A stretch of 64,000 bases of DNA, taken from Altererythrobacter rubellus. GTDB taxonomy: Bacteria > Pseudomonadota > Alphaproteobacteria > Sphingomonadales > Sphingomonadaceae. The translations under genes were made by a program, and so were the position numbers. Shown here in pieces: positions 1-64,000 of the stretch (positions are counted from its first letter, which is position 1; each line of letters begins with the position of its first letter). The notes below the pieces were generated by a model. That model made no database searches, was not told the DNA's origin, and saw only the letters and a program-made list of their open reading frames with translations. The stretch covers positions 124,001 through 188,000 of the forward strand of contig NZ_CP127221.1 in the NCBI RefSeq assembly GCF_030284385.1. The letters run 5' to 3'.

Positions 1-1851
1 TTTCAGCGCCTGCATGGCATGGGTGAGGAAGTCTATGACGCGCTCGCAAAGGCGGAAGGCAATGATCGCACCAATGTTCGGATTTACGCGCCCGTAGGCG
101 GGCACAAGGAACTGCTCGCATATCTGGTCCGCCGGCTTCTGGAGAACGGCGCGAACACCAGCTTCGTCAACCGCATGGCCGATGCGGACATTCCGGTCGA
201 AGAGATGACCGGCGATCCCGTGACCGAACTTGTGGCGCTGGATCCCAAGCGCAATCCGGCGATCCCGCTGCCGGCTAACATTTTCAGCAGCCGCATTAAT
301 AGCGCGGGCGTGGATCTTGCCGATCCGCTTGTACTTGCGCCTTTGCAGGATCAGCTTGCCGCGATTGGGACAAAGCACTGGTATGCCGCGCCAACATTTG
401 CAGGCGAAGAAGCGGGCAAAGAGGCTCCGATCAATGCACCGCAAGATTTAACGCATGAGGTCGGCACACGCCGCGATTCCACCGAGCAAGAGGTTGCCGA
501 TGCGATCACCCGTGCGCTCGATATTCAACCCGGTTGGGATGCATTGGGCGGACAGAAACGCGCGGTAATACTGGAAGCCGCGGCTGAGCTGTTCGAAGAC
601 CATACAGTAGAGTTTTTGTCGCTGTGCCAGCGTGAAGCTGGCAAGACGCTGGTCGATGCTGTGCTGGAATTGCGCGAGGCCGTTGATTTCCTGCGCTATT
701 ACGCGGTTGAAGCGCGGCGCCAGTTTTCCGGCCCGATCACTTTACCGGGGCCGACCGGAGAGGAAAACCTATTGCAGATGCATGGACGCGGCGTCTTTGC
801 CACGATCAGCCCATGGAACTTCCCGCTCGCCATCTTCATCGGTCCGGCAGCCGCCGCGCTTGCAGCAGGAAATACGATTGTTGCCAAGCCGGCTGAACAA
901 ACCCCGTTGATCGCTGCACTTGCAGTCAGGCTCTGCCACGAGGCGGGCATGCCCGAAGAAGCATTCCAATTGCTACCCGGCGCAGGCGATGTTGGGCAAA
1001 TGATCACTAGCGACCCGCGCATAGCCGGCGTTGCCTTCACCGGCTCAACCGAGACCGCCCAGGCCATCAACCGCTCGCTGGCCGCACGAGAAGGCCCGAT
1101 CGCGACCTTTATCGCGGAGACCGGCGGCCAGAATGCGATGATTGTCGACAGCTCGGCCTTGCCCGAGCAAGTGGTGCGTGACGTTCTGGCCAGCGCTTTC
1201 CAGAGTGCGGGCCAACGCTGTTCGGCGCAGCGCATGCTGTACATTCAGGATGACGTGTACGACGAAATGCTGGAAATGATCCGCGGAGCATTTGATGCGC
1301 TGAATGTCGGTGATCCGGTCTTGATGCACACCGATGTCGGCCCGGTGATCGATCCCGATGCCAAAGCCGCGCTGGAACGCCACGTTGCGCGCCGCAAGAA
1401 AAGCGGTGCGAATGTGTGGCGGCACAAACTGCCGCGAGGCACCAGCAAGGGTTGTTTCGTCGCGCCAGCGATCATCGAGGTCAATTCAATCCTCGATCTC
1501 AAGCGCGAGAACTTCGGCCCAATCCTGCATGTTGCAAGGTTTGCGTCCGAAGATCTTGGCAAGGTTATCGGCGATATCAATGCGACCGGGTTTGGCCTGA
1601 CACTTGGCCTGCACAGCCGCATTGCGGCAACCAAGCGTTTTATTGAACAGCGCGCGCGTGTGGGGAATTTCTACGTTAATCGCAACCAGATTGGCGCGGT
1701 GGTGGAGAGCCAGCCATTCGGCGGCGAAGGCCTGTCGGGCACGGGCCCCAAGGCAGGTGGGCCGCATTATTTGGCGCGCTTTGCCACAGAACGGGTCACT
1801 TGCGTCGACACGACCGCGGCGGGCGGCAATGCGAGCCTGCTGGCAGGCTAA
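1..1851 (+). CDS. putA: Bifunctional proline dehydrogenase / P5C dehydrogenase PutA, 3' part
   Basis: The reading frame is open from base 1, so the gene starts before the window; 616 codons are present. The first part (LHGMGEEVYDAL, then RIYAPVGGHKELLAYLVRRLLENGA split over two stretches) is the end of the FAD-dependent proline dehydrogenase barrel. The rest is an aldehyde dehydrogenase module that oxidises glutamate semialdehyde to glutamate with NAD+. Visible ALDH motifs are SPWNFPLAIF, VAFTGSTETA, the general-base region ETGGQNAMIV, the catalytic cysteine in SAGQRCSAQR, and the C-terminal FGGEGLSGTGPKAGG. The C-terminus (ARFATERVTCVDTTAAGG) fits PutA proteins of about 1,040 residues. The DNA-binding ribbon-helix-helix domain of some PutA proteins would lie outside the window, so regulation cannot be judged. 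Family assignment is secure. Confidence 0.95.
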   Translation, partial: FQRLHGMGEEVYDALAKAEGNDRTNVRIYAPVGGHKELLAYLVRRLLENGANTSFVNRMADADIPVEEMTGDPVTELVALDPKRNPAIPLPANIFSSRINSAGVDLADPLVLAPLQDQLAAIGTKHWYAAPTFAGEEAGKEAPINAPQDLTHEVGTRRDSTEQEVADAITRALDIQPGWDALGGQKRAVILEAAAELFEDHTVEFLSLCQREAGKTLVDAVLELREAVDFLRYYAVEARRQFSGPITLPGPTGEENLLQMHGRGVFATISPWNFPLAIFIGPAAAALAAGNTIVAKPAEQTPLIAALAVRLCHEAGMPEEAFQLLPGAGDVGQMITSDPRIAGVAFTGSTETAQAINRSLAAREGPIATFIAETGGQNAMIVDSSALPEQVVRDVLASAFQSAGQRCSAQRMLYIQDDVYDEMLEMIRGAFDALNVGDPVLMHTDVGPVIDPDAKAALERHVARRKKSGANVWRHKLPRGTSKGCFVAPAIIEVNSILDLKRENFGPILHVARFASEDLGKVIGDINATGFGLTLGLHSRIAATKRFIEQRARVGNFYVNRNQIGAVVESQPFGGEGLSGTGPKAGGPHYLARFATERVTCVDTTAAGGNASLLAG

Positions 1852-1893
1852 ACCGCCTTGCTCCTCCGCAAAGCCACGCTAAAACAGCGCGCT

Positions 1894-2424
1894 ATGGGGC
1901 GCTACCTCTCGATCTTGCTCGCATTGCTCACATTCGGCTGGGCATCACCAGCGCTGGCTGATGTCCAGCTCAGCTTTCACAGTTTCAACGGCTCGGTGCT
2001 GTTCGGGCGGTACCCGCATGCATTCATTGTGCTGGAGGGCGAGCTTGAGAGTTCAGGCGAAGTCATCAACGAGAATTACGGGTTTACCGCCAAAACGGTC
2101 AGCACCCGGATTCTGAACGGGCCGGTGGAGCACGATATCTCTATCGAAGAGCCAAAGTACATCAGGAAGACCAACCGGCACTTCACAATCACCATAACGG
2201 ACGCGCAATATCGCGAAGTCATCGCTCTCATGCGCGCCTGGCGCGATGCGCCTGGCAAATATTACGATCTCGACAAGCGCAATTGCATCCATTTCGTTGG
2301 TGAGATCGCCAAGATAATCGGCCTGAGGGTTGAGTATCCTGAAAATATGCTGCGTCGCCCGAAGAAATGGCTCAATCACGTTACCAGCCTCAATCCGCAA
2401 TTGGGCGCGGAGGTAATCAATTGA
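1894..2424 (+). CDS. Secreted protein of unknown function, possible permuted NlpC/P60-like fold
   Basis: A 176-residue protein using the ATG at 1894; an in-frame TTG at 1858 would add 12 residues before the signal peptide and is less likely. The start MGRYLSILLALLTFGWASPALA is a typical Sec signal peptide cut after ALA. The mature protein has a His in YPHAFIVLEG near its start and a Cys in DLDKRNCIHFVGEIAKIIG near its end. The order beta-strand His, then helix-starting Cys, is the arrangement in circularly permuted NlpC/P60 (LRAT-like, YiiX-like) papain-fold enzymes. That is an inference from pattern; I do not recognise a named family. It follows putA by 42 bases and may share its transcript. 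Confidence 0.75.
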   Translation: MGRYLSILLALLTFGWASPALADVQLSFHSFNGSVLFGRYPHAFIVLEGELESSGEVINENYGFTAKTVSTRILNGPVEHDISIEEPKYIRKTNRHFTITITDAQYREVIALMRAWRDAPGKYYDLDKRNCIHFVGEIAKIIGLRVEYPENMLRRPKKWLNHVTSLNPQLGAEVIN

Positions 2425-2658
2425 GTCAACCAGCAGGTAATGGGAAGACGCCAGCGAAGCACCGACGGCCGTATTCCGGATCGGAAGCTGACACTTAAGA
2501 TTGTCAGTTGCTGTCACAAATATCGCAGATTGGACGATCTTCTCTCACATAACCTTCGCCGAAGCCAACGGTCCGTTTTCAGCGCGATACGAAAGACTCC
2601 CCCAGATAAATTCGCGGCCCTGCTTGCCCCGCGCGCGGCCTTCGGGAATCACTCGGTT

Positions 2659-3213
2659 ATGGCGATTCTTTCAGATAAATGGATTCGGGAACAGGCCCAG
2701 ACAAATGGCATGATTGAGCCATTTGTAGAGGCGCAACGCCGCGAAGGCTGCATTTCCTATGGCCTTAGCTCTTTCGGCTATGACGCGCGGGTTGCACCCG
2801 AGTTCAAGATCTTCACTAACGTCAATTCGGCGACTGTTGATCCGAAGAAGTTCGATGCGGAAAGCCTGGTGGATCGCGAAACCGACGTTTGCATCATCCC
2901 GCCCAATAGTTTCGCGCTCGCGCGCACGGTCGAATACTTCCGCATTCCTGAAGATGTGCTGGTAATCTGCCTTGGAAAGAGCACCTATGCCCGCTGCGGC
3001 ATCATCGTGAATGTCACGCCGCTGGAGCCGGGCTGGGAAGGTCATGTGACGCTGGAATTTTCCAACACCACGCCGCTGCCGGCCAAGATCTACGCCAACG
3101 AAGGCGCATGCCAGTTTCTATTCCTCAAAGGCAATGAACGGCCCGAAGTCACCTATGCCGATCGCGCGGGCAAATACATGGGGCAGCGCGGCGTGACCTT
3201 ACCCCGCCTTTAA
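2659..3213 (+). CDS. dcd: dCTP deaminase
   Basis: A 184-residue enzyme that deaminates dCTP to dUTP, supplying dUMP for thymidylate synthesis. The start at ATG 2659 gives the standard N-terminus [13 protein letters not shown]; the frame is open further upstream but carries no family sequence there. Characteristic segments are [13 protein letters not shown], the nucleotide-binding [20 protein letters not shown], and GHVTLEFSN with the glutamate that acts as general base. The C-terminal tail [13 protein letters not shown] closes the active site in the trimer. Length and motifs match the monofunctional trimeric Dcd family. The 234 bases upstream (2425-2658) hold no other gene I can support. It lies in the window with nrdA, nrdB and guaA but is not in an operon with them. 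Confidence 0.96.
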
Positions 3214-3301
3214 AATCGCGATTCCGCGGAACCGCTGTTCCGTAACGGCTTTGACTCTCTGAAGCATGGCGCGCATCAAGCCAGCTTAAAGGAGAGCAAA
3301 T

Positions 3302-4483
3302 ATGTCCAAGGACAATCGCGAATTCGATATCATCGTCTATGGAGCAACCGGTTATACTGGCCGTCTGGTCGCCGAATATCTCGATCAGCACTACGGCAAC
3401 CGCGAAGATTGCCCCAGCTGGGCGATGGCCGGTCGCAGTCTGGACAAGCTGGAGGCTGTGCGCGACGAGATTGGCGCACCGGACACAACCCCGCTGGTGG
3501 TTGCCGATGCGAACGATCCGGCTAGCCTTGAGACCATGTGCAATCGCACCCGCGTGGTGCTGACAACAGTCGGCCCGTATCAGCTCTATGGCGATGCGCT
3601 GGTCGAAGCCTGTGTGAAGACCGGCACTGACTATGCGGATCTGTGCGGAGAACCAGGTTGGATGCGCGAGATGATCGACGAGCATCACGAAGCCGCCAAG
3701 GCATCTGGCGCGCGGATCTGTTTCTCAAGCGGGTTCGATTCTATCCCGTTCGACCTCGGCGTGATGATGACTCAGAAAGAAGTCGAGAAGCGTACCGGGA
3801 AACCGTCGCCGCGTATTCGCGGGCGTGTCCGCGCGATGCAGGGCACTTTCTCAGGCGGGACAGCGGCCAGCCTGACTGAGACAATGAAGGCGGTTGCGCG
3901 CAAGCCCACACTGCTTGCCGTGTTGCGTTCTTCATTCGGCCTTACTCCGGGCTTTGAAGGGCCCGAGCAGCCATCGGGCATGATTCCGCACTATGAAAAG
4001 GATTTGGACAAATGGGCCGCGCCATTCGTGATGGCACCGATCAATACCAAGAATGTCCACCGCACCAATTTTCTGGCCGGTTTCCCCTATGGTGAGGACT
4101 TCGTTTATGACGAAATGATGCTGACCAGTCCGGGCGAGGCAGGCAAGGCCGCAGCAAATGCGGTGGCGGAAATGATGAAGAACCCCTTCGGCGCAAAGCC
4201 GCCGAAGCCGGGCGAGGGGCCCAGCAAGGAAGAACGCGAGAACGGCTTCTATGATGTGCTGTTCGTGGCCGATCTGCCCGATGGCGAGACCCTGCATTTC
4301 GGCGTCAAAGGCAAGTATGATCCGGGCTATGGCTCGACCAGCCGTATGCTGACCGAAACCGGCATTGCGCTGTTATCCTGCGACAAGTCAGGTGGCGTTG
4401 GCACGCCGGGCTCATTCCTGGGCGAGGCCCTGGTTGACCGTTTACAGGAACACGCCGATCTGACGTTCGCAGTCGAGAGCTAA
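3302..4483 (+). CDS. Saccharopine dehydrogenase-like NAD(P)-binding oxidoreductase
   Basis: A 393-residue protein with an N-terminal Rossmann motif (VYGATGYTGRLVAEYL, about residues 12-27), then AMAGRSLDKLEAV and the TTVGPYQLYGDALVEAC stretch typical of the saccharopine dehydrogenase-like / trans-acting enoyl reductase family. Further family marks are DYADLCGEPGWMREMID and SSGFDSIPFDLGV. Bacterial members are mostly uncharacterised oxidoreductases; mycobacterial relatives act with polyketide synthases on lipids. No lysine-pathway genes lie nearby, so a role in lysine metabolism is not supported. A ribosome site (AAAGGAG) precedes the ATG at 3302. It stands alone, 88 bases after dcd, and converges on the TonB receptor gene across a shared hairpin. 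Confidence 0.85.
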   Translation: MSKDNREFDIIVYGATGYTGRLVAEYLDQHYGNREDCPSWAMAGRSLDKLEAVRDEIGAPDTTPLVVADANDPASLETMCNRTRVVLTTVGPYQLYGDALVEACVKTGTDYADLCGEPGWMREMIDEHHEAAKASGARICFSSGFDSIPFDLGVMMTQKEVEKRTGKPSPRIRGRVRAMQGTFSGGTAASLTETMKAVARKPTLLAVLRSSFGLTPGFEGPEQPSGMIPHYEKDLDKWAAPFVMAPINTKNVHRTNFLAGFPYGEDFVYDEMMLTSPGEAGKAAANAVAEMMKNPFGAKPPKPGEGPSKEERENGFYDVLFVADLPDGETLHFGVKGKYDPGYGSTSRMLTETGIALLSCDKSGGVGTPGSFLGEALVDRLQEHADLTFAVES

Positions 4484-4493
4484 GCCGCAAAAG

Positions 4494-4520
4494 GGGGGAA
4501 CGGCACGGCGCCATTCCCCC
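4494..4520. terminator. Hairpin between converging genes
   Basis: A G-run followed by AA pairs with TTCCCCC about 12 bases later, forming a GC-rich stem between the stop at 4483 and the converging stop at 4545. There is no strong T-run on either side, so termination strength is uncertain. The position suggests it serves both genes. Confidence 0.5.
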
Positions 4521-4544
4521 TGTTCGGATCGTTCCGTTAAAGCG

Positions 4545-6680
4545 TTAGAAACTGAAGCGGACGCTAGCTTTGATGTTGCGGCCAGCCAGCGGTAAGAATT
4601 CCTTCGTAAAGCTGGAATGGCGGCGGCCCGTCGTATCGAAAAGGTTTTCACCGGCAAGCTGTACCACGACATTCTGATTGTCAGAAAGCGGGCGCCAGGA
4701 GAGGAACAGATTTACAAAGGCAAAGTCGTCTGTCGGAGTTTCAAATTCGGCAACATTGTTTTGCTCACCAAACCACTGCACCTCGCTGCGAACAGTGAAA
4801 GCAGAAAAATCCGATTCAAGTGCAGCAAGCACACTTACCGGGGGGATTCGGGGTACATTACCTCCATTGTCAAGGTCTGCAGAGACATAGGATGCTCGCA
4901 AATCTGCAGTCAGATTGTAGGAGTCGTTGTCAATCAGCGGGACAACAAGATCGGCTTCGAAGCCAAAGAAGTCCGCGTCATCCTGCAGGAACTCAAACAC
5001 CGGCAACTCATCTTCTTCTTCTCCTGTCGGAGAGAGATAGATGAAGTCATCGAATGATTGGTAGTAAACCGAAGCACCGAACTGCGCTGCGCCGATTCCG
5101 GCACGCGCGAACAGTTCGACACCAAGTGCACTTTCCTTGTCCAGGTTCGGATCGCCAATTTCAAAGGCTTGCGTCGCGATATGCGGACCGTCCGCGAAGA
5201 GTTCTTCGCCAGCCGGTGCGCGCTCTGCCCGAGACCCTGTGATCCCGAAGCGTGCTCCGCCTTCAGTCTCACGGACCAGCGACAACGCACCCGAGAACAG
5301 GCTGAAATCACGCTCAAGTCCGAGCGGCCCTGACTCGACATCGACTTGCTCGAAGCGGCCAGCAGCTTCGATCTGGAATCCGTCCAAATCGAATTCCTGT
5401 ACAGTGAAGAGTGCAAACTGCGTTGTCTCGTTGGGCGATACAAATGCTTCTTCTCCGACGGCAGAGAAGTCACGCGATGTGAATTGCGCTCCGATGACAC
5501 CGCCAGTGGTTTGAACCAGCTCTGCACGCGCTTCGATCGTTTCTGTATCGAAGACTGTTCCGACTTCTGTGCCTTCGAACTCTATATGGGTGTAGTCAGA
5601 ATAGCCACCGCGCAGCTTCAGGCGAGAGAAGAGGCCATCGCCGAGCGTGATATCGCCGCGCAAATCGACGCGAAGCTGTTCAAGGCCGATGGAGACAGTT
5701 TCTTCCTCTTCACCCTCTTCCTCTTCCACTTCGCCTTCTTCGCCGTGGTGGTGGCCGCCTTCGGGATTACCGACCAGACCATAGCTGGTGTCGTAGTAAC
5801 CTACCGACGCGCCGAAAGTTGATTCGCCCACAATGAGGCCAATCCCGCCGTTTACGGTCCACGTTTCTGTCGCGCTGTTAGGTACAAAGCCGCGCTGTTC
5901 AGCAGCTTCGCGAAGCTCTTCAGCTTCTTCGAGCTCCCCTTCGTCTTCCTCTTCATCCGCATCTGCCAAAAGGTCCAAACGCAGGTCTTCGGAAAGCTGG
6001 AAACCTGGAATCTCAAGATCGTCAGTCTCACGGTATGAGCCGTCAAAGTGCACGACGAGGTTTTCGCCAATTCCGGCATCAACAGAAAGCCCGCCGCTGC
6101 GCAGCTCACTAGCTGTGTCAAACGCTGTCAGGCCTTCAATGTGCAAGCCATGCTCTGGCATAGCGACTGGCATGCGGCGATCGATCACGTTCACCACACC
6201 ACCGATGGCCTGGCTGCCGTAAAGCAGCGCAGCCGGGCCGCGCAGCACTTCGACGCGCTCAACGGTCAGCGGATCAATCGACGTCGCGTGGTCGGCAGAG
6301 GTGTTGCCAACGTCAGCTGTGCCCAATCCGTCGATGAGAACGCGGACGCGTTCACCATCCAGACCGCGCAGGATCGGGCGCGATGAACCAGGGGAAAAAC
6401 TGGTTGCCGAAACACCAGGCACTTTGACGAGAAGATCACCCAATTGACCCGTCAAGTCGCGCTGGATCTCCTCAACTTCGATCACGTCCTGACCAGCAAT
6501 GAAGTCCAGTTCGCTTAACGCGTCGGCAGAAACGATAATGGTTCCGCGGTCATGCGGATCGGTCTCTGTGCCTTCACCAGATGCATTGTCCTGCGCATAT
6601 GCCGGGGCAGACACAGCCGTCAAAGCCAGTGCAGTTGCAATTGCGCTTTGCGAAACAAGGTTCGCTCCATTGATTTTCAT
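4545..6680 (-). CDS. TonB-dependent outer-membrane receptor, probable zinc (ZnuD-like) type
   Basis: A 711-residue receptor. The ATG at 6680 is chosen because GAGGGAAA precedes it and the signal peptide (MKINGANLVSQSA up to AYAQ) begins there. A plug domain follows: QRDLTGQLGDLLVKVPGVS, SRPILRGLDGERVRVLIDG, ERVEVLRGPAALLYGSQAIGG. The barrel ends with FSF. Two acidic segments stand out: DADEEEDEGELEEAEEL and, after NPEGG, HHHGEEGEVEEEEGEEEE. Histidine- and acid-rich loops are a feature of ZnuD-like zinc receptors of Neisseria and Acinetobacter, so zinc is the favoured substrate (inference); nickel or another metal is possible. An imperfect palindrome lies upstream at 6734-6747. It is transcribed away from the secreted-protein block. 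Confidence 0.88.
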   Translation of the reverse strand: MKINGANLVSQSAIATALALTAVSAPAYAQDNASGEGTETDPHDRGTIIVSADALSELDFIAGQDVIEVEEIQRDLTGQLGDLLVKVPGVSATSFSPGSSRPILRGLDGERVRVLIDGLGTADVGNTSADHATSIDPLTVERVEVLRGPAALLYGSQAIGGVVNVIDRRMPVAMPEHGLHIEGLTAFDTASELRSGGLSVDAGIGENLVVHFDGSYRETDDLEIPGFQLSEDLRLDLLADADEEEDEGELEEAEELREAAEQRGFVPNSATETWTVNGGIGLIVGESTFGASVGYYDTSYGLVGNPEGGHHHGEEGEVEEEEGEEEETVSIGLEQLRVDLRGDITLGDGLFSRLKLRGGYSDYTHIEFEGTEVGTVFDTETIEARAELVQTTGGVIGAQFTSRDFSAVGEEAFVSPNETTQFALFTVQEFDLDGFQIEAAGRFEQVDVESGPLGLERDFSLFSGALSLVRETEGGARFGITGSRAERAPAGEELFADGPHIATQAFEIGDPNLDKESALGVELFARAGIGAAQFGASVYYQSFDDFIYLSPTGEEEDELPVFEFLQDDADFFGFEADLVVPLIDNDSYNLTADLRASYVSADLDNGGNVPRIPPVSVLAALESDFSAFTVRSEVQWFGEQNNVAEFETPTDDFAFVNLFLSWRPLSDNQNVVVQLAGENLFDTTGRRHSSFTKEFLPLAGRNIKASVRFSF

Positions 6681-6733
6681 GGGCTTTTCCCTCGTTAGCT
6701 CTAATTGCCCAAGGTGATCCCCACCTTGTATGT

Positions 6734-6747
6734 AATGATGTAACATT
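6734..6747. promoter_or_regulatory. Candidate metal-regulator operator (AATGATGTAACATT)
   Basis: AATGATGTAACATT is an imperfect palindrome (10 of 14 positions match its own reverse complement) about 54 bases upstream of the TonB receptor start and within the region shared with the divergent secreted-protein gene at 6854. Zur sites of proteobacteria are AT-rich palindromes with GTTA/TAAC cores, which this resembles on one side only. The assignment rests on resemblance and context. Confidence 0.3.
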
Positions 6748-6853
6748 GCGTTTAGCAAATTGTTGTCGTGGCGCAAGCAAAGAATTTGTGTTAGGCAGGC
6801 TATTCGAGTTAACTGCGTGATCTTTTTGAACGCACCTGACTGTAGAGTGAAAA

Positions 6854-7318
6854 ATGAAAATTCGCCAAATTACCTTTTCTGCGGGTATTATAGCCTTAAT
6901 TCTATCGAGTGCGACCTCAGCACAAGAGGTCACTCAGAATCCCAGTTTTGGATCGACTAGTTTAGATGCTGGGTTCAGACCTGACCCCTACACAGTAAAC
7001 TTAAGATCGGGCGGCAACATCGATGCAAAAGACTTGGGCGGAGATTGCGCCGGCTGGATTGCAGATGCCCCAGATTATCGCCTCATTTATAAAGCTGGTG
7101 CTTTGCCGTTGATCATTACCGTGGAATCCGATGTAGACACCACACTTATCATCAATACTCCGAATGGAAATTGGCTTTGCGATGATGACGGCGGTGGCGA
7201 CCTTGACCCTGAGGTCAAGCTATCAAAACCTCAAAGCGGACAGTATGATATTTGGGTTGGGACGTACAACAACAGCAGCGTTGAACCTGCGATCTTGAAG
7301 TTCTCTGAGGTTGAATAG
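6854..7318 (+). CDS. Secreted protein with a PPC-like domain
   Basis: A 154-residue protein with a signal peptide (MKIRQITFSAGIIALILSS, cleavage near TSA-QEV). The mature part resembles the small beta-sandwich pre-peptidase C-terminal (PPC-like) domain: DYRLIYKAGALPLIITVES, DTTLIINTPNGNWLCDDDGG and SGQYDIWVGTY. The acidic CDDDGGGDLDPEV loop may bind calcium. PPC-like domains usually hang on secreted proteases; here it forms the whole protein, as seen in many stand-alone alphaproteobacterial proteins. Two cysteines (in GGDCAGW and NWLCDDD) could form a disulfide in the periplasm. Its DNA is AT-richer than flanking core genes. It diverges from the TonB receptor. Function unknown. Confidence 0.75.
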   Translation: MKIRQITFSAGIIALILSSATSAQEVTQNPSFGSTSLDAGFRPDPYTVNLRSGGNIDAKDLGGDCAGWIADAPDYRLIYKAGALPLIITVESDVDTTLIINTPNGNWLCDDDGGGDLDPEVKLSKPQSGQYDIWVGTYNNSSVEPAILKFSEVE

Positions 7319-7433
7319 CAAGGAAGCGAAAGCTTTAACGGCTAGCCCTAGGTATATTAAAACCAAAGATTATCACACGACTTGTTTGCCCGGTCGCTCG
7401 GGCTCGTTTTCATATTCATTCCAGCATCACTGC

Positions 7434-7874
7434 TTATTGAACTATAAACATGTTCGTGGTGAGATCTTCAACAGAACCGCAAACCTCTGCCATTTCCTTA
7501 AAAAGAGATTGCCAACGCTCGTCAGAATTTTGCCAAGTCATGGCCTGTTCCATTGAATTTTTTGAGGTATGAACATCGATAGAAACCAATGCCCCATCCT
7601 GGTGTATCGCCGGTGCAGCTGAGTATGGATGAGGAGATGCATCTCGCTCATAAGATATCATTGTTTTAAGAAGAGAAAGTCCAATTTCCGTATTGGCGCA
7701 GGGCCAGTGGTATACGATTACGATTTGGCCGGATAAAGCTGCTGGCGCCACCCGATTAGCCGTTTCATTATGACCGGAATGTGCGTGATCTTCAGCATTC
7801 GCGACGCCTGACATGCTCATACTTGCCGCTATGGCAGCTACCGCCGTGATTGCCATCTTCGGTGCTCGAACCAT
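7434..7874 (-). CDS. Secreted unknown protein, single copy of the domain duplicated in the gene at 8238
   Basis: A 146-residue protein from ATG 7874, which follows GGAAGGGA; the frame is open upstream but only this start gives a signal peptide (MVRAPKMAITAVAAIAA up to GVANA). The mature N-terminus EDHAHSGHNET is histidine-rich and could bind metal. The remainder (IVIVYHWPCANTE, SMEQAMTWQNSDERW, LFKEMAEVCGS, LTTNMFIV) shares a helix-then-CGS-then-LxTxM pattern with the first repeat of the protein encoded at 8238-9011 (EVLSEFNEVWTCGS, LSTSMIV). I infer a common dimeric alpha+beta-barrel-like fold. No known family is recognised. The 363 bases between it and the next gene separate the transcripts. 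Confidence 0.65.
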   Translation of the reverse strand: MVRAPKMAITAVAAIAASMSMSGVANAEDHAHSGHNETANRVAPAALSGQIVIVYHWPCANTEIGLSLLKTMISYERDASPHPYSAAPAIHQDGALVSIDVHTSKNSMEQAMTWQNSDERWQSLFKEMAEVCGSVEDLTTNMFIVQ

Positions 7875-8237
7875 CTTAATTCCCTTCCAGTATTTCCGTT
7901 CTCGATTAGCATGGGGTGGCCACAAATCAAAGCAAGAGATATCCCAATTTATCAAGATGAGTTGCATGTGCGGTCCTCTACACTGCCGAAGAAGCCGAGA
8001 TCCTGTCTAAACCCTCAACAACTACGACACTACCTCGATGCGTACTAGCCGCCACCATGACAAAAGATTTTACCTAGCCCTAATGTACCGCCTCACGCTA
8101 AACCCGAAGCCGGTCAACTATAGCCATTAGAACCCCAATTTGAGCCGTATCCTACCTTAATGGGGCACGTCATTTGTGAATAAAATGACGCCGCCCACTT
8201 GGACGGCGCCTTTGTATGCGACTTTGGCTTTGAGAGC
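7875..8237. other. 363-base intergenic region
   Basis: It lies between two minus-strand genes. Its right end holds the terminator-like hairpin at 8183-8213, and its left end must contain the promoter for the gene starting at 7874. Reading frames here are short and show no family features. I see nothing else in it. Confidence 0.5.
8183..8213 (-). terminator. Rho-independent terminator after the two-domain secreted protein gene
   Basis: Read on the minus strand, GGCGCCGTCC and GGGCGGCGTC pair around an AAGT loop and are followed by ATTTTATT. It starts about 25 bases past the stop at 8238. Confidence 0.75.
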
Positions 8238-9011
8238 TTAGCGGTTTGGACCTCTTGCCAAGGTAGCGTTGTATACACGCTCGCTGTTACATTCCATGAT
8301 AGGATTAAACGTTTGGAACGCACGCATCCATCCACCTTCGTTAGCTATTATGTCCTCGAAGCGGCCCTTCTCTTGCATGTCAGGAAACCATGTGGAGATT
8401 TTAACACCGTATTCATTATCAGGGTCTTCCCCGGCCCCTGGCAGATGGTAAGCAACGGTCGCCTTTACCTCGTTCTCGTCGAGATATTCAAACCACGATT
8501 TCTGTACGGCGAATAAATCAAGCACAGATTTTCCATCCTTGAAGGTGCAATCAGTAAAGTCCACGACCGCCGTGCTGCTTGGCGTAGGAGGCTGTGGCCG
8601 CACAATCATGCTGGTGCTGAGTGATTGGGAGCCGCAGGTCCAAACCTCATTGAATTCAGATAGAACTTCTCCGCCATTGGCGACCCAGTCATCCTTGGCT
8701 TGACCCATTGCTTCAGCACTGGGGGATGCACCAAACCAAAACGCGGTCCTCCCGCCATTTAACTCGGAGTGATAATGAGGCGTTAGGACCCAAGCAAAAT
8801 AATTGTTGAGGTCTTGTTCATTTGACCAGCTGTTCCATTTGGAAACCACATCCATCAGGTCCACAAGAGATTTGCCGTCATTATACTGGCAGGCAATAGT
8901 CTCGACTTTGCCCCAACTAGGTGCGGACATGTGGTCGTCTGCAGACACTGGTGCTGCTAACATTGTTGCAGCCATAGCCGAAGCCGCCAAAAGATTTATT
9001 TTAAGTTTCAT
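8238..9011 (-). CDS. Secreted protein with two tandem copies of an unknown domain
   Basis: A 257-residue protein from ATG 9011, where a signal peptide begins (MKLKINLLAASAMAATML up to PVSA). The mature protein is an internal duplication. Repeat 1 has ACQYNDGKSLVDLMDVVSKW and later WTCGSQSLSTSMI; repeat 2 has DCTFKDGKSVLDLFAVQKSW and later MECNSERVYNATL. Each begins with Cys-x-x-x-DGKS and ends with a second Cys, so each may hold one disulfide. A Pro-rich linker (PQPPTPSS) joins them. Such helix-plus-strand repeats suggest paired alpha+beta barrels (inference). It lies 35 bases after the lipoprotein gene at 9047, probably in one operon, and has its own terminator. Function unknown. Confidence 0.75.
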   Translation of the reverse strand: MKLKINLLAASAMAATMLAAPVSADDHMSAPSWGKVETIACQYNDGKSLVDLMDVVSKWNSWSNEQDLNNYFAWVLTPHYHSELNGGRTAFWFGASPSAEAMGQAKDDWVANGGEVLSEFNEVWTCGSQSLSTSMIVRPQPPTPSSTAVVDFTDCTFKDGKSVLDLFAVQKSWFEYLDENEVKATVAYHLPGAGEDPDNEYGVKISTWFPDMQEKGRFEDIIANEGGWMRAFQTFNPIMECNSERVYNATLARGPNR

Positions 9012-9046
9012 GTAAGTATGCCTCCCAACACTTCGCAAGATTCAAA

Positions 9047-9661
9047 TTAATTTTGAAAATCGTAGTACCCTTCCAAAGGGATCATCAAATGATCAAAGCC
9101 GGTGCCCTTAAACATCAAATAGGGCGCGCCGCTGGTAAAATCAGTAGTGGTATTCGCGATAGTAGAAACGTCTGCAGGCATCATCATAAGATGGGGACCG
9201 CTAACGATCCAATGCGCCGGATTAGCTTCTTCGATAGACATAGCAGTGTGGTCAAAGTTGTCTGCACCCATGTCGCCATGGAGCATCCACATCCAGCCAT
9301 CTGTCTCTAAAGCAGGTTGTTCGCCTGCCATATAGGCCTTCATCCAAGCTTGAGCCGCTTCATCCGAGCAAGCCGGGACGGCCTCCCGAACAGTTGCATA
9401 ACCAGTGTCAGGCATTGGCATTGGACTAGCTGACTGGCATGTCCATCCGTTGGTACCTTCTTGCAAAACCGTTCCATCAGGTGCGATAACAGTTGCGTTG
9501 TCTCCGATGAATGAAGGAGCCGCTGTAGTAAGCGCCCACAAAATCCATTCACTTTCATTGTGCGCCACAGCAGGCTCCCCCGTACCCCCCGGAGCTTCTG
9601 CATTGTTAGCAGAGCACGCGGCAAGCAGGGTCGCAACAAACGCAAGGATCATCTTTTTCAT
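9047..9661 (-). CDS. Conserved lipoprotein of unknown function
   Basis: A 204-residue protein with an N-terminal lipobox (MKKMILAFVATLLAACSA; cleavage before Cys16), so it should be processed by Lgt and LspA and anchored in a membrane. The mature part is rich in Met, Trp and Pro: EGTNGWTCQSASP, ETDGWMWMLHGDMGADNFD, VSGPHLMMMPADVSTI, and APYLMFKGTGFDHLMIPL. The WTC, SGPHLM, and PYLMxKGTxxxHLMIP motifs recur, from memory, in uncharacterised proteins of marine bacteria. Several His and Met residues could bind metal, but this is untested. It is the first gene of a probable two-gene operon with 8238-9011. Confidence 0.75.
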   Translation of the reverse strand: MKKMILAFVATLLAACSANNAEAPGGTGEPAVAHNESEWILWALTTAAPSFIGDNATVIAPDGTVLQEGTNGWTCQSASPMPMPDTGYATVREAVPACSDEAAQAWMKAYMAGEQPALETDGWMWMLHGDMGADNFDHTAMSIEEANPAHWIVSGPHLMMMPADVSTIANTTTDFTSGAPYLMFKGTGFDHLMIPLEGYYDFQN

Positions 9662-9751
9662 GTGAGATCTCTCTGACTTTCTCTATCCCAATATTTGCTA
9701 CGGAATGAAAATTAGTTGGAAAACGAGTCGTGTGAAAATGAGCTGATCTAC

Positions 9752-10186
9752 TTAGAGCTTTAGTTCGGAGACATCGAATCTCGCTGTCTTGTTGACGAAA
9801 TCAATTTCACCAATAGCAAAATTAAGTTTACCATTTGATACCGCATCGAAAGTATAAAGCTTAAATACCTTTCCAGCTTTCACCCAAACACCTTGAAGGG
9901 TACCCGTTACGATCTCTTCTCCATTTTGCGTCCAAGCGAACCCTGTGAATTCACCCATGGTGTCTAAATTCTGTTTGTTCGTAAAATCATATGACAAATA
10001 AACGCGGCCATAAGGACCTGCCTCTCCAGACAGCGAGGCTTTGAATGTTTCCGCATCGACATCCACAGCATCAATTTCGAATTCAGCCACGAATTGCTCA
10101 TTAACATCAAGAGATTGCGCCAGGGCCGCGGAGCCCGGCATTACAGTTAAAAGCAAAGTTCCAAATATAACTGATAGAAAACGCAT
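9752..10186 (-). CDS. Secreted unknown protein, paralogue of the divergent gene at 10405
   Basis: A 144-residue protein with AAGGAGCG ahead of ATG 10186 and a signal peptide (MRFLSVIFGTLLLTVMPGS up to ALAQ). The mature part is predicted mostly beta: AGPYGRVYLSYDF, GFAWTQNGEEIVTGTLQGVW, GKVFKLYTFDAVSNGKLNF. It aligns along most of its length with the neighbouring divergent protein (EGYGKVYATYHL, GRGFTADGFASGRFQGFW, GVVVMRNVVKITDDTMNL), so the pair arose by duplication. Low-identity paralogues facing away from one promoter region suggest co-regulated but specialised products. No known family is recognised. Confidence 0.7.
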   Translation of the reverse strand: MRFLSVIFGTLLLTVMPGSAALAQSLDVNEQFVAEFEIDAVDVDAETFKASLSGEAGPYGRVYLSYDFTNKQNLDTMGEFTGFAWTQNGEEIVTGTLQGVWVKAGKVFKLYTFDAVSNGKLNFAIGEIDFVNKTARFDVSELKL

Positions 10187-10404
10187 TTGACGCTCCTTTA
10201 TTCAAGATCTTGAAATTTGTGAATGTATCCAATTTTATTTCTAATCGATTCGAGATGCTAAGATCTAAATATTTCATGTCAATGACAATTTTTATGTTCA
10301 ATTTTTGATTATCAAGGCAATTAGAAAATTCTTGATAGTGATTCCTTATCTGTATATATTAATGCAATATAGAGAAAAAAATGATATTTTACAAGGATTT
10401 AACT
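10187..10404. promoter_or_regulatory. AT-rich divergent promoter region with palindromes
   Basis: This 218-base region between the two divergent paralogues is strikingly AT-rich: the 60 bases from 10261 contain only 14 G or C. It holds a perfect 14-base palindrome TTCAAGATCTTGAA at 10201-10214, right beside the start of the left gene, and the inverted repeat TATCAAG (10310-10316) / CTTGATA (10331-10337) closer to the right gene. TATATT near 10352 is a plausible -10 element for the right gene. Confidence 0.5.
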
Positions 10405-10830
10405 ATGAAAAAATTCTTTTTGGCCAGTTTATTCATTTTGGCAGCGCCTGCGGCAGCTAGCGGTCATAGCGAACTTGGTTTGGAAAAGCGGCAACCAGAC
10501 ACAGCTATGAACGTAACGTCAGTTGTTTTGGGTCAAGAGGTGACATCGATCAGTGCCGAAGGTGACATGGAGGGGTATGGGAAAGTTTATGCCACTTACC
10601 ACCTTACATACGATCCTCAGAGGACCAGTGGTACTGTGGACGGTCAAGGACGAGGGTTCACCGCTGATGGATTTGCATCCGGAAGATTTCAGGGGTTCTG
10701 GCAACTAGTTGACGGTGTGGTTGTAATGCGGAATGTCGTGAAAATTACCGATGATACGATGAATTTAGACGTAATCAGATTTAATCCGCTCTCAAGAGAT
10801 TTAATCGTTCAGGCGTACATCTTAAAGTAA
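10405..10830 (+). CDS. Secreted unknown protein, paralogue of the gene at 9752
   Basis: A 141-residue protein. ATG 10405 is preferred over the in-frame ATG at 10381 because AAGGA lies at the right distance and the signal peptide (MKKFFLASLFILAAPAAA) starts there. The mature domain matches the divergent neighbour at 9752-10186 in order of strands and in the YGxVYxxY, F(Q/L)G(F/V)W and final xxL motifs. There are no cysteines, enzyme-like motifs or membrane segments, which fits a small beta-rich periplasmic or secreted protein. A strong terminator follows directly. Function unknown. Confidence 0.7.
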   Translation: MKKFFLASLFILAAPAAASGHSELGLEKRQPDTAMNVTSVVLGQEVTSISAEGDMEGYGKVYATYHLTYDPQRTSGTVDGQGRGFTADGFASGRFQGFWQLVDGVVVMRNVVKITDDTMNLDVIRFNPLSRDLIVQAYILK

Positions 10831-10834
10831 ATCG

Positions 10835-10864
10835 AAAAGGCCTGCTCTAGCAGGGGCCTTTTGC
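10835..10864 (+). terminator. Rho-independent terminator
   Basis: AAAAGGCCTGCT and AGCAGGGGCCTTTT form a nearly perfect stem with a short loop and a terminal T-run, 5 bases after the stop at 10830. Confidence 0.85.
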
Positions 10865-10997
10865 GCTGCCGGAGGCGAGCCCATCGCCGGTCACTGCGCC
10901 GTGTGAAACACAACGGTAGCGAGTGGGTCTCCAAATACGAGTATTGCGACCGAGCGATTTACAAGAACAGATCTGGGAAATGGGTCGAGCGGCCGAC

Positions 10998-12344
10998 TTA
11001 GTTCACAACTGCTTCGCTGACTAAATCGAGGAATTTGCGAAAGTCGTACTCTGCATAATATTCAGCTCCCGAACCCCGCGGCAAACTAGCAAGCCAGTTA
11101 CTTTGTTGCGTTGCGTCGAGATCCAAGAGCATCGAACGCTCGCCCGTAGCATTTAGGATCGGCTCATATAAGCTTGATCGAACGACGACAATTTGACGCT
11201 CGACATCAACTGCTATCATCTGACCGTCAAAGCCAAGTGCTACGATAAAACGTCGACCACTTTGGGTGTCAGTGAACCAAAATTGGGAAAAATAGAATGC
11301 CTGCGGTTGTTTAGCGGCCTCGACGATAGAGTCGATATAGCTTCGCGAAATCACTTGTTTACCGCCGTATGAGCCCCGATTGAGAATTAACTGCCCCAAG
11401 CGCGCAAAGTCCCTCGGCTTCGCATCAAGGCAGCAGTAGCTGAGGATGTTCCCTGCTCTCTCTTGGGAATTATCTGTCCACCATTCCGCGTCCATTCCAA
11501 TTAGTGAGAATAGGTTACGCTCAGCCCATTCAGAAAGGTGATCGCTTTGCCCGCGAGAGAGAACCTCTCCTAATATCATGGTGTCACAATTAGAATAAAC
11601 CCATGCTCGATCTGGATAGGGAGCTGTGCCGTTTTGCCACCATGGGTACTGGTTTCCAGGCTGTGCCAAACCTCTGGTAAGGCATGGTGTCATTTGATCA
11701 TCAACCCATATTAGGTTGCCGCCATTTGCATACTCTGAACCGCACTCGTTCGCCTGCCTGCTCGTAGGATCAGAGCAAATCGGAACCAGTCCAGAGCGCA
11801 TATCAAGAACATCTCTCAGAGTTATGCTTGATCTTGCATCCGTTGCTAGTTCATTCAGATATAGCCCAGCGGTGTCTTGGGTAGATCGGACAATCCCCTT
11901 ATCAATGCCAATTCCCAAAAGTATCGAGGTGAAGGATTTTGCTACCGACCAAGATGTTGCAGGGCTATCTTTGTCGCGATCCCCATACCTACTCACCAAA
12001 TCAGCAGCAGAGAGTTCCACGATCCTAGAAGCTGCAAAGTCTGCTTCCTGCTGTGAGATGCCGCGATATTTTTCGAACGCAATTTTGCCGTTTTTTACTA
12101 CGATAAAGGCTTGTCCATAGGTTCCGTCTCGAAGCGCGAGACTTGCTGCCTCCTCTAATTTTTCTGAGGAAAGACCAACCTCTTCCGGGGTCACCTCTTG
12201 CCACGCCAGTGGGTCTGGAGACGTTGATGCGATTGGCGCTGGCTGTGGGCTTTCGGAGTTATCTTCTCCACCACAAGCAGACAGAGACAGGAATGCAAGC
12301 GCTGAAAAAAAGAGATTTCGACACCCCCGATTCTTTAACATCAC
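10998..12344 (-). CDS. Serine hydrolase lipoprotein of the beta-lactamase / penicillin-binding fold
   Basis: A 448-residue protein with a lipobox (FLSLSACGG, Cys24) and then a Ser/Pro-rich linker. The hydrolase domain carries the SxxK nucleophile motif S133-V-A-K136 within ATSWSVAKSFTSILLG, the YxN motif Y250-S-N252, and the TLRDVLDMRSGL helix typical of class C beta-lactamase / EstB-like esterases. The late FDGQMIAVDVERQIVVV segment occupies the place of the KTG strand. Members include esterases and D-aminopeptidases, so resistance should not be assumed. Several extra cysteines suggest disulfides. It converges on the paralogue gene and ends just left of the tRNA-Gly region. Composition is AT-richer than the core genes, so it may belong to the accessory block. 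Confidence 0.85.
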   Translation of the reverse strand: MMLKNRGCRNLFFSALAFLSLSACGGEDNSESPQPAPIASTSPDPLAWQEVTPEEVGLSSEKLEEAASLALRDGTYGQAFIVVKNGKIAFEKYRGISQQEADFAASRIVELSAADLVSRYGDRDKDSPATSWSVAKSFTSILLGIGIDKGIVRSTQDTAGLYLNELATDARSSITLRDVLDMRSGLVPICSDPTSRQANECGSEYANGGNLIWVDDQMTPCLTRGLAQPGNQYPWWQNGTAPYPDRAWVYSNCDTMILGEVLSRGQSDHLSEWAERNLFSLIGMDAEWWTDNSQERAGNILSYCCLDAKPRDFARLGQLILNRGSYGGKQVISRSYIDSIVEAAKQPQAFYFSQFWFTDTQSGRRFIVALGFDGQMIAVDVERQIVVVRSSLYEPILNATGERSMLLDLDATQQSNWLASLPRGSGAEYYAEYDFRKFLDLVSEAVVN

Positions 12345-12510
12345 CTAACCTCCTGATCGCACAAAGCTAACTTGAAATTTAAACTTTCGATAATCCCCCA
12401 GGGCAGCGGTTTCCATCCTGAAGCGATGTTATCCGGATATCCGTATATGATCCGTATATTGTTTATTTTGGGATTTTTGGAGATAGGGTTCGTCTAAACC
12501 CTTGAAATTA

Positions 12511-12585
12511 TGGAGCGGGCGAGGCGATTCGAACGCCCGACCCCAACCTTGGCAAGGTTGTGCTCTACCCCTGAGCTACGCCCGC
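12511..12585 (-). tRNA. tRNA-Gly (GCC)
   Basis: Read on the minus strand the gene begins GCGGGCGTAGCTCAGGGG, has the anticodon loop CTTGCCAAG (anticodon GCC), a T-arm with GTTCGAATC, and ends CGCCCGCT followed by an encoded CCA. The acceptor stem GCGGGCG/CGCCCGC pairs perfectly. Its 3' end faces the AT-rich accessory block to the left, which is the side where tRNA-targeting elements integrate; no integrase or repeated 3' end was found. Confidence 0.95.
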
Positions 12586-12805
12586 TCACTGACGCTCCGC
12601 AGATTCGGCCAATTGGCATCTCTCTGCTGGGGAGGCGGCGCGATTAGCAGCGCTAGTGCGGCCCGGCAAGCGGAAAATGCTAAGCTTGCACACGCGGCCC
12701 ATCGCCGCCAATGTCCCCCTTCACATTTGCGCAGCATTCCCCACATAAAGGCGGCGTAGGCGGAGCGGTAAATGCTCCGTACAAACCGTATCAGGAGCAG
12801 TTACC

Positions 12806-13723
12806 TTGGCAAGCATGAGCCTCAATCTTGAAGAACAGAAAGCTGTCGACCGCTTCAAGACCAATGTCGTCGAACCGTCGATGACCAAGTTGGTGATCGT
12901 CGATTTCTGGGCCGAATGGTGCGGGCCATGTAAGCAGCTGACCCCGGTGCTGGAGAAAGTTGCAGCAGAATACGCGGACAAGGGCGTTGTGCTAGTCAAG
13001 GTTAACGTCGATGAAGAGAAATTCATCGCATCACAGTTCCAGGTCAAATCGATCCCCACGGTTTACGCCATGTTCCAGGGACAACCGGTGGCCGATATGA
13101 CGCCGGCACGCACCGAAGGCCAGATCAAGCAGATGCTCGACCAGATTCTGGCACAGGTTGCGGTGCAAGCCGGCGCTGATGGTGAACAGCCACAACAGGA
13201 TGTCAGCCAATTCATAGATATGGCAGAGCAAGTGCTTGCCGACGGCGATGCTACGCGGGCTGTGACCATCTTTGCGCAAGTGGTCGAAATGGCACCCGAC
13301 AGCGTCAACGCCCACGCCGGTTTAATTCGTGCATTGATTTCTGCAGGTGAAGCGCAACAGGCGCAGCAGATCTTTGATGCACTGATGCCAGAGATTCAGA
13401 ATGATCCCGGCCTCACGCCGGCCAAAAATGCGCTGGAACTGTCCGCAAGCCAGGTCGATGACAGCGAGCTGGCTGCACTGCGCGATGCTGCCAGCTCTAA
13501 CCCCGATGACATGGATGCTGGATTTGCATTCGCCGAAGCTGCTTTCGCTGCCGGCCAGCGTGACGAAGCCGCAGACACGTTGCTTTCCTTGATCGCCAAG
13601 GACATCGAATGGAATGAAGGCGCCGCCAAGGCGAAGCTGCTGCAGATATTCGAGGTGGTTGGCCTGGAAGATCCGTGGGTTGTCGCCAATCGCCGCAAGC
13701 TTTCACACATCCTGTTCGGCTGA
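12806..13723 (+). CDS. Thioredoxin-domain co-chaperone of the CnoX/YbbN type
   Basis: A 305-residue protein. The TTG at 12806 is chosen because AGGAG at 12792 is 9 bases upstream; ATG 12815 is too far from it. An N-terminal thioredoxin domain has the complete WCGPC active site (C39, C42), then KVNVDEEKFIASQFQVKSIPTVY with the cis-proline. The remainder is alpha-helical with TPR-like repeats (about residues 125-300). This layout is that of CnoX/YbbN proteins, which protect substrates from oxidation and hand them to GroEL. E. coli YbbN lacks a full CxxC while alphaproteobacterial CnoX keeps it, as here. It sits 6 bases before the Lon-N-domain gene, probably in one transcript. Confidence 0.88.
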   Translation: MASMSLNLEEQKAVDRFKTNVVEPSMTKLVIVDFWAEWCGPCKQLTPVLEKVAAEYADKGVVLVKVNVDEEKFIASQFQVKSIPTVYAMFQGQPVADMTPARTEGQIKQMLDQILAQVAVQAGADGEQPQQDVSQFIDMAEQVLADGDATRAVTIFAQVVEMAPDSVNAHAGLIRALISAGEAQQAQQIFDALMPEIQNDPGLTPAKNALELSASQVDDSELAALRDAASSNPDDMDAGFAFAEAAFAAGQRDEAADTLLSLIAKDIEWNEGAAKAKLLQIFEVVGLEDPWVVANRRKLSHILFG

Positions 13724-13729
13724 ACCTGA

Positions 13730-14341
13730 GTGAGCGTGCGGCTTTCTGTATTTCCCTTACCGGGCGTGATCCTTTTTCCGGGATTGCAATTGCCGCTGCA
13801 TATATTCGAGCCGCGATATCGCGCGCTGGTGGGTGACGCGCTCGTTCGCAACCGTCAGATTGCCATTATCCAGCCGAAGAAGCCGGTGGATGGCGCACCG
13901 CTGTACGAGATCGGTTGCGTAGGCCGCATCGGCGACATCGAGGCCATAGACGACGGGCGATATAATCTCGTGCTAGAAGGGCAAGCGCGCTTCCGCGTCA
14001 TTCGCGAGCTTGATGTTACAACCGCTTTCCGACAGGTCGAAGCCGAACTGATCGAAGAAGACGAAGACGCTATACTTTCTGCCGTCGAGCGAGCCGGTTT
14101 TGAACGCGAGGCACGACGCTTTGCCGATAATCAGGGGTACAGTGTAGACTGGAGCTCTATCGAGCGGCTCGACAATGAATCGTTGATCAATGGCGTGTCG
14201 CAGATCGCGCCATTTGATCCAGCGTCAAAGCAGGCGCTGCTCGAAGCGCCGGATATACCCGCAAGGTGCGAACTGCTGATCCAGCTCATGTACTTCTTCG
14301 GCCGCCGCGATGGTGACGATGACCGGGTTACATTGCAATAA
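13730..14341 (+). CDS. Lon N-terminal (LON substrate-binding) domain protein
   Basis: A 203-residue protein starting with GTG 13730, 6 bases after the thioredoxin gene. It consists of a LON substrate-binding domain: SVFPLPGVILFPGLQLPLHIFEPRYRALV split over its first 40 residues, IGCVGRIGDIEAIDDGRYNLVLEG, then a helical part. The AAA+ ATPase and protease domains of Lon are absent, so it is not a protease by itself. Stand-alone LON-domain proteins are common in alphaproteobacteria; their function is poorly known, with adaptor or quality-control roles suspected. Coupling with a CnoX-type chaperone supports a proteostasis role (inference). Confidence 0.88.
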   Translation: MSVRLSVFPLPGVILFPGLQLPLHIFEPRYRALVGDALVRNRQIAIIQPKKPVDGAPLYEIGCVGRIGDIEAIDDGRYNLVLEGQARFRVIRELDVTTAFRQVEAELIEEDEDAILSAVERAGFEREARRFADNQGYSVDWSSIERLDNESLINGVSQIAPFDPASKQALLEAPDIPARCELLIQLMYFFGRRDGDDDRVTLQ

Positions 14342-14396
14342 ACAACTGAACTGCAACCTCGAGTTGCGTTTCCAGGCTTTGCACCTGCAGCAAAAC

Positions 14397-14414
14397 TAAC
14401 TATTCGGTGAGTTA
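14397..14414. promoter_or_regulatory. Candidate TetR operator over the start codon
   Basis: TAACT at 14397 and AGTTA at 14410 form an inverted repeat with an 8-base spacer that runs into the ATG of the TetR gene. Autoregulatory TetR operators often lie here. Assignment by position only. Confidence 0.25.
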
Positions 14415-15055
14415 TGAACTTCGTAGCTTTTCCTACCAAAGGCGAACGCAAAAGGCCGCGCATTGTCGCTAACGCGGCTGAGCTGCTCTGGGAACGTAGC
14501 TTTAACGGTGTATCAGTTGACGAAATCGGCAGCGCAGCCGGGATTAACAAAGCAACAGTGTATCGATACTTTGCTGACAAGGGCGAACTTGCTTTGGCAT
14601 CCGCGCGCGACCATGGCATCCGCACGCTTGAGGAAATGTTCGAACACAGCTTCAGGCAGCATTGAACGCCTGACCAACGCCTCGCAGCGATTTACAATTA
14701 CGCCTATTTCGCAAATGTAGAGATGAATAAGGCCAAGGACGACGTTCTTGGCTACCCGATTATCGGTTTAGTCTTGGAGCTGAATTTTGAAATGCCTCAG
14801 ATCCGCGATGAGGCCGCGAGCATCTTCCTGCAAATCGAAGGTTATATTGAAGAGATTGCACGCGACGCGATCACTGCAGGACGGGTGATCGGCTCTGCAA
14901 AGGTTATCATACGCTCTCTGATGCAGCTCCTCCAAGGCGCATTTTCGTCATCTCGGATAGCTTCTGAGCCTGAGCAGATTCTCGATGCCGGCCACACCTC
15001 GCTGGCCATCATCGGATACCCCGAAACCCGCGTCCAAGCATTGGATTACGGTTAA
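14414..15055 (+). pseudogene. TetR-family regulator interrupted by an in-frame TGA
   Basis: The first part (14414-14665, 83 residues) is a full TetR DNA-binding domain: RIVANAAELLWERSF, SVDEIGSAAGINKATVYRYF, DKGELALASARDHG. It ends at TGA 14663-14665. The same frame then continues without another stop (TPDQRLAAIYNYAYF, MNKAKDDVLGYPIIGLVLEL) to 15055, giving the usual TetR ligand-binding domain. Total length without the stop would be 213 residues, normal for the family. A single substitution (for example CGA to TGA) explains it. The truncated protein could still bind DNA but would lack its dimerisation domain. No partner efflux genes are adjacent, so the target is unknown. Confidence 0.75.
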
Positions 15056-15088
15056 CTACCACCCTAATCGTCGAGTCAGTCCGGGCAG

Positions 15089-15143
15089 CCTGTCGGGTCA
15101 AAAACTTTTGACAGGTGCGGATTTCGGGGACTTTTTGTCCCGA
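15089..15143. terminator. Two consecutive hairpins after the TetR remnant
   Basis: CCTGTC (15089) pairs with GACAGG (15110) with TCAAAA/TTTTGA inside, and TCGGGGAC (15124) pairs with GTCCCGA (15137) around a T-run. They lie between the TetR remnant and converging marC and probably end one or both transcripts. Confidence 0.45.
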
Positions 15144-15153
15144 CAATTGAAGT

Positions 15154-15780
15154 TTAAATGCCGAAGCTGCCCTTGAGGCCATCGATGACATATTGCGCGG
15201 CAAGTGCGGCGAGAAGCACGCCCAATAGCCGTGTGATTACCGCCTCTACCCGATCTCCCAACAAGCGGATCAGTGGCCCCGCAGCGACCAATGCCAGCGC
15301 GGCAATCAGCAGAACGGCGCCAAGCGCGGCCATCACCGCCAAAGTCTCTTCCGTGCTGTTCGCCTCATTTTGGAGCAGCATGATCGCGGCAATCGCGCCC
15401 GGCCCCGCCAGCATCGGCATGGCCATCGGGAAAACCGACACATCTTCAAATTCGGGCGTAGCTCTCACCTTCTCAGCCCGTTCCTCGCGGCGCTGCTGGC
15501 GTTTCTCGAACACCATTTCGAATGCAATCCAGAACAGCATCAAACCGCCCGCTATGCGAAAGCTATCAAGCTGGATGTGCAAAGCGCCGAGCAGTTCTTC
15601 ACCAAATAGCGCGAAGAACAGCAGGATTGTCGATGCAATTGCAGTGGCCCGCAACGCCATATTGCGCGCCATTATGGGCGGCGCGTTCTTCGTAAGACCC
15701 GCATAGATTGGCGCGCACCCGGGCGGGTCAATCACAACAAACAGCGTGATAAAGGCGGATATAAATAGCTCTGTCATCAT
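15154..15780 (-). CDS. MarC-family integral membrane protein
   Basis: A 208-residue membrane protein with about six hydrophobic segments. The first segment carries the MarC hallmark FVVIDPPGCAPIYAGL; RIAGGLMLFWIAFEMVF and VFPMAMPMLAGPGAIAAIM are further family marks. A charged loop (KRQQRREERAEKVRA) lies between segments three and four, on the cytoplasmic side. MarC proteins were once linked to multiple antibiotic resistance, but that link was withdrawn and their function is unknown. Its ATG overlaps the stop of the upstream lipoprotein gene (TAATG), implying translational coupling. It is the last gene of the yggT-folD operon. Confidence 0.9.
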   Translation of the reverse strand: MMTELFISAFITLFVVIDPPGCAPIYAGLTKNAPPIMARNMALRATAIASTILLFFALFGEELLGALHIQLDSFRIAGGLMLFWIAFEMVFEKRQQRREERAEKVRATPEFEDVSVFPMAMPMLAGPGAIAAIMLLQNEANSTEETLAVMAALGAVLLIAALALVAAGPLIRLLGDRVEAVITRLLGVLLAALAAQYVIDGLKGSFGI

Positions 15781-16541
15781 TACTCAGCTGGCGATGTCAG
15801 CTCTTCTTCAATCGCGGTTTGCCACTCTCCCTGATAGAGATACTCGGCCATAATATGCTTGGTGCCATCAGCTTTGTGCTCCCAGCGCCAACGCAAGGTG
15901 CCATCGGGTGACATGCCGCCGCCTCCAGGGTTGTCTTCAGCCAGCAACACCGCTAGCGGGGCCGGAACAGCCTCACCGCGTTTCGGGCAATCAGCGATCA
16001 TGCCTTGCACTGAATCGATAGCAGTCACGATGATCGCGCCTTTTTCCAGATCCTCGATTTCGCGCTTGGCAGGCTGGGGAACATCCGGGCCATCCACACC
16101 GTAGATCCAGAGGTATTCGCGTTCTGGGCCACGCTCCCATACGGTCACATAGTTGCCAACGATACCCTGCGGTTCTTGATAGCGGCCTTGGCTGACCGCC
16201 AGTGTCGCATCGCAGCTGATTACAACCGCCTTCGGTCCCCAGGCTACGCTGGTTTCCGGATCACCGCCCAGGGTACCAAGCATTGCTGCGGCCGAAACCG
16301 GGCCATTGCGCCCGTGATAGACAGCGCCGGGCGCCACAAACTGGCCCGCAGCTGTGTATTGGCCGAGTTCCTTGGCCGCGCGTGCATATTCGAGCTCTCT
16401 TGCAACGACCTTGCTCGGTTGCGCTTCGCCTGGCGCACCCCGCAAGGCGCGGTCAATCACGTCCGGGCGCGGTCCGCGCGGTTGGTTTCCAGCACAAGCA
16501 CTCAATGTGAGTGCGAGCATCAGGGCTGCGGCAATTTTCAT
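15780..16541 (-). CDS. Lipoprotein of unknown function between folD and marC
   Basis: A 253-residue protein with a lipobox ([12 protein letters not shown], Cys16). The mature part includes [69 protein letters not shown], and [20 protein letters not shown]. The pattern resembles a DUF4440/SnoaL-like NTF2 fold, where a cavity-forming domain receives small ligands, but I do not claim this. Its start overlaps the folD stop (ATGA) and its stop overlaps the marC start, so it is firmly part of the operon. Function unknown. Confidence 0.75.
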
Positions 16542-17431
16542 AGCGATTCCGGCACATCGAGGCCCGCGTTGCGGTAAGCCGCAACGAGCGTGTTCCTCAG
16601 CAACACAGCAATTGTCATTGGACCGACGCCGCCGGGTACCGGGGTGATCGCACTCGCAACTTCGCTCGCACCGCCAAAATCGACGTCCCCGACAAGCCTG
16701 CCCTTTTCCTTACCCGGTTCTGGTGGTAGTCGATTGATCCCGACATCGATCACCGTCGCACCGGGTTTGAGCCATTGGGCCTTGACCATTTCTGCTCTGC
16801 CTACCGCAGCCACAACGATATCTGCGCGGCGTACGACAGCGGGCAGATCCTTGGTCCGACTGTGCGCTATCGTCACTGTCGCATTAGCATCGAGCAACAG
16901 CTGCGCCATCGGCTTTCCGACAATGTTGGAGCGGCCAATGACAACCGCCTCAAGGCCTGACAGATCACCCAATCTGTCTGTCAGCAGCATGATACAGCCA
17001 AGCGGCGTGCAAGGGACAAACCCTTTCTGCCCGACCGACAATCGGCCTGCGTTGATCACATGGAAGCCATCGACATCTTTGTCAGGGCTGATCGCGGAGA
17101 TGATGGCTTGCTCGTCCAGATGATCGGGCAGCGGCAATTGCACCAGAATGCCATCGACGGCCGGATCATTGTTGAGCTGTTCGACCAGCACGAGCAAGTC
17201 TGCCTCACTCGTGTCATCAGGCAGACGATGCTCGAAACTCGCCATATTGGCGGCGAGCGTAGCCTTGCCCTTGCTGCCAACATAAACCTGGCTTGCGGGG
17301 TCATCACCGACCAGCACAACTGCAAGTCCGGCCTTGTAGCCAGCCGCGGCTTCAAATTCGGCTGCCATCACCCCCACACGCTCCCGCAAGTTCGCAGCGA
17401 AGGCTTTTCCGTCAATCCTTGTCGCGCTCAT
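16538..17431 (-). CDS. folD: Methylenetetrahydrofolate dehydrogenase / cyclohydrolase
   Basis: A 297-residue cytosolic enzyme converting 5,10-methylene-THF to 10-formyl-THF in two steps with NADP+. Visible marks are [10 protein letters not shown] with active-site Tyr50 and Lys54, [54 protein letters not shown] (dinucleotide binding), and [15 protein letters not shown] near the C-terminus. Length is as expected. It lies 11 bases after yggT and overlaps the next gene by 4 bases, so the four genes yggT, folD, lipoprotein and marC form one operon on the minus strand. Confidence 0.97.
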
Positions 17432-17442
17432 AGAGTTGGCAC

Positions 17443-17718
17443 CTAAACCGCGCTGCGCACGACCACCATCAGGATCTGCATCCCTATGATCAGAACCAGC
17501 GGAGAGAAATCAATCGCACCTGTTTGCGGCAAGACATTACGGATCGGGCGCAGCACCGGATCCAGCAAGCGTTGGATCGAATTGTAGAATGCCATCAGAA
17601 AATCGTTCGACGCATTCACTACATTGAAGGCAAACAGCAACCCGATGATAAACTGTATGATGATCAGCATGATCAGTGCTGAAGTGAGGATCGAAAGTAT
17701 CTCGTAAATGACAAGCAT
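17443..17718 (-). CDS. YggT-family membrane protein
   Basis: A 91-residue protein with two hydrophobic stretches ([22 protein letters not shown] and [14 protein letters not shown]) flanking the conserved loop [24 protein letters not shown], the signature of the YggT family. YggT proteins have been tied to osmotic tolerance and, in other phyla, to cell division or photosystem assembly. In alphaproteobacteria the gene often sits between argB and folD as it does here. It heads the folD operon; argB ends 110 bases upstream on the same strand. Confidence 0.9.
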
Positions 17719-17828
17719 CTATCGTCTTTCCGTTGTTTGCGTCCCGCAATGCGTGTTACACAAGTAATACGCCTACGGCTAGTGTTTCCAGCCCATTATC
17801 CCGGTATCTTGCCCAGCTAGCCGATTGC

Positions 17829-18725
17829 TCAGGCGCGCACCAGTGTGCCCGCACCGCGCGCTGTGAAGAATTCGAGCAACATTGCATGCGGAACGCGTCC
17901 GTCGAGAACGACCGCCGCTTCACAACCAGCTTTTACCGCTGACACGCAGGTTTCCAGCTTCGGAATCATCCCGCCGAAGATTGTGCCGTCCTCCTTGAGG
18001 CTGGCGATGTCAGCCGGCGACAAATCGGTCAGCAAGGCGCCGCCTTTGTCGAGCACGCCCGCTACATCGGTCAGCAGCAACAACCGCGCTGCGCCCAGCG
18101 CCGATGCAATCGCGCCGGCCATGGTGTCCGCATTGATGTTATAGGTATTGCCTTCAGCATCGGCCGCGATAGGCGCGATCACCGGGATCATGCCCGATGC
18201 AACAGCGGTGTCGATAATTGAGGTATCGACATGCTCGGGCTCTCCGACAAAACCCAAATCCACCGCCCGCTCGATATTGCTATCGGGATCGCGGGTGGTC
18301 CGTTCCACCTTTTTCGCGCGAACAAGATTGCCGTCCTTGCCGGAAATTCCAATTGCTTTGCCGCCAGCGCTGGCCAGCCAGCCAACCAATTTTTTGTTGA
18401 TCGCGCCGGACAAGACCATTTCAGCTACCTCGGCAGTCGCCTTGTCAGTGACCCTCAAGCCGTCGACGAATGTGGATTCAACGCCTAGCTTCGCGAGCAT
18501 CGCGCCGATTTGGGGTCCGCCGCCGTGCACCACCACAGGATTGATGCCGACTGCCCTGAGCAAGACGATATCCTCTGCGAAATCACGCGCAGCCTCCGGA
18601 TCGCCCATCGCGTGCCCGCCATACTTCACCACGAAGGTACGGCCGGCATAACGCTGAAAATAGGGCAGCGCTTCGATCAGCACTTCCGCCTTTGCCAGCA
18701 TGTTGGAATCGCTACTCGCGCTCAT
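17829..18725 (-). CDS. argB: Acetylglutamate kinase
   Basis: A 298-residue enzyme of arginine biosynthesis that phosphorylates N-acetylglutamate. ATG 18725 gives the expected N-terminus ([20 protein letters not shown]); the open frame upstream is non-coding. Family motifs are [12 protein letters not shown] (phosphate-binding lysine), [38 protein letters not shown]-like [17 protein letters not shown], and [10 protein letters not shown], where the lysine stabilises the transition state. The N-terminal extension and these motifs fit the arginine-sensitive hexameric class, so feedback inhibition is likely (inference). It lies upstream of yggT and folD on the same strand. Confidence 0.96.
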
Positions 18726-18891
18726 CGCGCTTCTCCTACCCTGAAATTCGCTTGGGTGACCTAGCTTTGCGCTTAGCTGTTTGCAGAAAAAGTGCAAAGC
18801 ATGATCATAGCCAGTAACTTTTCATAAGGGGCTGGCGAATTGCCAGATGTCTGTCCCGCTTCGGGATATCGTGACTTGAAAATCCAAAGGA

Positions 18892-19217
18892 ATGATACCA
18901 CGAAAACCCAACAGATCAAAGGTGGCTTTGCAGTCGCTATGGCCGCTGGTCTTGCTGCGGCACGTTCACCAGCAGCTAAAAATGCTGACACTAGCGCATA
19001 CGCGACCATCGTGGCTGGAGAAGCAACCCAAGTCGCTGTTTCTGACGTCAGCTTTAAAAGCGATGGTAAGCCCGACAAATGCTAAGGCATCTCGCTAGCC
19101 CGCCAGATTGATTGCGACGCCAACCCCGGCACATGCTACGCTGGCACCAGCACTGTCGATCACCTTTCGGGCAGGCGAAAAGAGCAAACCGCCTTCAAAC
19201 CATTCGGTTTCGCTTAG
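18892..19217 (+). pseudogene. Decayed DUF2282 (bufferin BufA1-like) precursor gene
   Basis: Read from ATG 18892 with a 2-base shift, the frame gives MTTKTQQIKGG, a hydrophobic FAVAMAAGLAAA signal-like stretch, then a Cys-rich tail: KPDKC, a TAA stop (19083-19085), GISLARQIDCDANPGTCYAG and TSTVDH. The order Cys-x-G, a second Cys in xDC, a third in TC, and GTSTVD matches small DUF2282 proteins (C-Y-G-V-x-x-A-G-x-N-D-C ... GTSTVD). These are copper- or metal-sequestering peptides modified by a DUF692/MNIO enzyme. The aromatic residue after the first Cys is replaced by the stop (TAC to TAA fits), and the C-terminus no longer matches. No DUF692, DUF2063 or DoxX gene is adjacent. The match is from memory and could be wrong. 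Confidence 0.5.
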
Positions 19218-19462
19218 CTCTCTCGGTTTCGATGTGTTCAGCTTATGCGGATCGCGCATGCGCCATAAGTAGTGCTAGAGCGTTCACGAACCGTATTTTC
19301 GATGCGCGCACGGTAGGTATTCACAGTTGTCGCTAGGTGGGTGTTAGATGAACCGAAATAGCCCCGCCCCTGACAAGACCGCGACACAATTTCCAACTGC
19401 ACTGGCATTCGAATGTTCAACACATTTCTGTTCGGACTTTCGTGCCGCGCCCGGCCTTTCCT

Positions 19463-20521
19463 TCACTCCGCCGCTTGCATCCCTTCGGCACCTTCGAACA
19501 TATCGGGGCCGTTATCGACTGACTCTTCGTCGTTCGTGGCTTTTGCCTTCTGGCGCTTGTCGAAGTTTGACCACACGTCCTGCCAATTGCCTTTCGTTGC
19601 ACCCTTCGAATATTCGGTTGCGCGGGTTTCGAAGAAGTTTGCATGCTCCACGCCGTTGATCAGCGGGGCGAGCCACGGCAGCGGGTGATCCTCCACCATA
19701 TAGATCGGCTGCAGGCCCAGCTGGCCCAGGCGCCAGTCCGCAATATAGCGGATGTACTTCTTGATTTCCTTCGCGGTCATCCCGCTAACCGGGCCCATTT
19801 CAAAGGCGAGATCGATGAAGTTGTCTTCTAGACGCACCGACTTCTGGCAGATGTCGATAATGTCTTCTTTCACCGCCTTGGTGTAGCAATCGCGTTCCTT
19901 CACGAATTCGTGGAACATGCGGATGATGCCTTCGCAATGCAGGCTTTCATCGCGGATCGACCAGCTGACGATCTGCCCCATGCCCTTCATCTTGTTGAAG
20001 CGCGGGAAGTTCATCAGCATGGCGAAGCTCGCGAATAGCTGCATGCCTTCAGTAAAGCCGCCAAACATCGCAAGCGTGCGGGCAATATCCTCGTCCGTGT
20101 CAACGCCGAATTGCTGCATGTAATTGTGCTTGTCAGCCATTTCCTCATACTCGAGGAAGGCGCTGTATTCGCTTTCAGGCATGCCGATCGTGTCGAGCAG
20201 ATGCGAATAGGCCGCGATATGCACTGTTTCCATATTGGAGAACGCCGTCAGCATCATCTTGATTTCGGTCGGCTTGAACACGCGGCCGTATTTGTCGTGG
20301 TAGCAATCCTGCACCTCGACATCGGCCTGTGTGAAGAAGCGGAAGATCTGCGTGAGCAGATTGCGCTCATGCTCGGTGATCTTCTGCGCCCAGTCACGGC
20401 AGTCTTCGCCCAGCGGTACTTCTTCCGGCATCCAGTGGATCTGTTGCTGGCGTTTCCAGAACTCGTAAGCCCATGGATATTCAAAGGGCTTGTAGGTCTT
20501 ACGAGCTTCGAGCAACGACAT
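19463..20521 (-). CDS. nrdB: Class Ia ribonucleotide reductase, beta (radical-generating) subunit
   Basis: A 352-residue diiron protein that makes the tyrosyl radical used to reduce ribonucleotides. ATG 20521 is preceded by GGAGA; the frame is open 220 bases further up but only this start gives the family N-terminus MSLLEARKTYKPFEYPWAYEFW. Expected iron ligands are present: Asp66 in FTQAD, Glu97 and His100 in NMETVH, Glu158 in FTEGMQ, and Glu191 with His194 in DESLH. The radical Tyr104 follows METVHIAAY. It lacks an N-terminal ATP-cone. The gene is on the same strand as nrdA but about 2.8 kb downstream of it, with other genes between. Confidence 0.95.
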   Translation of the reverse strand: MSLLEARKTYKPFEYPWAYEFWKRQQQIHWMPEEVPLGEDCRDWAQKITEHERNLLTQIFRFFTQADVEVQDCYHDKYGRVFKPTEIKMMLTAFSNMETVHIAAYSHLLDTIGMPESEYSAFLEYEEMADKHNYMQQFGVDTDEDIARTLAMFGGFTEGMQLFASFAMLMNFPRFNKMKGMGQIVSWSIRDESLHCEGIIRMFHEFVKERDCYTKAVKEDIIDICQKSVRLEDNFIDLAFEMGPVSGMTAKEIKKYIRYIADWRLGQLGLQPIYMVEDHPLPWLAPLINGVEHANFFETRATEYSKGATKGNWQDVWSNFDKRQKAKATNDEESVDNGPDMFEGAEGMQAAE

Positions 20522-20901
20522 GTGGTGTTCTCCGATGAAATAGTGCGAATGACCCGTATAGGGAATCATCTGCGCAAGTCGATAGCAAGAGGCACGTATC
20601 TGCTGGGGATAGAACGTGCTTTTTTTGAGTCGAAATGCGGCGAGTTGCAGGCTGTGCAATGGCGTGCGTTGCATCTGAAGCAAGGTGCGGTGCGAGCCGA
20701 GGTATCGGGCGAACGGAAACCGAAATGAGACACTGATTCGCAATCCTTATATTCGTGTTAACCACTACTCGCGGTTTGGAGCCTCATGCTAACCATAGAA
20801 AACTCCAGAAATCCTGCATTTTCGGGGCTTTAGGAGATGTTTAATGGGTCTGACGGTAAGAAATTGGCATCGCACGCAAAGCATCACCACACACCTTTGC
20901 A
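20522..20901. other. 380-base region upstream of nrdB
   Basis: This stretch must contain the nrdB promoter, because the upstream gene is on the other side of a divergent region. I saw no clear regulator site. No gene is supported in it. Confidence 0.4.
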
Positions 20902-21231
20902 TTGCGCGAAGAAATTGACACGGCTCTTAGAAGCAAGGTCGATTTCGATTCGTGGTCGGCGCAGCTGAAAGAAGCGCAAGCGTATCGCACTCGCAAAGAC
21001 GAATTTACCCTACTGCGGTTCCAGTTGATCGTAGGTCTGGTAATCAGTGCACTCACACTGATGTGGGGCTGGTTTGCAGTGCCCGGCCAGTTCGACGATG
21101 ATTTTCAGACTTACTGCAGGGGGAACGTCGCCGCGCCTGACCGTGTTACTCAGACGGCCAAGGCCAGTAAAATGGTTGCAAGAGTGGCGACGATCGGCAC
21201 CACCACTGTCACCACGCCCACATCCTTGTAA
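20902..21231 (+). CDS. Doubtful small membrane-anchored ORF
   Basis: An open frame of 109 codons starting at TTG. Its first two thirds look coding: LREEIDTALRSKVDF, SWSAQLKEAQAYRTRKDEF, then a hydrophobic LIVGLVISALTLMWGWF. This would be a small protein with an amphipathic N-terminus and one membrane helix. The last third overlaps the convergent GntP gene by about 80 bases and looks random, so the true 3' end may have been lost. An in-frame TAA at 20857 closes it upstream. It may be a real gene, a remnant, or chance. Confidence 0.3.
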   Translation: MREEIDTALRSKVDFDSWSAQLKEAQAYRTRKDEFTLLRFQLIVGLVISALTLMWGWFAVPGQFDDDFQTYCRGNVAAPDRVTQTAKASKMVARVATIGTTTVTTPTSL

Positions 21232-22502
21232 GCCTGCTTGTGGGTCAATTGCGTGATGGTCAGCATCGCGATCACCGCACCGCAATGGGGCAGCGAGTCG
21301 AGCCCGCCGCTTGCCATTGCCGCCAGCCGGTGCAATTCTTCAGGCGCGATTCCGAGCGCTAGAAAGTCATCAGCCAGTGTCGCCATGAAAATCTGCAATC
21401 CACCCGAAGATGAGCCGGTGATCCCAGACACGGTGCTGGCAGCGGCGAACATCGACATCATCGGCGGCAGATCGAGGCCGAGCACAGTTTCTGTAAAAAG
21501 CGCAAATCCGCCAGTTTGTGCCACGACGCCGCCGAAACCGATAACTGCGCTGGTCGCCATTAGCGGCATGATCGAATCTTGCGTGCCATCACCCAGCAGG
21601 CGCATGGGTGCACGCCGCGCCGCTGGAAACAGCACCAGCGCAACAAGGCTGGCCAGAACCAGTGCAAAGCTGGGCCAGATCACAGGCTGGGCATTAGCAA
21701 AGGCGATGACGGCGTTGTCGCTTTCAGCCCCGCCCAGCAGGCGCGGCGCAAGAATTGTCGCAATCACCAGCGACAGCGGGAAGATGGCCAGCGGCCAAGG
21801 AGGCATGTCATGGGCGATATCGTTCAGATCCGGAATGACATCTCGCGGACCGGCTTCAAACCCTTCGCCATTCGCGCGAGCCTTGACCCGCTCCCGCTCG
21901 AGATAGGCCATGCCCAGCAAGAACATGAGCGCGCCTCCGAAAATGCCCAGCAGCGGAGCCGCAAATAGATCGGTGCCCAGCTTCAATGTGGGGATCACAT
22001 TGTGGATTGATGGCGTGCCGGGAAACGCGGTCAAGGTGAACGTGCCCGCACCCAGTGCGAGCGCACCGCAAAGCAATCGCTTGGGAATGTCCGCTTCTTT
22101 CATCAACCGGAGGCCAAGCGGATACATTGCAAAGATCACCACGAATACGACCACGCCGCCATAGGTCAGGAGGGCGCAAGCCAGCACTGCGATCCACAGC
22201 GCACGATGCGCACCCAGCGCACGCACCATCGCCATGGCGATCGATGTCGCCGCGTGACTTTCGCCCATGATCTTACCGAATACAGCGCCCGCAGCAAACA
22301 GCAGGAAGAACCGCCCGGCAAAGGTGAACGCGCCCAGATTTCCGGAGAGGTAGCCATCGGTTATGCTGTCCGCGACCGGGAGCGCATTAGTCACTATCAC
22401 CACCAGTGCACAGAGTATCGAAGCAAAGATGATGTTCACATCGCGCAGCGCCAGCCAGATCAGCAGGCCAAGGCCCGCGATGAGTCCCAACAATCCGATC
22501 AT
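21150..22502 (-). CDS. GntP-family permease (gluconate / hydroxy-acid : H+ symporter type)
   Basis: A 450-residue integral membrane protein with about a dozen hydrophobic segments. Family marks of the GntP/DsdX superfamily are RFFLLFAAGAVFGKIMGESHAATSIA (split), GGVVVFVVIFAMYPLG, LTAFPGTPSIHNVIPT, ASTVSGITGSSSGGLQIFMA, and SGGLDSLPHCGAVIAML. Related permeases carry gluconate, serine, citrate or 3-hydroxybutyrate; the central GTPSIHN motif recalls the hydroxy-acid branch, but I cannot fix the substrate. It lies between nrdA and nrdB on the same strand, downstream of two small membrane-protein genes with 30-base spacing that may be co-transcribed. Confidence 0.85.
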   Translation of the reverse strand: MIGLLGLIAGLGLLIWLALRDVNIIFASILCALVVIVTNALPVADSITDGYLSGNLGAFTFAGRFFLLFAAGAVFGKIMGESHAATSIAMAMVRALGAHRALWIAVLACALLTYGGVVVFVVIFAMYPLGLRLMKEADIPKRLLCGALALGAGTFTLTAFPGTPSIHNVIPTLKLGTDLFAAPLLGIFGGALMFLLGMAYLERERVKARANGEGFEAGPRDVIPDLNDIAHDMPPWPLAIFPLSLVIATILAPRLLGGAESDNAVIAFANAQPVIWPSFALVLASLVALVLFPAARRAPMRLLGDGTQDSIMPLMATSAVIGFGGVVAQTGGFALFTETVLGLDLPPMMSMFAAASTVSGITGSSSGGLQIFMATLADDFLALGIAPEELHRLAAMASGGLDSLPHCGAVIAMLTITQLTHKQAYKDVGVVTVVVPIVATLATILLALAV

Positions 22503-22532
22503 CGCATTCCCCTCAGCGGCTATTGGCCGATA

Positions 22533-22823
22533 TTATTTGGATCTCTTCTTCGAGCTAAACCAGCTGCCGCCACCCAGTACCGTTACGCCAATGAAAAAAC
22601 CAAAGTCGTACCAGCCGCCATTATTGGGCACGGCATAAACCGCGATATCGGGATCGAACAACGAACCGATCCAGGCAAACGGGAAAACAAAGCCGTGCCA
22701 TAGTCCCCACAAGAAGCCTGGCGAACCGCCTTCGCGCATGACACCTTCGTCGATCTGGCTAGCACATGCAGACACCAGAAGAGCGATCATGCAGGCTGTG
22801 ACAATTCTCGAGGTTTTGGTCAT
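22533..22823 (-). CDS. Small lipoprotein with two hydrophobic segments, unknown function
   Basis: A 96-residue protein. The N-terminus has a lipobox (MIALLVSACASQ, Cys20). After it come GFLWGLWHGFVFPFAWIGSLF, VYAVPNNGGWYDFGFF, and a final hydrophobic segment IGVTVLGGGSWF before a basic tail (SSKKRSK). The GxxxGLxHG, P-F-x-W and NNGGWYDFGF pattern recurs, from memory, in uncharacterised short lipoproteins of several proteobacteria. It sits 30 bases before the GntP permease gene and 11 bases after a small membrane-protein gene, all on the minus strand, which suggests a common transcript. Confidence 0.75.
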   Translation of the reverse strand: MTKTSRIVTACMIALLVSACASQIDEGVMREGGSPGFLWGLWHGFVFPFAWIGSLFDPDIAVYAVPNNGGWYDFGFFIGVTVLGGGSWFSSKKRSK

Positions 22824-22834
22824 ATCGATTGCTC

Positions 22835-23017
22835 TTATGCGGCGGGCATGAGCCGCAGGATGATGAACCAGATCACGCTAATCATCATGACGGCCATAAT
22901 GGCGTACATCATCATCATGCCGCGGCCCTTTTGCTGCCCGCGTATGGTTTGCACGGCTTTTCCCATGATCACTAATGCGATGATTGTGCCGACAACGCCG
23001 ATCCAGAACGGGTCCAA
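22835..23017 (-). CDS. Small two-helix membrane protein
   Basis: A 60-residue protein with two clear hydrophobic segments (IGVVGTIIALVIMGKAV and MMMMYAIMAVMMISVIWFIILRL) separated by a basic turn (RGQQKGRGM). Methionine is very frequent in the second helix. It lies 11 bases before the lipoprotein gene at 22533 and ahead of the GntP permease. There is no known family that I recognise; it could be an accessory subunit of a membrane complex. Confidence 0.6.
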   Translation of the reverse strand: MDPFWIGVVGTIIALVIMGKAVQTIRGQQKGRGMMMMYAIMAVMMISVIWFIILRLMPAA

Positions 23018-23046
23018 CTGCTTCTCCCCTCAATACCGGGGCGCAG

Positions 23047-23193
23047 TCAGAACATCTGAACCGCGCCGGCACCCGGTACGATAACGGTCAGAATAATATA
23101 GGCAAGCGGGGGATGCGAAACTGACACCAGCGCGAGCAGATTGAACAGGCTTTCGCTGATCTCGCCGCGCGCCAGCCTCATGCGGAATGCCAT
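23047..23193 (-). CDS. Short membrane-protein ORF with uncertain start
   Basis: The stop is TGA at 23047. Using ATG 23193 the product has 48 residues (MAFRMRLARGEISESLF, then LLALVSVSHPPLAYIILTVIVPG). The frame continues upstream with a second hydrophobic stretch (FFLPLILAAVAIID) but no ATG, GTG or TTG in reach; that part overlaps the nrdA terminator. The hydrophobic pattern makes coding likely, while the start remains open. It precedes the other small membrane-protein genes on the same strand. Confidence 0.4.
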   Translation of the reverse strand: MAFRMRLARGEISESLFNLLALVSVSHPPLAYIILTVIVPGAGAVQMF

Positions 23194-23236
23194 CAGATCG
23201 ATGATCGCGACTGCCGCGAGGATGAGGGGTAGGAAG

Positions 23237-23267
23237 AAGCCCCCGCAAGCATTGCTTGTGGGGGCTT
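23237..23267 (-). terminator. Rho-independent terminator after nrdA
   Basis: AAGCCCCCGCAAGC and GCTTGTGGGGGCTT pair over 14 positions with one G-U type mismatch, 25 bases beyond the nrdA stop. On the minus strand it is followed by CTTCTTCCT rather than a pure T-run. Confidence 0.75.
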
Positions 23268-23291
23268 GAATTCTGAACGGTCAAGAAAGAA

Positions 23292-25361
23292 CTACTGACA
23301 GGCTAGGCATTCCTCGTAATCGGTCTGCTGCTCGCCAAGTTCAGCTTTCAGTTCGATCTTCTGCGCGTGCGAGGTGTTGTCCGCTTCCACGCCGCCAGCA
23401 AAGCCAGCGCGCTGAACCGACTTCGAACGGAGATAGTACAGCGACTTGATGCCCTTCTCCCACGCCTGGAAGTGCAGCTGCATCAGATCCCATTTCTCGA
23501 CATCGGCCGGAATGAACAGGTTCAGCGACTGCGCCTGATCAACATAAGGCGCGCGATCGGCGGCGAATTCCAGCAGCCAGCGCTGATCGATTTCGAAGCT
23601 GGTCCTGAAGGTCGCCTTTTCTTCCACGCTGAGGAAATCGAGATGCTGAACGCTGCCGCCCTTCTCAAGAATCGAGTTCCATACGGCGACCGAATCCTTG
23701 CTCTTCTCGCGCAGGACTTTCTCGAGATAGGGGTTCTTCACGATGAAGCTGCCCGACAGGGTTTTGTGCGTATAGATATTCGCCGGGATCGGCTCGATAC
23801 ATGCGCTGGTGCCGCCGCAGATGATGCTGATAGACGCGGTCGGTGCGATCGCCATCTTGCAGCTGAAACGCTCCATCGCGCCCATTTCTTCCGCATCCGG
23901 ACACGCGCCGCGTTCCTGCGCCAGCAGCATGCTGGCTTCTGATGCCTTGCCCTGAATATGCTTGAACATCTTCAGGTTCCACACTTTCGCCATCGGGCTT
24001 TCGAAACCGATGTTCTTGGACTGGAGGAAAGAGTGGAAGCCCATCACGCCAAGGCCAACCGAACGTTCCCGCTCGGCCGAATATTTCGCGCGCGCCATCT
24101 CGTCAGGGGCGCGGTCGATATAGTCCTGCAGGACATTGTCGAGAAAACGCATTACGTCCTCGATGAAGGTCTTGTTGCCTTCCCACTCTTCCCACTTTTC
24201 AAGGTTGAGTGACGAAAGGCAGCATACCGCCGTGCGGTCATTGCCCAAGTGATCGATACCGGTTGGCAGCGTGATTTCCGAACACAGGTTCGACGTTGAA
24301 ACCTTGAGGCCCAATTCGCGATGATGCTTGGGCATCATGCGGTTCACTGTGTCAGAGAACACGATGTAAGGCTCGCCAGTTGCAAGACGTGTCTCGACCA
24401 GCTTCTGGAACAACGAGCGCGCATCGACTGTGGCGCGAACGCTGCCATCGCGCGGTGACTTCAGATCGAACTCTGCGCCATCGCGCACAGCTTCCATGAA
24501 TTCATCGGTCAGCAGCACGCCGTGGTGCAGGTTCAGCGCTTTGCGGTTGAAGTCACCGGAGGGTTTACGGATCTCGAGAAATTCTTCGATCTCCGGATGC
24601 GATACATCCAGATAGCAAGCGGCCGAGCCGCGCCGTAGCGAGCCTTGCGAAATCGCAAGGGTCAGCGAATCCATCACACGCACGAAAGGAATGATGCCGC
24701 TGGTCTTGCCGTTGAGGCCAACCGGCTCACCAATGCCGCGCACGTGGCCCCAATAGGTGCCGATGCCGCCGCCCTTGGACGCGAGCCATACATTCTCGTT
24801 CCAGGTGCCAACGATGCCATCCAGACTGTCGCTGACAGAGTTCAGATAACAGCTGATCGGCAGACCGCGTGTGGTGCCGCCATTCGACAGCACTGGCGTC
24901 GCCGGCATGAACCACAAATTCGAAATATAGTCATAGAGACGCTGAGCGTGCTCCTGATCATCGGCGTAAGCATCTGCAACGCGCGCAAACAGATCCTGAT
25001 AGCTTTCTCCGGGCAGGAGGTAGCGATCGGTCAAAGTCTCCTTGCCGAATTCGGTCAGGTTCGCGTCGCGTGCATCGTCTGTGACGATTGTGAAGCGGCG
25101 ATCATTGACCTTCTTGCTGTCAATATCGCCTGCCGCATTGCTCGCCACAGCTGCCATGGCGCCAGCCAGCACTTCGCCCGCCTTCTCCGCGACCAGCGCG
25201 TCTGTACCCTTGTCTTCGCTTTCAATTGCCACTGCCTTTTTGGCCTTATCTGCCTTGCCGGAGGTCGAGGCCTTTGCCTTGCTCTTGGTTTCTGTATCCA
25301 CGGCGTTGTCCGCGTCCTGATCCAGTCCCATTGCTGCCTCGTCGCCAGTCCGAAAATCCAT
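23292..25361 (-). CDS. nrdA: Class Ia ribonucleotide reductase, alpha (catalytic) subunit
   Basis: A 689-residue enzyme reducing ribonucleoside diphosphates. I use ATG 25361 (MDFRTGDEAAMG); ATG 25331 is an alternative preceded by GAGG. Active-site marks are SCYLNSVSDSLDG (first redox Cys), NLCSEITLP (thiyl Cys and Glu), TAVCCLSSLNLEKW (second redox Cys), and the C-terminal relay ECLACQ. LWFMPATPVLSNGGTTRG and PTASISIICGGTSACIEPI are alpha-subunit marks. The first 100 residues are low-complexity (KSKAKASTSGKADKAKKA) and lack the ATP-cone motif, so dATP feedback at that site is probably absent. nrdB lies 2.8 kb downstream. A terminator follows. Confidence 0.95.
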   Translation of the reverse strand: MDFRTGDEAAMGLDQDADNAVDTETKSKAKASTSGKADKAKKAVAIESEDKGTDALVAEKAGEVLAGAMAAVASNAAGDIDSKKVNDRRFTIVTDDARDANLTEFGKETLTDRYLLPGESYQDLFARVADAYADDQEHAQRLYDYISNLWFMPATPVLSNGGTTRGLPISCYLNSVSDSLDGIVGTWNENVWLASKGGGIGTYWGHVRGIGEPVGLNGKTSGIIPFVRVMDSLTLAISQGSLRRGSAACYLDVSHPEIEEFLEIRKPSGDFNRKALNLHHGVLLTDEFMEAVRDGAEFDLKSPRDGSVRATVDARSLFQKLVETRLATGEPYIVFSDTVNRMMPKHHRELGLKVSTSNLCSEITLPTGIDHLGNDRTAVCCLSSLNLEKWEEWEGNKTFIEDVMRFLDNVLQDYIDRAPDEMARAKYSAERERSVGLGVMGFHSFLQSKNIGFESPMAKVWNLKMFKHIQGKASEASMLLAQERGACPDAEEMGAMERFSCKMAIAPTASISIICGGTSACIEPIPANIYTHKTLSGSFIVKNPYLEKVLREKSKDSVAVWNSILEKGGSVQHLDFLSVEEKATFRTSFEIDQRWLLEFAADRAPYVDQAQSLNLFIPADVEKWDLMQLHFQAWEKGIKSLYYLRSKSVQRAGFAGGVEADNTSHAQKIELKAELGEQQTDYEECLACQ

Positions 25362-25902
25362 TCTCTGCCCCGCCCCTAATCGCGTTGTTTTACCCTCATG
25401 CGGTTCCCGCTCACTACGTTGAGCGATGTTCCGCTTGTGTTCGATTCGGCGGGAAGCATCCCACCTACCAATTTCGCAGGGCTTTGGGGGATTTAGTTTT
25501 CCCCTTTTTCCCCACAGTTCCTCTCGATTGCACGACCCGAAAGACCCGAATCCCCCCCGCCTTCGGAAATAGTGTTTCCGGAGCGAATAACTAGCTCTTG
25601 TAGGTGTCCCCAGGTTTGGAACCACTAGATACTGAATCAGAGCGCGGTTTCACGCAAGAGGGTAAATGCGGATTTAACATGCAAACTGACTGGATTTATC
25701 CAGTGTGTTACCCGCGCGTGACACCGCGACGCGCGGGAAATCCTAGGGTCTTTGAACGCGCAACCCCTAAAATGAATCTGGGAAAAAATTTTTGCGGGCA
25801 AAACGGGTATAGGGGACTTGTGAATCATTCGAATCGGGATGCGCAATTTTTGAATCAAGCGAAGCCATTGGAACGCGATAAATGCACTGCCCCGATCTGG
25901 CT
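25362..25902. other. 541-base region upstream of nrdA
   Basis: No gene is supported here; the plus-strand frame from 25604 overlaps the LysR gene end and has no family character. The region must hold the nrdA promoter. Two similar segments, ACTAGCTCTTGTA (25590-25602) and ACTAGATACTGAA (25624-25636), might be NrdR boxes; their 34-base spacing is near but not equal to the usual 31-32. Confidence 0.4.
25590..25636. promoter_or_regulatory. Candidate pair of NrdR boxes upstream of nrdA
   Basis: Two copies sharing ACTAGxTxxTGxA lie 34 bases apart and 229 or more bases before the nrdA start. NrdR represses nrd genes through two similar 16-base boxes separated by about three helical turns. The spacing and the distance from the start are not ideal, so this is a weak call. 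Confidence 0.25.
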
Positions 25903-26805
25903 TCACACAAACAGCTTGTCGCCCTTGAGCGATTTGGTCAGCGCATCGATAAATGCACGCGCGCGCGCATTGGGCGTGCGGCTTTCAGGATAGGCGAGAT
26001 GGATCGGCAGAACGCCGCCAGTCCATTGTGGCAGCAGCCGCCACAACTTTCCCTGCTTGATCGCGTCCTGCACCAGCCATAGTGGCACCAGGCCAATCCC
26101 GGCACTTTCCACCAAAGCGGCAAGCACCGCCTCCGAGCTATCGCTGCGCAGCCGGGCGTCCGGCACGATCTCGCGGATCTCTGCCCCCCGTTCCAGCCGC
26201 CAATTATCATGCACCATGTCCGGCCCGATAAAGACCACCGCTGGCAAGTTTGAGATCTGGTCAATGCGGCGCGGTGTGCCGTGGTCTCGGATCAGCTCGG
26301 GCGAGCCGCATAACACCAACGGGACATCGCCAAGCTTGCGCGCACGATCGCTGCGGCGGCGCGGGAACCCGACGGATAGCGCGACATCGATCCCGCTTTC
26401 AACCAGATCAACCGGCTGGTCAGACAAAAGAAGATCGGCCTCGATATCGGGATGCTTTTCAAGAAAGCGGCACAACAGCGGTGCCAGGACGACCCGGCCC
26501 AATGATACAGGCGCGAAGATTCGCAATCGGCCCGAGAGCGCTTGGGCGCGCGCGCCCACCGATTGTTCGGCATCATCGACCAGCCGTAAAATCTCACGCG
26601 CCTTGGCCAGAAATTCCTGCCCCTCATCCGTCAGCGAAAGCGAGCGCGTGGTTCGGCTGATCAGCTTGGAGCCAAGGTAATCCTCCAGCTCTGCCAAGCG
26701 CCGGCTGACAGTTGGCTGGCTCTGCTGAAGCTCGCGCGCGACCGCGCTGAAGCTGCCCCGCTCGGCCAGCCGGACAAAAATGCGATAAGCGGCGATGACG
26801 TCCAT
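25903..26805 (-). CDS. LysR-family transcriptional regulator
   Basis: A 300-residue DNA-binding protein. The N-terminal winged helix-turn-helix reads IAAYRIFVRLAERGSFSAVARELQQSQPTVSRRLAELEDYLG (split), typical of LysR proteins; the linker ISRTTRSLSLTDEG follows. The C-terminal half is a type 2 periplasmic-binding-protein-like effector domain (GRLRIFAPVSLGRVVLAPLL, DLVESGIDVALSVGFP). This form (AARISxQPTVSRRL plus RIxAPVSLGR) matches the common CrgA/DsdC-like group whose targets are usually adjacent. The upstream alpha/beta hydrolase is on the same strand, so no classic divergent partner exists. The regulated genes are unknown. Confidence 0.92.
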   Translation of the reverse strand: MDVIAAYRIFVRLAERGSFSAVARELQQSQPTVSRRLAELEDYLGSKLISRTTRSLSLTDEGQEFLAKAREILRLVDDAEQSVGARAQALSGRLRIFAPVSLGRVVLAPLLCRFLEKHPDIEADLLLSDQPVDLVESGIDVALSVGFPRRRSDRARKLGDVPLVLCGSPELIRDHGTPRRIDQISNLPAVVFIGPDMVHDNWRLERGAEIREIVPDARLRSDSSEAVLAALVESAGIGLVPLWLVQDAIKQGKLWRLLPQWTGGVLPIHLAYPESRTPNARARAFIDALTKSLKGDKLFV

Positions 26806-26947
26806 ATGACGGCCAATTTATCCAATTTATGGATAAAAGCCACATGAATCATGCAGATTGGGCGAAGGCCCGAAATAACCTACTCAAATCCTAACGGATT
26901 CCCGGAGCAATTTGGCAAGCTTTTGGTATGGTTTCAGGCGGCCGCCA

Positions 26948-27832
26948 TCACGCTCTTTTGGTATGTTCTGCGACATCATCCGCTATCGTTTCGACCAGCT
27001 CTTGCGGCAGATCATGGCCCCACCCGGGGTAGGTCTTAATCCTGGCGCCCGGGATCGCATCGGCTGTCGCTCGGCCACCCTCGACCTTGACAAGCGGATC
27101 ATCTTCGCCATGCAAAACCAGCGTTGGCGTGGTCACTGATTTCAGGCGCTGGGTCCGGTCACCATCATTGATGATGGCGGCCATCTGGCGGTGCAGGCCA
27201 GCCGGATAGACCGACCGGCGAACGCTTTCGATCACGCGCTGGCGCTGAGATTCCGGGTCAGGGCGATAGCCCGGGCTGCCGATGGCGTTAGAGATTTTGA
27301 TGCCGTGTTCGACCAGCACATGCTCATCCATCGATTCTGGAGGATTGGCGAGCGGCTCGATCGCGGCCTTGTCTGCCTGAGGTAGTTTCGGATTGCCTGT
27401 GGTTGAGAAGATCGACGTAAAGCTAAGCAAACGGTGGCCGTGTTCGACCGCCATCAGCTGGCCGATCATTCCGCCCATAGACGCGCCAACCACATGGGCT
27501 TTATCGATGCCGAGCGCGTCCAGTACGCCCACTCCATCCGCCGCCATATCTGAAAGTGTGTAAGGGACTCTGGGCGGAAAACCGAAACGGGTGCGGATCA
27601 CATGCCACATCACACCGGGCACTTTCTCGCCTTCGAATTTCTGGCTTAGGCCAATGTCGCGATTGTCATAGCGGATCACGTAAAATCCGCGGTCCGCCAG
27701 CGCCTGAACCAACTCGATAGGCCACAATGTCATCTGCGCGCCCAAACCCATCACCAACAGCATCGGCGGATTGTCGGGATCGCCATGCGTATCGTATTCG
27801 AGGGTGATGCCGTTGGCGGTGACTTGAGGCAT
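26948..27832 (-). CDS. Alpha/beta hydrolase
   Basis: A 294-residue hydrolase. ATG 27832 gives the natural N-terminus MPQVTANGITLEYD; the longer open frame upstream does not look coding. The fold marks are the oxyanion region LLVMGLGAQMTLWP, the RYDNRDIGLS strand, the nucleophile elbow GASMGG (Ser118), the acid in LHGEDDPLV and the histidine in GWGHDLP. RYDNRDxGLSxK and PYTLxDMAxDxxGxLDALGI are typical of the sub-group annotated as esterases or aclacinomycin methylesterase-like (RdmC-type) hydrolases. Substrate unknown. It lies upstream of the LysR gene on the same strand, with 142 bases between them. Confidence 0.9.
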   Translation of the reverse strand: MPQVTANGITLEYDTHGDPDNPPMLLVMGLGAQMTLWPIELVQALADRGFYVIRYDNRDIGLSQKFEGEKVPGVMWHVIRTRFGFPPRVPYTLSDMAADGVGVLDALGIDKAHVVGASMGGMIGQLMAVEHGHRLLSFTSIFSTTGNPKLPQADKAAIEPLANPPESMDEHVLVEHGIKISNAIGSPGYRPDPESQRQRVIESVRRSVYPAGLHRQMAAIINDGDRTQRLKSVTTPTLVLHGEDDPLVKVEGGRATADAIPGARIKTYPGWGHDLPQELVETIADDVAEHTKRA

Positions 27833-28038
27833 TAGTGGGGCTCCCTGATTGTTTGATCGTGCTTGTGTCGCAGCGCGGCGACCTGCGCAAGTGTTCAAAC
27901 AATCATCCACGCAAACCAAAGCGGCAGACCCGTGAAGGCCTGCCGCTCGCGTCAAGGAACCCGTGGGCCCCTAAATTTCGGGTCCGAAGCAGAACCCGAT
28001 TAAAGCCCGAAGCTGATGACCCCGCGTTCGCTGTCAGC

Positions 28039-28491
28039 CTAAGCCATGCGGACTTTTTCCGATTTCGCCAGGGCCTTGGCGAGCTTGCTGTAAGTCACCT
28101 CATCGTCAGCAAAGATGATGTTCGCCTGGAACGTTTGCGACGAGGCATCGGCGACCGGCGCTTCGGCCAGTTGCGACAGGCCGCTTACGGCGCGCTTGGC
28201 AACCAGATCCGTGCAAATGTCACCGGAACCGTTTAGTACTTCAATGTCATGAGCCTTGCCCGATGCATCCAAAGTGAAACGAAGCTGCACAATGCTGCTC
28301 ACCGGATCGGTGCGTGTTTGCTTGGTCGCGGTGGCCAGGCGGCGATCGAGCGATCTGCCGACATCTTGTTGCCATTCCTGCATCGCGCTTTCGGATTCGA
28401 CGACAATGGTGCCTTGCTCGCTAGCAATTGCGGGGGAGAATGCCGCGATACTCAACGCGGCAGCGAGTGTGGTTGTCGTAAGAGTTTTCAT
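28039..28491 (-). CDS. Secreted TonB-C-like domain protein
   Basis: A 150-residue protein with a signal peptide (MKTLTTTTLAAALSIAAF up to AIASEQ). The central part, VQLRFTLDASGKAHDIEVLNGSGDIC, followed by a helix and TFQANIIFA, resembles the beta-alpha-beta C-terminal domain of TonB (V-x-x-x-F-x-(I/L)-x-x-x-G-x-x-x-x-x-x-V-x-x-S-G). Stand-alone periplasmic versions are widespread in sphingomonads; they have no transmembrane energy-coupling part. ATG 28491 is chosen because the signal peptide starts there. No partner operon is evident; flanking gaps are 206 and 272 bases. Confidence 0.65.
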   Translation of the reverse strand: MKTLTTTTLAAALSIAAFSPAIASEQGTIVVESESAMQEWQQDVGRSLDRRLATATKQTRTDPVSSIVQLRFTLDASGKAHDIEVLNGSGDICTDLVAKRAVSGLSQLAEAPVADASSQTFQANIIFADDEVTYSKLAKALAKSEKVRMA

Positions 28492-28763
28492 TAGATCATC
28501 CTCAATAAAATTCGCATGGATGATCGGCCATTTGACCAAGGCCAGCGAGCACAGTCCCAACACTCGTGCCGCGGTTGAATTGGTCGATCAGGAAGCAAGG
28601 CCGCTCGGGATATTGCGGGGGTTTGCGAACCTCGCTTCCTGTTTATGAAAATGACGTCTGCAGCCGAATTCTCAATCGATGTTCGGCGAGCGACTGCGCA
28701 TTTCAGATCGATAGCAAGACCATCCGATGAACGGCATATCGGCTTCGATCAGCGGGAAAATGC

Positions 28764-30350
28764 TCAGGGCACCAGCACTGTATCGCGCGCTTCGTCGAGC
28801 GTCGCGGGATAGTCGAGCGTGTAGTGGAGGCCGCGGCTCTCATGCCGCCGCAACGCGCTGGTGACAATAAGTTCGGCCGCTTTCAACAGGTTACGCAGTT
28901 CGATCAGATCGGTCGTCACGACAAAGCTGCCGTAATAATCCTCAACCTCGTCCTGCAGCATCCGGATCCGGTTGGCCGCACGCTCCAGCCGCTTTGTGGT
29001 GCGGACAATACCGACATAGTTCCACATGAAGCGGCGGATCTCAGTCCAGTTCTGCTTGATAACAACCTGCTCGTCCGAATCCGAAACACGGGTCGCGTCC
29101 CATTCCTTGATCGCAGGCGGAGTATCGAGAGCATCCCAGTTTCCCAGTATATCCTTCGCTGCGGCTTCGCCGAAAACGAAGCACTCGAGCAAAGAGTTGG
29201 ATGCAAGACGGTTCGCGCCGTGCAAGCCGCTTTCCGTGCATTCGCCAGCCGCCCACAGGCCCGGCAAATCGGTACGCGCATCCAGCCCAACCAGCACACC
29301 GCCACAAGTATAGTGCTGCGCCGGCACAACCGGGATAGGCTGCTTGGTCATATCGATGCCAAGGCCCATCAGCTTGTCATAGATTGTCGGGAAATGCTCA
29401 CGCACGAATTCGGGCGGCTGGTGGCTGATATCCAGATGGACATAGTCGAGGCCATCGCGCTTGATCTGGTCATCGATCGCACGCGCCACCACATCGCGCG
29501 GGGCCAACTCCATCCGCTCCGGATCGTAATCCGCCATGAAGCGATGTCCTGTTTCCGGGTGCAACAAATGCCCACCCTCTCCGCGCACCGCCTCTGTGAT
29601 GAGGAAATTCTTGACCTCGAGGTTGTACAGGCACGTCGGGTGAAACTGCATCATCTCCATATTGGAAACACGGCATCCAGCACGCCAAGCCATTGCGATC
29701 CCGTCCCCCGTGGCACCGCGCGGAGCGGTAGAGAACAGGTAACAGCGCCCAGCGCCACCCGCCGCTAGCACGGTTGCCTTGGCGACATGTTTCTCGACCT
29801 CGCCGGTCGCTTCATTCAGCGCATAGGCGCCCCACACCCGGCCGCCGCCAGAGAATCGCTCTGCATTGCGCCCTGTAATCAGGTCGATACAGCTGCGCCC
29901 GGGCAGCATGGTGATATTGGGGTTGGCCTCTGCTGCCTTGAGCAAAGCGGATTGAACGGCCCAGCCTGTAGCATCATTGACATGTACAATCCGGCGATGA
30001 CTGTGCCCGCCTTCGCGCGTCAGGTGCAGATCTTCGCCTTCGCTGTTAAAAGGCACGCCCAGCTCGACCAGCCTTTGAATCGATTGCGGCGCATTCTCGA
30101 TCACGAACTCGACCGTTTCGCGGCGGTTGAGGCCGGCGCCCGCCACCATAGTGTCACGGATGTGGTTTTCGAACGTGTCTCCTGCATCGAGAACGGCCGC
30201 GATGCCACCCTGCGCCCAGGCCGTGCTGCCCCCGGTGAGCGAACCCTTGGCTAGCACCAGCACTTTTTTTGTTTCAGCCAACGCCAATGCGGCGGTGAGC
30301 CCGGCGGCGCCGGAACCGATAATCAGGACATCGTGCTTGACCGCATTCAT
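28764..30350 (-). CDS. nadB: L-aspartate oxidase
   Basis: A 528-residue FAD enzyme of NAD biosynthesis that oxidises L-aspartate to iminoaspartate. The FAD-binding motif IIGSGAAGLTAALALA lies at the N-terminus; AKGSLTGGSTAWAQGGIAAVL, REGGHSHRRIVHVNDATGWA, LAAGGAGRCYLFSTAPRGATGDG, AQHYTCGGVLV and ESGLHGANRLASNSLLE are family marks. Length is normal. Its start overlaps the stop of the upstream ABC ATPase gene (ATGA at 30347-30350), an odd pairing. The usual partners nadA and nadC are not in the window. Confidence 0.95.
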   Translation of the reverse strand: MNAVKHDVLIIGSGAAGLTAALALAETKKVLVLAKGSLTGGSTAWAQGGIAAVLDAGDTFENHIRDTMVAGAGLNRRETVEFVIENAPQSIQRLVELGVPFNSEGEDLHLTREGGHSHRRIVHVNDATGWAVQSALLKAAEANPNITMLPGRSCIDLITGRNAERFSGGGRVWGAYALNEATGEVEKHVAKATVLAAGGAGRCYLFSTAPRGATGDGIAMAWRAGCRVSNMEMMQFHPTCLYNLEVKNFLITEAVRGEGGHLLHPETGHRFMADYDPERMELAPRDVVARAIDDQIKRDGLDYVHLDISHQPPEFVREHFPTIYDKLMGLGIDMTKQPIPVVPAQHYTCGGVLVGLDARTDLPGLWAAGECTESGLHGANRLASNSLLECFVFGEAAAKDILGNWDALDTPPAIKEWDATRVSDSDEQVVIKQNWTEIRRFMWNYVGIVRTTKRLERAANRIRMLQDEVEDYYGSFVVTTDLIELRNLLKAAELIVTSALRRHESRGLHYTLDYPATLDEARDTVLVP

Positions 30351-31285
30351 GTGTCAGAACTCGTCAATTGGACAAACACATCCTCAAGGTCCGGCTCGCG
30401 CGTTGTCACGTCTTCGATTGTGTAGCCGTGCTCCTGTATCTTCAGGAGAACTTGCCCGGCGCTGGCCTGATCACGGTCATATGTGATCTCAAGCACACGC
30501 GGATCGATCAGCTCTGCCTTTGTGAAGCCCGGCTCCATGATCGGGCCGGCCAGATCCCGGTCAACAGTGACCTTTACAATCTTCTCGCGCGCCATCTCGA
30601 TCAATTCGCGCGTCGGCTTCTTCGCGATCAGCTCGCCATGATTAATGATCGCGATCTGGTCACACAGCTCTTCAGCCTCTTCGAGGTAGTGTGTCGTCAG
30701 GACGATCGTCACGCCGTCATTGTTCAACTGCGTGACAAGATCCCACAGCTGCTTGCGCAACTCGACATCGACGCCCGCGGTCGGCTCATCGAGTACCAGG
30801 ATCGGCGGCGAATGCACCATCGCTTTAGCCACCATCAACCGCCGCTTCATCCCGCCAGAGAGCGTGCGCGCATAGGCGTCGCGCTTGTCCGAAAGGCGTA
30901 CCGCTTCGAGCAATTCCTCGCTGCGGCGCAGTGCCTTCGTGATACCATAGAAACCGCCCTGGTTTTCCAGCACTTCAAACGGCGTAAAGAAAGGATCGAA
31001 CACGATTTCCTGCGGGACGATCCCGATCGAACGGCTGGCATTGCGGCGCTGTTCGTCAATATCAAAGCCCCAGATCTCCGCGCTGCCACTGGTCTTGTTG
31101 ACCAGGCCCGCCAGAATGTTGATCAGGGTCGACTTGCCCGCACCATTGGGGCCCAGCAGGCCGAAAATCTCGCCTTCGGGTACATCAAAGCTCACGCCTT
31201 TCAATGCTTCCTTGCCAGGTTGGCCTTTGGCCCCGGCATAGGTTTTCTTGATATCGCGGATCGAAATGGCTGGTGGTATAGTCAT
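30347..31285 (-). CDS. ABC transporter ATP-binding protein
   Basis: A 312-residue nucleotide-binding protein of the multidrug/lipid (CcmA-like, ABC-2) type. Walker A is GPNGAGKST (45-53), the signature is LSGGMKRR, Walker B is ILVLDEPTAG, followed by the switch histidine in LTTHYLEEAEELC. A C-terminal domain (VTVDRDLAGPIMEPGF up to EDVFVQLT) follows the ATPase core. No membrane partner gene is adjacent: upstream is divergent, and downstream nadB overlaps it by 4 bases. The export function therefore needs a permease encoded elsewhere. Co-transcription with nadB is implied. Confidence 0.9.
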   Translation of the reverse strand: MTIPPAISIRDIKKTYAGAKGQPGKEALKGVSFDVPEGEIFGLLGPNGAGKSTLINILAGLVNKTSGSAEIWGFDIDEQRRNASRSIGIVPQEIVFDPFFTPFEVLENQGGFYGITKALRRSEELLEAVRLSDKRDAYARTLSGGMKRRLMVAKAMVHSPPILVLDEPTAGVDVELRKQLWDLVTQLNNDGVTIVLTTHYLEEAEELCDQIAIINHGELIAKKPTRELIEMAREKIVKVTVDRDLAGPIMEPGFTKAELIDPRVLEITYDRDQASAGQVLLKIQEHGYTIEDVTTREPDLEDVFVQLTSSDT

Positions 31286-31376
31286 CGGATAAGCGCCCTA
31301 AGACCTTATGCCGAGTCTGCAAAGGGGTGAGGTGCACCGTTGCGAATCTGACAGTTCCACATTATCGGCAAGGACC

Positions 31377-31631
31377 ATGAACATAGACACACCAGAAGTG
31401 ATCACTGTCGAGACCAAGCGCGTCAGCTGTGACGGAGCAAGCGCCATTCGCGGAGGCGCCAACTATCGCCCTGCTGCACTCGGCCATCCGAAGATTTATC
31501 TCGAGATTGACGAGCATGGATATGTCGATTGCGGCTATTGTGACAGGCAGTTTGTTTTGAAGGGCGGACCGGCCGATGGTGCTGACCATTCGCAGCTACC
31601 CGACATCTCGGAGGGGGCAAGTCCCCAATAG
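31377..31631 (+). CDS. NDUFS6-like CHCC zinc-finger protein
   Basis: An 84-residue protein starting at ATG 31377, after AAGGACC. The metal ligands are Cys18, His37, Cys52 and Cys55 in VSCDG, GHPKIYLEID and DCGYCDRQF; this is the CHCC zinc-finger of the C-terminal domain of NADH dehydrogenase subunit NDUFS6. Bacterial single-domain relatives occur in alphaproteobacteria, where they are linked to complex I assembly or stability. No nuo genes are in the window. It diverges from the ABC ATPase gene. Confidence 0.85.
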   Translation: MNIDTPEVITVETKRVSCDGASAIRGGANYRPAALGHPKIYLEIDEHGYVDCGYCDRQFVLKGGPADGADHSQLPDISEGASPQ

Positions 31632-31721
31632 TCTTGCGCTTCGCGCGACTCATCGCGGGTTCATCAGGGGCTGATAGCTTAAAAAGTCCTGATGGGAGAC
31701 TCGCGCCTTAGGAGAGAAGCC

Positions 31722-32177
31722 ATGACTAAACTGTTCCGACCTGCATTGCTTTACGCTGCTTCGCTTGCCTTGCTCGCTGCGCCGACATTGGCGCAAGACG
31801 GGGAACGGGCTGATGAAGAGCAAACCGAGCAAACCAAAGGCGAGAAGGAGCTGGCAAAACTTCTCGAAGGCCGTGTAGCGGGCGAACCGACATCATGCAT
31901 CCGAACGCCCCCGAATGACCGAGTGCGGGTCATTGATGACACCGCGATTGTGTATGGTGGAGGAAAGACGATCTACGTCAATCGCACCTCTCGTCCCTCA
32001 GACATCGATGATCGCGACACTATGGTCATACGCCGCTTCAGCGGTTCGCAACTGTGCAAGACCGACACTGTCACAACGATTGATCGCGGCAGCCAGATGT
32101 TCTCCGGTGTGATTTTCCTCAGCGAATTTGTGCCCTACACCAGGGTGGAAACAAACGCTGCTGCGGAAGGCAGCTGA
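31722..32177 (+). CDS. Secreted protein of unknown function
   Basis: A 151-residue protein from ATG 31722 with AGGAGAG 7 bases upstream. The signal peptide is MTKLFRPALLYAASLALLAAPTLAQ. The mature protein is acidic at first (DGERADEEQTEQTKGEKELAKLLEG), then compact: GEPTSCIRTPPNDRVRVIDDTAIVYGGGKTIYVNRTS and GSQLCKTDTVTTIDRGSQMFSGVIFLSEFVPY, each partly quoted. Two cysteines likely form a disulfide. Similar proteins are common in sphingomonads and have no assigned role. It lies 91 bases after the zinc-finger gene. Confidence 0.75.
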   Translation: MTKLFRPALLYAASLALLAAPTLAQDGERADEEQTEQTKGEKELAKLLEGRVAGEPTSCIRTPPNDRVRVIDDTAIVYGGGKTIYVNRTSRPSDIDDRDTMVIRRFSGSQLCKTDTVTTIDRGSQMFSGVIFLSEFVPYTRVETNAAAEGS

Positions 32178-32233
32178 CTGATCGCGCTTCGTCCTGCTCT
32201 CTGCCGGGTCCAGCGAATATGCGTGGAAGCCCG

Positions 32234-33211
32234 TCAGCCTGCAGCCGCGTAGCCATTCATCCGCGCTAGGATATCCTCCGCCTGCTGCATGATCCCGTCG
32301 ATCAATTCCTTGCAGGTAGGGATATCATTGATGAGGCCCGCGACCATGCCGCAAGACCATGCGCCTGCGTCCATATCGCCTTCCATCATGATGCGCGGAT
32401 ATACGCCAGCGACTTGTTCGATGATGTCTTCGAACTTGAGATCGGCGCCCTTTTCCTTCTCGATCCGCAGCAGTTCTTCCACCGCATCATTAGTCATTAC
32501 GCGTTCGGTATTGCGAAGCGGGCGCATGACCAACCGCGTGTCTAGCTCAGACGCTGCGACGATCGCCGCTTTCACATTCTCATGCACCGGCGCTTCCTTG
32601 GTCGCGATAAAGCGCGTGCCCATATTCATGCCCTGCGCACCCAATGCGAGCGATGCAACAAGGCTGCGCCCGTCTGCCATACCGCCCGAGGAAACGAACG
32701 GAATTTCCAGCTCGTCCGCTGCGCGTGGCAACAGGATGAAGTTCGGGATATCGTCTTCACCCGGGTGGCCGCCGCATTCGAACCCGTCGACAGAGACTGC
32801 GTCGCAGCCGATGCTTTGCGCTTTCAAGGCGTGCCGCACCGCAGTGCATTTGTGGATCACTTTGATCCCGGCATCTTTTAGATAGGGCAGCACTTGCACT
32901 GGATTGTTACCTGCGGTCTCCACCACGGTAACGCCGCCTTCGATAATCGCCTTGATAATCGCCGGGTAATCGGGCGCATTCACGGTCGGCAGGAACGTCA
33001 CATTCACGCCAATAGGCTTGTCGGTCATATCCTTGCACCGCGCGATCTCATTCGTGAGATCAGCCGGGGTCTTTTGCGTCAGCGCGGTGATGATGCCAAG
33101 CCCACCAGCATTGGAAACTGCCGCCGCCATTTCGGCAAAACCGACATAGTGCATGCCGCCCTGGATAATCGGATGCTCAATGCCGAACATTTCTGTGATG
33201 GCGGTTTTCAT
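32234..33211 (-). CDS. Nitronate monooxygenase-like FMN enzyme
   Basis: A 325-residue TIM-barrel flavoprotein. The ATG at 33211 follows AGGGAG and gives MKTAITEMFGIEHPIIQGGM, a standard start. Barrel marks include HYVGFAEMAAAVSNAGGLGII, GVNVTFLP, DGFECGGHPGED, PFVSSGGMADGRSLVASLALGAQGMNMGTRFIAT (split). These are shared by the 2-nitropropane dioxygenase / nitronate monooxygenase superfamily and by FabK-type enoyl reductases. Substrate is not evident; many relatives act on nitronates such as propionate 3-nitronate. It converges on the gene at 31722. Confidence 0.85.
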   Translation of the reverse strand: MKTAITEMFGIEHPIIQGGMHYVGFAEMAAAVSNAGGLGIITALTQKTPADLTNEIARCKDMTDKPIGVNVTFLPTVNAPDYPAIIKAIIEGGVTVVETAGNNPVQVLPYLKDAGIKVIHKCTAVRHALKAQSIGCDAVSVDGFECGGHPGEDDIPNFILLPRAADELEIPFVSSGGMADGRSLVASLALGAQGMNMGTRFIATKEAPVHENVKAAIVAASELDTRLVMRPLRNTERVMTNDAVEELLRIEKEKGADLKFEDIIEQVAGVYPRIMMEGDMDAGAWSCGMVAGLINDIPTCKELIDGIMQQAEDILARMNGYAAAG

Positions 33212-33309
33212 GGCGAATCTCCCTGCTGATCGCATCTGGTTTTGAACTTACCTTGCGGAGAAATACCCGCTGTGCAAGCGTCGCTTTTGCGAGCAGGCAT
33301 GCCGTAGCG

Positions 33310-34014
33310 TCAGCGGAAAGCCTGACCAGTCTTGCAGTATGTACAGGCAAAGCAGCTCGCACAATCGGGAGCGCGCGGGCGGCAATAGGTCTGCCCCAAC
33401 TTCTTCAGCAACAGATGATGCTCGTCCATATCCTCAGCTGACCACTCTTCGGGCAGGATCGGCATCAGCGCATTATAGGTTTTCGCTGTATCCGCCTTGG
33501 CCGGTACAATTCCCATGCGCTGCATGATGCGGCGGTGATGCCCGTCTATCACCATGGCTTTGCGATTGAAGGTGGAGGCATTCATCACCCCGGCAGAGTT
33601 CTTGCGCGCAACGCCGGGCAATCGCTCCAGCCAGACAAGCGCATCTTCCAACGGCAAATTGCCCAGGTGGCGCAAGTCCACCGCGCCGCGCTCAGCGATA
33701 ATCGCGCCCAGACAAGCCTTGAGCCGCTTTGCCGCAACGGATGGAAAGGTCTGGCGCTTCAGCCGTGCTTCCAATTCCTCGACCGGGACACCCGCAACTG
33801 CTTCCCAGCTGCCATATTCAGCTAGCAAGCGGTCGGTGGAGGCATTGCTAGCTGCCGTCTTTGTCTGCGCGCCGATCACGCCATGCACCAACACCCACTC
33901 AGGGCTGCGGCGCTTTTCCGGTGGGCGAATGATCCGCCCGAACGCAGCGATCATGCTGGCCTGTAAGCGGCACAGAATTTCGGTGCGGGGATCAGTCCCG
34001 AAGGGTAGTTGCAC
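33310..34014 (-). CDS. Endonuclease III-like DNA glycosylase with Fe-S cluster
   Basis: A 234-residue protein from the GTG at 34014; ATG 33954 is the alternative. The HhH-GPD fold shows HGVIGAQTKTAASNASTDRLL, the hairpin-helix-hairpin LERLPGVARKNSAGV with the catalytic-type lysine, and AMVIDGHHRRIMQRMG with the conserved aspartate. Four cysteines (YCRPRAPDCASCFACTYC) follow the C-x6-C-x2-C-x5-C spacing of the 4Fe-4S cluster in Nth/MutY. It is a shorter relative of Nth, from memory a known sphingomonad sub-group, so the lesion it removes is uncertain. It overlaps the end of the upstream gene by 23 bases. Confidence 0.85.
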   Translation of the reverse strand: MQLPFGTDPRTEILCRLQASMIAAFGRIIRPPEKRRSPEWVLVHGVIGAQTKTAASNASTDRLLAEYGSWEAVAGVPVEELEARLKRQTFPSVAAKRLKACLGAIIAERGAVDLRHLGNLPLEDALVWLERLPGVARKNSAGVMNASTFNRKAMVIDGHHRRIMQRMGIVPAKADTAKTYNALMPILPEEWSAEDMDEHHLLLKKLGQTYCRPRAPDCASCFACTYCKTGQAFR

Positions 34015-34519
34015 GACGGGCCATCCATCCGACAAGCGCAATTCCAAGGCAAGGTAGCCAAATCCCCTTGAGCTCTGAAATGAACGTCTCGAGGCCGCGC
34101 ATTGAGAAGAATCCGGCTCCGATTGGTGAAACCCTGATTGGAGTCTCGGGCGCAAATATGCGTGCATTATCGAACGGCCACCATATTGCCGCGCCCAATC
34201 CGCCATCGGTCAACGTATCGAGCAACCCGTGGCTCGCCATTGCAAGGGTCAGGAATGCAAATCCGGCGAGACTTCGCGCTTCCCTCCAGGTCAACGAAAT
34301 GAACCCTGCAAATAGAGCTGCGAAAACCAATGAATGCGTTGCGCCGCGATGCCCCCACCCGTCGGCATATTCAATACCGAACCGGAACCCGATCACATCA
34401 GCGTCAGGAATGACGGTCAAGACAGCCCCCGCAATGGCAAGCTTCGGCGAAATGACTCCGCGCCCCGCTGCCGCAGCGAATGCAAGTGGAACGATTGCGT
34501 GTGTGAAGACGGTGGGCAT
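33992..34519 (-). CDS. YdjM-type membrane metal-dependent hydrolase
   Basis: A 175-residue membrane protein of the DUF457/YdjM group. Family marks are PTVFTHAIVPLAFA at the start, LTVIPDADVIGFRFG, GHRGATHSLVFAALFA and ASHGLLDTLTDGG; the His/Asp residues in these segments are thought to bind a metal. Four or five hydrophobic segments are visible. E. coli YdjM is LexA-regulated, but I see no obvious LexA box here. It lies 20 bases after guaA and overlaps the endonuclease III-like gene, so the three form an operon. Confidence 0.9.
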   Translation of the reverse strand: MPTVFTHAIVPLAFAAAAGRGVISPKLAIAGAVLTVIPDADVIGFRFGIEYADGWGHRGATHSLVFAALFAGFISLTWREARSLAGFAFLTLAMASHGLLDTLTDGGLGAAIWWPFDNARIFAPETPIRVSPIGAGFFSMRGLETFISELKGIWLPCLGIALVGWMARRATTLRD

Positions 34520-34539
34520 TCAGGACTCCAGCCCTACCA

Positions 34540-36129
34540 TCACTCCCATTCGATCGTGCCCGGTGGCTTTGACGTGTAGTCGTAGACCACGCGGTTGATG
34601 CCCTGCACTTCGTTGACGATGCGCGTTGCGCACTGGGTCAGGAAGCTCGCGTCGAAGGGATAGACATCCGCCGTCATGCCGTCGGTGCTGGTTACCGCGC
34701 GCAGGCCGCACACGCTGTCATAGGTGCGCCCGTCGCCCATCACGCCGACGGTCTTGACCGGCAGCAGCACCGCAAACGCCTGCCAGATCGCATCATAGAG
34801 ACCCGCATTGCGGATTTCATCGAGATAGATCGCGTCCGCCTTGCGCAGGATGTCACAACGCTCCTTACTCACTTCACCGGGGATTCGGATCGCGAGGCCC
34901 GGCCCGGGGAAGGGATGCCGACCGACGAATTGCTCATTGAGGCCAAGCTCCCGCCCTAGTTCGCGCACTTCATCCTTGAACAATTCGCGCAGCGGCTCGA
35001 CCAGTTCCATGTTCATGCGTTCAGGCAGGCCGCCAACATTGTGGTGGCTCTTGATTGTGACCGATGGCCCGCCAGTGAAGCTGACGCTCTCGATCACGTC
35101 CGGGTACAGCGTGCCTTGCGCGAGGAAGTCTGCGCCACCCAGCTTGTTCGCCTCTTCCTCGAACACCGCGATGAACTCTGCGCCGATGAATTTGCGCTTC
35201 TTCTCTGGATCGGTGACGCCCGCGAGCCCCGCCATGAAGCGTTCCTCTGCATCCACCACTACCAGCGGAATATTGTAGTGATCGCGGAACAGGCTTTCGA
35301 CCTGCTCGCGCTCATTAAGCCGCAGCAGGCCATGATCGACGAACACGCAAGTCAGTTGATCGCCAATCGCTTCGTGGATCAGGATCGCTGCAACCGAGCT
35401 GTCGACCCCACCGGACAATCCGCAGATCACACGGCCATCACCAACCTGTTCACGGATCTCGGCAACCTTGGTGTCGCGATAGGCGGCCATGGTCCAGTCG
35501 CCCGTCAGCCCGCACACCTTGTGGACGAAATTGGCGAGCAGTTTGGCGCCGTCTAGTGTGTGGACCACTTCAGGGTGGAACTGCGTGCCGTAATATTGAC
35601 GTTCTTCGTCAGCGATAACCGCAAAAGGTGCCCCGTCGCTGGTGGCGACAATTTCGAAGCCCGGCGCAAACTTGGTGACCTTGTCGCCATGGCTCATCCA
35701 GACCTGATGACGTTCGCCTTCGTTCCATAGGCCATCGAACAAGGCGCAGGACTTCGTGACAGTCAGGTAAGCGCGGCCAAACTCACCACCATCTCCAGTC
35801 TCGTGACCGGGTCGAACTTCACCGCCCAATTGCTGGCTCATAACCTGTTGGCCATAACAGATGCCAAGGATCGGCAGACCGCTGTCGAATAACACCTGTG
35901 GTGCGCGCGGGCTGTCGTCATCGCAAACACTGGCTGGCGAACCGGACAGGATGATGCCCTTGGGCTTCATCCGGTGGAATGCCTTTTCCGCTTCACTAAA
36001 CGGCGCGATTTCGGAATAGACGCCGGCTTCGCGCACGCGGCGCGCAATCAGCTGCGTCACCTGGCTGCCGAAATCGACGATCAGAACTGAGTCTGGGAGG
36101 ATGGAATCGGGAATGTGCTGTGGGTCCAT
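34540..36129 (-). CDS. guaA: GMP synthase (glutamine-hydrolysing)
   Basis: A 529-residue two-domain enzyme making GMP from XMP. The N-terminal class I amidotransferase domain has the nucleophile elbow [10 protein letters not shown] and the His/Glu pair in QFHPEVVHT. The ATP-pyrophosphatase domain has the PP-loop [14 protein letters not shown], then [13 protein letters not shown] and the dimerisation domain ending [13 protein letters not shown]. Length is standard. It heads a probable operon with the YdjM-type gene (20 bases) and the endonuclease III-like gene. The 229 bases upstream hold its promoter and the start region of the divergent UrcA gene. Confidence 0.97.
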
Positions 36130-36358
36130 GTGCGCCGATTAAGGATGCATGCCCGCGCTGGCAAGCGGGCAAGGGCCGACTATTCACGGACGCGGGCAGA
36201 AGTGGCTAGCCGCAGCCAAGGCAAGCAATGATGCATTGCACGCAACCATCGTGCGATTCTTCGCAACTGCAGCATTGGGAACGTTGCACTGCACCATAGG
36301 TAGTAGATTGCAACCCGTTTATGTTTGCAAACGGATTACTGTTTCAAGGAGAATAATC

Positions 36359-36661
36359 ATGCGTACTATCCTCGCTTCTGCCGCCGCTGTTCTGGCAATC
36401 GTAGCAAGTCCCGCTGTTGCCAACACCGAAACCGTTGAAATTCGTGTGTCGGTTGCCGACCTCGACCTCAACACAGCGGCTGGTCGTACCGCGCTTGAAG
36501 AGCGTGTAGCGCGCGAAGCCCGCAAGGCCTGCAAAATCGAAGCTGCATTCGACCGCGCACCTGAGAAAACCGACTGGGACTGCGTAGAAGCCGCCAAGAG
36601 CGCCGCTTTAGCCAAGGTAGATCGTGATCAGAACACAGACGTAGCGATGGCGGCTGAGTAA
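36359..36661 (+). CDS. UrcA-family secreted protein
   Basis: A 100-residue protein with AAGGAG before ATG 36359 and a signal peptide (MRTILASAAAVLAIVASPAVAN). The mature part matches the UrcA family: VEIRVSVADLDLNTAAGRTALEERVAREARKAC (split) and DWDCVEAAKSAALAKV, with two conserved cysteines that may form a disulfide. UrcA proteins occur in sphingomonads and caulobacters; their function is unknown, and the name comes from an RND-efflux neighbour in other species. A strong terminator follows. It is divergent from guaA. Confidence 0.85.
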   Translation: MRTILASAAAVLAIVASPAVANTETVEIRVSVADLDLNTAAGRTALEERVAREARKACKIEAAFDRAPEKTDWDCVEAAKSAALAKVDRDQNTDVAMAAE

Positions 36662-36692
36662 GCCGACTCGCTTTCAAATGAAGACTTTCAGG

Positions 36693-36726
36693 CCGGCCCC
36701 TGCTCGCATGAGCGGGGGCCGGTTTT
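36693..36726 (+). terminator. Rho-independent terminator after the UrcA gene
   Basis: CCGGCCCCTGCTC and GAGCGGGGGCCGG pair perfectly apart from one extra G, with a short loop and TTTT after, 32 bases past the stop. Confidence 0.85.
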
Positions 36727-37220
36727 GCATTTGCGAATAGGCGGGAATGGGCTCGCCCTATGTGTTGCATTTCACGCAACACATCTCCGTGTTTTCTCAT
36801 TTGTGTTTAATGTTGAGCAACATTATCTCACTGGCATCGCGGCGGTCCGGAACTCTCCCCCTCCCCCCAATCCGGTCGCATGCGAGCCCAAGGTCTTCCG
36901 GATCCTCTCCCCCGGAATTCCGCAAGCGCCCCGGCTGGATGACAGGCTCCCGGAGCCGCCCAGCCTTAGGGCAGCGAGCGAGACGCGGTCACCAGTTCCC
37001 AATACCTTAAAGTGACCGCGTCTCCATCGCACACTTGTCAGCTCGTATGAATTTTTCGCTGACTGCGTAACCAAACAGCATTGGCCAGCGAACTTCCATT
37101 TGACACTGCAACTGCCTGAGCGCCCCCTCAGGCATGCGAGGCGCGGCTAGCGTGCGATATTGACCCCTCCCCCCTGAACGGACGGTGGTCGCGCCTCCAG
37201 TCTGCTGCAGAATGTGTGAG
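36727..37220. other. 494-base region with a long inverted repeat
   Basis: No gene is supported. It holds the inverted repeat at 36974-37030 (13-base perfect arms at 36980-36992 and 37012-37024, plus an outer 4-base pair), with a 19-base loop. The remainder is unremarkable. Confidence 0.5.
36974..37030. repeat. Inverted repeat, 13-base perfect arms
   Basis: Arms GAGACGCGGTCAC (36980-36992) and GTGACCGCGTCTC (37012-37024), with outer GCGA (36974-36977) and TCGC (37027-37030) also pairing. No T-run follows on either strand, so it is not a typical terminator. Confidence 0.8.
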
Positions 37221-41451
<4,231 letters not shown>

Positions 41452-41471
41452 TCAAGGAGCACACATCCCGC

Positions 41472-42557
41472 ATGCCGCAAGACCCCGAAGCTGACAGCTA
41501 CGAACATCTTGGCTTCCTGCTGCTGCTGGGCTTGCTGACGGTTGGCGTCGTCTTTGTGGTCTGGCCATTTGCGACACCGCTGCTGTGGGCAGCGTTGGCG
41601 GCGATCATGTTCCAGCCGCTGTTCCAATGGTTTCTCGTCCGGCTCGCCAATGGTCCCAATAAAGCTGCGATTGCAACGCTGTTGTTCATCACTTTTGTCG
41701 TTCTTTTGCCCGGGTTCTTCATTGGCAGCATGATTGTCGAACAGGCAGCAGGCGTCGTGCGCGCGTTCCAGCAAGGCGATTTGGAGGTTGCCTCTTGGGG
41801 CGACCAGATTCTTGGCGCGTTGCCAGCTGTCATTCGCGAACAAATGGACGCATACGGACTGGCTGATTTACAGGACGTGCAAGCGCGCGCGCAGGAGCTT
41901 TTAACCGAAAGCGCCGGTTTGATCGCGCAACAAGCCATTGCCATTGGTGGCGGAGTGTTCAGTTTTGTCCTGTCTTTCCTGATGGGGCTTTACGTCGCTT
42001 ACTTCCTGCTGCGCGATGGCAAGAAGATCGGCGAAGCGATCCAGTGCGGGCTCCCACTGGATAATTCGATTGCCGCAAAGCTGGCTGAGCGGTTCCTGCT
42101 GATTGTGCGCGCAACGATCAAGGGATCGGTGGTGGTAGGCTTGGTTCAAGGCGGATTGGGTGCAATAACATTCTGGATCGTCGGGATCGAGGCAGCCTTG
42201 CTGCTCGGCTTGCTGATGGCGATATTTTCGCTTCTGCCAGCAGTCGGAACGGGCATCGTTTGGCTTCCGATGTCGATCTTTCTGCTCACGTCAGGCTATA
42301 TTTGGGAAGGCGTGTTTGTGATTGTCTCAGGCGTGGCCGTGATAGGCATGGCGGACAATGTTCTGCGCCCGATTCTGGTAGGCCGGGATACCGGAATCCC
42401 TGACTGGATCATCCTGGTCACGACACTGGGTGGCATCGCGACTATGGGCCTGTCCGGCGTGGTGCTTGGCCCGCTGCTCGCCGGGCTCTTCCTGGCCGGG
42501 TGGGGCATCGCGCAGGAATATTTGCTGCACCACAATTCACCACCAGTAGAAAGCTGA
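41472..42557 (+). CDS. AI-2E-family (PerM-like) membrane permease
   Basis: A 361-residue integral membrane protein. ATG 41472 with AAGGAG 11 bases upstream is chosen. About eight hydrophobic segments are visible: GFLLLLGLLTVGVVFVVWPF, AALAAIMFQPLF, then later VFSFVLSFLMGLYVAYFLLRDG and GLVQGGLGAITFWIVGIEAALLLGLLM (split). The YxxxYxLLRDG and PxxGTGIVWLPMSI segments match the AI-2E (YdiK/PerM) family, whose members export or pass small solutes; some are Na+/H+ antiporters. The name should not be taken as proof of AI-2 transport. It starts 20 bases after gyrB. Confidence 0.88.
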   Translation: MPQDPEADSYEHLGFLLLLGLLTVGVVFVVWPFATPLLWAALAAIMFQPLFQWFLVRLANGPNKAAIATLLFITFVVLLPGFFIGSMIVEQAAGVVRAFQQGDLEVASWGDQILGALPAVIREQMDAYGLADLQDVQARAQELLTESAGLIAQQAIAIGGGVFSFVLSFLMGLYVAYFLLRDGKKIGEAIQCGLPLDNSIAAKLAERFLLIVRATIKGSVVVGLVQGGLGAITFWIVGIEAALLLGLLMAIFSLLPAVGTGIVWLPMSIFLLTSGYIWEGVFVIVSGVAVIGMADNVLRPILVGRDTGIPDWIILVTTLGGIATMGLSGVVLGPLLAGLFLAGWGIAQEYLLHHNSPPVES

Positions 42558-42567
42558 GGGCAGCGCG

Positions 42568-43305
42568 ATGCACCGCGTAGCGCCGGGGTCGCAAGCTGAA
42601 CAAGTCGGACGCTTGCTGATTGCCGCAGTGCTGGTGGTGTTCGCCCCGCTACTTCCCTTTGGCAATTATCTGATCTATCCGTTCATGATACTGGGCACGT
42701 GGTTTCACGAAATGGGTCATGGGCTCACCGCAATTATATTCGGCTATGACTTCGAGCGGCTGATCATCTATTCAACCGGATCGGGTGTCGCAGAAAGCAG
42801 CATGCCCGCAGACGCCTCGCGCTTCTCGCGCGCAATGATCGCAGCAGGCGGGCCCTTGGGGCCCAGTTTCATTGGATCGGCGCTCATCCTGGCCAGCGCG
42901 AAAACCCGATTGTGGCGCCCCGCACTAATCACGCTCTCATTGATCATCACAATCTCGACAGTGATTTGGGTGCGTTCGAGCACTGGCTGGATCGTGTTGC
43001 CCGCAATCGCGGTCGGGTTGGCCTTGCTCGCATGGAAAGCAAGCGCTGGCTGGGTGCGGTTTACGCTGCAATTCCTCGGCATGCTGGCAGCGCTGAGCAT
43101 GTTCATGAGCTGGGACTATCTGTTCATGGAGCAAGCCAACATAGGCGGGCAGTTAATCCTGTCAGACACAGGTGCGATCGAGGCAAATCTGTTGCTGCCG
43201 CACTGGTTCTGGGCGCTGGCACTGATTGCCGCAGCCACGCTGATGATCGGCACAAGCCTTAGGTACGCATTGCGCGAAGACGGCAGCGGTATCGGCTGGA
43301 GATAA
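42568..43305 (+). CDS. M50-like intramembrane metallopeptidase
   Basis: A 245-residue membrane protein. The zinc-binding motif HEMGHG (His47, Glu48, His51) lies in the second hydrophobic segment, and AAGGPLGPSFIGSAL follows where M50 proteins carry their conserved loop. Further hydrophobic segments include LIITISTVIWV and LLLPHWFWALALIAAATLMIG. The class (M50B-like) includes site-2 proteases and relatives that cut membrane-anchored regulators. The second metal-ligand Asp motif (LDG type) is not obvious, so activity is unproven. It is 10 bases after the AI-2E-type gene. Confidence 0.8.
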   Translation: MHRVAPGSQAEQVGRLLIAAVLVVFAPLLPFGNYLIYPFMILGTWFHEMGHGLTAIIFGYDFERLIIYSTGSGVAESSMPADASRFSRAMIAAGGPLGPSFIGSALILASAKTRLWRPALITLSLIITISTVIWVRSSTGWIVLPAIAVGLALLAWKASAGWVRFTLQFLGMLAALSMFMSWDYLFMEQANIGGQLILSDTGAIEANLLLPHWFWALALIAAATLMIGTSLRYALREDGSGIGWR

Positions 43306-43326
43306 CCCTCGGCCAGAGCCGAAATC

Positions 43327-43956
43327 TCAGGTCGCGATACGCAGTGTGTTCACACCACGCGCTCCGCCGTCTTCGGATGACAGACCGATAAAGATCGTAT
43401 CGATAATGCGCGCCAGCTTGTCTTCGTTCAGCCGCTCTTCGATGTAAATGAGCCCGTCCGGGATGGTGTAGCTGCTCACCATCTGGTTGATCAGCGAAAG
43501 ACACTGGTCGATTTCAAGTCCGGCGAAATAACCATCGTGCTGCGCCTGAGCGATCAGTTCCGAAAGATAGTGATCGGCCAGGTCGACAAAGCCGCGCGCA
43601 CGCTCGAAGCGGGCTGCGCCTGCCTCACACATGCGAGCAAATGCGATCGGGTCAGCCCGATAGCGCTCTCTATTGACTGCGAAACGACGGGCAAAGAACT
43701 CGTACATCTTGCGGTTCGAGGGAAGATCGCTGCTGACCACTTCTTCCATGATCGCGACATGCGGCTCAAACCACAGTTCCACGGTCGCTTCGAACAAATC
43801 ATCGTCGCTTTCAAAAAGTTCGTCCAGCTTGCGCCGCGAAATGCGCCCGGTGGCCGCTACATCGGTCAGCCGGATTTCTTAGCCACGCTCTTCGAACAGC
43901 TCACGCGCAACCAAGGCGGCGTTCCGGCGCGCAACAGGGATTTCTTCAGCAGTCAT
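43327..43956 (-). pseudogene. TetR-family regulator interrupted by an in-frame TAA
   Basis: From ATG 43956 the frame reads MTAEEIPVARRNAALVARELFEERG, then TAA (43879-43881), then EIRLTDVAATGRISRRKLDELFESDDDLFEATVELW, each in the same frame (partly quoted). This is a TetR helix-turn-helix (ALVARELFEERG-Y-x-x-x-x-LTDVA-like) with the conserved aromatic residue after the Gly replaced by a stop (TAT or TAC to TAA). The remainder to 43327 is a normal effector domain of about 156 residues. Full length would be 209 residues. Translation could restart at GTG or ATG 43797, giving a protein without its DNA-binding helices. It lies 129 bases after the acyltransferase gene on the same strand. Confidence 0.75.
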
Positions 43957-44085
43957 TGGTGGGGAGGCTCCTCTGCTGCCGTGTTATCTAGACACTGCAG
44001 AGCGCCGCTTAAACCCGTTTCATTCGAATTCTTTGCAAAACAGCGCGCAAAAACCACACAAGAACTTCGATTGAACGCACAATCA

Positions 44086-44715
44086 TCAAGCTTTGCGGTC
44101 TTCCGCGATAATCGCGCGAGCTTGCGCTTCGAGCACTTTGAAGCGTTCATTGTTGGGCAGTTTGACCCGGAACCATGCACACAATTGCAGCAAGTCTTCC
44201 CCATAATTTCCGGTTGGATAGAATGGCTCGCCAAAGCCGATGACCATGTGTTCATTGTCAGCGATTGCCGGGACAATGGGCACATCGGCTGCCTGTGCGA
44301 TACGATAGAAACCCGACTTCCAGCTACCGTCGGTTGAGCGCGTGCCCTCAACCGCGATCACCAATGCCAATTCGCTGCGTCTTTCGAATTCAGCCTGCAT
44401 CTGTTCGATGACGCCGCCCGGCGCGCTGCGATCGACCGGTATACCGCCCATATCGAGCATGAAATTGCGCATGATCCCTTCAAACAGCGTGTGCTTTCCC
44501 ATGAAATTGGGCTGCACTTGCTCATGCTTGGTGGCGCCGGCAAAAAACACGAAGTCCCAGTTGGATGTATGCGGCGCGCCAGCGATCACATATTTTTTGA
44601 TGTCTTTGGGCAGATGCCCTTCGATCTTCCAGCCCTTCCACTTGTAAAGGAACAGGATGATCCGGTTCACCAGCCGCGAAAGCAGCGTGACGTTACGGGT
44701 TTCATTATGTCGCAA
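44086..44715 (-). CDS. 1-acylglycerol-3-phosphate acyltransferase-like protein
   Basis: A 209-residue membrane-associated acyltransferase. The catalytic HX4D motif is H49-TSNW-D54, the substrate-binding EGTRS is at 123-127, and PDRSAPGG-like VDRSAPG lies between. The N-terminal NRIILFLYKWKGW is amphipathic. Family members add an acyl chain to lysophosphatidate or to other glycerolipids; the short form with YVIAGAPHTSNWDF is common in Sphingomonadales. Located between the broken TetR gene and the mccB-like gene. Promoter and partners are not evident. Confidence 0.85.
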   Translation of the reverse strand: MRHNETRNVTLLSRLVNRIILFLYKWKGWKIEGHLPKDIKKYVIAGAPHTSNWDFVFFAGATKHEQVQPNFMGKHTLFEGIMRNFMLDMGGIPVDRSAPGGVIEQMQAEFERRSELALVIAVEGTRSTDGSWKSGFYRIAQAADVPIVPAIADNEHMVIGFGEPFYPTGNYGEDLLQLCAWFRVKLPNNERFKVLEAQARAIIAEDRKA

Positions 44716-44793
44716 TGTTTGGTCTCTCCCCTGCGTGTTTCTCTGCCCTCAATCAGGTGACTTACGCAAGCGAAAGGGTGAATGGCTCGTCCA

Positions 44794-46401
44794 TCACATC
44801 CTGAACACGCCGAACGCGGGCCGCTCTGCAATCGGCGCTTCAAGCGTTGCGGCGAAGGCCAGCCCCAGCACATCGCGGGTCTGAACCGGATCGATCACGC
44901 CATCGTCCCACATCCGCGCGGTGGCGTAATAGGGATTGCCTTCATCCTCGTATTTCTGGCGGATCGGTGCCTTGAAGGCCTCTGCCTCATCGGGAGTCCA
45001 GCTGTCGGCATCGCGATGCACTGTTGCGAGGACGCTGGCCGCCTGTTCGCCGCCCATCACGCTGATGCGCGCATTTGGCCAGGTGAACAGGAAGCGCGGG
45101 GAATAGGCGCGCCCGCACATGCCGTAATTGCCCGCGCCAAAGCTGCCGCCGATCACCACGGTGACCTTGGGCACGGTGGCGGTCGCAACGGCAGTAACCA
45201 GCTTCGCGCCATGCTTGGCAATACCCTCGGCTTCGTATTTTCCGCCGACCATGAAGCCGGAGATATTTTGTAGGAACAACAGCGGGATACGGCGCTGACA
45301 CGCCAGTTCGATAAAGTGTGCGCCCTTTTGCGCGCTCTCGGAAAACAGCACGCCATTATTGGCGAGGATCGCGACCGGCATCCCCCAGATATGCGCAAAA
45401 CCGCACACTAGCGTCGAACCGTAATGCGCCTTGAACTCATGGAACTCGCTGCCGTCGACCAGCCGCGCGATCACTTCCTTCACGTCATAAGGCGCACGCA
45501 CATCCTTGGGCACCAGAGCATACAGATCGTCCGCATCGAATTTGGGTGGGCGCGGATCTCTCAGCGCGACATCCTTTGCCGCAGCCGTGTTCGCGCCTAG
45601 CTGGCTCACGATATCGCGCACGATGGTGAGCGCGTGCTCGTCGTTCTCCGCCAAGTGATCGACCACGCCCGATTTCTTGGCGTGGAGATCGCCACCGCCC
45701 AGATCCTCTGCGCTGATCTCCTCGCCCGTCGCGGCCTTTACCAGTGGAGGCCCGGCAAGGAAGATCGTGCCCTGATTGCGCACGATCACCGTCTCGTCGC
45801 TCATGGCGGGAACGTAAGCCCCACCTGCGGTGCAGCTGCCCATCACGCAGGCGATCTGCGGAATACCGAGCGCGCTCATATTCGCCTGATTGAAGAAAAT
45901 CCGCCCGAAGTGTTCGCGATCAGGGAAGACCTCGGCCTGATAGGGCAGGTTCGCCCCGCCGCTATCGACGAGATAGATGCACGGCAGGCGGTTCTCCTGC
46001 GCGATCTCCTGCGCGCGCAAGTGCTTCTTGACCGTCATCGGGTAGTAGCTGCCGCCCTTCACGGTCGGATCGTTGCAGACGATCATCACCTGCCTACCAC
46101 TGACGCGGCCAATGCCGCAGATCATGCTCGCGCCAGAGACATCGCCTTCATACATTCCATTCGCAGCGAGTTGGCCGACTTCGAGGAAGGGCGAACCCGG
46201 ATCGAGCAGGCGTTCGACGCGTTCTCTCGGGAGAATCTTGCCGCGCGACACATGCCGTTCTCGATGCTTCTCCGGCCCACCCAATGCGGCCTCGGCGACG
46301 CTTGCGCGCAAACCATCGGCCAGCGCCTTGTTATGATCAAACCGCGCCTTCGCGTCTGGCGCTTCGCGATCGAGCTTCGTGGTGAGAACAGGTGCGGTCA
46401 T
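44794..46401 (-). CDS. Acyl-CoA carboxylase carboxyltransferase, methylcrotonoyl-CoA carboxylase beta type
   Basis: A 535-residue carboxyltransferase. Marks are [94 protein letters not shown] and the late [20 protein letters not shown]. The last is the signature of the methylcrotonyl-CoA subclass. Partnering a biotin carboxylase (MccA), it carboxylates 3-methylcrotonyl-CoA in leucine breakdown. Its start overlaps the stop of isovaleryl-CoA dehydrogenase (ATGA), so the two are co-translated. The biotin carboxylase subunit is not next to it in this window. Confidence 0.9.
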
Positions 46402-47567
46402 CCCGCAGCCCCGATCAGTTCGCGCCCGATCAGCATTCGGCGGATTTCATTCGTGCCCGCGCCGATATCGAGCAGCTTGGCATCGCGCATATAGCGCTCC
46501 ACCGGCCAATCGAGCGTGTAACCTGCGCCTCCCAGCGCCTGAACACTTTCGGCGGCTGCGCGGAAGGCGTTCTCGCTCGACAGCAGGATCGCGCCCGCCG
46601 CATCGAAGCGGGTGGTCTGGCCAGCATCACACGCCTTTGCCACCGCATAGGTGTAGGCACGCGTCGATTGCAGCGCGACATACATGTCCGCTACCTTGGC
46701 CTGCATCAGCTGGAAGCTGCCGATGGGTTTGCCGAATTGCTTGCGTTCGCGCAGATAGGGGATGACCGTGTCGAGACAGGCCTGCATAATGCCGAGCTGA
46801 ATGCCCGACAGCACCACACGCTCATAATCCAGCCCGCTCATCAACACGCCCACGCCCCCATTCAGCGGCCCCATGATGCGTTCTTCGGGTATGTGGCAAT
46901 CGTCGAACACCAGCTCTGCCGTGGGTGAGCCTTTCATGCCGACCTTCTCGATTTTCTGGCCGATGGAGAAGCCTGCATCGCCCTTCTCGATCAGGAAGGT
47001 CGTGATCCCGCGCGAACCCGCACTGCCATCGGTCTTAGCATAGACTACCAGAGTGTCTGCCTCCGGTGCATTGGTGATCCAGAACTTTGTGCCATTGAGC
47101 ACATAGCCGCCCTGCACGGCCTCGGCCTTGAGTTTCATCGAGACAACGTCCGAGCCCGCACCCGCTTCGGACATGGCGAGCGAACCGACATGCTCGCCAG
47201 AGATCAGCCCGGGCAGATATTTGGCCTTCTGCTCTTCATTGCCCCAGCGGCGAATCTGATTGACGCAGAGGTTCGAATGCGCGCCGTAAGAAAGTCCCAG
47301 CGAGGCGCTAGCGCGGCTGACTTCCTCAACGGCGATGACATGCTCGAGATAGCCGAGGCCCAGCCCGCCATCTTCCTCATCAACGGTCAGACCATGCAGG
47401 CCAAGCTCGCCCATTTGCTGCCACAGCTCTGCGCGCGGGAAATAGTCTTCGCGGTCAATCTTGTCCGCCAACGGGGCGATTTGCTCGTCGGCAAACCGGC
47501 CCACGCTGTCGCGGATCATTTCTGCCGCTTCGCCCAGCTGGAAATCGAAATCGGGTGTGGCACGCAT
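46398..47567 (-). CDS. ivd: Isovaleryl-CoA dehydrogenase
   Basis: A 389-residue FAD acyl-CoA dehydrogenase acting on isovaleryl-CoA, the step after leucine transamination and decarboxylation. Motifs: [77 protein letters not shown], and [33 protein letters not shown] (all partly quoted). The catalytic glutamate of this subclass lies in the helix-loop before GTNEI-type ends; I did not verify its position. It precedes the MccB-type gene with a 4-base overlap. Upstream the osmoprotectant ABC operon is divergent. Confidence 0.92.
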
Positions 47568-47691
47568 TGTCTGAACTTCTCCTCTTCAATTCCCATAACA
47601 GCGCACGGGGTTTGCGCAAACCGGTTGCAGCTGAAATCATCTGGCAATTGCACGTCGTCTCTTGGCCTTGCCGCTGGCTTTCCCTAGAGTT

Positions 47692-48501
47692 GTGTCAATC
47701 GAGCGGGGCGAAATCATTTCCGACACATTGCCAGATAGCGTGATCCATTTCCGTGCAGTGGCGCGGCATTTCGACGATGTCATCGCGGTTGGCGGCGTGG
47801 ATTTGAGCGTCGCGGCCGGATGCTTCGTTGCGCTGGTCGGCGCGTCGGGCTCCGGCAAGTCAACGCTGATGAAAATGGTCAACGGGTTGGAACAACCGAC
47901 CACTGGCCAGGTCATCTTTGCCGGTGAGGATGTGTCTACTCAGCCACCAGCAAAGCTGCGCCGGCGCATTGGCTATGTGTTTCAGTCAATCGGCCTGTTC
48001 CCGCATATGAATGTGGCCGAGAATATCGGGATCGGCCCACGCCTGTCAGGGCAAAGGCTTGGCGATGGGCGAATTCGCGCATTGCTCGAGCTGGTGGAGC
48101 TTGAGGCGGATATGACAAGCCGCATGCCAGACGAGCTTTCAGGCGGCCAGCGCCAGCGTGTCGGCGTGGCTCGCGCGCTGGCGAACGAGCCAGAGCTGCT
48201 GCTGATGGACGAGCCGTTCGGCGCGCTTGATCCGATCACGCGTGATGCTTTGGGCGAGCGCGTGCGCGCGCTGCATGATGCCTTGGGCCTCACCAGCATC
48301 ATGGTAACACACGACATGGCCGAAGCTTTGCTGCTGGCTGACCGCGTTCTGGTGATGGATGCAGGCCTGATCGTCGCGGACGAAACACCCGCCGCATTGC
48401 TAGCCGGCAAAGGCGGAGAGATCGCGCAAGGGTTAGTAGCCGTGCCACGCGCGCAGGCTGAAAAGCTTGCAGCCATGGAACGCGAGGGCAGCAGATCGTG
48501 A
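47692..48501 (+). CDS. Glycine betaine / osmoprotectant ABC transporter ATP-binding protein
   Basis: A 269-residue ATPase from the GTG at 47692; TTG 47662 and GTG 47740 are possible alternatives and no ribosome site decides. Walker A is GASGSGKST, the signature LSGGQRQRVGVARAL, Walker B LLLMDEPFGALDP, and the switch histidine is in MVTHDMAEA. This is the OpuCA/ProV-like branch (DEPFGALDPITRD), without the C-terminal CBS domains of full-length ProV. The downstream fused permease starts in its last codons (GTGA at 48498-48501), so the two are translationally coupled and form the transporter. Confidence 0.88.
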   Translation: MSIERGEIISDTLPDSVIHFRAVARHFDDVIAVGGVDLSVAAGCFVALVGASGSGKSTLMKMVNGLEQPTTGQVIFAGEDVSTQPPAKLRRRIGYVFQSIGLFPHMNVAENIGIGPRLSGQRLGDGRIRALLELVELEADMTSRMPDELSGGQRQRVGVARALANEPELLLMDEPFGALDPITRDALGERVRALHDALGLTSIMVTHDMAEALLLADRVLVMDAGLIVADETPAALLAGKGGEIAQGLVAVPRAQAEKLAAMEREGSRS

Positions 48502-50033
48502 ACGGGTTCCGGGATGCCTTGCTGGGCCTGGGCCCGCAACTTTCTGCGCATATCCTGTTGTCCGCGTCCGCCATCGTATTGGGTATTCTCGTAGCGCTGC
48601 CGCTTGCCGTGTGGGCCAGCCGTTCACCACCGGTGGCGCGTGTCGCCTTGGGTTTTGCAAGTCTTGTTCAAACCATCCCGGCGCTGGCACTGCTGGCATT
48701 GTTCTTCCCGATCCTGCTGAGTCTGCGCGTCATCTTTGGTGAAGGCTTGCCAACCTTGGGCTTTCTGCCCGCGCTGCTTGCGCTGGCACTGTATGCCTTG
48801 CTGCCGATCCTGCGCAATGCCGTGACTGCGCAGGCCAATCTCGATCCCGGCGTATTGGAAGCGGCAGACGGCGTAGGCATGACCAAATGGCAAAAGCTCA
48901 AGCTGGTCGAAGCGCCGCTGTCTGCCCCCTTCATCATGGCGGGTATTCGCACCGCAAGCGTGTGGACCATCGGGGCGGCAACGCTCGCCACCACGATCGG
49001 CCAGCCGAGCCTGGGCGATCCGATCTTCGCCGGATTGCAAACGCAGAACTGGGTGCTGGTGCTGGCGGGCTGTTTCGCATCGGCAGGCCTGGCGCTGATT
49101 GCAGATGCTCTGCTGGGCCTGATCGAGCGCGGGATGGCCACACGCCAGCGGGGGCTGGCACTTGGCGGCCTGGTAATGGTCATTCTGGGCATCGCTGCGG
49201 CGGCGTTTGCGCAATTCGGTGGCGGCGAGCGCGACCGCATCCTGATCGGAGCAAAGGGTTTTTCGGAGCAATATGTGCTCGCGCGGCTGATCGGACAGCG
49301 GCTGGAAGCCGAGGGATATGCTGTCGAATATCGTGACGGGCTGGGTTCAGCCGTGGCGCATAGCGCGGTTTCCAGCGCCGATATCGATCTGCTGGTGGAC
49401 TACACTGGCACAATCTGGGCCAATCAGATGAAGCGCACCGACAACCCGGCGCACGAACAGATGTATAATCAGATCTCGGATTGGGAGCGGGAAACAAGCG
49501 GCACCGTGGTGCTTGGCCGCATAGGCTTCGAGAATGCCTATGGCCTCGCAGTGCGGCAAGATGTCGCCGAAAGTCGTAACCTGACCTCGATCGCTGATCT
49601 GGCCAGTATCGCCCCCCAACTCACAATCGGTGGAGATCCCGAGTTTTTCGAGCGACCCGAATGGATCGCGGTACGCGATGCCTATGGCCTGCGCTTTGGC
49701 CAGACCAGAAACTTTGCGCCGACATTCATGTATAACGCGCTCAAATCGGGAGAAGCGGATGTGATCAGCGCCTATACTTCGGACGGGCGCATCGCTGCAG
49801 ACAATCTGGTGCTGCTGGACGACCCGGCCGGGGCATTTCCGAACTATGACGCGATCCTGCTGGTCAGCCCGGATCGGGCAACGGATGCCGCGCTACTCTC
49901 AGCGCTCACACCCGTGATTGATGCGATCGACGTTGATGCGATGCGCGAAGCCAATTACGCGGTCGACCGCGACACGGACAAGCTTACGCCAGACGAAGCC
50001 GCGCGGATGCTGGCAGCGCGCGTCGGACTTTAG
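48498..50033 (+). CDS. Osmoprotectant ABC permease fused to its substrate-binding protein
   Basis: A 511-residue membrane protein starting at the GTG overlapping the ATPase stop. Residues 1-245 are a permease with about six hydrophobic segments and the EAA-type loop EAADGVGMTKWQKLKLVEAPL. From about residue 245 (ERDRILIGAKGFSEQYVLARLIGQRLEAEG) the rest is an OpuAC/ProX-type binding domain: DIDLLVDYTGTIWANQM, ENAYGLAVRQDVAE, SGEADVISAYTSDGRI, LLDDPAGAFPNYDAIL. A fused layout is known in OpuF/OpuAC-type importers, so choline, betaine or related quaternary amines are likely substrates. It converges with the methyltransferase gene. Confidence 0.88.
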   Translation: MNGFRDALLGLGPQLSAHILLSASAIVLGILVALPLAVWASRSPPVARVALGFASLVQTIPALALLALFFPILLSLRVIFGEGLPTLGFLPALLALALYALLPILRNAVTAQANLDPGVLEAADGVGMTKWQKLKLVEAPLSAPFIMAGIRTASVWTIGAATLATTIGQPSLGDPIFAGLQTQNWVLVLAGCFASAGLALIADALLGLIERGMATRQRGLALGGLVMVILGIAAAAFAQFGGGERDRILIGAKGFSEQYVLARLIGQRLEAEGYAVEYRDGLGSAVAHSAVSSADIDLLVDYTGTIWANQMKRTDNPAHEQMYNQISDWERETSGTVVLGRIGFENAYGLAVRQDVAESRNLTSIADLASIAPQLTIGGDPEFFERPEWIAVRDAYGLRFGQTRNFAPTFMYNALKSGEADVISAYTSDGRIAADNLVLLDDPAGAFPNYDAILLVSPDRATDAALLSALTPVIDAIDVDAMREANYAVDRDTDKLTPDEAARMLAARVGL

Positions 50034-51094
50034 CCAAGGAACCCTGATGCATCGCCGGGCCAGCCTTTGCCGGCAACGCCCAGCACTTTGAACAACAGCC
50101 CCATCTGGTCATCCGCCATCAAGCGATGCCGCTGGCGATCCAGCACCTCAATGTTTCGCGGTGACTTCTTCTTGAGCCCTTCAAAGCGCATCTCTGCCCC
50201 CAGTTCAGTGAGCCATTCACCCTGAGTCGAGATGCCAAGCGCGCGGCACCCCTGCCGCTCTGCAACATCGCGCAAAGTGCCAAAATCGACATGCGCGGTA
50301 ATGTCCATGTCGCCCGGATGCGCAAACACATCGACTTTTCGATGCGCTTTGATTGCTTGCAATGTCGAGCCGGCGCCCAGCTCTTTCGCGCCATAGTCAA
50401 AGATCAACGCTGCTCCGCCTTGTGCAGCCAACCGATCTGACAGTTCAGACATGATCGCAGAAGACGCGGCACTGGTTTCCAGCAACGTGCCCTGATTGGC
50501 ATGTTTCCAGCGCTCCGGCACCGCGGCGTCCATTGGCTTGTCGCCAAAGACAAACGACAGCTTGCCGTCTTCCAATCCAACCATCCGTTCGCGCCAACCC
50601 TCTGCCGCGCGCAACAATTGGCGGATCGGCAGCGCGTCGAAGAACTCATTGGCTACAATCAACAGGGGGCCATCCTCTGGCAGGCTGGTCACATCACTAT
50701 GATGCTGCACCCCGGGCACCGTACCGCGTTGAATCAGCTGCAAGGCTTCGGAGCCCTCAACAAAGTGGACCTTGGGGTTGAGCCCATACCGCCCGGCGGC
50801 GCGCAAAGCATCCGACGCGAGCGTTCCGCGACCGGGCCCCAGCTCGACATAGTGTACGTTATCAGGCCGCCCGGCACGAACCCAGATATCCGCCAGCCAC
50901 AGCCCGATCAGCTCGCCAAAAACCTGGCTGATTTCCGGCGCAGTGATGAAATCCGCGTCTTCGCCCAAAGGGTCGCGGCTGGTGTAATAGCGCGCATTGC
51001 TCTCACCCATATATTGAGCAAGGCTGATCGGCCCGTTTTCACGGATCAATCGGCAGAAGGCATCTGCCAGATCGCCTTGCGGCTTGTCATTCAT
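50030..51094 (-). CDS. MidA/NDUFAF7-family methyltransferase
   Basis: A 354-residue SAM-dependent methyltransferase. ATG 51094 starts inside the lgt stop (ATGA). Marks: SLAQYMGESNARYYTSRDPLGEDADFITAPEISQVFGELIGLW (split), VELGPGRGTLASDALR (SAM binding), VANEFFDALPIRQ, and FDYGAKELGAGSTLQAI. The family includes human NDUFAF7/MidA, which methylates an arginine of complex I subunit NDUFS2 and helps its assembly. Bacterial function is inferred to be similar. It follows lgt, and its stop overlaps the convergent ABC permease stop by 4 bases. Confidence 0.88.
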   Translation of the reverse strand: MNDKPQGDLADAFCRLIRENGPISLAQYMGESNARYYTSRDPLGEDADFITAPEISQVFGELIGLWLADIWVRAGRPDNVHYVELGPGRGTLASDALRAAGRYGLNPKVHFVEGSEALQLIQRGTVPGVQHHSDVTSLPEDGPLLIVANEFFDALPIRQLLRAAEGWRERMVGLEDGKLSFVFGDKPMDAAVPERWKHANQGTLLETSAASSAIMSELSDRLAAQGGAALIFDYGAKELGAGSTLQAIKAHRKVDVFAHPGDMDITAHVDFGTLRDVAERQGCRALGISTQGEWLTELGAEMRFEGLKKKSPRNIEVLDRQRHRLMADDQMGLLFKVLGVAGKGWPGDASGFLG

Positions 51095-51978
51095 GCCCGC
51101 GCCGGACTGCTCCCGCCCGAACCCAGCGGGCTGCGCCGAATTGCGGAGAGAATGACAATCAACCCAAGCAGGATCAGCGGTATTGTGAGCCATTGGCCCT
51201 GACTAAGCCCCGTTTCGACAACTCGATCTGCCAAATGTTCATCAGGTTCTCGGAAGAATTCGTTAACAAAGCGCGCCGCACTGATCCCGGTAACGAAGAT
51301 CCCGGTCAGCAAGCCCGGGCGGAAACGCGCACCGGTTTTCCAGAACAGCAATGTCATGACGATCAACAGCAGCAAACCTTCAAGCCCCGCCTGATAGAGC
51401 TGGCTTGGGTGGCGCACCACGTCTCCGCCGCCGGGAAAAATCATGCCCCACGAAACGTCTGTTGCGCGGCCCCACAATTCGCCATTGGTGAAATTGGCCA
51501 AACGACCCAACAGCATGCCCATCGGTACGCCCACAGACACGTAGTCGGTTACGCGCAGGAAAGAGAGCTTGCCACGCCAGCTGACCCACATCATCGCCGC
51601 CATCACGCCCAACAGCCCGCCGTGAAAGCTCATACCGCCATCCCAAAGGCGAAGCAGATCCCAGCTGACAAAGCCTTCGCCATTGAAGCTGGTGAACAAT
51701 TCCGGGCGATAAAACGCGGCATAGCCCAACCGTCCGCCCAGAATCACACCCAATGTGCAGTAGAAGAAGAGATCATCGACATGCCGCTGCGCCATTGGTG
51801 CGCCGGGTTGTTTGATCATCTTGGTCACATGCCAGTAAGCAAACAGCACGCCCAGAAGGTAAGCGAGCGAGTAGTATCGCAGAGTAAAAAACCCCAGATC
51901 GATACCCTCCGTTAAGCCCAGATTGGCCCAGTAAATTGGGTCGGTAGCAGCGCCAGCGGCAGCGAGTAGTGACAGCAC
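51091..51978 (-). CDS. lgt: Prolipoprotein diacylglyceryl transferase
   Basis: A 295-residue membrane enzyme that attaches diacylglycerol to the lipobox cysteine of prelipoproteins, as those in this window. Visible marks: FTLRYYSLAYLLGVLFAYW, GVILGGRLGYAAFY, WDGGMSFHGGLLGV (catalytic-region histidine), RLANFTNGELWGRATD (Lgt signature), and HPSQLYQAGLEG. About seven hydrophobic segments are seen. It overlaps the methyltransferase gene by 4 bases. The divergent acyl-CoA synthetase gene begins 164 bases upstream. Confidence 0.95.
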   Translation of the reverse strand: MLSLLAAAGAATDPIYWANLGLTEGIDLGFFTLRYYSLAYLLGVLFAYWHVTKMIKQPGAPMAQRHVDDLFFYCTLGVILGGRLGYAAFYRPELFTSFNGEGFVSWDLLRLWDGGMSFHGGLLGVMAAMMWVSWRGKLSFLRVTDYVSVGVPMGMLLGRLANFTNGELWGRATDVSWGMIFPGGGDVVRHPSQLYQAGLEGLLLLIVMTLLFWKTGARFRPGLLTGIFVTGISAARFVNEFFREPDEHLADRVVETGLSQGQWLTIPLILLGLIVILSAIRRSPLGSGGSSPARA

Positions 51979-52142
51979 GAAGTGAACCTCTATATAGGTG
52001 ACACGTCATCCGGACATGCCTGTTTGGATGCTGCTATTGGCACAGCCAGAGAATTGGGGAAACCCCGAAGGCTTTGAGCGTTAGCTTGAAGAACGGGGCT
52101 TCGCGGCCGCGGCCCGGATTGAAAAGTGGAGAGAGTACAGAG

Positions 52143-53849
52143 ATGCCTTCAGAGTTGGATATTGCGCTTGAAAACATCATCGGCGAACTGATCCAGGAAG
52201 GTCAGCCGTTCGAAACTGTACCCTTTGAACGCAATGGTGTGACCATGCCTGCGTTCAAGAACGCGCCGCCAAGTCTGGCCCATTATTTCGCGCATTTCTG
52301 CAATGAGCACAAAGATTTGACATTCTTGGTCGATGGCGACGTTCGGCTGACCTTTGGTCAGGCATGGGCCGCTGCAAGCTGTGTCGCGCATGGGCTGGCA
52401 ACGCAGCACGGCGTGAAGAAGGGTGATCGCGTAGGCATCGCCGCTCGCAACTCGGCCAACTGGATTATTGCCTATATGGGCATCGTTATGGCGGGTGGCT
52501 GCGCCACATTGCTCAACGGTTTCTGGTCTGGAGACGAGTTGGCCTATGGCATCCGCCTGGCCGAATGCGATGTAGTGCTGGCAGATGCGGGCCGCGCCAA
52601 GCGACTCGAAGGCACAGACCATTCCGCAAAGCTGGTCTTGATCGATCATGACAGTGCGCCGGCTGAAGGTCTCGCCAATATCTGGGCTGAAGGTGACACA
52701 GCGATGGCTATGCTGGCGCAGATCGGCCCCGATGATCACGCCACCATCCTCTACACCTCTGGTTCGACCGGCCAGTCCAAGGGCGCCTATTCAGACCATC
52801 GCGGCGTTGTCAGCGGCGTGTTCAGCTATGTCGCGCAAAGTGCGATGGCCAAGGTACTGCTCGAATCGCGCGGCGAAGATGTGAGCACGCAGCCATGCGC
52901 TTTGATCGCGGTCCCGCTGTTCCACGTAACAGGCGAAGTGCCGCTGTTCCTGCAAAGCTTTGGCATTGCGCGCAAGCTGGTGCTGATGCCCAAATGGGAT
53001 GCACGCGAGGCGCTACGGCTGATGGAAGCAGAGAAAGTCACTTACTTCGTCGGCGTTCCGCTGATGAGCTATGAAATTGCAACGCACCCAGAGCGTGAAC
53101 AATTTGATGTATCAAGCTGCAAGAGCTTTGCCGCTGGCGGCGCACCGCGCCCGGTCGATCACGTCAACAAGATCAAGGAGGCTTTCCCCGGCGGGTTCCC
53201 GCTGCTCGGTTATGGCCTTACAGAAACCAATGCAGTTGGCTGCGGCAATTTCAACGAAAACTACATGGCGAAACCCGGCTCTACCGGCAAAGCCAGCGTG
53301 CCATTGGTTGACCTCGCCATTCTCGACAATGATGGCAATCCACGCCCGCAAGGCGAAGTGGACGAGGTTTGCATCCGTTCGGTGGCAAACTTCCTGGGCT
53401 ATTGGAACAATGAGGAAGCGACCAAGGCCGCTTTCACTGATGACCAGTACTTCCGCACGGGCGATTTGGGCTATCTCGACGAAGACGGATATCTCTTCAT
53501 CGTCGATCGCAAGAAGGACATCATCATTCGCGGCGGCGAGAATATCTCCTGCATCGAAGTGGAAGAGGCGATCTACGGCCACGATGCGATCGCGGAATGC
53601 TCTGTATTCGGCGTTCCCGACGATCGGATGGGCGAAGTGCCAGCGGCCGTATTCTACCAGAAGGGCGGCAGCACGCCTGTAAGCAAGGAAGAGCTGCGCG
53701 AATATCTGCTTTCGCGCATCGCACCGTTCAAGGTTCCATTGCCCGAGCATATTTGGGTGTCTGACAAGGCGCTGCCACGCCTGGGCACACAAAAGATCGA
53801 CAAACGCACGGTTCGCACCATGTTCGCCGGCGAGCTCGTGGACAGCTAA
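52143..53849 (+). CDS. Acyl-CoA synthetase (ANL superfamily)
   Basis: A 568-residue ligase from ATG 52143 preceded by GGAGAGAG. Motifs: ILYTSGSTGQSKGAYSDHRG (P-loop-like), VPLFHVTGEVPLF, LGYGLTETNAVG, YFRTGDLGYLDEDGYLFIVDRKKDIIIRGGENISCIEVEEA (split), and LPRLGTQKIDKRTVR, where the C-terminal lysine lies. The fatty-acyl class is likely; the tight ligand determinants cannot be read. It is the second such ligase in the window (see 37221). glnD starts 9 bases after, so the two may be co-transcribed. Confidence 0.9.
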   Translation: MPSELDIALENIIGELIQEGQPFETVPFERNGVTMPAFKNAPPSLAHYFAHFCNEHKDLTFLVDGDVRLTFGQAWAAASCVAHGLATQHGVKKGDRVGIAARNSANWIIAYMGIVMAGGCATLLNGFWSGDELAYGIRLAECDVVLADAGRAKRLEGTDHSAKLVLIDHDSAPAEGLANIWAEGDTAMAMLAQIGPDDHATILYTSGSTGQSKGAYSDHRGVVSGVFSYVAQSAMAKVLLESRGEDVSTQPCALIAVPLFHVTGEVPLFLQSFGIARKLVLMPKWDAREALRLMEAEKVTYFVGVPLMSYEIATHPEREQFDVSSCKSFAAGGAPRPVDHVNKIKEAFPGGFPLLGYGLTETNAVGCGNFNENYMAKPGSTGKASVPLVDLAILDNDGNPRPQGEVDEVCIRSVANFLGYWNNEEATKAAFTDDQYFRTGDLGYLDEDGYLFIVDRKKDIIIRGGENISCIEVEEAIYGHDAIAECSVFGVPDDRMGEVPAAVFYQKGGSTPVSKEELREYLLSRIAPFKVPLPEHIWVSDKALPRLGTQKIDKRTVRTMFAGELVDS

Positions 53850-53858
53850 GGACAGCGC

Positions 53859-56618
53859 TTGAATTCCGTCAAGATACCTCGCCAGCGCGCGATTATCGAT
53901 CGGCGCAAGACCGCTGAGGCGATCAATGCATTGGTAGCCGAAAAGGGGGATGCGGCACGCAATGAAATTGTGTCGCTGCTGAAGGATGTGCTCCGTAATG
54001 GCCGGGCAGAGATCGCCAAGCGGCTGGCGGAGAATCCTTCTGCCGGGCACGAATGCGTGGCTGCACAGGCCCTGCTGATCGATCAGATGCTGCGGCTGGT
54101 GCACGACCATGTGATCGAGCATGTTTATCCGGCGGGCAATCGCAGCAGCGCTGAGCGGATCGCGATTCTGGCAGTCGGCGGGTACGGCCGGGCCGAGATG
54201 GCGCCACATTCCGACGTCGACATCGCCTTTATCACGCCGATGAAACGCGCTGCGTGGTGCGAGCAGGTGATAGAAGCCATGCTCTATTTCCTGTGGGATC
54301 TCGGGCTGAAAGTGGGTCAATCGAGCCGCACCGTCGATGAAACCATCCGCATGGCGAAAGAGGATCTGACGATCCGCACCGCGCTTCTGGAAAGCCGCTT
54401 CATCTGGGGCGACCGCGCCCTTTACGCAGAAACCGGTCGGCGCTTCTGGGCCGAAGTTGCCAAAGGCAGTGAGCGCCAATTCCTGACGCAGAAACTGGAA
54501 GAGCGCGATGCGCGCCACAAGCGGATGGGTGACAGCCGTTATGTGGTCGAGCCCAATATCAAGGAGGGCAAAGGCGGCTTGCGCGATCTGCAAACGCTTT
54601 ATTGGATCGGCAAGTATGTCCACCGCGTCCGCAGCGCAGCGGAACTGGTTGATGTCGGCTTGCTGACCAAGGCCGAGTACAGCAGTTTTCGCAGAGCCGA
54701 GGGCTTCCTGCTGGCGGTGCGCAGCCATATGCACATGATCACTGGTCGGGCTGAAGACCGATTGACCTTCGATCTTCAGCGCGAGGTCGCAGCGCGCATG
54801 AACTTCGCTGATCGCCCCGGAAAAAGCGCGGTTGAGCGCTTCATGCAATTCTATTTCATTCAGGCGAGGCGCGTAGGAAGCTTGACCGGCGTGTTCCTGG
54901 CCCATCTGGACGATGAGTTCGCCAAGAAGCGCGCCCGCAAGGGTTTCTTCGCAGGATGGAACCAAAAGGCGCGGACGCTGAAAGGCTATCGTGTTTTTGG
55001 TGGCCGGATTGCTGCCCCGTCAGACGATTGGTTCAAAAAGTACCCGGTGCGTCTGATCGAGGTTTTCCAGCTGGCCGAAGCCAACAGTCTGGAGATACAC
55101 CCTGACACGATGCGTCAGGCTGATCGTGACAGCACGCTGATCAAGGCGAATATCCGCGAGGATAAGTGTGCCAATGCTCTGTTCGTTGAGTTGCTGGCTG
55201 GACGCAACGATCCGGAAACGGTGCTGCGCTGGATGAATGAGGCGGGCGTGTTTGGCCGCTTCGTACCTGACTTTGGCAAGGTCAATGCACAGATGCAGTT
55301 CGACATGTATCACCACTATACTGTTGATGAGCACACTATCCGCGCGATCGGATTGCTCTCCAGAATCGAGAAAGGTGAACTTTCAGCGGATCACCCGCGC
55401 TCGACCCGGCTGATCCACCGCGTTAACTCAAGGCGTGCGATTTATGTCGCTGTGTTGCTTCACGATATTGCCAAGGGGCGCGGCGGAGACCATTCAGTGC
55501 TTGGCGCCGAGGTTGCCGAGGAGCTGTGCCCTCGCTTTGGCCTGTCCGAAAACGAGACCGAACTGGTTGCCTGGCTGGTACGCTATCACCTTCTGATGAG
55601 TGCGACCGCGTTCAAACGCGATCTCACCGACCCCAAGACCATCGAGAATTTCGTAGGCGAAGTGCAAAGCCTTGAGCGACTTCGGAATCTAATGATCCTT
55701 ACCGCTGTCGACATTCGCGCGGTCGGGCCGGGCACGTGGAACAGCTGGAAGGGTCAGCTGCTCGGCGATCTATACGATGCCGCGCAAGAGCGCTTGCGTC
55801 TTGGCCACATGAAACATGGTCGCCAACAGCGTATCGCCGCCAAGCAGGAAGCGGTTGTCGCTCTGTTGGGCGACAAGGCCCATCTGAAAGAAGACGTCGG
55901 ATCGTTGCTCGACGATTCCTATTGGATTGCCGAGCATGAAGACATGATTACCAGCAATCTGATACAGTATGAGATCGCACGTAAAAACGAAGAGCAACTC
56001 TCAATCCATTGCGAGTTTGACGCAACGCGCGGTGCGACCTTGGTCAGTGTCATCGCGGCAGACCATCCCGGTCTGTTTTTCCGGATTGCAGGCGGTATCG
56101 CACTTGCAGGAGCGAACATCATCGATGCGCGCATTCACACCACGCGCACCGGCTACGCCGTCGATAATTTCTTGGTACAGGATCCGCATGGGCAGCCCTT
56201 TGCAGAGGGCCGACAGTTGGAGCGGCTCAAGCGTTCGATCCGCGATGCACTCGCGAACCGGGTCGACCTGGTGCCCAAGCTCGCGGCACGCCCATTGCCA
56301 ATTACCCGCTCGAGCGCATTCCGAATTGCTCCACGCGTTACCTTTGACAACAATGCATCGGGGCGCTTCACTGTGATCGAAGTCAATGCGCGCGACAGGC
56401 CCGCGCTGCTCAATCGCCTCGCCCGGGCGCTGTTCGAAAGCAAACTGGTGATCCAGTCCGCGCATGTGACAGCCTATGGCGAGCGTGCGGCTGACACTTT
56501 CTATGTGACCGACCTGCTCGGCGCGAAAATCACCGCTGATGATCGCCTTAAGGAAATATCGGACCGACTGCTGCACGCAGCAAGTGATGCACGTCAGAAA
56601 CAGCTCGAAGAAGCCTGA
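53859..56618 (+). CDS. glnD: [Protein-PII] uridylyltransferase / uridylyl-removing enzyme
   Basis: A 919-residue nitrogen sensor. It starts at TTG 53859 with AAGGA 6 bases before. The nucleotidyltransferase domain has GGYGRAEMAPHSDVDIAF (metal-binding aspartates); the middle HD domain has VLLHDIAKGRGGDHSV and HLLMSATAFKRDL; two C-terminal ACT domains (VSVIAADHPGLFFRIAGGIALAGANIIDARI split, and VIEVNARDRPALLNRLARALF) sense glutamine. It uridylylates PII when glutamine is low and reverses this when high. Length and domains are typical for alphaproteobacteria. The PII gene is not in the window. Confidence 0.95.
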   Translation: MNSVKIPRQRAIIDRRKTAEAINALVAEKGDAARNEIVSLLKDVLRNGRAEIAKRLAENPSAGHECVAAQALLIDQMLRLVHDHVIEHVYPAGNRSSAERIAILAVGGYGRAEMAPHSDVDIAFITPMKRAAWCEQVIEAMLYFLWDLGLKVGQSSRTVDETIRMAKEDLTIRTALLESRFIWGDRALYAETGRRFWAEVAKGSERQFLTQKLEERDARHKRMGDSRYVVEPNIKEGKGGLRDLQTLYWIGKYVHRVRSAAELVDVGLLTKAEYSSFRRAEGFLLAVRSHMHMITGRAEDRLTFDLQREVAARMNFADRPGKSAVERFMQFYFIQARRVGSLTGVFLAHLDDEFAKKRARKGFFAGWNQKARTLKGYRVFGGRIAAPSDDWFKKYPVRLIEVFQLAEANSLEIHPDTMRQADRDSTLIKANIREDKCANALFVELLAGRNDPETVLRWMNEAGVFGRFVPDFGKVNAQMQFDMYHHYTVDEHTIRAIGLLSRIEKGELSADHPRSTRLIHRVNSRRAIYVAVLLHDIAKGRGGDHSVLGAEVAEELCPRFGLSENETELVAWLVRYHLLMSATAFKRDLTDPKTIENFVGEVQSLERLRNLMILTAVDIRAVGPGTWNSWKGQLLGDLYDAAQERLRLGHMKHGRQQRIAAKQEAVVALLGDKAHLKEDVGSLLDDSYWIAEHEDMITSNLIQYEIARKNEEQLSIHCEFDATRGATLVSVIAADHPGLFFRIAGGIALAGANIIDARIHTTRTGYAVDNFLVQDPHGQPFAEGRQLERLKRSIRDALANRVDLVPKLAARPLPITRSSAFRIAPRVTFDNNASGRFTVIEVNARDRPALLNRLARALFESKLVIQSAHVTAYGERAADTFYVTDLLGAKITADDRLKEISDRLLHAASDARQKQLEEA

Positions 56619-56697
56619 TACACATTCGTCCGCAATTAGTTGCTTTTCAAGACTATCGCGCCAATGGGCGCCCAGAGGACTAAAAGGAGAGCCCCCC

Positions 56698-59013
56698 ATG
56701 AATACCAGATTTGCTTCATTGAAGACGCTTGCCTTGCTTGGAGCAGGCATGGCGATGATTCCCGCTACAGCTTTCGCGCAAGATGCTGTGGAGGAAGAAG
56801 AGCAACAGACGGGCCGTACGAGCATCGCTGATGCGACCAACGTCATTGTTGTGACCGGCACAAAGACGCAGAATGCAGAAAATGTTCAGGACGTGCCGTT
56901 GGCGGTGACAGCGTTCAATGCAGAAAGCCTCGATGCGCTCAAGGTGCGTGACGTTCAAGGACTGACATATTCGGCACCCAACGTGTCGCTTGACCAGATC
57001 GGCACCAGCCGTGGAACCGCAAACTTCTCGATCCGCGGTCTGGGCATCAACAGCTCGATTCCCTCGATCGACCCAACTGTCGGCGTATTCGTCGATGGCG
57101 TTTACCTCGGCTTCAGCGGCGGCGTCGTGTTCGACCTGTTCGACCTTGAAAGTGTAGAAATTCTGCGCGGCCCTCAGGGTATCCTGTTCGGACGCAACAC
57201 CACCGGCGGCGCGGTGTTGATCAACACCGGCAACCCGACCGACTATTTGACCGGAAAATTCCGCGCGGCGGTTGATGGACCGCTTGTAGATGGCGGTCGC
57301 GGCGGTGCAAACTATACCGTCAGCGGCGTAATTTCAGGCCCGATCGTTGAAGACACGCTGCTGTTCAAGCTGGGCGCATATTACAACAAGAATGAAGGTT
57401 ACTTCACCAACCTGTTCGATGGCTCAAACCACGGCAAGGCTGAAACCAAAATCCTGCGCGGCGCGCTGGAAGGCCGCTTTGGCGACCTGACACTGACCGG
57501 CAAGCTGGACTATTTCACCAGCGATGGCGACGGCCCTTCAGGCCAGAACCGCGGTGTGTTCGAGCGTGACACTTTCGATCTGTCGATCGACGAGCGCGGT
57601 AACTACGATAACGAGATCTGGACCGGATCGCTCACTGCAGAGGTTGATATCGGCCCGGGTACACTGACCAATATCTTCGGTTATCGGGATTATTCGGCAA
57701 CAACACTGGGAGATATCGACAGTCTTCCGATCTTCGGTTTCCATTCAAGCACAGAAACCGAGCACGATCAGATTTCGAACGAGATCCGCTACGCGATTTC
57801 GACTGACAACTTCGACCTGACGATCGGCGGTTTCTATTTCGACCAGTCGATTGCCTACACAGAAACTCGTGATCTGCCGCCGCTCAGCCCGCTGACATTC
57901 TATGGCGGTGGTTCGCAGGACCACGAAGTATTGGGCGCGTTTGCGGCAAGTCAGTATTATCTGACGTCGGACTTTTCTGTCATCGCCGGCATCCGCTGGA
58001 GCCGCGAAGAAAAGTACGCTGGCGTGACATATGTACGTCCGCGTCCAGAATGTTCGGTAGTTGGCGGCACATGCCCAACCAGCGGCACAAACCCGTTCAT
58101 CCCGACCGAGAATAACGGTTTCGAAGATGGCCGCAGCTGGACCAACTGGTCGCCAAAGTTCGGCTTCCAGTATGAATTCGACGACAGCCAGATCTATGCT
58201 CACTGGACCCGCGGATATCGCAGCGGCGGCTACAACTTCCGTATCACCAACGCGACCGTGTTCGAGACTGTCGTTGTACCGGCAACCGGCGGCAATTTCG
58301 GCTTCGATGAAGAGCGCGTCGACAATTACGAGATTGGCGGCAAGTTCCAGACCAGCGATGGTGCATTGACCGTCAACGCTGCAGTCTATCTGACCGAGAT
58401 CGACGACATGCAGCGCGAAGTGAATCAGAGCTCGCCAACTGCCGGCGTGTCACAGTTCATCCTGAACACGGCGGATGCCGAAATTCTTGGCTTCGAAGTT
58501 GAAGGGCGGGCGCGGGTTACCGACAACCTGATCTTCACGGCGAACCTCGGCATCATCGACGATGACTACAAGAGCGTAGCTTTCGATATCTCGAGCGACG
58601 GCGCAATCGACGATGCAGACACCGCTCTGCGTCTGCCACGTGTGCCGGAAGTAACCTGGGGCGTTGGCATGCTCCATGAGTTGATCTTGCCGAATGGCGC
58701 GATCGTCAGCCGGGTGAACTATCAGTTCCGCGACGAGTTTGCCTATACGGACAACAACTTAGGCTGGATCCAGGCTGCCGACAACCTTGATGCCAACATC
58801 ACATGGGAAACCCCGATGGATGGCCTGTCCGTATCGATCTACGGCAAGAACCTGCTCGATCAGGTTCAGGCTGGTGGTGACACCCAGCTGCCGTTCGGTG
58901 GTCCGCTTAGCAATGGCGTGAACCGTCCGTTCGATGCCTATCCGGCTGGCGGCACACTGTCGCCGCTGTCGAAGGGTCGCCAGATTGGTGCGGAAATGAC
59001 TTTCGAGTTCTAA
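56698..59013 (+). CDS. TonB-dependent receptor, sphingomonad type
   Basis: A 771-residue outer-membrane receptor. ATG 56698 follows AAAAGGAGAG, and the signal peptide (MNTRFASLKTLALLGAGMA up to TAFAQ) begins there. The plug has IVVTGTKTQNAENVQDVPLAVTAF, LQGLTYSAPNVSLDQIG-like segments, RGLGINSSIPSIDPTVGVFVDGVYLG and LESVEILRGPQGILFGRNTTGGAV (split). The barrel finishes with GAEMTFEF. This is the large sphingomonad receptor group near FyuA/IroN-like branches that imports iron chelates, sugars or aromatics; the substrate is not determined. The N-terminal EEEEQQTG is a short acidic linker. A terminator follows. Confidence 0.9.
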   Translation: MNTRFASLKTLALLGAGMAMIPATAFAQDAVEEEEQQTGRTSIADATNVIVVTGTKTQNAENVQDVPLAVTAFNAESLDALKVRDVQGLTYSAPNVSLDQIGTSRGTANFSIRGLGINSSIPSIDPTVGVFVDGVYLGFSGGVVFDLFDLESVEILRGPQGILFGRNTTGGAVLINTGNPTDYLTGKFRAAVDGPLVDGGRGGANYTVSGVISGPIVEDTLLFKLGAYYNKNEGYFTNLFDGSNHGKAETKILRGALEGRFGDLTLTGKLDYFTSDGDGPSGQNRGVFERDTFDLSIDERGNYDNEIWTGSLTAEVDIGPGTLTNIFGYRDYSATTLGDIDSLPIFGFHSSTETEHDQISNEIRYAISTDNFDLTIGGFYFDQSIAYTETRDLPPLSPLTFYGGGSQDHEVLGAFAASQYYLTSDFSVIAGIRWSREEKYAGVTYVRPRPECSVVGGTCPTSGTNPFIPTENNGFEDGRSWTNWSPKFGFQYEFDDSQIYAHWTRGYRSGGYNFRITNATVFETVVVPATGGNFGFDEERVDNYEIGGKFQTSDGALTVNAAVYLTEIDDMQREVNQSSPTAGVSQFILNTADAEILGFEVEGRARVTDNLIFTANLGIIDDDYKSVAFDISSDGAIDDADTALRLPRVPEVTWGVGMLHELILPNGAIVSRVNYQFRDEFAYTDNNLGWIQAADNLDANITWETPMDGLSVSIYGKNLLDQVQAGGDTQLPFGGPLSNGVNRPFDAYPAGGTLSPLSKGRQIGAEMTFEF

Positions 59014-59038
59014 TTCGCACAAGATCACAGAATATCGG

Positions 59039-59073
59039 AAAGGGCGTCTCTTGCGAGGCGCCCTTTTCTTTTT
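59039..59073 (+). terminator. Rho-independent terminator after the TonB receptor
   Basis: AAGGGCGTCTC and GAGGCGCCCTT pair with one wobble around a TTGC loop; TTCTTTTT follows. Confidence 0.85.
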
Positions 59074-59078
59074 GCGAC

Positions 59079-59549
59079 CTAACCTTGTTCGGTGCCTTGT
59101 TCGGCAATCAGGATCAGCGCGATCTGCCTGTCGTCGAAGCAGACAAATCCCCATTCCACGCTCGTGCGCGAAATCGGATTCCACAAGCCGTCATAACGGT
59201 TGGATACAACCGTCAGCGAAGTTCTGTCGAATGCGGCCAACAGGTCTTGCGCGCAGCGAGACGCGGCGGTGGAACCAAGCCATTCCTTTGACGGGTTGGA
59301 GATATCGTTGGCGATCGCCTTTGTCAGTTCGCCAACCGCTGAACGCGGACTATCCGCATCGCCATGCGCATCAAGCAGTTCCCAATTGAAGCCAATTGGT
59401 GTGAAACCGAGTTCACTGACGAAAGTGTCGGCAACCGCGGAATGCAGCCCGGCATCAGGCGGCGTCAGGCCATGGTGAAACGAAGTGCGAGCGCCCGTAT
59501 TCAGCCGGGGCAGCCATTCGGCTTCAAACCGCTCCAGCGCCTCGCTCAC
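59079..59549 (-). CDS. Conserved hypothetical protein
   Basis: A 156-residue protein without signal peptide or membrane segment. It starts MSEALERFEAEWLPRLNTGARTS and includes FTPIGFNWELLDAHGDAD, DLLAAFDRTSLTVVSNRYDGLW, RTSVEWGFVCFDDRQIALILIAEQG. I recognise no family. Its ATG overlaps the end of the upstream YggS-type gene by 4 bases (stop TGA inside ATGA at 59546-59549), so they are co-translated; that hints at a link with the YggS product, but the function remains unknown. Confidence 0.7.
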   Translation of the reverse strand: MSEALERFEAEWLPRLNTGARTSFHHGLTPPDAGLHSAVADTFVSELGFTPIGFNWELLDAHGDADSPRSAVGELTKAIANDISNPSKEWLGSTAASRCAQDLLAAFDRTSLTVVSNRYDGLWNPISRTSVEWGFVCFDDRQIALILIAEQGTEQG

Positions 59550-60223
59550 TGCCCCTGCTTCCGGCGCTCACCAAACAGTGCGGTCCCTACACGCACATGG
59601 GTCGAGCCCAGCATCACAGCGGTTTCATAATCGCCGCTCATGCCCATGCTAAGCTGATCCAGGCCATTGTCGGCCGCCAGCTTGAACAAATATGCAAAGA
59701 ATGGCGCAGGTTCGATGTCGAATGGCGGAATACACATCAGGCCAAGGATCGGGATCTCCGCCGCCTTCGCTTGCTCTATCAACGCAGGCAAATCAGCGAT
59801 TGCGCAGCCCCCCTTCTGCTCTTCCTCACCAATATTGACCTGAATGAAACACGGCACACGTTTGCCCGCTTTGTCCATCGCTTTGGCAAGTGCTTTCAGC
59901 AGGCTGGGGCGGTCCAGACCGTGAATACAATCAAAAAGCGCGACTGCTTCGTCCGCCTTGTTGGATTGCAATTGCCCGATCAGATGCAGCTCAACATCGG
60001 GATAGGCTTCGCGCAGCGCAGGCCATTTCTCCTGCGCTTCCTGAACGCGGTTCTCTCCGAAGACGCGATGCCCGGCCTCCAGAAGTGGCGTGATCTTCTC
60101 CGCAGGATGGGTCTTGCTGACCGCAATCAATGTAACGTCATCGGTCTCGCGGCGCGAAGGCTTGCACGCCTTCGCGATATTGGCGCGGACTTCATCGAGG
60201 CGATATGCTGCTTCATTTGCCAT
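59546..60223 (-). CDS. YggS/PLPBP-family pyridoxal-phosphate homeostasis protein
   Basis: A 225-residue single-domain TIM-barrel protein binding PLP. Family marks: DDVTLIAVSKTHPAEKI with the PLP-lysine (SKTHP), GENRVQEAQEKWPAL, LHLIGQLQSNKADEAV, CFIQVNIGEEEQKGGCAI, GLMCIPP, LSMGMSGDYETAVMLGSTHVRVGTALFG (split). The YggS group has no enzyme activity known and controls PLP and amino acid balance. It overlaps the next gene and is divergent from the thiamine-phosphate-synthase-like gene with only 22 bases between the starts. Confidence 0.93.
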   Translation of the reverse strand: MANEAAYRLDEVRANIAKACKPSRRETDDVTLIAVSKTHPAEKITPLLEAGHRVFGENRVQEAQEKWPALREAYPDVELHLIGQLQSNKADEAVALFDCIHGLDRPSLLKALAKAMDKAGKRVPCFIQVNIGEEEQKGGCAIADLPALIEQAKAAEIPILGLMCIPPFDIEPAPFFAYLFKLAADNGLDQLSMGMSGDYETAVMLGSTHVRVGTALFGERRKQGQ

Positions 60224-60245
60224 GACAGCGCGCTATAGCGTGGCA

Positions 60246-60782
60246 ATGGCGCAGTTCCAGCATCTTCCTGACCTTTGGTTGCTTTCAGACGAACGCAATG
60301 ACGGCACGCTGGAGGCATCCCTGGCTCGGTTGCCGCGCGCATCAGGCTTTGTTTATCGCCATTATCATTTGGATGACCCGCAGCGTTGGGCCAGGTTTCA
60401 GCTATTGAAGCGTGTGTGCCGCGCGCTTGAACATGTGGTCATTCTGGCTGACAGCACACTAACCGCGCGCGAATGGGGCGCTGACGGTATCTATGGTGCA
60501 CCGCGATCCCTCTATCCAACGCGTACCGATATGCTGACAATCGCAACGGCGCATGATCTCGAAGAGATTGGGCAAGCGAACCGCGCAAGGGCCGACGCGG
60601 TGATGGTTTCACCCGCGTTTGCAACCAATTCACACCCTGAGACCCCATTTCTTGGACCAAATCGGTTCAGAATGCTCGCGCAGCATGCCGATATGCCTGT
60701 CATCGCGCTGGGCGGTATGAACCAGCGTACGGCGGATCGGCTGAAGTGGCCGCGCTGGGCGGCGATAGATGGGTTGAGCTAG
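60246..60782 (+). CDS. Thiamine phosphate synthase-like protein
   Basis: A 178-residue protein of the TIM-barrel ThiE/TenI superfamily. Visible segments are LPDLWLLSDERND at the start, GFVYRHYHLDD, VVILADSTLTAREWGADGIYGAP, MLTIATAHDLEEIGQANRARADAVMVSPAFATNSHPE (split), and ADMPVIALGGMNQRTADRL. The sequence matches the fold of thiamine phosphate synthase: ADGxYG, SPxF(A)T, P-V-I-A-L-G-G-M. It is shorter than usual ThiE (about 210 residues), and several active-site positions of E. coli ThiE cannot be placed, so it may be a regulator of the TenI kind. It is divergent from the YggS-type gene. Confidence 0.8.
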   Translation: MAQFQHLPDLWLLSDERNDGTLEASLARLPRASGFVYRHYHLDDPQRWARFQLLKRVCRALEHVVILADSTLTAREWGADGIYGAPRSLYPTRTDMLTIATAHDLEEIGQANRARADAVMVSPAFATNSHPETPFLGPNRFRMLAQHADMPVIALGGMNQRTADRLKWPRWAAIDGLS

Positions 60783-60799
60783 CTTGTTGCGCTGAAGTC

Positions 60800-60879
60800 C
60801 CAGCCACCCGCGCCTTCCACCCTTCCACCCGGATTGTATCCCGGTAGGCTCCGGGTGGAAGGGTGGAAGGCGCGGCTGG
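60800..60879. repeat. Long inverted repeat, 25-base perfect arms
   Basis: Left arm 60809-60833 and right arm 60850-60874 are exact reverse complements over 25 bases, with a 16-base loop and outer CCAGC (60800-60804) / GCTGG (60875-60879). The arms contain two tandem TTCCACCC units. It lies 18 bases after the thiamine-phosphate-synthase-like gene and about 100 before ftsK. No T-run follows on either strand. Confidence 0.85.
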
Positions 60880-60979
60880 CAATGGCACGCTACAAAGACA
60901 CCGACGCTTGAGGCTCTAAAAACGTTGACCGCGAGTCCTCGAAGATTCATGGTGTGTTCTTGTAGGAGAGATTGCCCCG

Positions 60980-63331
60980 ATGGCTACACGGTCAATGCGC
61001 AAAAAGGGACAGGCAGACTGGCGCGCGGCATTCCGTCGCTCGATGCGCCGCGCCGGTCAGATGGCGGGGGCGGGCGGGCTCCTGATCCTGTTGGTTTTTC
61101 TGACCCTGGCGCTGGCAAGCTATACCCAGACTGACCCGTCCGGTTCCACGGCCGCATCGGGCAATGACATTCGCAACTGGATGGGTGCAAGCGGGGCTTG
61201 GGCCGCAGACAAGGTGCTGGGCACATTTGGCATAACTTCGGTGCTGCTGCTGCCGCTCATCTACATCGGCGCGCGCGGGCTTTGGCGCGAGGTCGAGCAC
61301 GAAGATGAAGATAAAGGCACCCGGTGGTGGCTGCCGCTCGGCATGCTGCTCGTCGCAATGGTGTTGCTCTCAACCTTCCTGTCCTTGATGTTCGAAGGGC
61401 CGGACAGCACGCTGCCTGCGCAGATGGGCGGCATTTCTGGCCTATTGGGCGCTAGCGCGGTCAACGCCGTGGCGGACCGTTTCGGTGAAGGCACGTCTGG
61501 CTGGGTTACAGGCGGGCTGGTGTTCGCCAGCCTGGCCGGCGGCATTGCACTTACCACGCGCGTATTCGCGATCGACTGGCGCAGCCTGCTGACCTTGCCG
61601 GACTTCGTACGCAATCTTCTGCCAGTGCGCAGCACTCGCGAGATCACCGATGAGACAAGCACGCCCAGATTGAAGCGCGCAAAATCGAATCGGGACCGAG
61701 GCGATGCGGAGGTTCTGGCAGATCCTGCACCGCGCCGTACACCGACGATCACTGATCCTACCAAACCGCCCAAGAAAGCCGCACTCGCGAATGCCAAGCA
61801 ACGCGATATGTTCGCAAGCTTCGACTTGCCGAGCCTCGATCTGCTCGAGGACATGCCCGAGGACAAAGGCGTCAAGCTGGACAAGATGGCGCTCGAGCGA
61901 AACGCGCGTCTGCTTGAGAATGTGCTCGACGATTTCAACGTCAAAGGTGAGATCACCGCAGTGCGTACTGGCCCGGTTGTGACGATGTACGAGCTGGAAC
62001 CAGCACCGGGCATCAAGGCCAGCCGCGTTATCGGCCTGGCCGAAGATATTGCCCGTAATATGAGCGCGATCTCCGCCCGCGTTGCACCGATCCCGGGAAA
62101 GACGGTGATGGGCATCGAGCTTCCCAATGCCGAACGGCAAATGGTGAGCTTCAAAGAGCTTGCCGCTTGCGCAGCCTTTGCGGAAAACAAGGGCACGCTG
62201 CCGATTATCCTGGGCAAGGATATCGCAGGCGAGCCTATAGTGGCGGACCTTGCTGCCATGCCGCACTTATTGGTCGCTGGCACGACCGGTTCGGGTAAGT
62301 CGGTGGGCCTCAACGCGATCCTGTTGTCACTGCTATATCGTTTCACACCGGCTGAGTGCCGCTTGATCCTGATTGACCCCAAGGTGCTCGAGCTCAAGAG
62401 TTATGATGATATCCCGCATCTGCTCAGCCAGGTTGTGACGGAACCGCACAAGTCCGTGCGCGCGCTTAAATGGGCGGTCGAGGAGATGGAGCGCCGCTAT
62501 CGCATGATGAGCAGCGTGAACTCGCGCAATATCAGCGGTTTCAACGAGAAGGTTCGCGCCGCCGCCGCCAAGGGCAAGCCGCTGGGCCGGCGCGTGCAGA
62601 CCGGCTTCGATCCCGAAACGGGTGAGGAGCTGTTCGAGGAAGAACAGCTCGATTACGAACCATTGTCGATGATCGTCCTGATCGTGGACGAGCTGGCTGA
62701 TCTGATGGTGACGGTCGGCAAGGAAATCGAAGTCCTGATCCAGCGCCTCAGCCAGAAATCACGCGCGGCGGGCATTCACCTGATCATGGCAACGCAGCGC
62801 CCATCAGTCGATGTCATCACCGGCGTGATCAAAGCGAACCTGCCGACACGGATCAGCTTCAAGGTAACCAGCCGGATCGACAGCCGCACCATTCTGGGTG
62901 AGCAAGGCGCCGAGCAGCTGCTTGGCCGCGGTGATATGCTGTACAAGCCCAACACCGGCGCGCTGACCCGCGTCCACGGGCCGTTCGTGAGCGATGATGA
63001 AGTCGAAAGAGTGGCGAACTATTGGCGCAGCCAGGGCAAGCCTGAATATGTCGACGCGGTTACCGAGGAGCCGGAAGATGGCGGCGGGCTGAGCTTTGAA
63101 GACGAATTCACCGCCAGCGACAATCCCGAAGAGCGCAAGTACCGCCAGGCCTGCCAGATCGTGATCGAAAACCAGAAAGCCTCTGGCTCATGGCTCCAAC
63201 GCCAGATGGGCGTGGGCTACAACACCGCCGCCAAATGGATCGAGCGGATGGAAAGCGAAGGGCTGGTCGGCCCGGCGAACCATGTCGGCCGCCGCGAAAT
63301 CTTCCGCGATCAGGATGGCAATCCGATCTGA
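60980..63331 (+). CDS. ftsK: DNA translocase FtsK
   Basis: A 783-residue protein that helps division and chromosome segregation at the septum. The N-terminal part has about four membrane helices (GGLLILLVFLTLALASY, FGITSVLLLPLIYIGA, LPLGMLLVAMVLLSTFLSL). After a basic/Pro linker (about 220-290) the motor has Walker A GTTGSGKS (434-441), Walker B in MIVLIVDELADLMV, MATQRPSVDVITG, and the gamma domain KYRQACQIVIENQKASGSWLQRQMGVGYN with the winged-helix end. The short linker is typical of alphaproteobacterial FtsK. GGAGAG precedes the ATG at 60980. Confidence 0.95.
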   Translation: MATRSMRKKGQADWRAAFRRSMRRAGQMAGAGGLLILLVFLTLALASYTQTDPSGSTAASGNDIRNWMGASGAWAADKVLGTFGITSVLLLPLIYIGARGLWREVEHEDEDKGTRWWLPLGMLLVAMVLLSTFLSLMFEGPDSTLPAQMGGISGLLGASAVNAVADRFGEGTSGWVTGGLVFASLAGGIALTTRVFAIDWRSLLTLPDFVRNLLPVRSTREITDETSTPRLKRAKSNRDRGDAEVLADPAPRRTPTITDPTKPPKKAALANAKQRDMFASFDLPSLDLLEDMPEDKGVKLDKMALERNARLLENVLDDFNVKGEITAVRTGPVVTMYELEPAPGIKASRVIGLAEDIARNMSAISARVAPIPGKTVMGIELPNAERQMVSFKELAACAAFAENKGTLPIILGKDIAGEPIVADLAAMPHLLVAGTTGSGKSVGLNAILLSLLYRFTPAECRLILIDPKVLELKSYDDIPHLLSQVVTEPHKSVRALKWAVEEMERRYRMMSSVNSRNISGFNEKVRAAAAKGKPLGRRVQTGFDPETGEELFEEEQLDYEPLSMIVLIVDELADLMVTVGKEIEVLIQRLSQKSRAAGIHLIMATQRPSVDVITGVIKANLPTRISFKVTSRIDSRTILGEQGAEQLLGRGDMLYKPNTGALTRVHGPFVSDDEVERVANYWRSQGKPEYVDAVTEEPEDGGGLSFEDEFTASDNPEERKYRQACQIVIENQKASGSWLQRQMGVGYNTAAKWIERMESEGLVGPANHVGRREIFRDQDGNPI

Positions 63332-63333
63332 GA

Positions 63334-63546
63334 TCAAGAAGGATCGTCATCTTGGGTTAGCTGGGAGTCTTGCCATTGCTTGTGTGTTTGCCCGTTGGCT
63401 TGCATGACCTGCGCTAGCGTGACGGCTTCGGAGAGCGGGGCGAGCCCTGGCTCAAGCGGTGCATCTTCAAAACTGGCCGGGTTGAATTTTGGATCTGGCG
63501 ACGTCAGCCATATCAAGAATAGCACGATGACAATCAACCCGATCAT
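63334..63546 (-). CDS. Small membrane-anchored protein, unknown
   Basis: A 70-residue protein from ATG 63546: MIGLIVIVLFLIWLTSPDP forms one N-terminal membrane helix, followed by a soluble tail (APLEPGLAPLSEAVTLAQVMQANGQTHKQWQ) ending in a poly-acidic DDDPS. The frame continues upstream but only this start gives the helix. It converges with ftsK with 2 bases between the stops. It has no recognised family and could be a chance frame; the helix and clean end favour a gene. Confidence 0.55.
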   Translation of the reverse strand: MIGLIVIVLFLIWLTSPDPKFNPASFEDAPLEPGLAPLSEAVTLAQVMQANGQTHKQWQDSQLTQDDDPS

Positions 63547-63605
63547 CGCGCCGAGTGCCTCCGCTGTGCATCGCCCAGCCATATAGCACAAAGCGCCTTA
63601 ATACG

Positions 63606-63642
63606 AAAAACGCCGCACTGCCAGATTGGCAGAGCGGCGCTT
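63606..63642 (-). terminator. Rho-independent terminator after the PstS-like gene
   Basis: On the minus strand GCGCCGCTCTGCC and GGCAGTGCGGCG pair around AATCT, followed by TTTTTCG, 29 bases past the stop at 63671. Confidence 0.85.
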
Positions 63643-63670
63643 CGATCAGAAGTAACCGGAAGGGAGAGGA

Positions 63671-64000
63671 TTACTTGCTGAGGTCGTCAGCTGTGATTGT
63701 GACATAGTTCTTTGCAGCGAGCTCGTTCTTCGCGCGCTCGGCTTCTGGTGAAGGCACCAAGCCGATCTTGGTCAGAGCACCATCCGGCCCCCAGCTACTG
63801 ACCCACTCTTGCAAATACTCGTCAAGGCCGCGGATCGCGCTGCGGTGCGCAGCCTTCACATAAACGAAAAGCGGGCGAGCACCGGGATAAGAGAAGTTGG
63901 AGATGTTCGCATAGGTTGGGTCCACGCCGTTCATCGGCAAGCCCTGCACCTTGCCGGCATTCTCTTCGAGATAGCTGAAGCCGAACACACCGATCGAGCG
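63671..64000 (-). CDS. pstS: Phosphate ABC transporter substrate-binding protein PstS, 3' part
   Basis: The gene begins beyond the right edge; the 110 codons visible end with the stop at 63671. The sequence RSIGVFGFSYLEENAGKVQGL, PLFVYVKAAHRSAIRGLDEYLQEW and GLVPSPEAERAKNELAAKNY (each partly quoted) is the C-terminal lobe of PstS-like periplasmic phosphate-binding proteins. The signal peptide and binding-site residues lie outside. The pstCAB genes are not in the window. A terminator follows. Confidence 0.75.
   Translation of the reverse strand, partial: RSIGVFGFSYLEENAGKVQGLPMNGVDPTYANISNFSYPGARPLFVYVKAAHRSAIRGLDEYLQEWVSSWGPDGALTKIGLVPSPEAERAKNELAAKNYVTITADDLSK

Follow-up and report, generated by a model that had tools for sequence, protein, structure and literature searches.

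A seven-gene block beside tRNA-Gly(GCC) in a marine Altererythrobacter-type bacterium is probably a remnant of integrative elements

A block of seven genes for exported-looking proteins lies beside tRNA-Gly(GCC) in a marine Altererythrobacter-type bacterium, and we consider it very probable that one or more integrative elements, having entered through the 3' half of this tRNA, left the block behind as a remnant that is now fixed. The window analyzed here is a 64-kb stretch (G000:C1:124001-188000) of a 2.30-Mb genome that is assembled as a single contig, and its features are collected in Table 1. Such an acquisition belongs to a well-known kind, the decayed tRNA-borne genomic island. The apparent loss of the integrase and of one end would make it an old and by now fixed acquisition. 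An earlier note on this DNA had suggested an old or decayed acquisition; empty sites in relatives, a scar of an attachment arm, and horizontally moved cargo all support that suggestion.

Table 1. Coordinates of the block, its attachment site, and its flanks in the window
Feature	Position	Strand	Remarks
Left flank, TonB-dependent receptor	4545..6776	-	best match ZnuD-like, 330.4 bits, below model cut-off 950
P0001, exported, 154 aa	6854..7318	+	PPC domain likeness, sub-threshold
P0002, exported, 146 aa from ATG at 7874	7434..7874	-	no known family
Three-gene cassette (P0003, P0004, P0005) with upstream region and terminator-like hairpin	8148..10310		
P0003, exported, 257 aa	8238..9011	-	two repeats of ~105 aa, by eye
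P0004, lipoprotein-like, 204 aa	9047..9661	-	family with two invariant Cys and invariant GxH motif
P0005, exported, 144 aa	9752..10186	-	
P0006, exported, 141 aa	10405..10830	+	distant paralogue of P0005
Small-ORF C-terminal fragment	10894..11001	+	truncated at hydrolase edge
P0007, lipoprotein-like serine hydrolase, beta-lactamase/esterase superfamily	10998..12344	-	PF00144
Residual att arm region	12431..12510		arm-like repeat 12439-12459; sharp breakpoint at base 12431
47-bp core (tRNA 3' half)	12510..12556		duplicated around ~19.4-kb element of same-species genome G002
tRNA-Gly(GCC), attB site	12511..12585	-	
Right flank, thioredoxin-domain protein	12806..13723	+	kept across genus

The block differs from its surroundings in composition. 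G+C is 0.472 in 6854-12510, whereas 469 equally long windows outside the block average 0.579 (sd 0.011, minimum 0.556); these windows overlap each other and are therefore not independent. The seven ORFs, which do not overlap and use both strands, have GC3 values of 0.39-0.51, while the mean is 0.658 (sd 0.052, minimum 0.516) in the comparison set of 41 non-block ORFs of at least 120 aa each that our script retained. Both measures bear out the claim that the block is AT-richer than its flanks. A loose rule devised for this analysis assigns an N-terminus of the signal-peptide or lipobox-like type to all seven block proteins and to 10 of the 41 other ORFs, in agreement with the earlier description of seven consecutive signal-peptide or lipoprotein genes. 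That description counted five genes of no known function; six is the better figure, as only P0007 matches a Pfam model and the other six proteins stay below every model's cut-off. Promoter matches in 6600-12700 (11, against 8.2 by chance, sd 2.6) are within chance, and terminator matches in the same region (3) are fewer than in shuffled sequence (6.4, sd 2.5).

Presence and absence were scored in 20 chosen relatives, 15 of which carry both flank genes (dehydrogenase and thioredoxin-domain) on one contig. The left dehydrogenase was matched in 19 of the 20, G033 having no match, and the right thioredoxin gene in 100 of 100 genus genomes when weak paralogues are counted. G033 was left unscored together with G099, G086, G008, and G015, whose flank genes fall on separate contigs; in G099, the closest other relative, these contigs are short. 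No room for the block exists in 8 of the 15 scorable genomes (G044, G078, G076, G012, G062, G004, G071, and G090), where the gap of 2616-3122 bases matches the TonB gene and the tRNA in combined length. TonB homology was found in the gap in six of them, and G062 and G076 were judged by a gap that is too short. The interval measures 8.3 kb in the window itself and is otherwise 7.7 kb (G089), 13.1 kb (G079), 14.0 kb (G092, with a different order), 21.6 kb (G027), 27.8 kb (G002), 65.3 kb (G020), or 67.1 kb (G057). The comparison that the earlier note had recommended thus turned up empty sites in about half of the scorable relatives, and a family-wide gene order with normal G+C, which it named as the contrary outcome, was not observed.

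Because tRNA-Gly(GCC) lies on the minus strand, its 3' end is directed toward the block, as previously described; the cargo itself stops at about 12430, however, and is separated from the tRNA by the residual att arm region. The same-species genome G002 matches the window with 99.64% DNA identity over 1192-12556 and 99.59% over 12510-14715. It diverges inside the tRNA after the 47-bp core, carries about 19.4 kb, and rejoins the window at 12510, such that identical cores, one of them the displaced tRNA 3' half, flank this element. A 407-aa tyrosine integrase (PF00589) adjoins the tRNA. The other nine of ten element proteins scanned comprise a methyltransferase, HsdM, HsdS, and HsdR (type I restriction-modification), Schlafen/AlbA_2, AAA, a second small recombinase, T5orf172, and one protein without a match. 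The window genome has the empty site for this element. G002 carries the block as well as the element, and the block is therefore independent of that insertion and probably older. G002 and G008 appear to be MAGs, in which misassembly at repeats is possible.

Use of the same site extends beyond this species. The 3' half of tRNA-Gly is present a second time in G027, G015, G033, and G008 as well, and integrases of the G002 kind adjoin tRNA-Gly in G002, G033, G027, and G052. With the G002 integrase as query (E 0.001), 21 of 114 genus genomes match, several of them weakly; the same sole query found no match in the whole G000 genome. None of the seven block proteins matches an integrase model, and a search within the block found no integrase fragment, which agrees with the earlier failure to see one. 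Judged from these genomes, tRNA-Gly(GCC) is used again and again as an att site across the genus, which substantiates its description as an integration site, and with close relatives taken together the site is seen empty, occupied, occupied twice over, and decayed.

The scar next to the tRNA centers on the paired repeat ATCCGTNTATGATCCGTNTAT, which occurs exactly at 12439-12459 and nowhere else in the 64 kb (0.00 occurrences expected). Its distance to the tRNA half is 73 bp in the window and 73-84 bp in G002, G033, G027, G047, and G008. When up to three mismatches are allowed, the repeat is placed between the integrase and the tRNA in G002, G033, and G027, is located near both element ends in G002 and G033, adjoins the tRNA-Gly half in G047, and has three sites in G008:C33. 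A looser match is located by the G086 integrase at tRNA-Thr. The integrase-proximal flank of G052 has no arm motif at this stringency, and the motif is therefore not a mark of every element at the site. Their place suggests that these arm-like repeats may serve as integrase arm sites. The breakpoint in the window is resolved by two alignments, in which 12331-12431 matches the upstream region of the G086 hydrolase and 12431-12566 matches the att region of G008. On the simplest reading, what once separated the hydrolase from the att arm, integrase included, would have been lost here, although the breakpoint could reflect recombination between two elements instead of a simple deletion. The earlier note had suggested looking for a duplicated tRNA 3' end, and none is present at the left end of the block: the best local score of the tRNA half in 6600-7000 was 18, compared with a maximum of 28 in 100 block shuffles, and at up to three mismatches that half does not occur a second time in the window. 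Entry at tRNA-Gly is accordingly unproven by two end marks.

The cargo is a mosaic, with similarity edges at 8148, 10310, 10998, and 12431. The three-gene cassette, which includes a terminator-like hairpin on the minus strand at 8187-8210, is 93.07% identical as a single piece to G008:C21:663-2825. The hydrolase piece is 87.4% identical to G008:C3 over 10998-12386 and likewise 87.4% identical to G086:C32 over 11362-12431. In G008, cassette and hydrolase are found on different contigs (C21 and C3), the cassette being close to its contig start and about 600 bp from a tRNA-Arg, for which an att repeat was sought and none was found. In G086, the hydrolase is cut by the contig start, and a stretch of under 8 kb adjoining tRNA-Thr contains it together with an integrase and genes that also occur in the G002 element. 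Between window and G008, the cassette genes have dS values of 0.070, 0.172, and 0.206 and P0007 has 0.432, as opposed to 1.69 (thioredoxin), 1.35 (LON-type), 1.08 (dehydrogenase), and 2.25 (TonB) for flank genes; between window and G086, the hydrolase has 0.34 and three flank genes have 0.98-2.31. The flank values are near saturation and can only be read as much larger. A cassette with 93% identity in a species with such flank divergence indicates that cargo moved horizontally and as separate pieces. The pieces of cargo would differ in age, given that relatives of the cassette lie at other places than those of the hydrolase piece (10998-12430). The ratio dN/dS is 0.29, 0.14, 0.24, and 0.15 for the cassette genes and P0007, which points to purifying selection in these four of the seven block genes.

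Three other explanations were weighed against this reading. It is unlikely, in our judgment, that homologous recombination or natural transformation placed the genes beside the tRNA and that the att scar belongs to an unrelated earlier element. The left end without an att copy and the mosaic edges would suit such a history, but in G086 an integrase and shared element genes accompany the hydrolase, and the scar runs straight into the hydrolase upstream region. The odds are poorer still that a functional secreted-protein operon was acquired whole for a single task: all seven proteins look exported and three of the genes recur as a group, yet the block genes use both strands and their relatives are separate, as on the two G008 contigs. 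The secreted protein module proposed in the earlier note consequently stands in part: the three genes of 8148-10310 travel together, whereas other genes of the block differ in their relatives and places. That these are ancestral genes of the lineage, lost in most relatives and located beside the tRNA by chance, is very improbable. In its favor, the block is common to both same-species genomes, and genes like P0004 have a fairly wide distribution in the order (35 of 396 genomes, counting the own and the same-species genome). Against it, P0002, P0003, P0005, and P0007 have close relatives in just 2, 3, 3, and 4 of the 114 genus genomes, the own genome counted; the shared pieces are much less diverged than flank genes and sited elsewhere; and G+C and GC3 are atypical.

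We therefore favor the remnant of integrative elements and propose the following course of events from sequence comparison. A tyrosine integrase, of the kind still found at tRNA-Gly in related genomes, would have recombined the att site of an element with the tRNA 3' half; the end marks of this reaction are visible in G002, and entry of the block by the same route is inferred. A later deletion or recombination may then have joined the hydrolase upstream region to the att arm at 12431 and removed the integrase, deletion being our assumption. The left att copy would have been lost too, such that the cargo should no longer excise by that route and would be inherited with the chromosome. The cargo presumably arrived in pieces of differing age, and the retained genes, as far as examined, appear to be under purifying selection, with products that look exported or lipid-anchored.

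We expect the site of action of the block proteins to be the periplasm or the cell surface. P0001 has a PPC domain score of 16.2 bits, below the gathering cut-off of 25.9, and matches in 10 of 114 genus genomes, including its own and the same-species genome, the remaining eight at 40%-50% identity. P0002 is confined to those first two genomes of the 114. Across the 396 genomes of the order, four relatives of P0003 turned up, all distant and shorter, and its structure model is of low confidence (mean pLDDT 52.8). The P0004 relatives beyond the species share 30%-48% identity, and C75, C98, H157, and M159 are among the invariant positions in an alignment of 29 sequences. No member of the P0004 family has a Pfam match better than E 0.02, and P0004 found nothing among PDB sequences at E 1. 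Its structure model is fair (mean pLDDT 81); comparison with the cytochrome c'-beta fold gives a VIA Z of 2.5 (85 residues, rmsd 4.2), and the best Foldseek hit (E 2.1) is to another chain. The model has no convincing PDB match, which does not argue for a new fold. A conserved P0003-P0004 pair was rejected, as no other block protein was matched within about 1.5 kb on either side of 28 distant P0004 relatives. P0006 is 24% identical to P0005 over 96 aa (E 5e-5). The small-ORF fragment resembles genus small ORFs, one of which adjoins an integrase in G016 (weakly, 42% over 31 aa, E 4.9e-4), and it has no match in phages.

P0007 scores 61 bits against PF00144 (gathering cut-off 27) and carries, by eye, the motifs SxxK (SVAK) and YSN. 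Close copies are limited to its own genome, G002, G008, and G086, and at E 0.001 distant PF00144 paralogues bring the matches to 113 of 114 genus genomes. Family and chain sequence matches place it with exported PF00144 serine hydrolases such as the 6-aminohexanoate-dimer hydrolase 4gb7 and Lsa45 (8dc1). In contrast, it falls far below the cut-offs of the NCBIfam class C beta-lactamase models it touches (13.4 bits against 415). From its family, P0007 may be expected to act on ester or amide substrates.

Other mobile origins were also considered. In PHROGs (E 0.001), only P0007 matches, to phrog_382 (tail protein with lysin activity), a match that probably runs through the hydrolase domain. P0004 had no match in the phage collection and P0003 none among plasmids. 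The DNA matches listed, 20 of 186 plasmid records, are confined to the tRNA and its edge; a pattern search of viral contigs, which reaches close relatives only, found none of P0003 or P0004. A prophage or plasmid origin was rejected on these results. A defense island was likewise rejected, as PADLOC finds nothing among the seven proteins.

The block can be compared with tRNA-borne genomic islands integrated by tyrosine integrases, the concept behind Islander (PMC4383910). The likeness lies in the tRNA 3' end as target, an integrase family beside the tRNA in relatives, the displaced tRNA fragment in G002, and signs of tandem elements at one site, whereas the block has neither integrase nor displaced fragment and is marked at one end only. 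No paper was found to name this tRNA-Gly site in its title or abstract opening, and PMC4741004 describes islands with no such site in the passages concerned. The block can also be compared with the G002 element and its relatives in G033 and G086, which share the same arm-type repeat, the same tRNA (G002 and G033), or hydrolase cargo (G086) with the block. They differ in having an integrase, and in G002 also type I restriction-modification, and their searched proteins show no match to the block except the hydrolase.

It is a tentative and rather doubtful suggestion that the block belongs to an undescribed family of tRNA-targeting elements (integrase, 192-aa second recombinase, phage-type clamp-loader-like ATPase, and 243-aa protein) that would shuttle small exported-protein cassettes among marine sphingomonads. 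Cassettes would recombine among these elements and outlive them, and P0004 would represent an exported family without a Pfam family. The block shows how the cargo of integrative elements can turn into ordinary chromosome, through a series of att-site states in close relatives and a breakpoint resolved to the base, and it highlights exported protein families that selection seems to retain.

The integrative elements of the same-species genome G002 and its congener G086 have in common genes for a 192-aa recombinase, a 212-aa clamp-loader-like AAA protein, and proteins of 126 and 243 aa, and the genes for the recombinase and the 243-aa protein are likewise present in a second relative, G033. Three genes of this set differ between the G002 and G086 elements by a dS of only 0.08–0.11, as against 0.98–2.31 for flank genes, which were compared between G086 and the window, itself near-identical to G002.

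The integrases of G033 and G002, located at the same tRNA-Gly in both, share 91% identity, in contrast to a dS of 1.6 between the thioredoxin genes of these genomes.

At tRNA-Gly of another relative, G008, several elements seem to lie in tandem: the tRNA-Gly 3' half recurs there in three or more additional copies, spread over two contigs, and three arm-like repeats are present as well.

Coordinates of the features discussed
Feature	Genome	Locus	Positions
Common gene set	G002	L032	4308-6685
Common gene set	G086	L078	2226-4606
Genes for the 192-aa recombinase and 243-aa protein	G033	L039	5082-7797
Apparent tandem elements	G008	L057	4165-5422
Apparent tandem elements	G008	L036	1-3475
P0004	A. rubellus	window	9047-9661 (-)

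The AlphaFold2 model of the lipoprotein-like product P0004 has a fairly confident core, for which no convincing match was obtained in the PDB. Cys, His, and Met residues are invariant in its family, a candidate undescribed family of sphingomonad proteins predicted to be exported.
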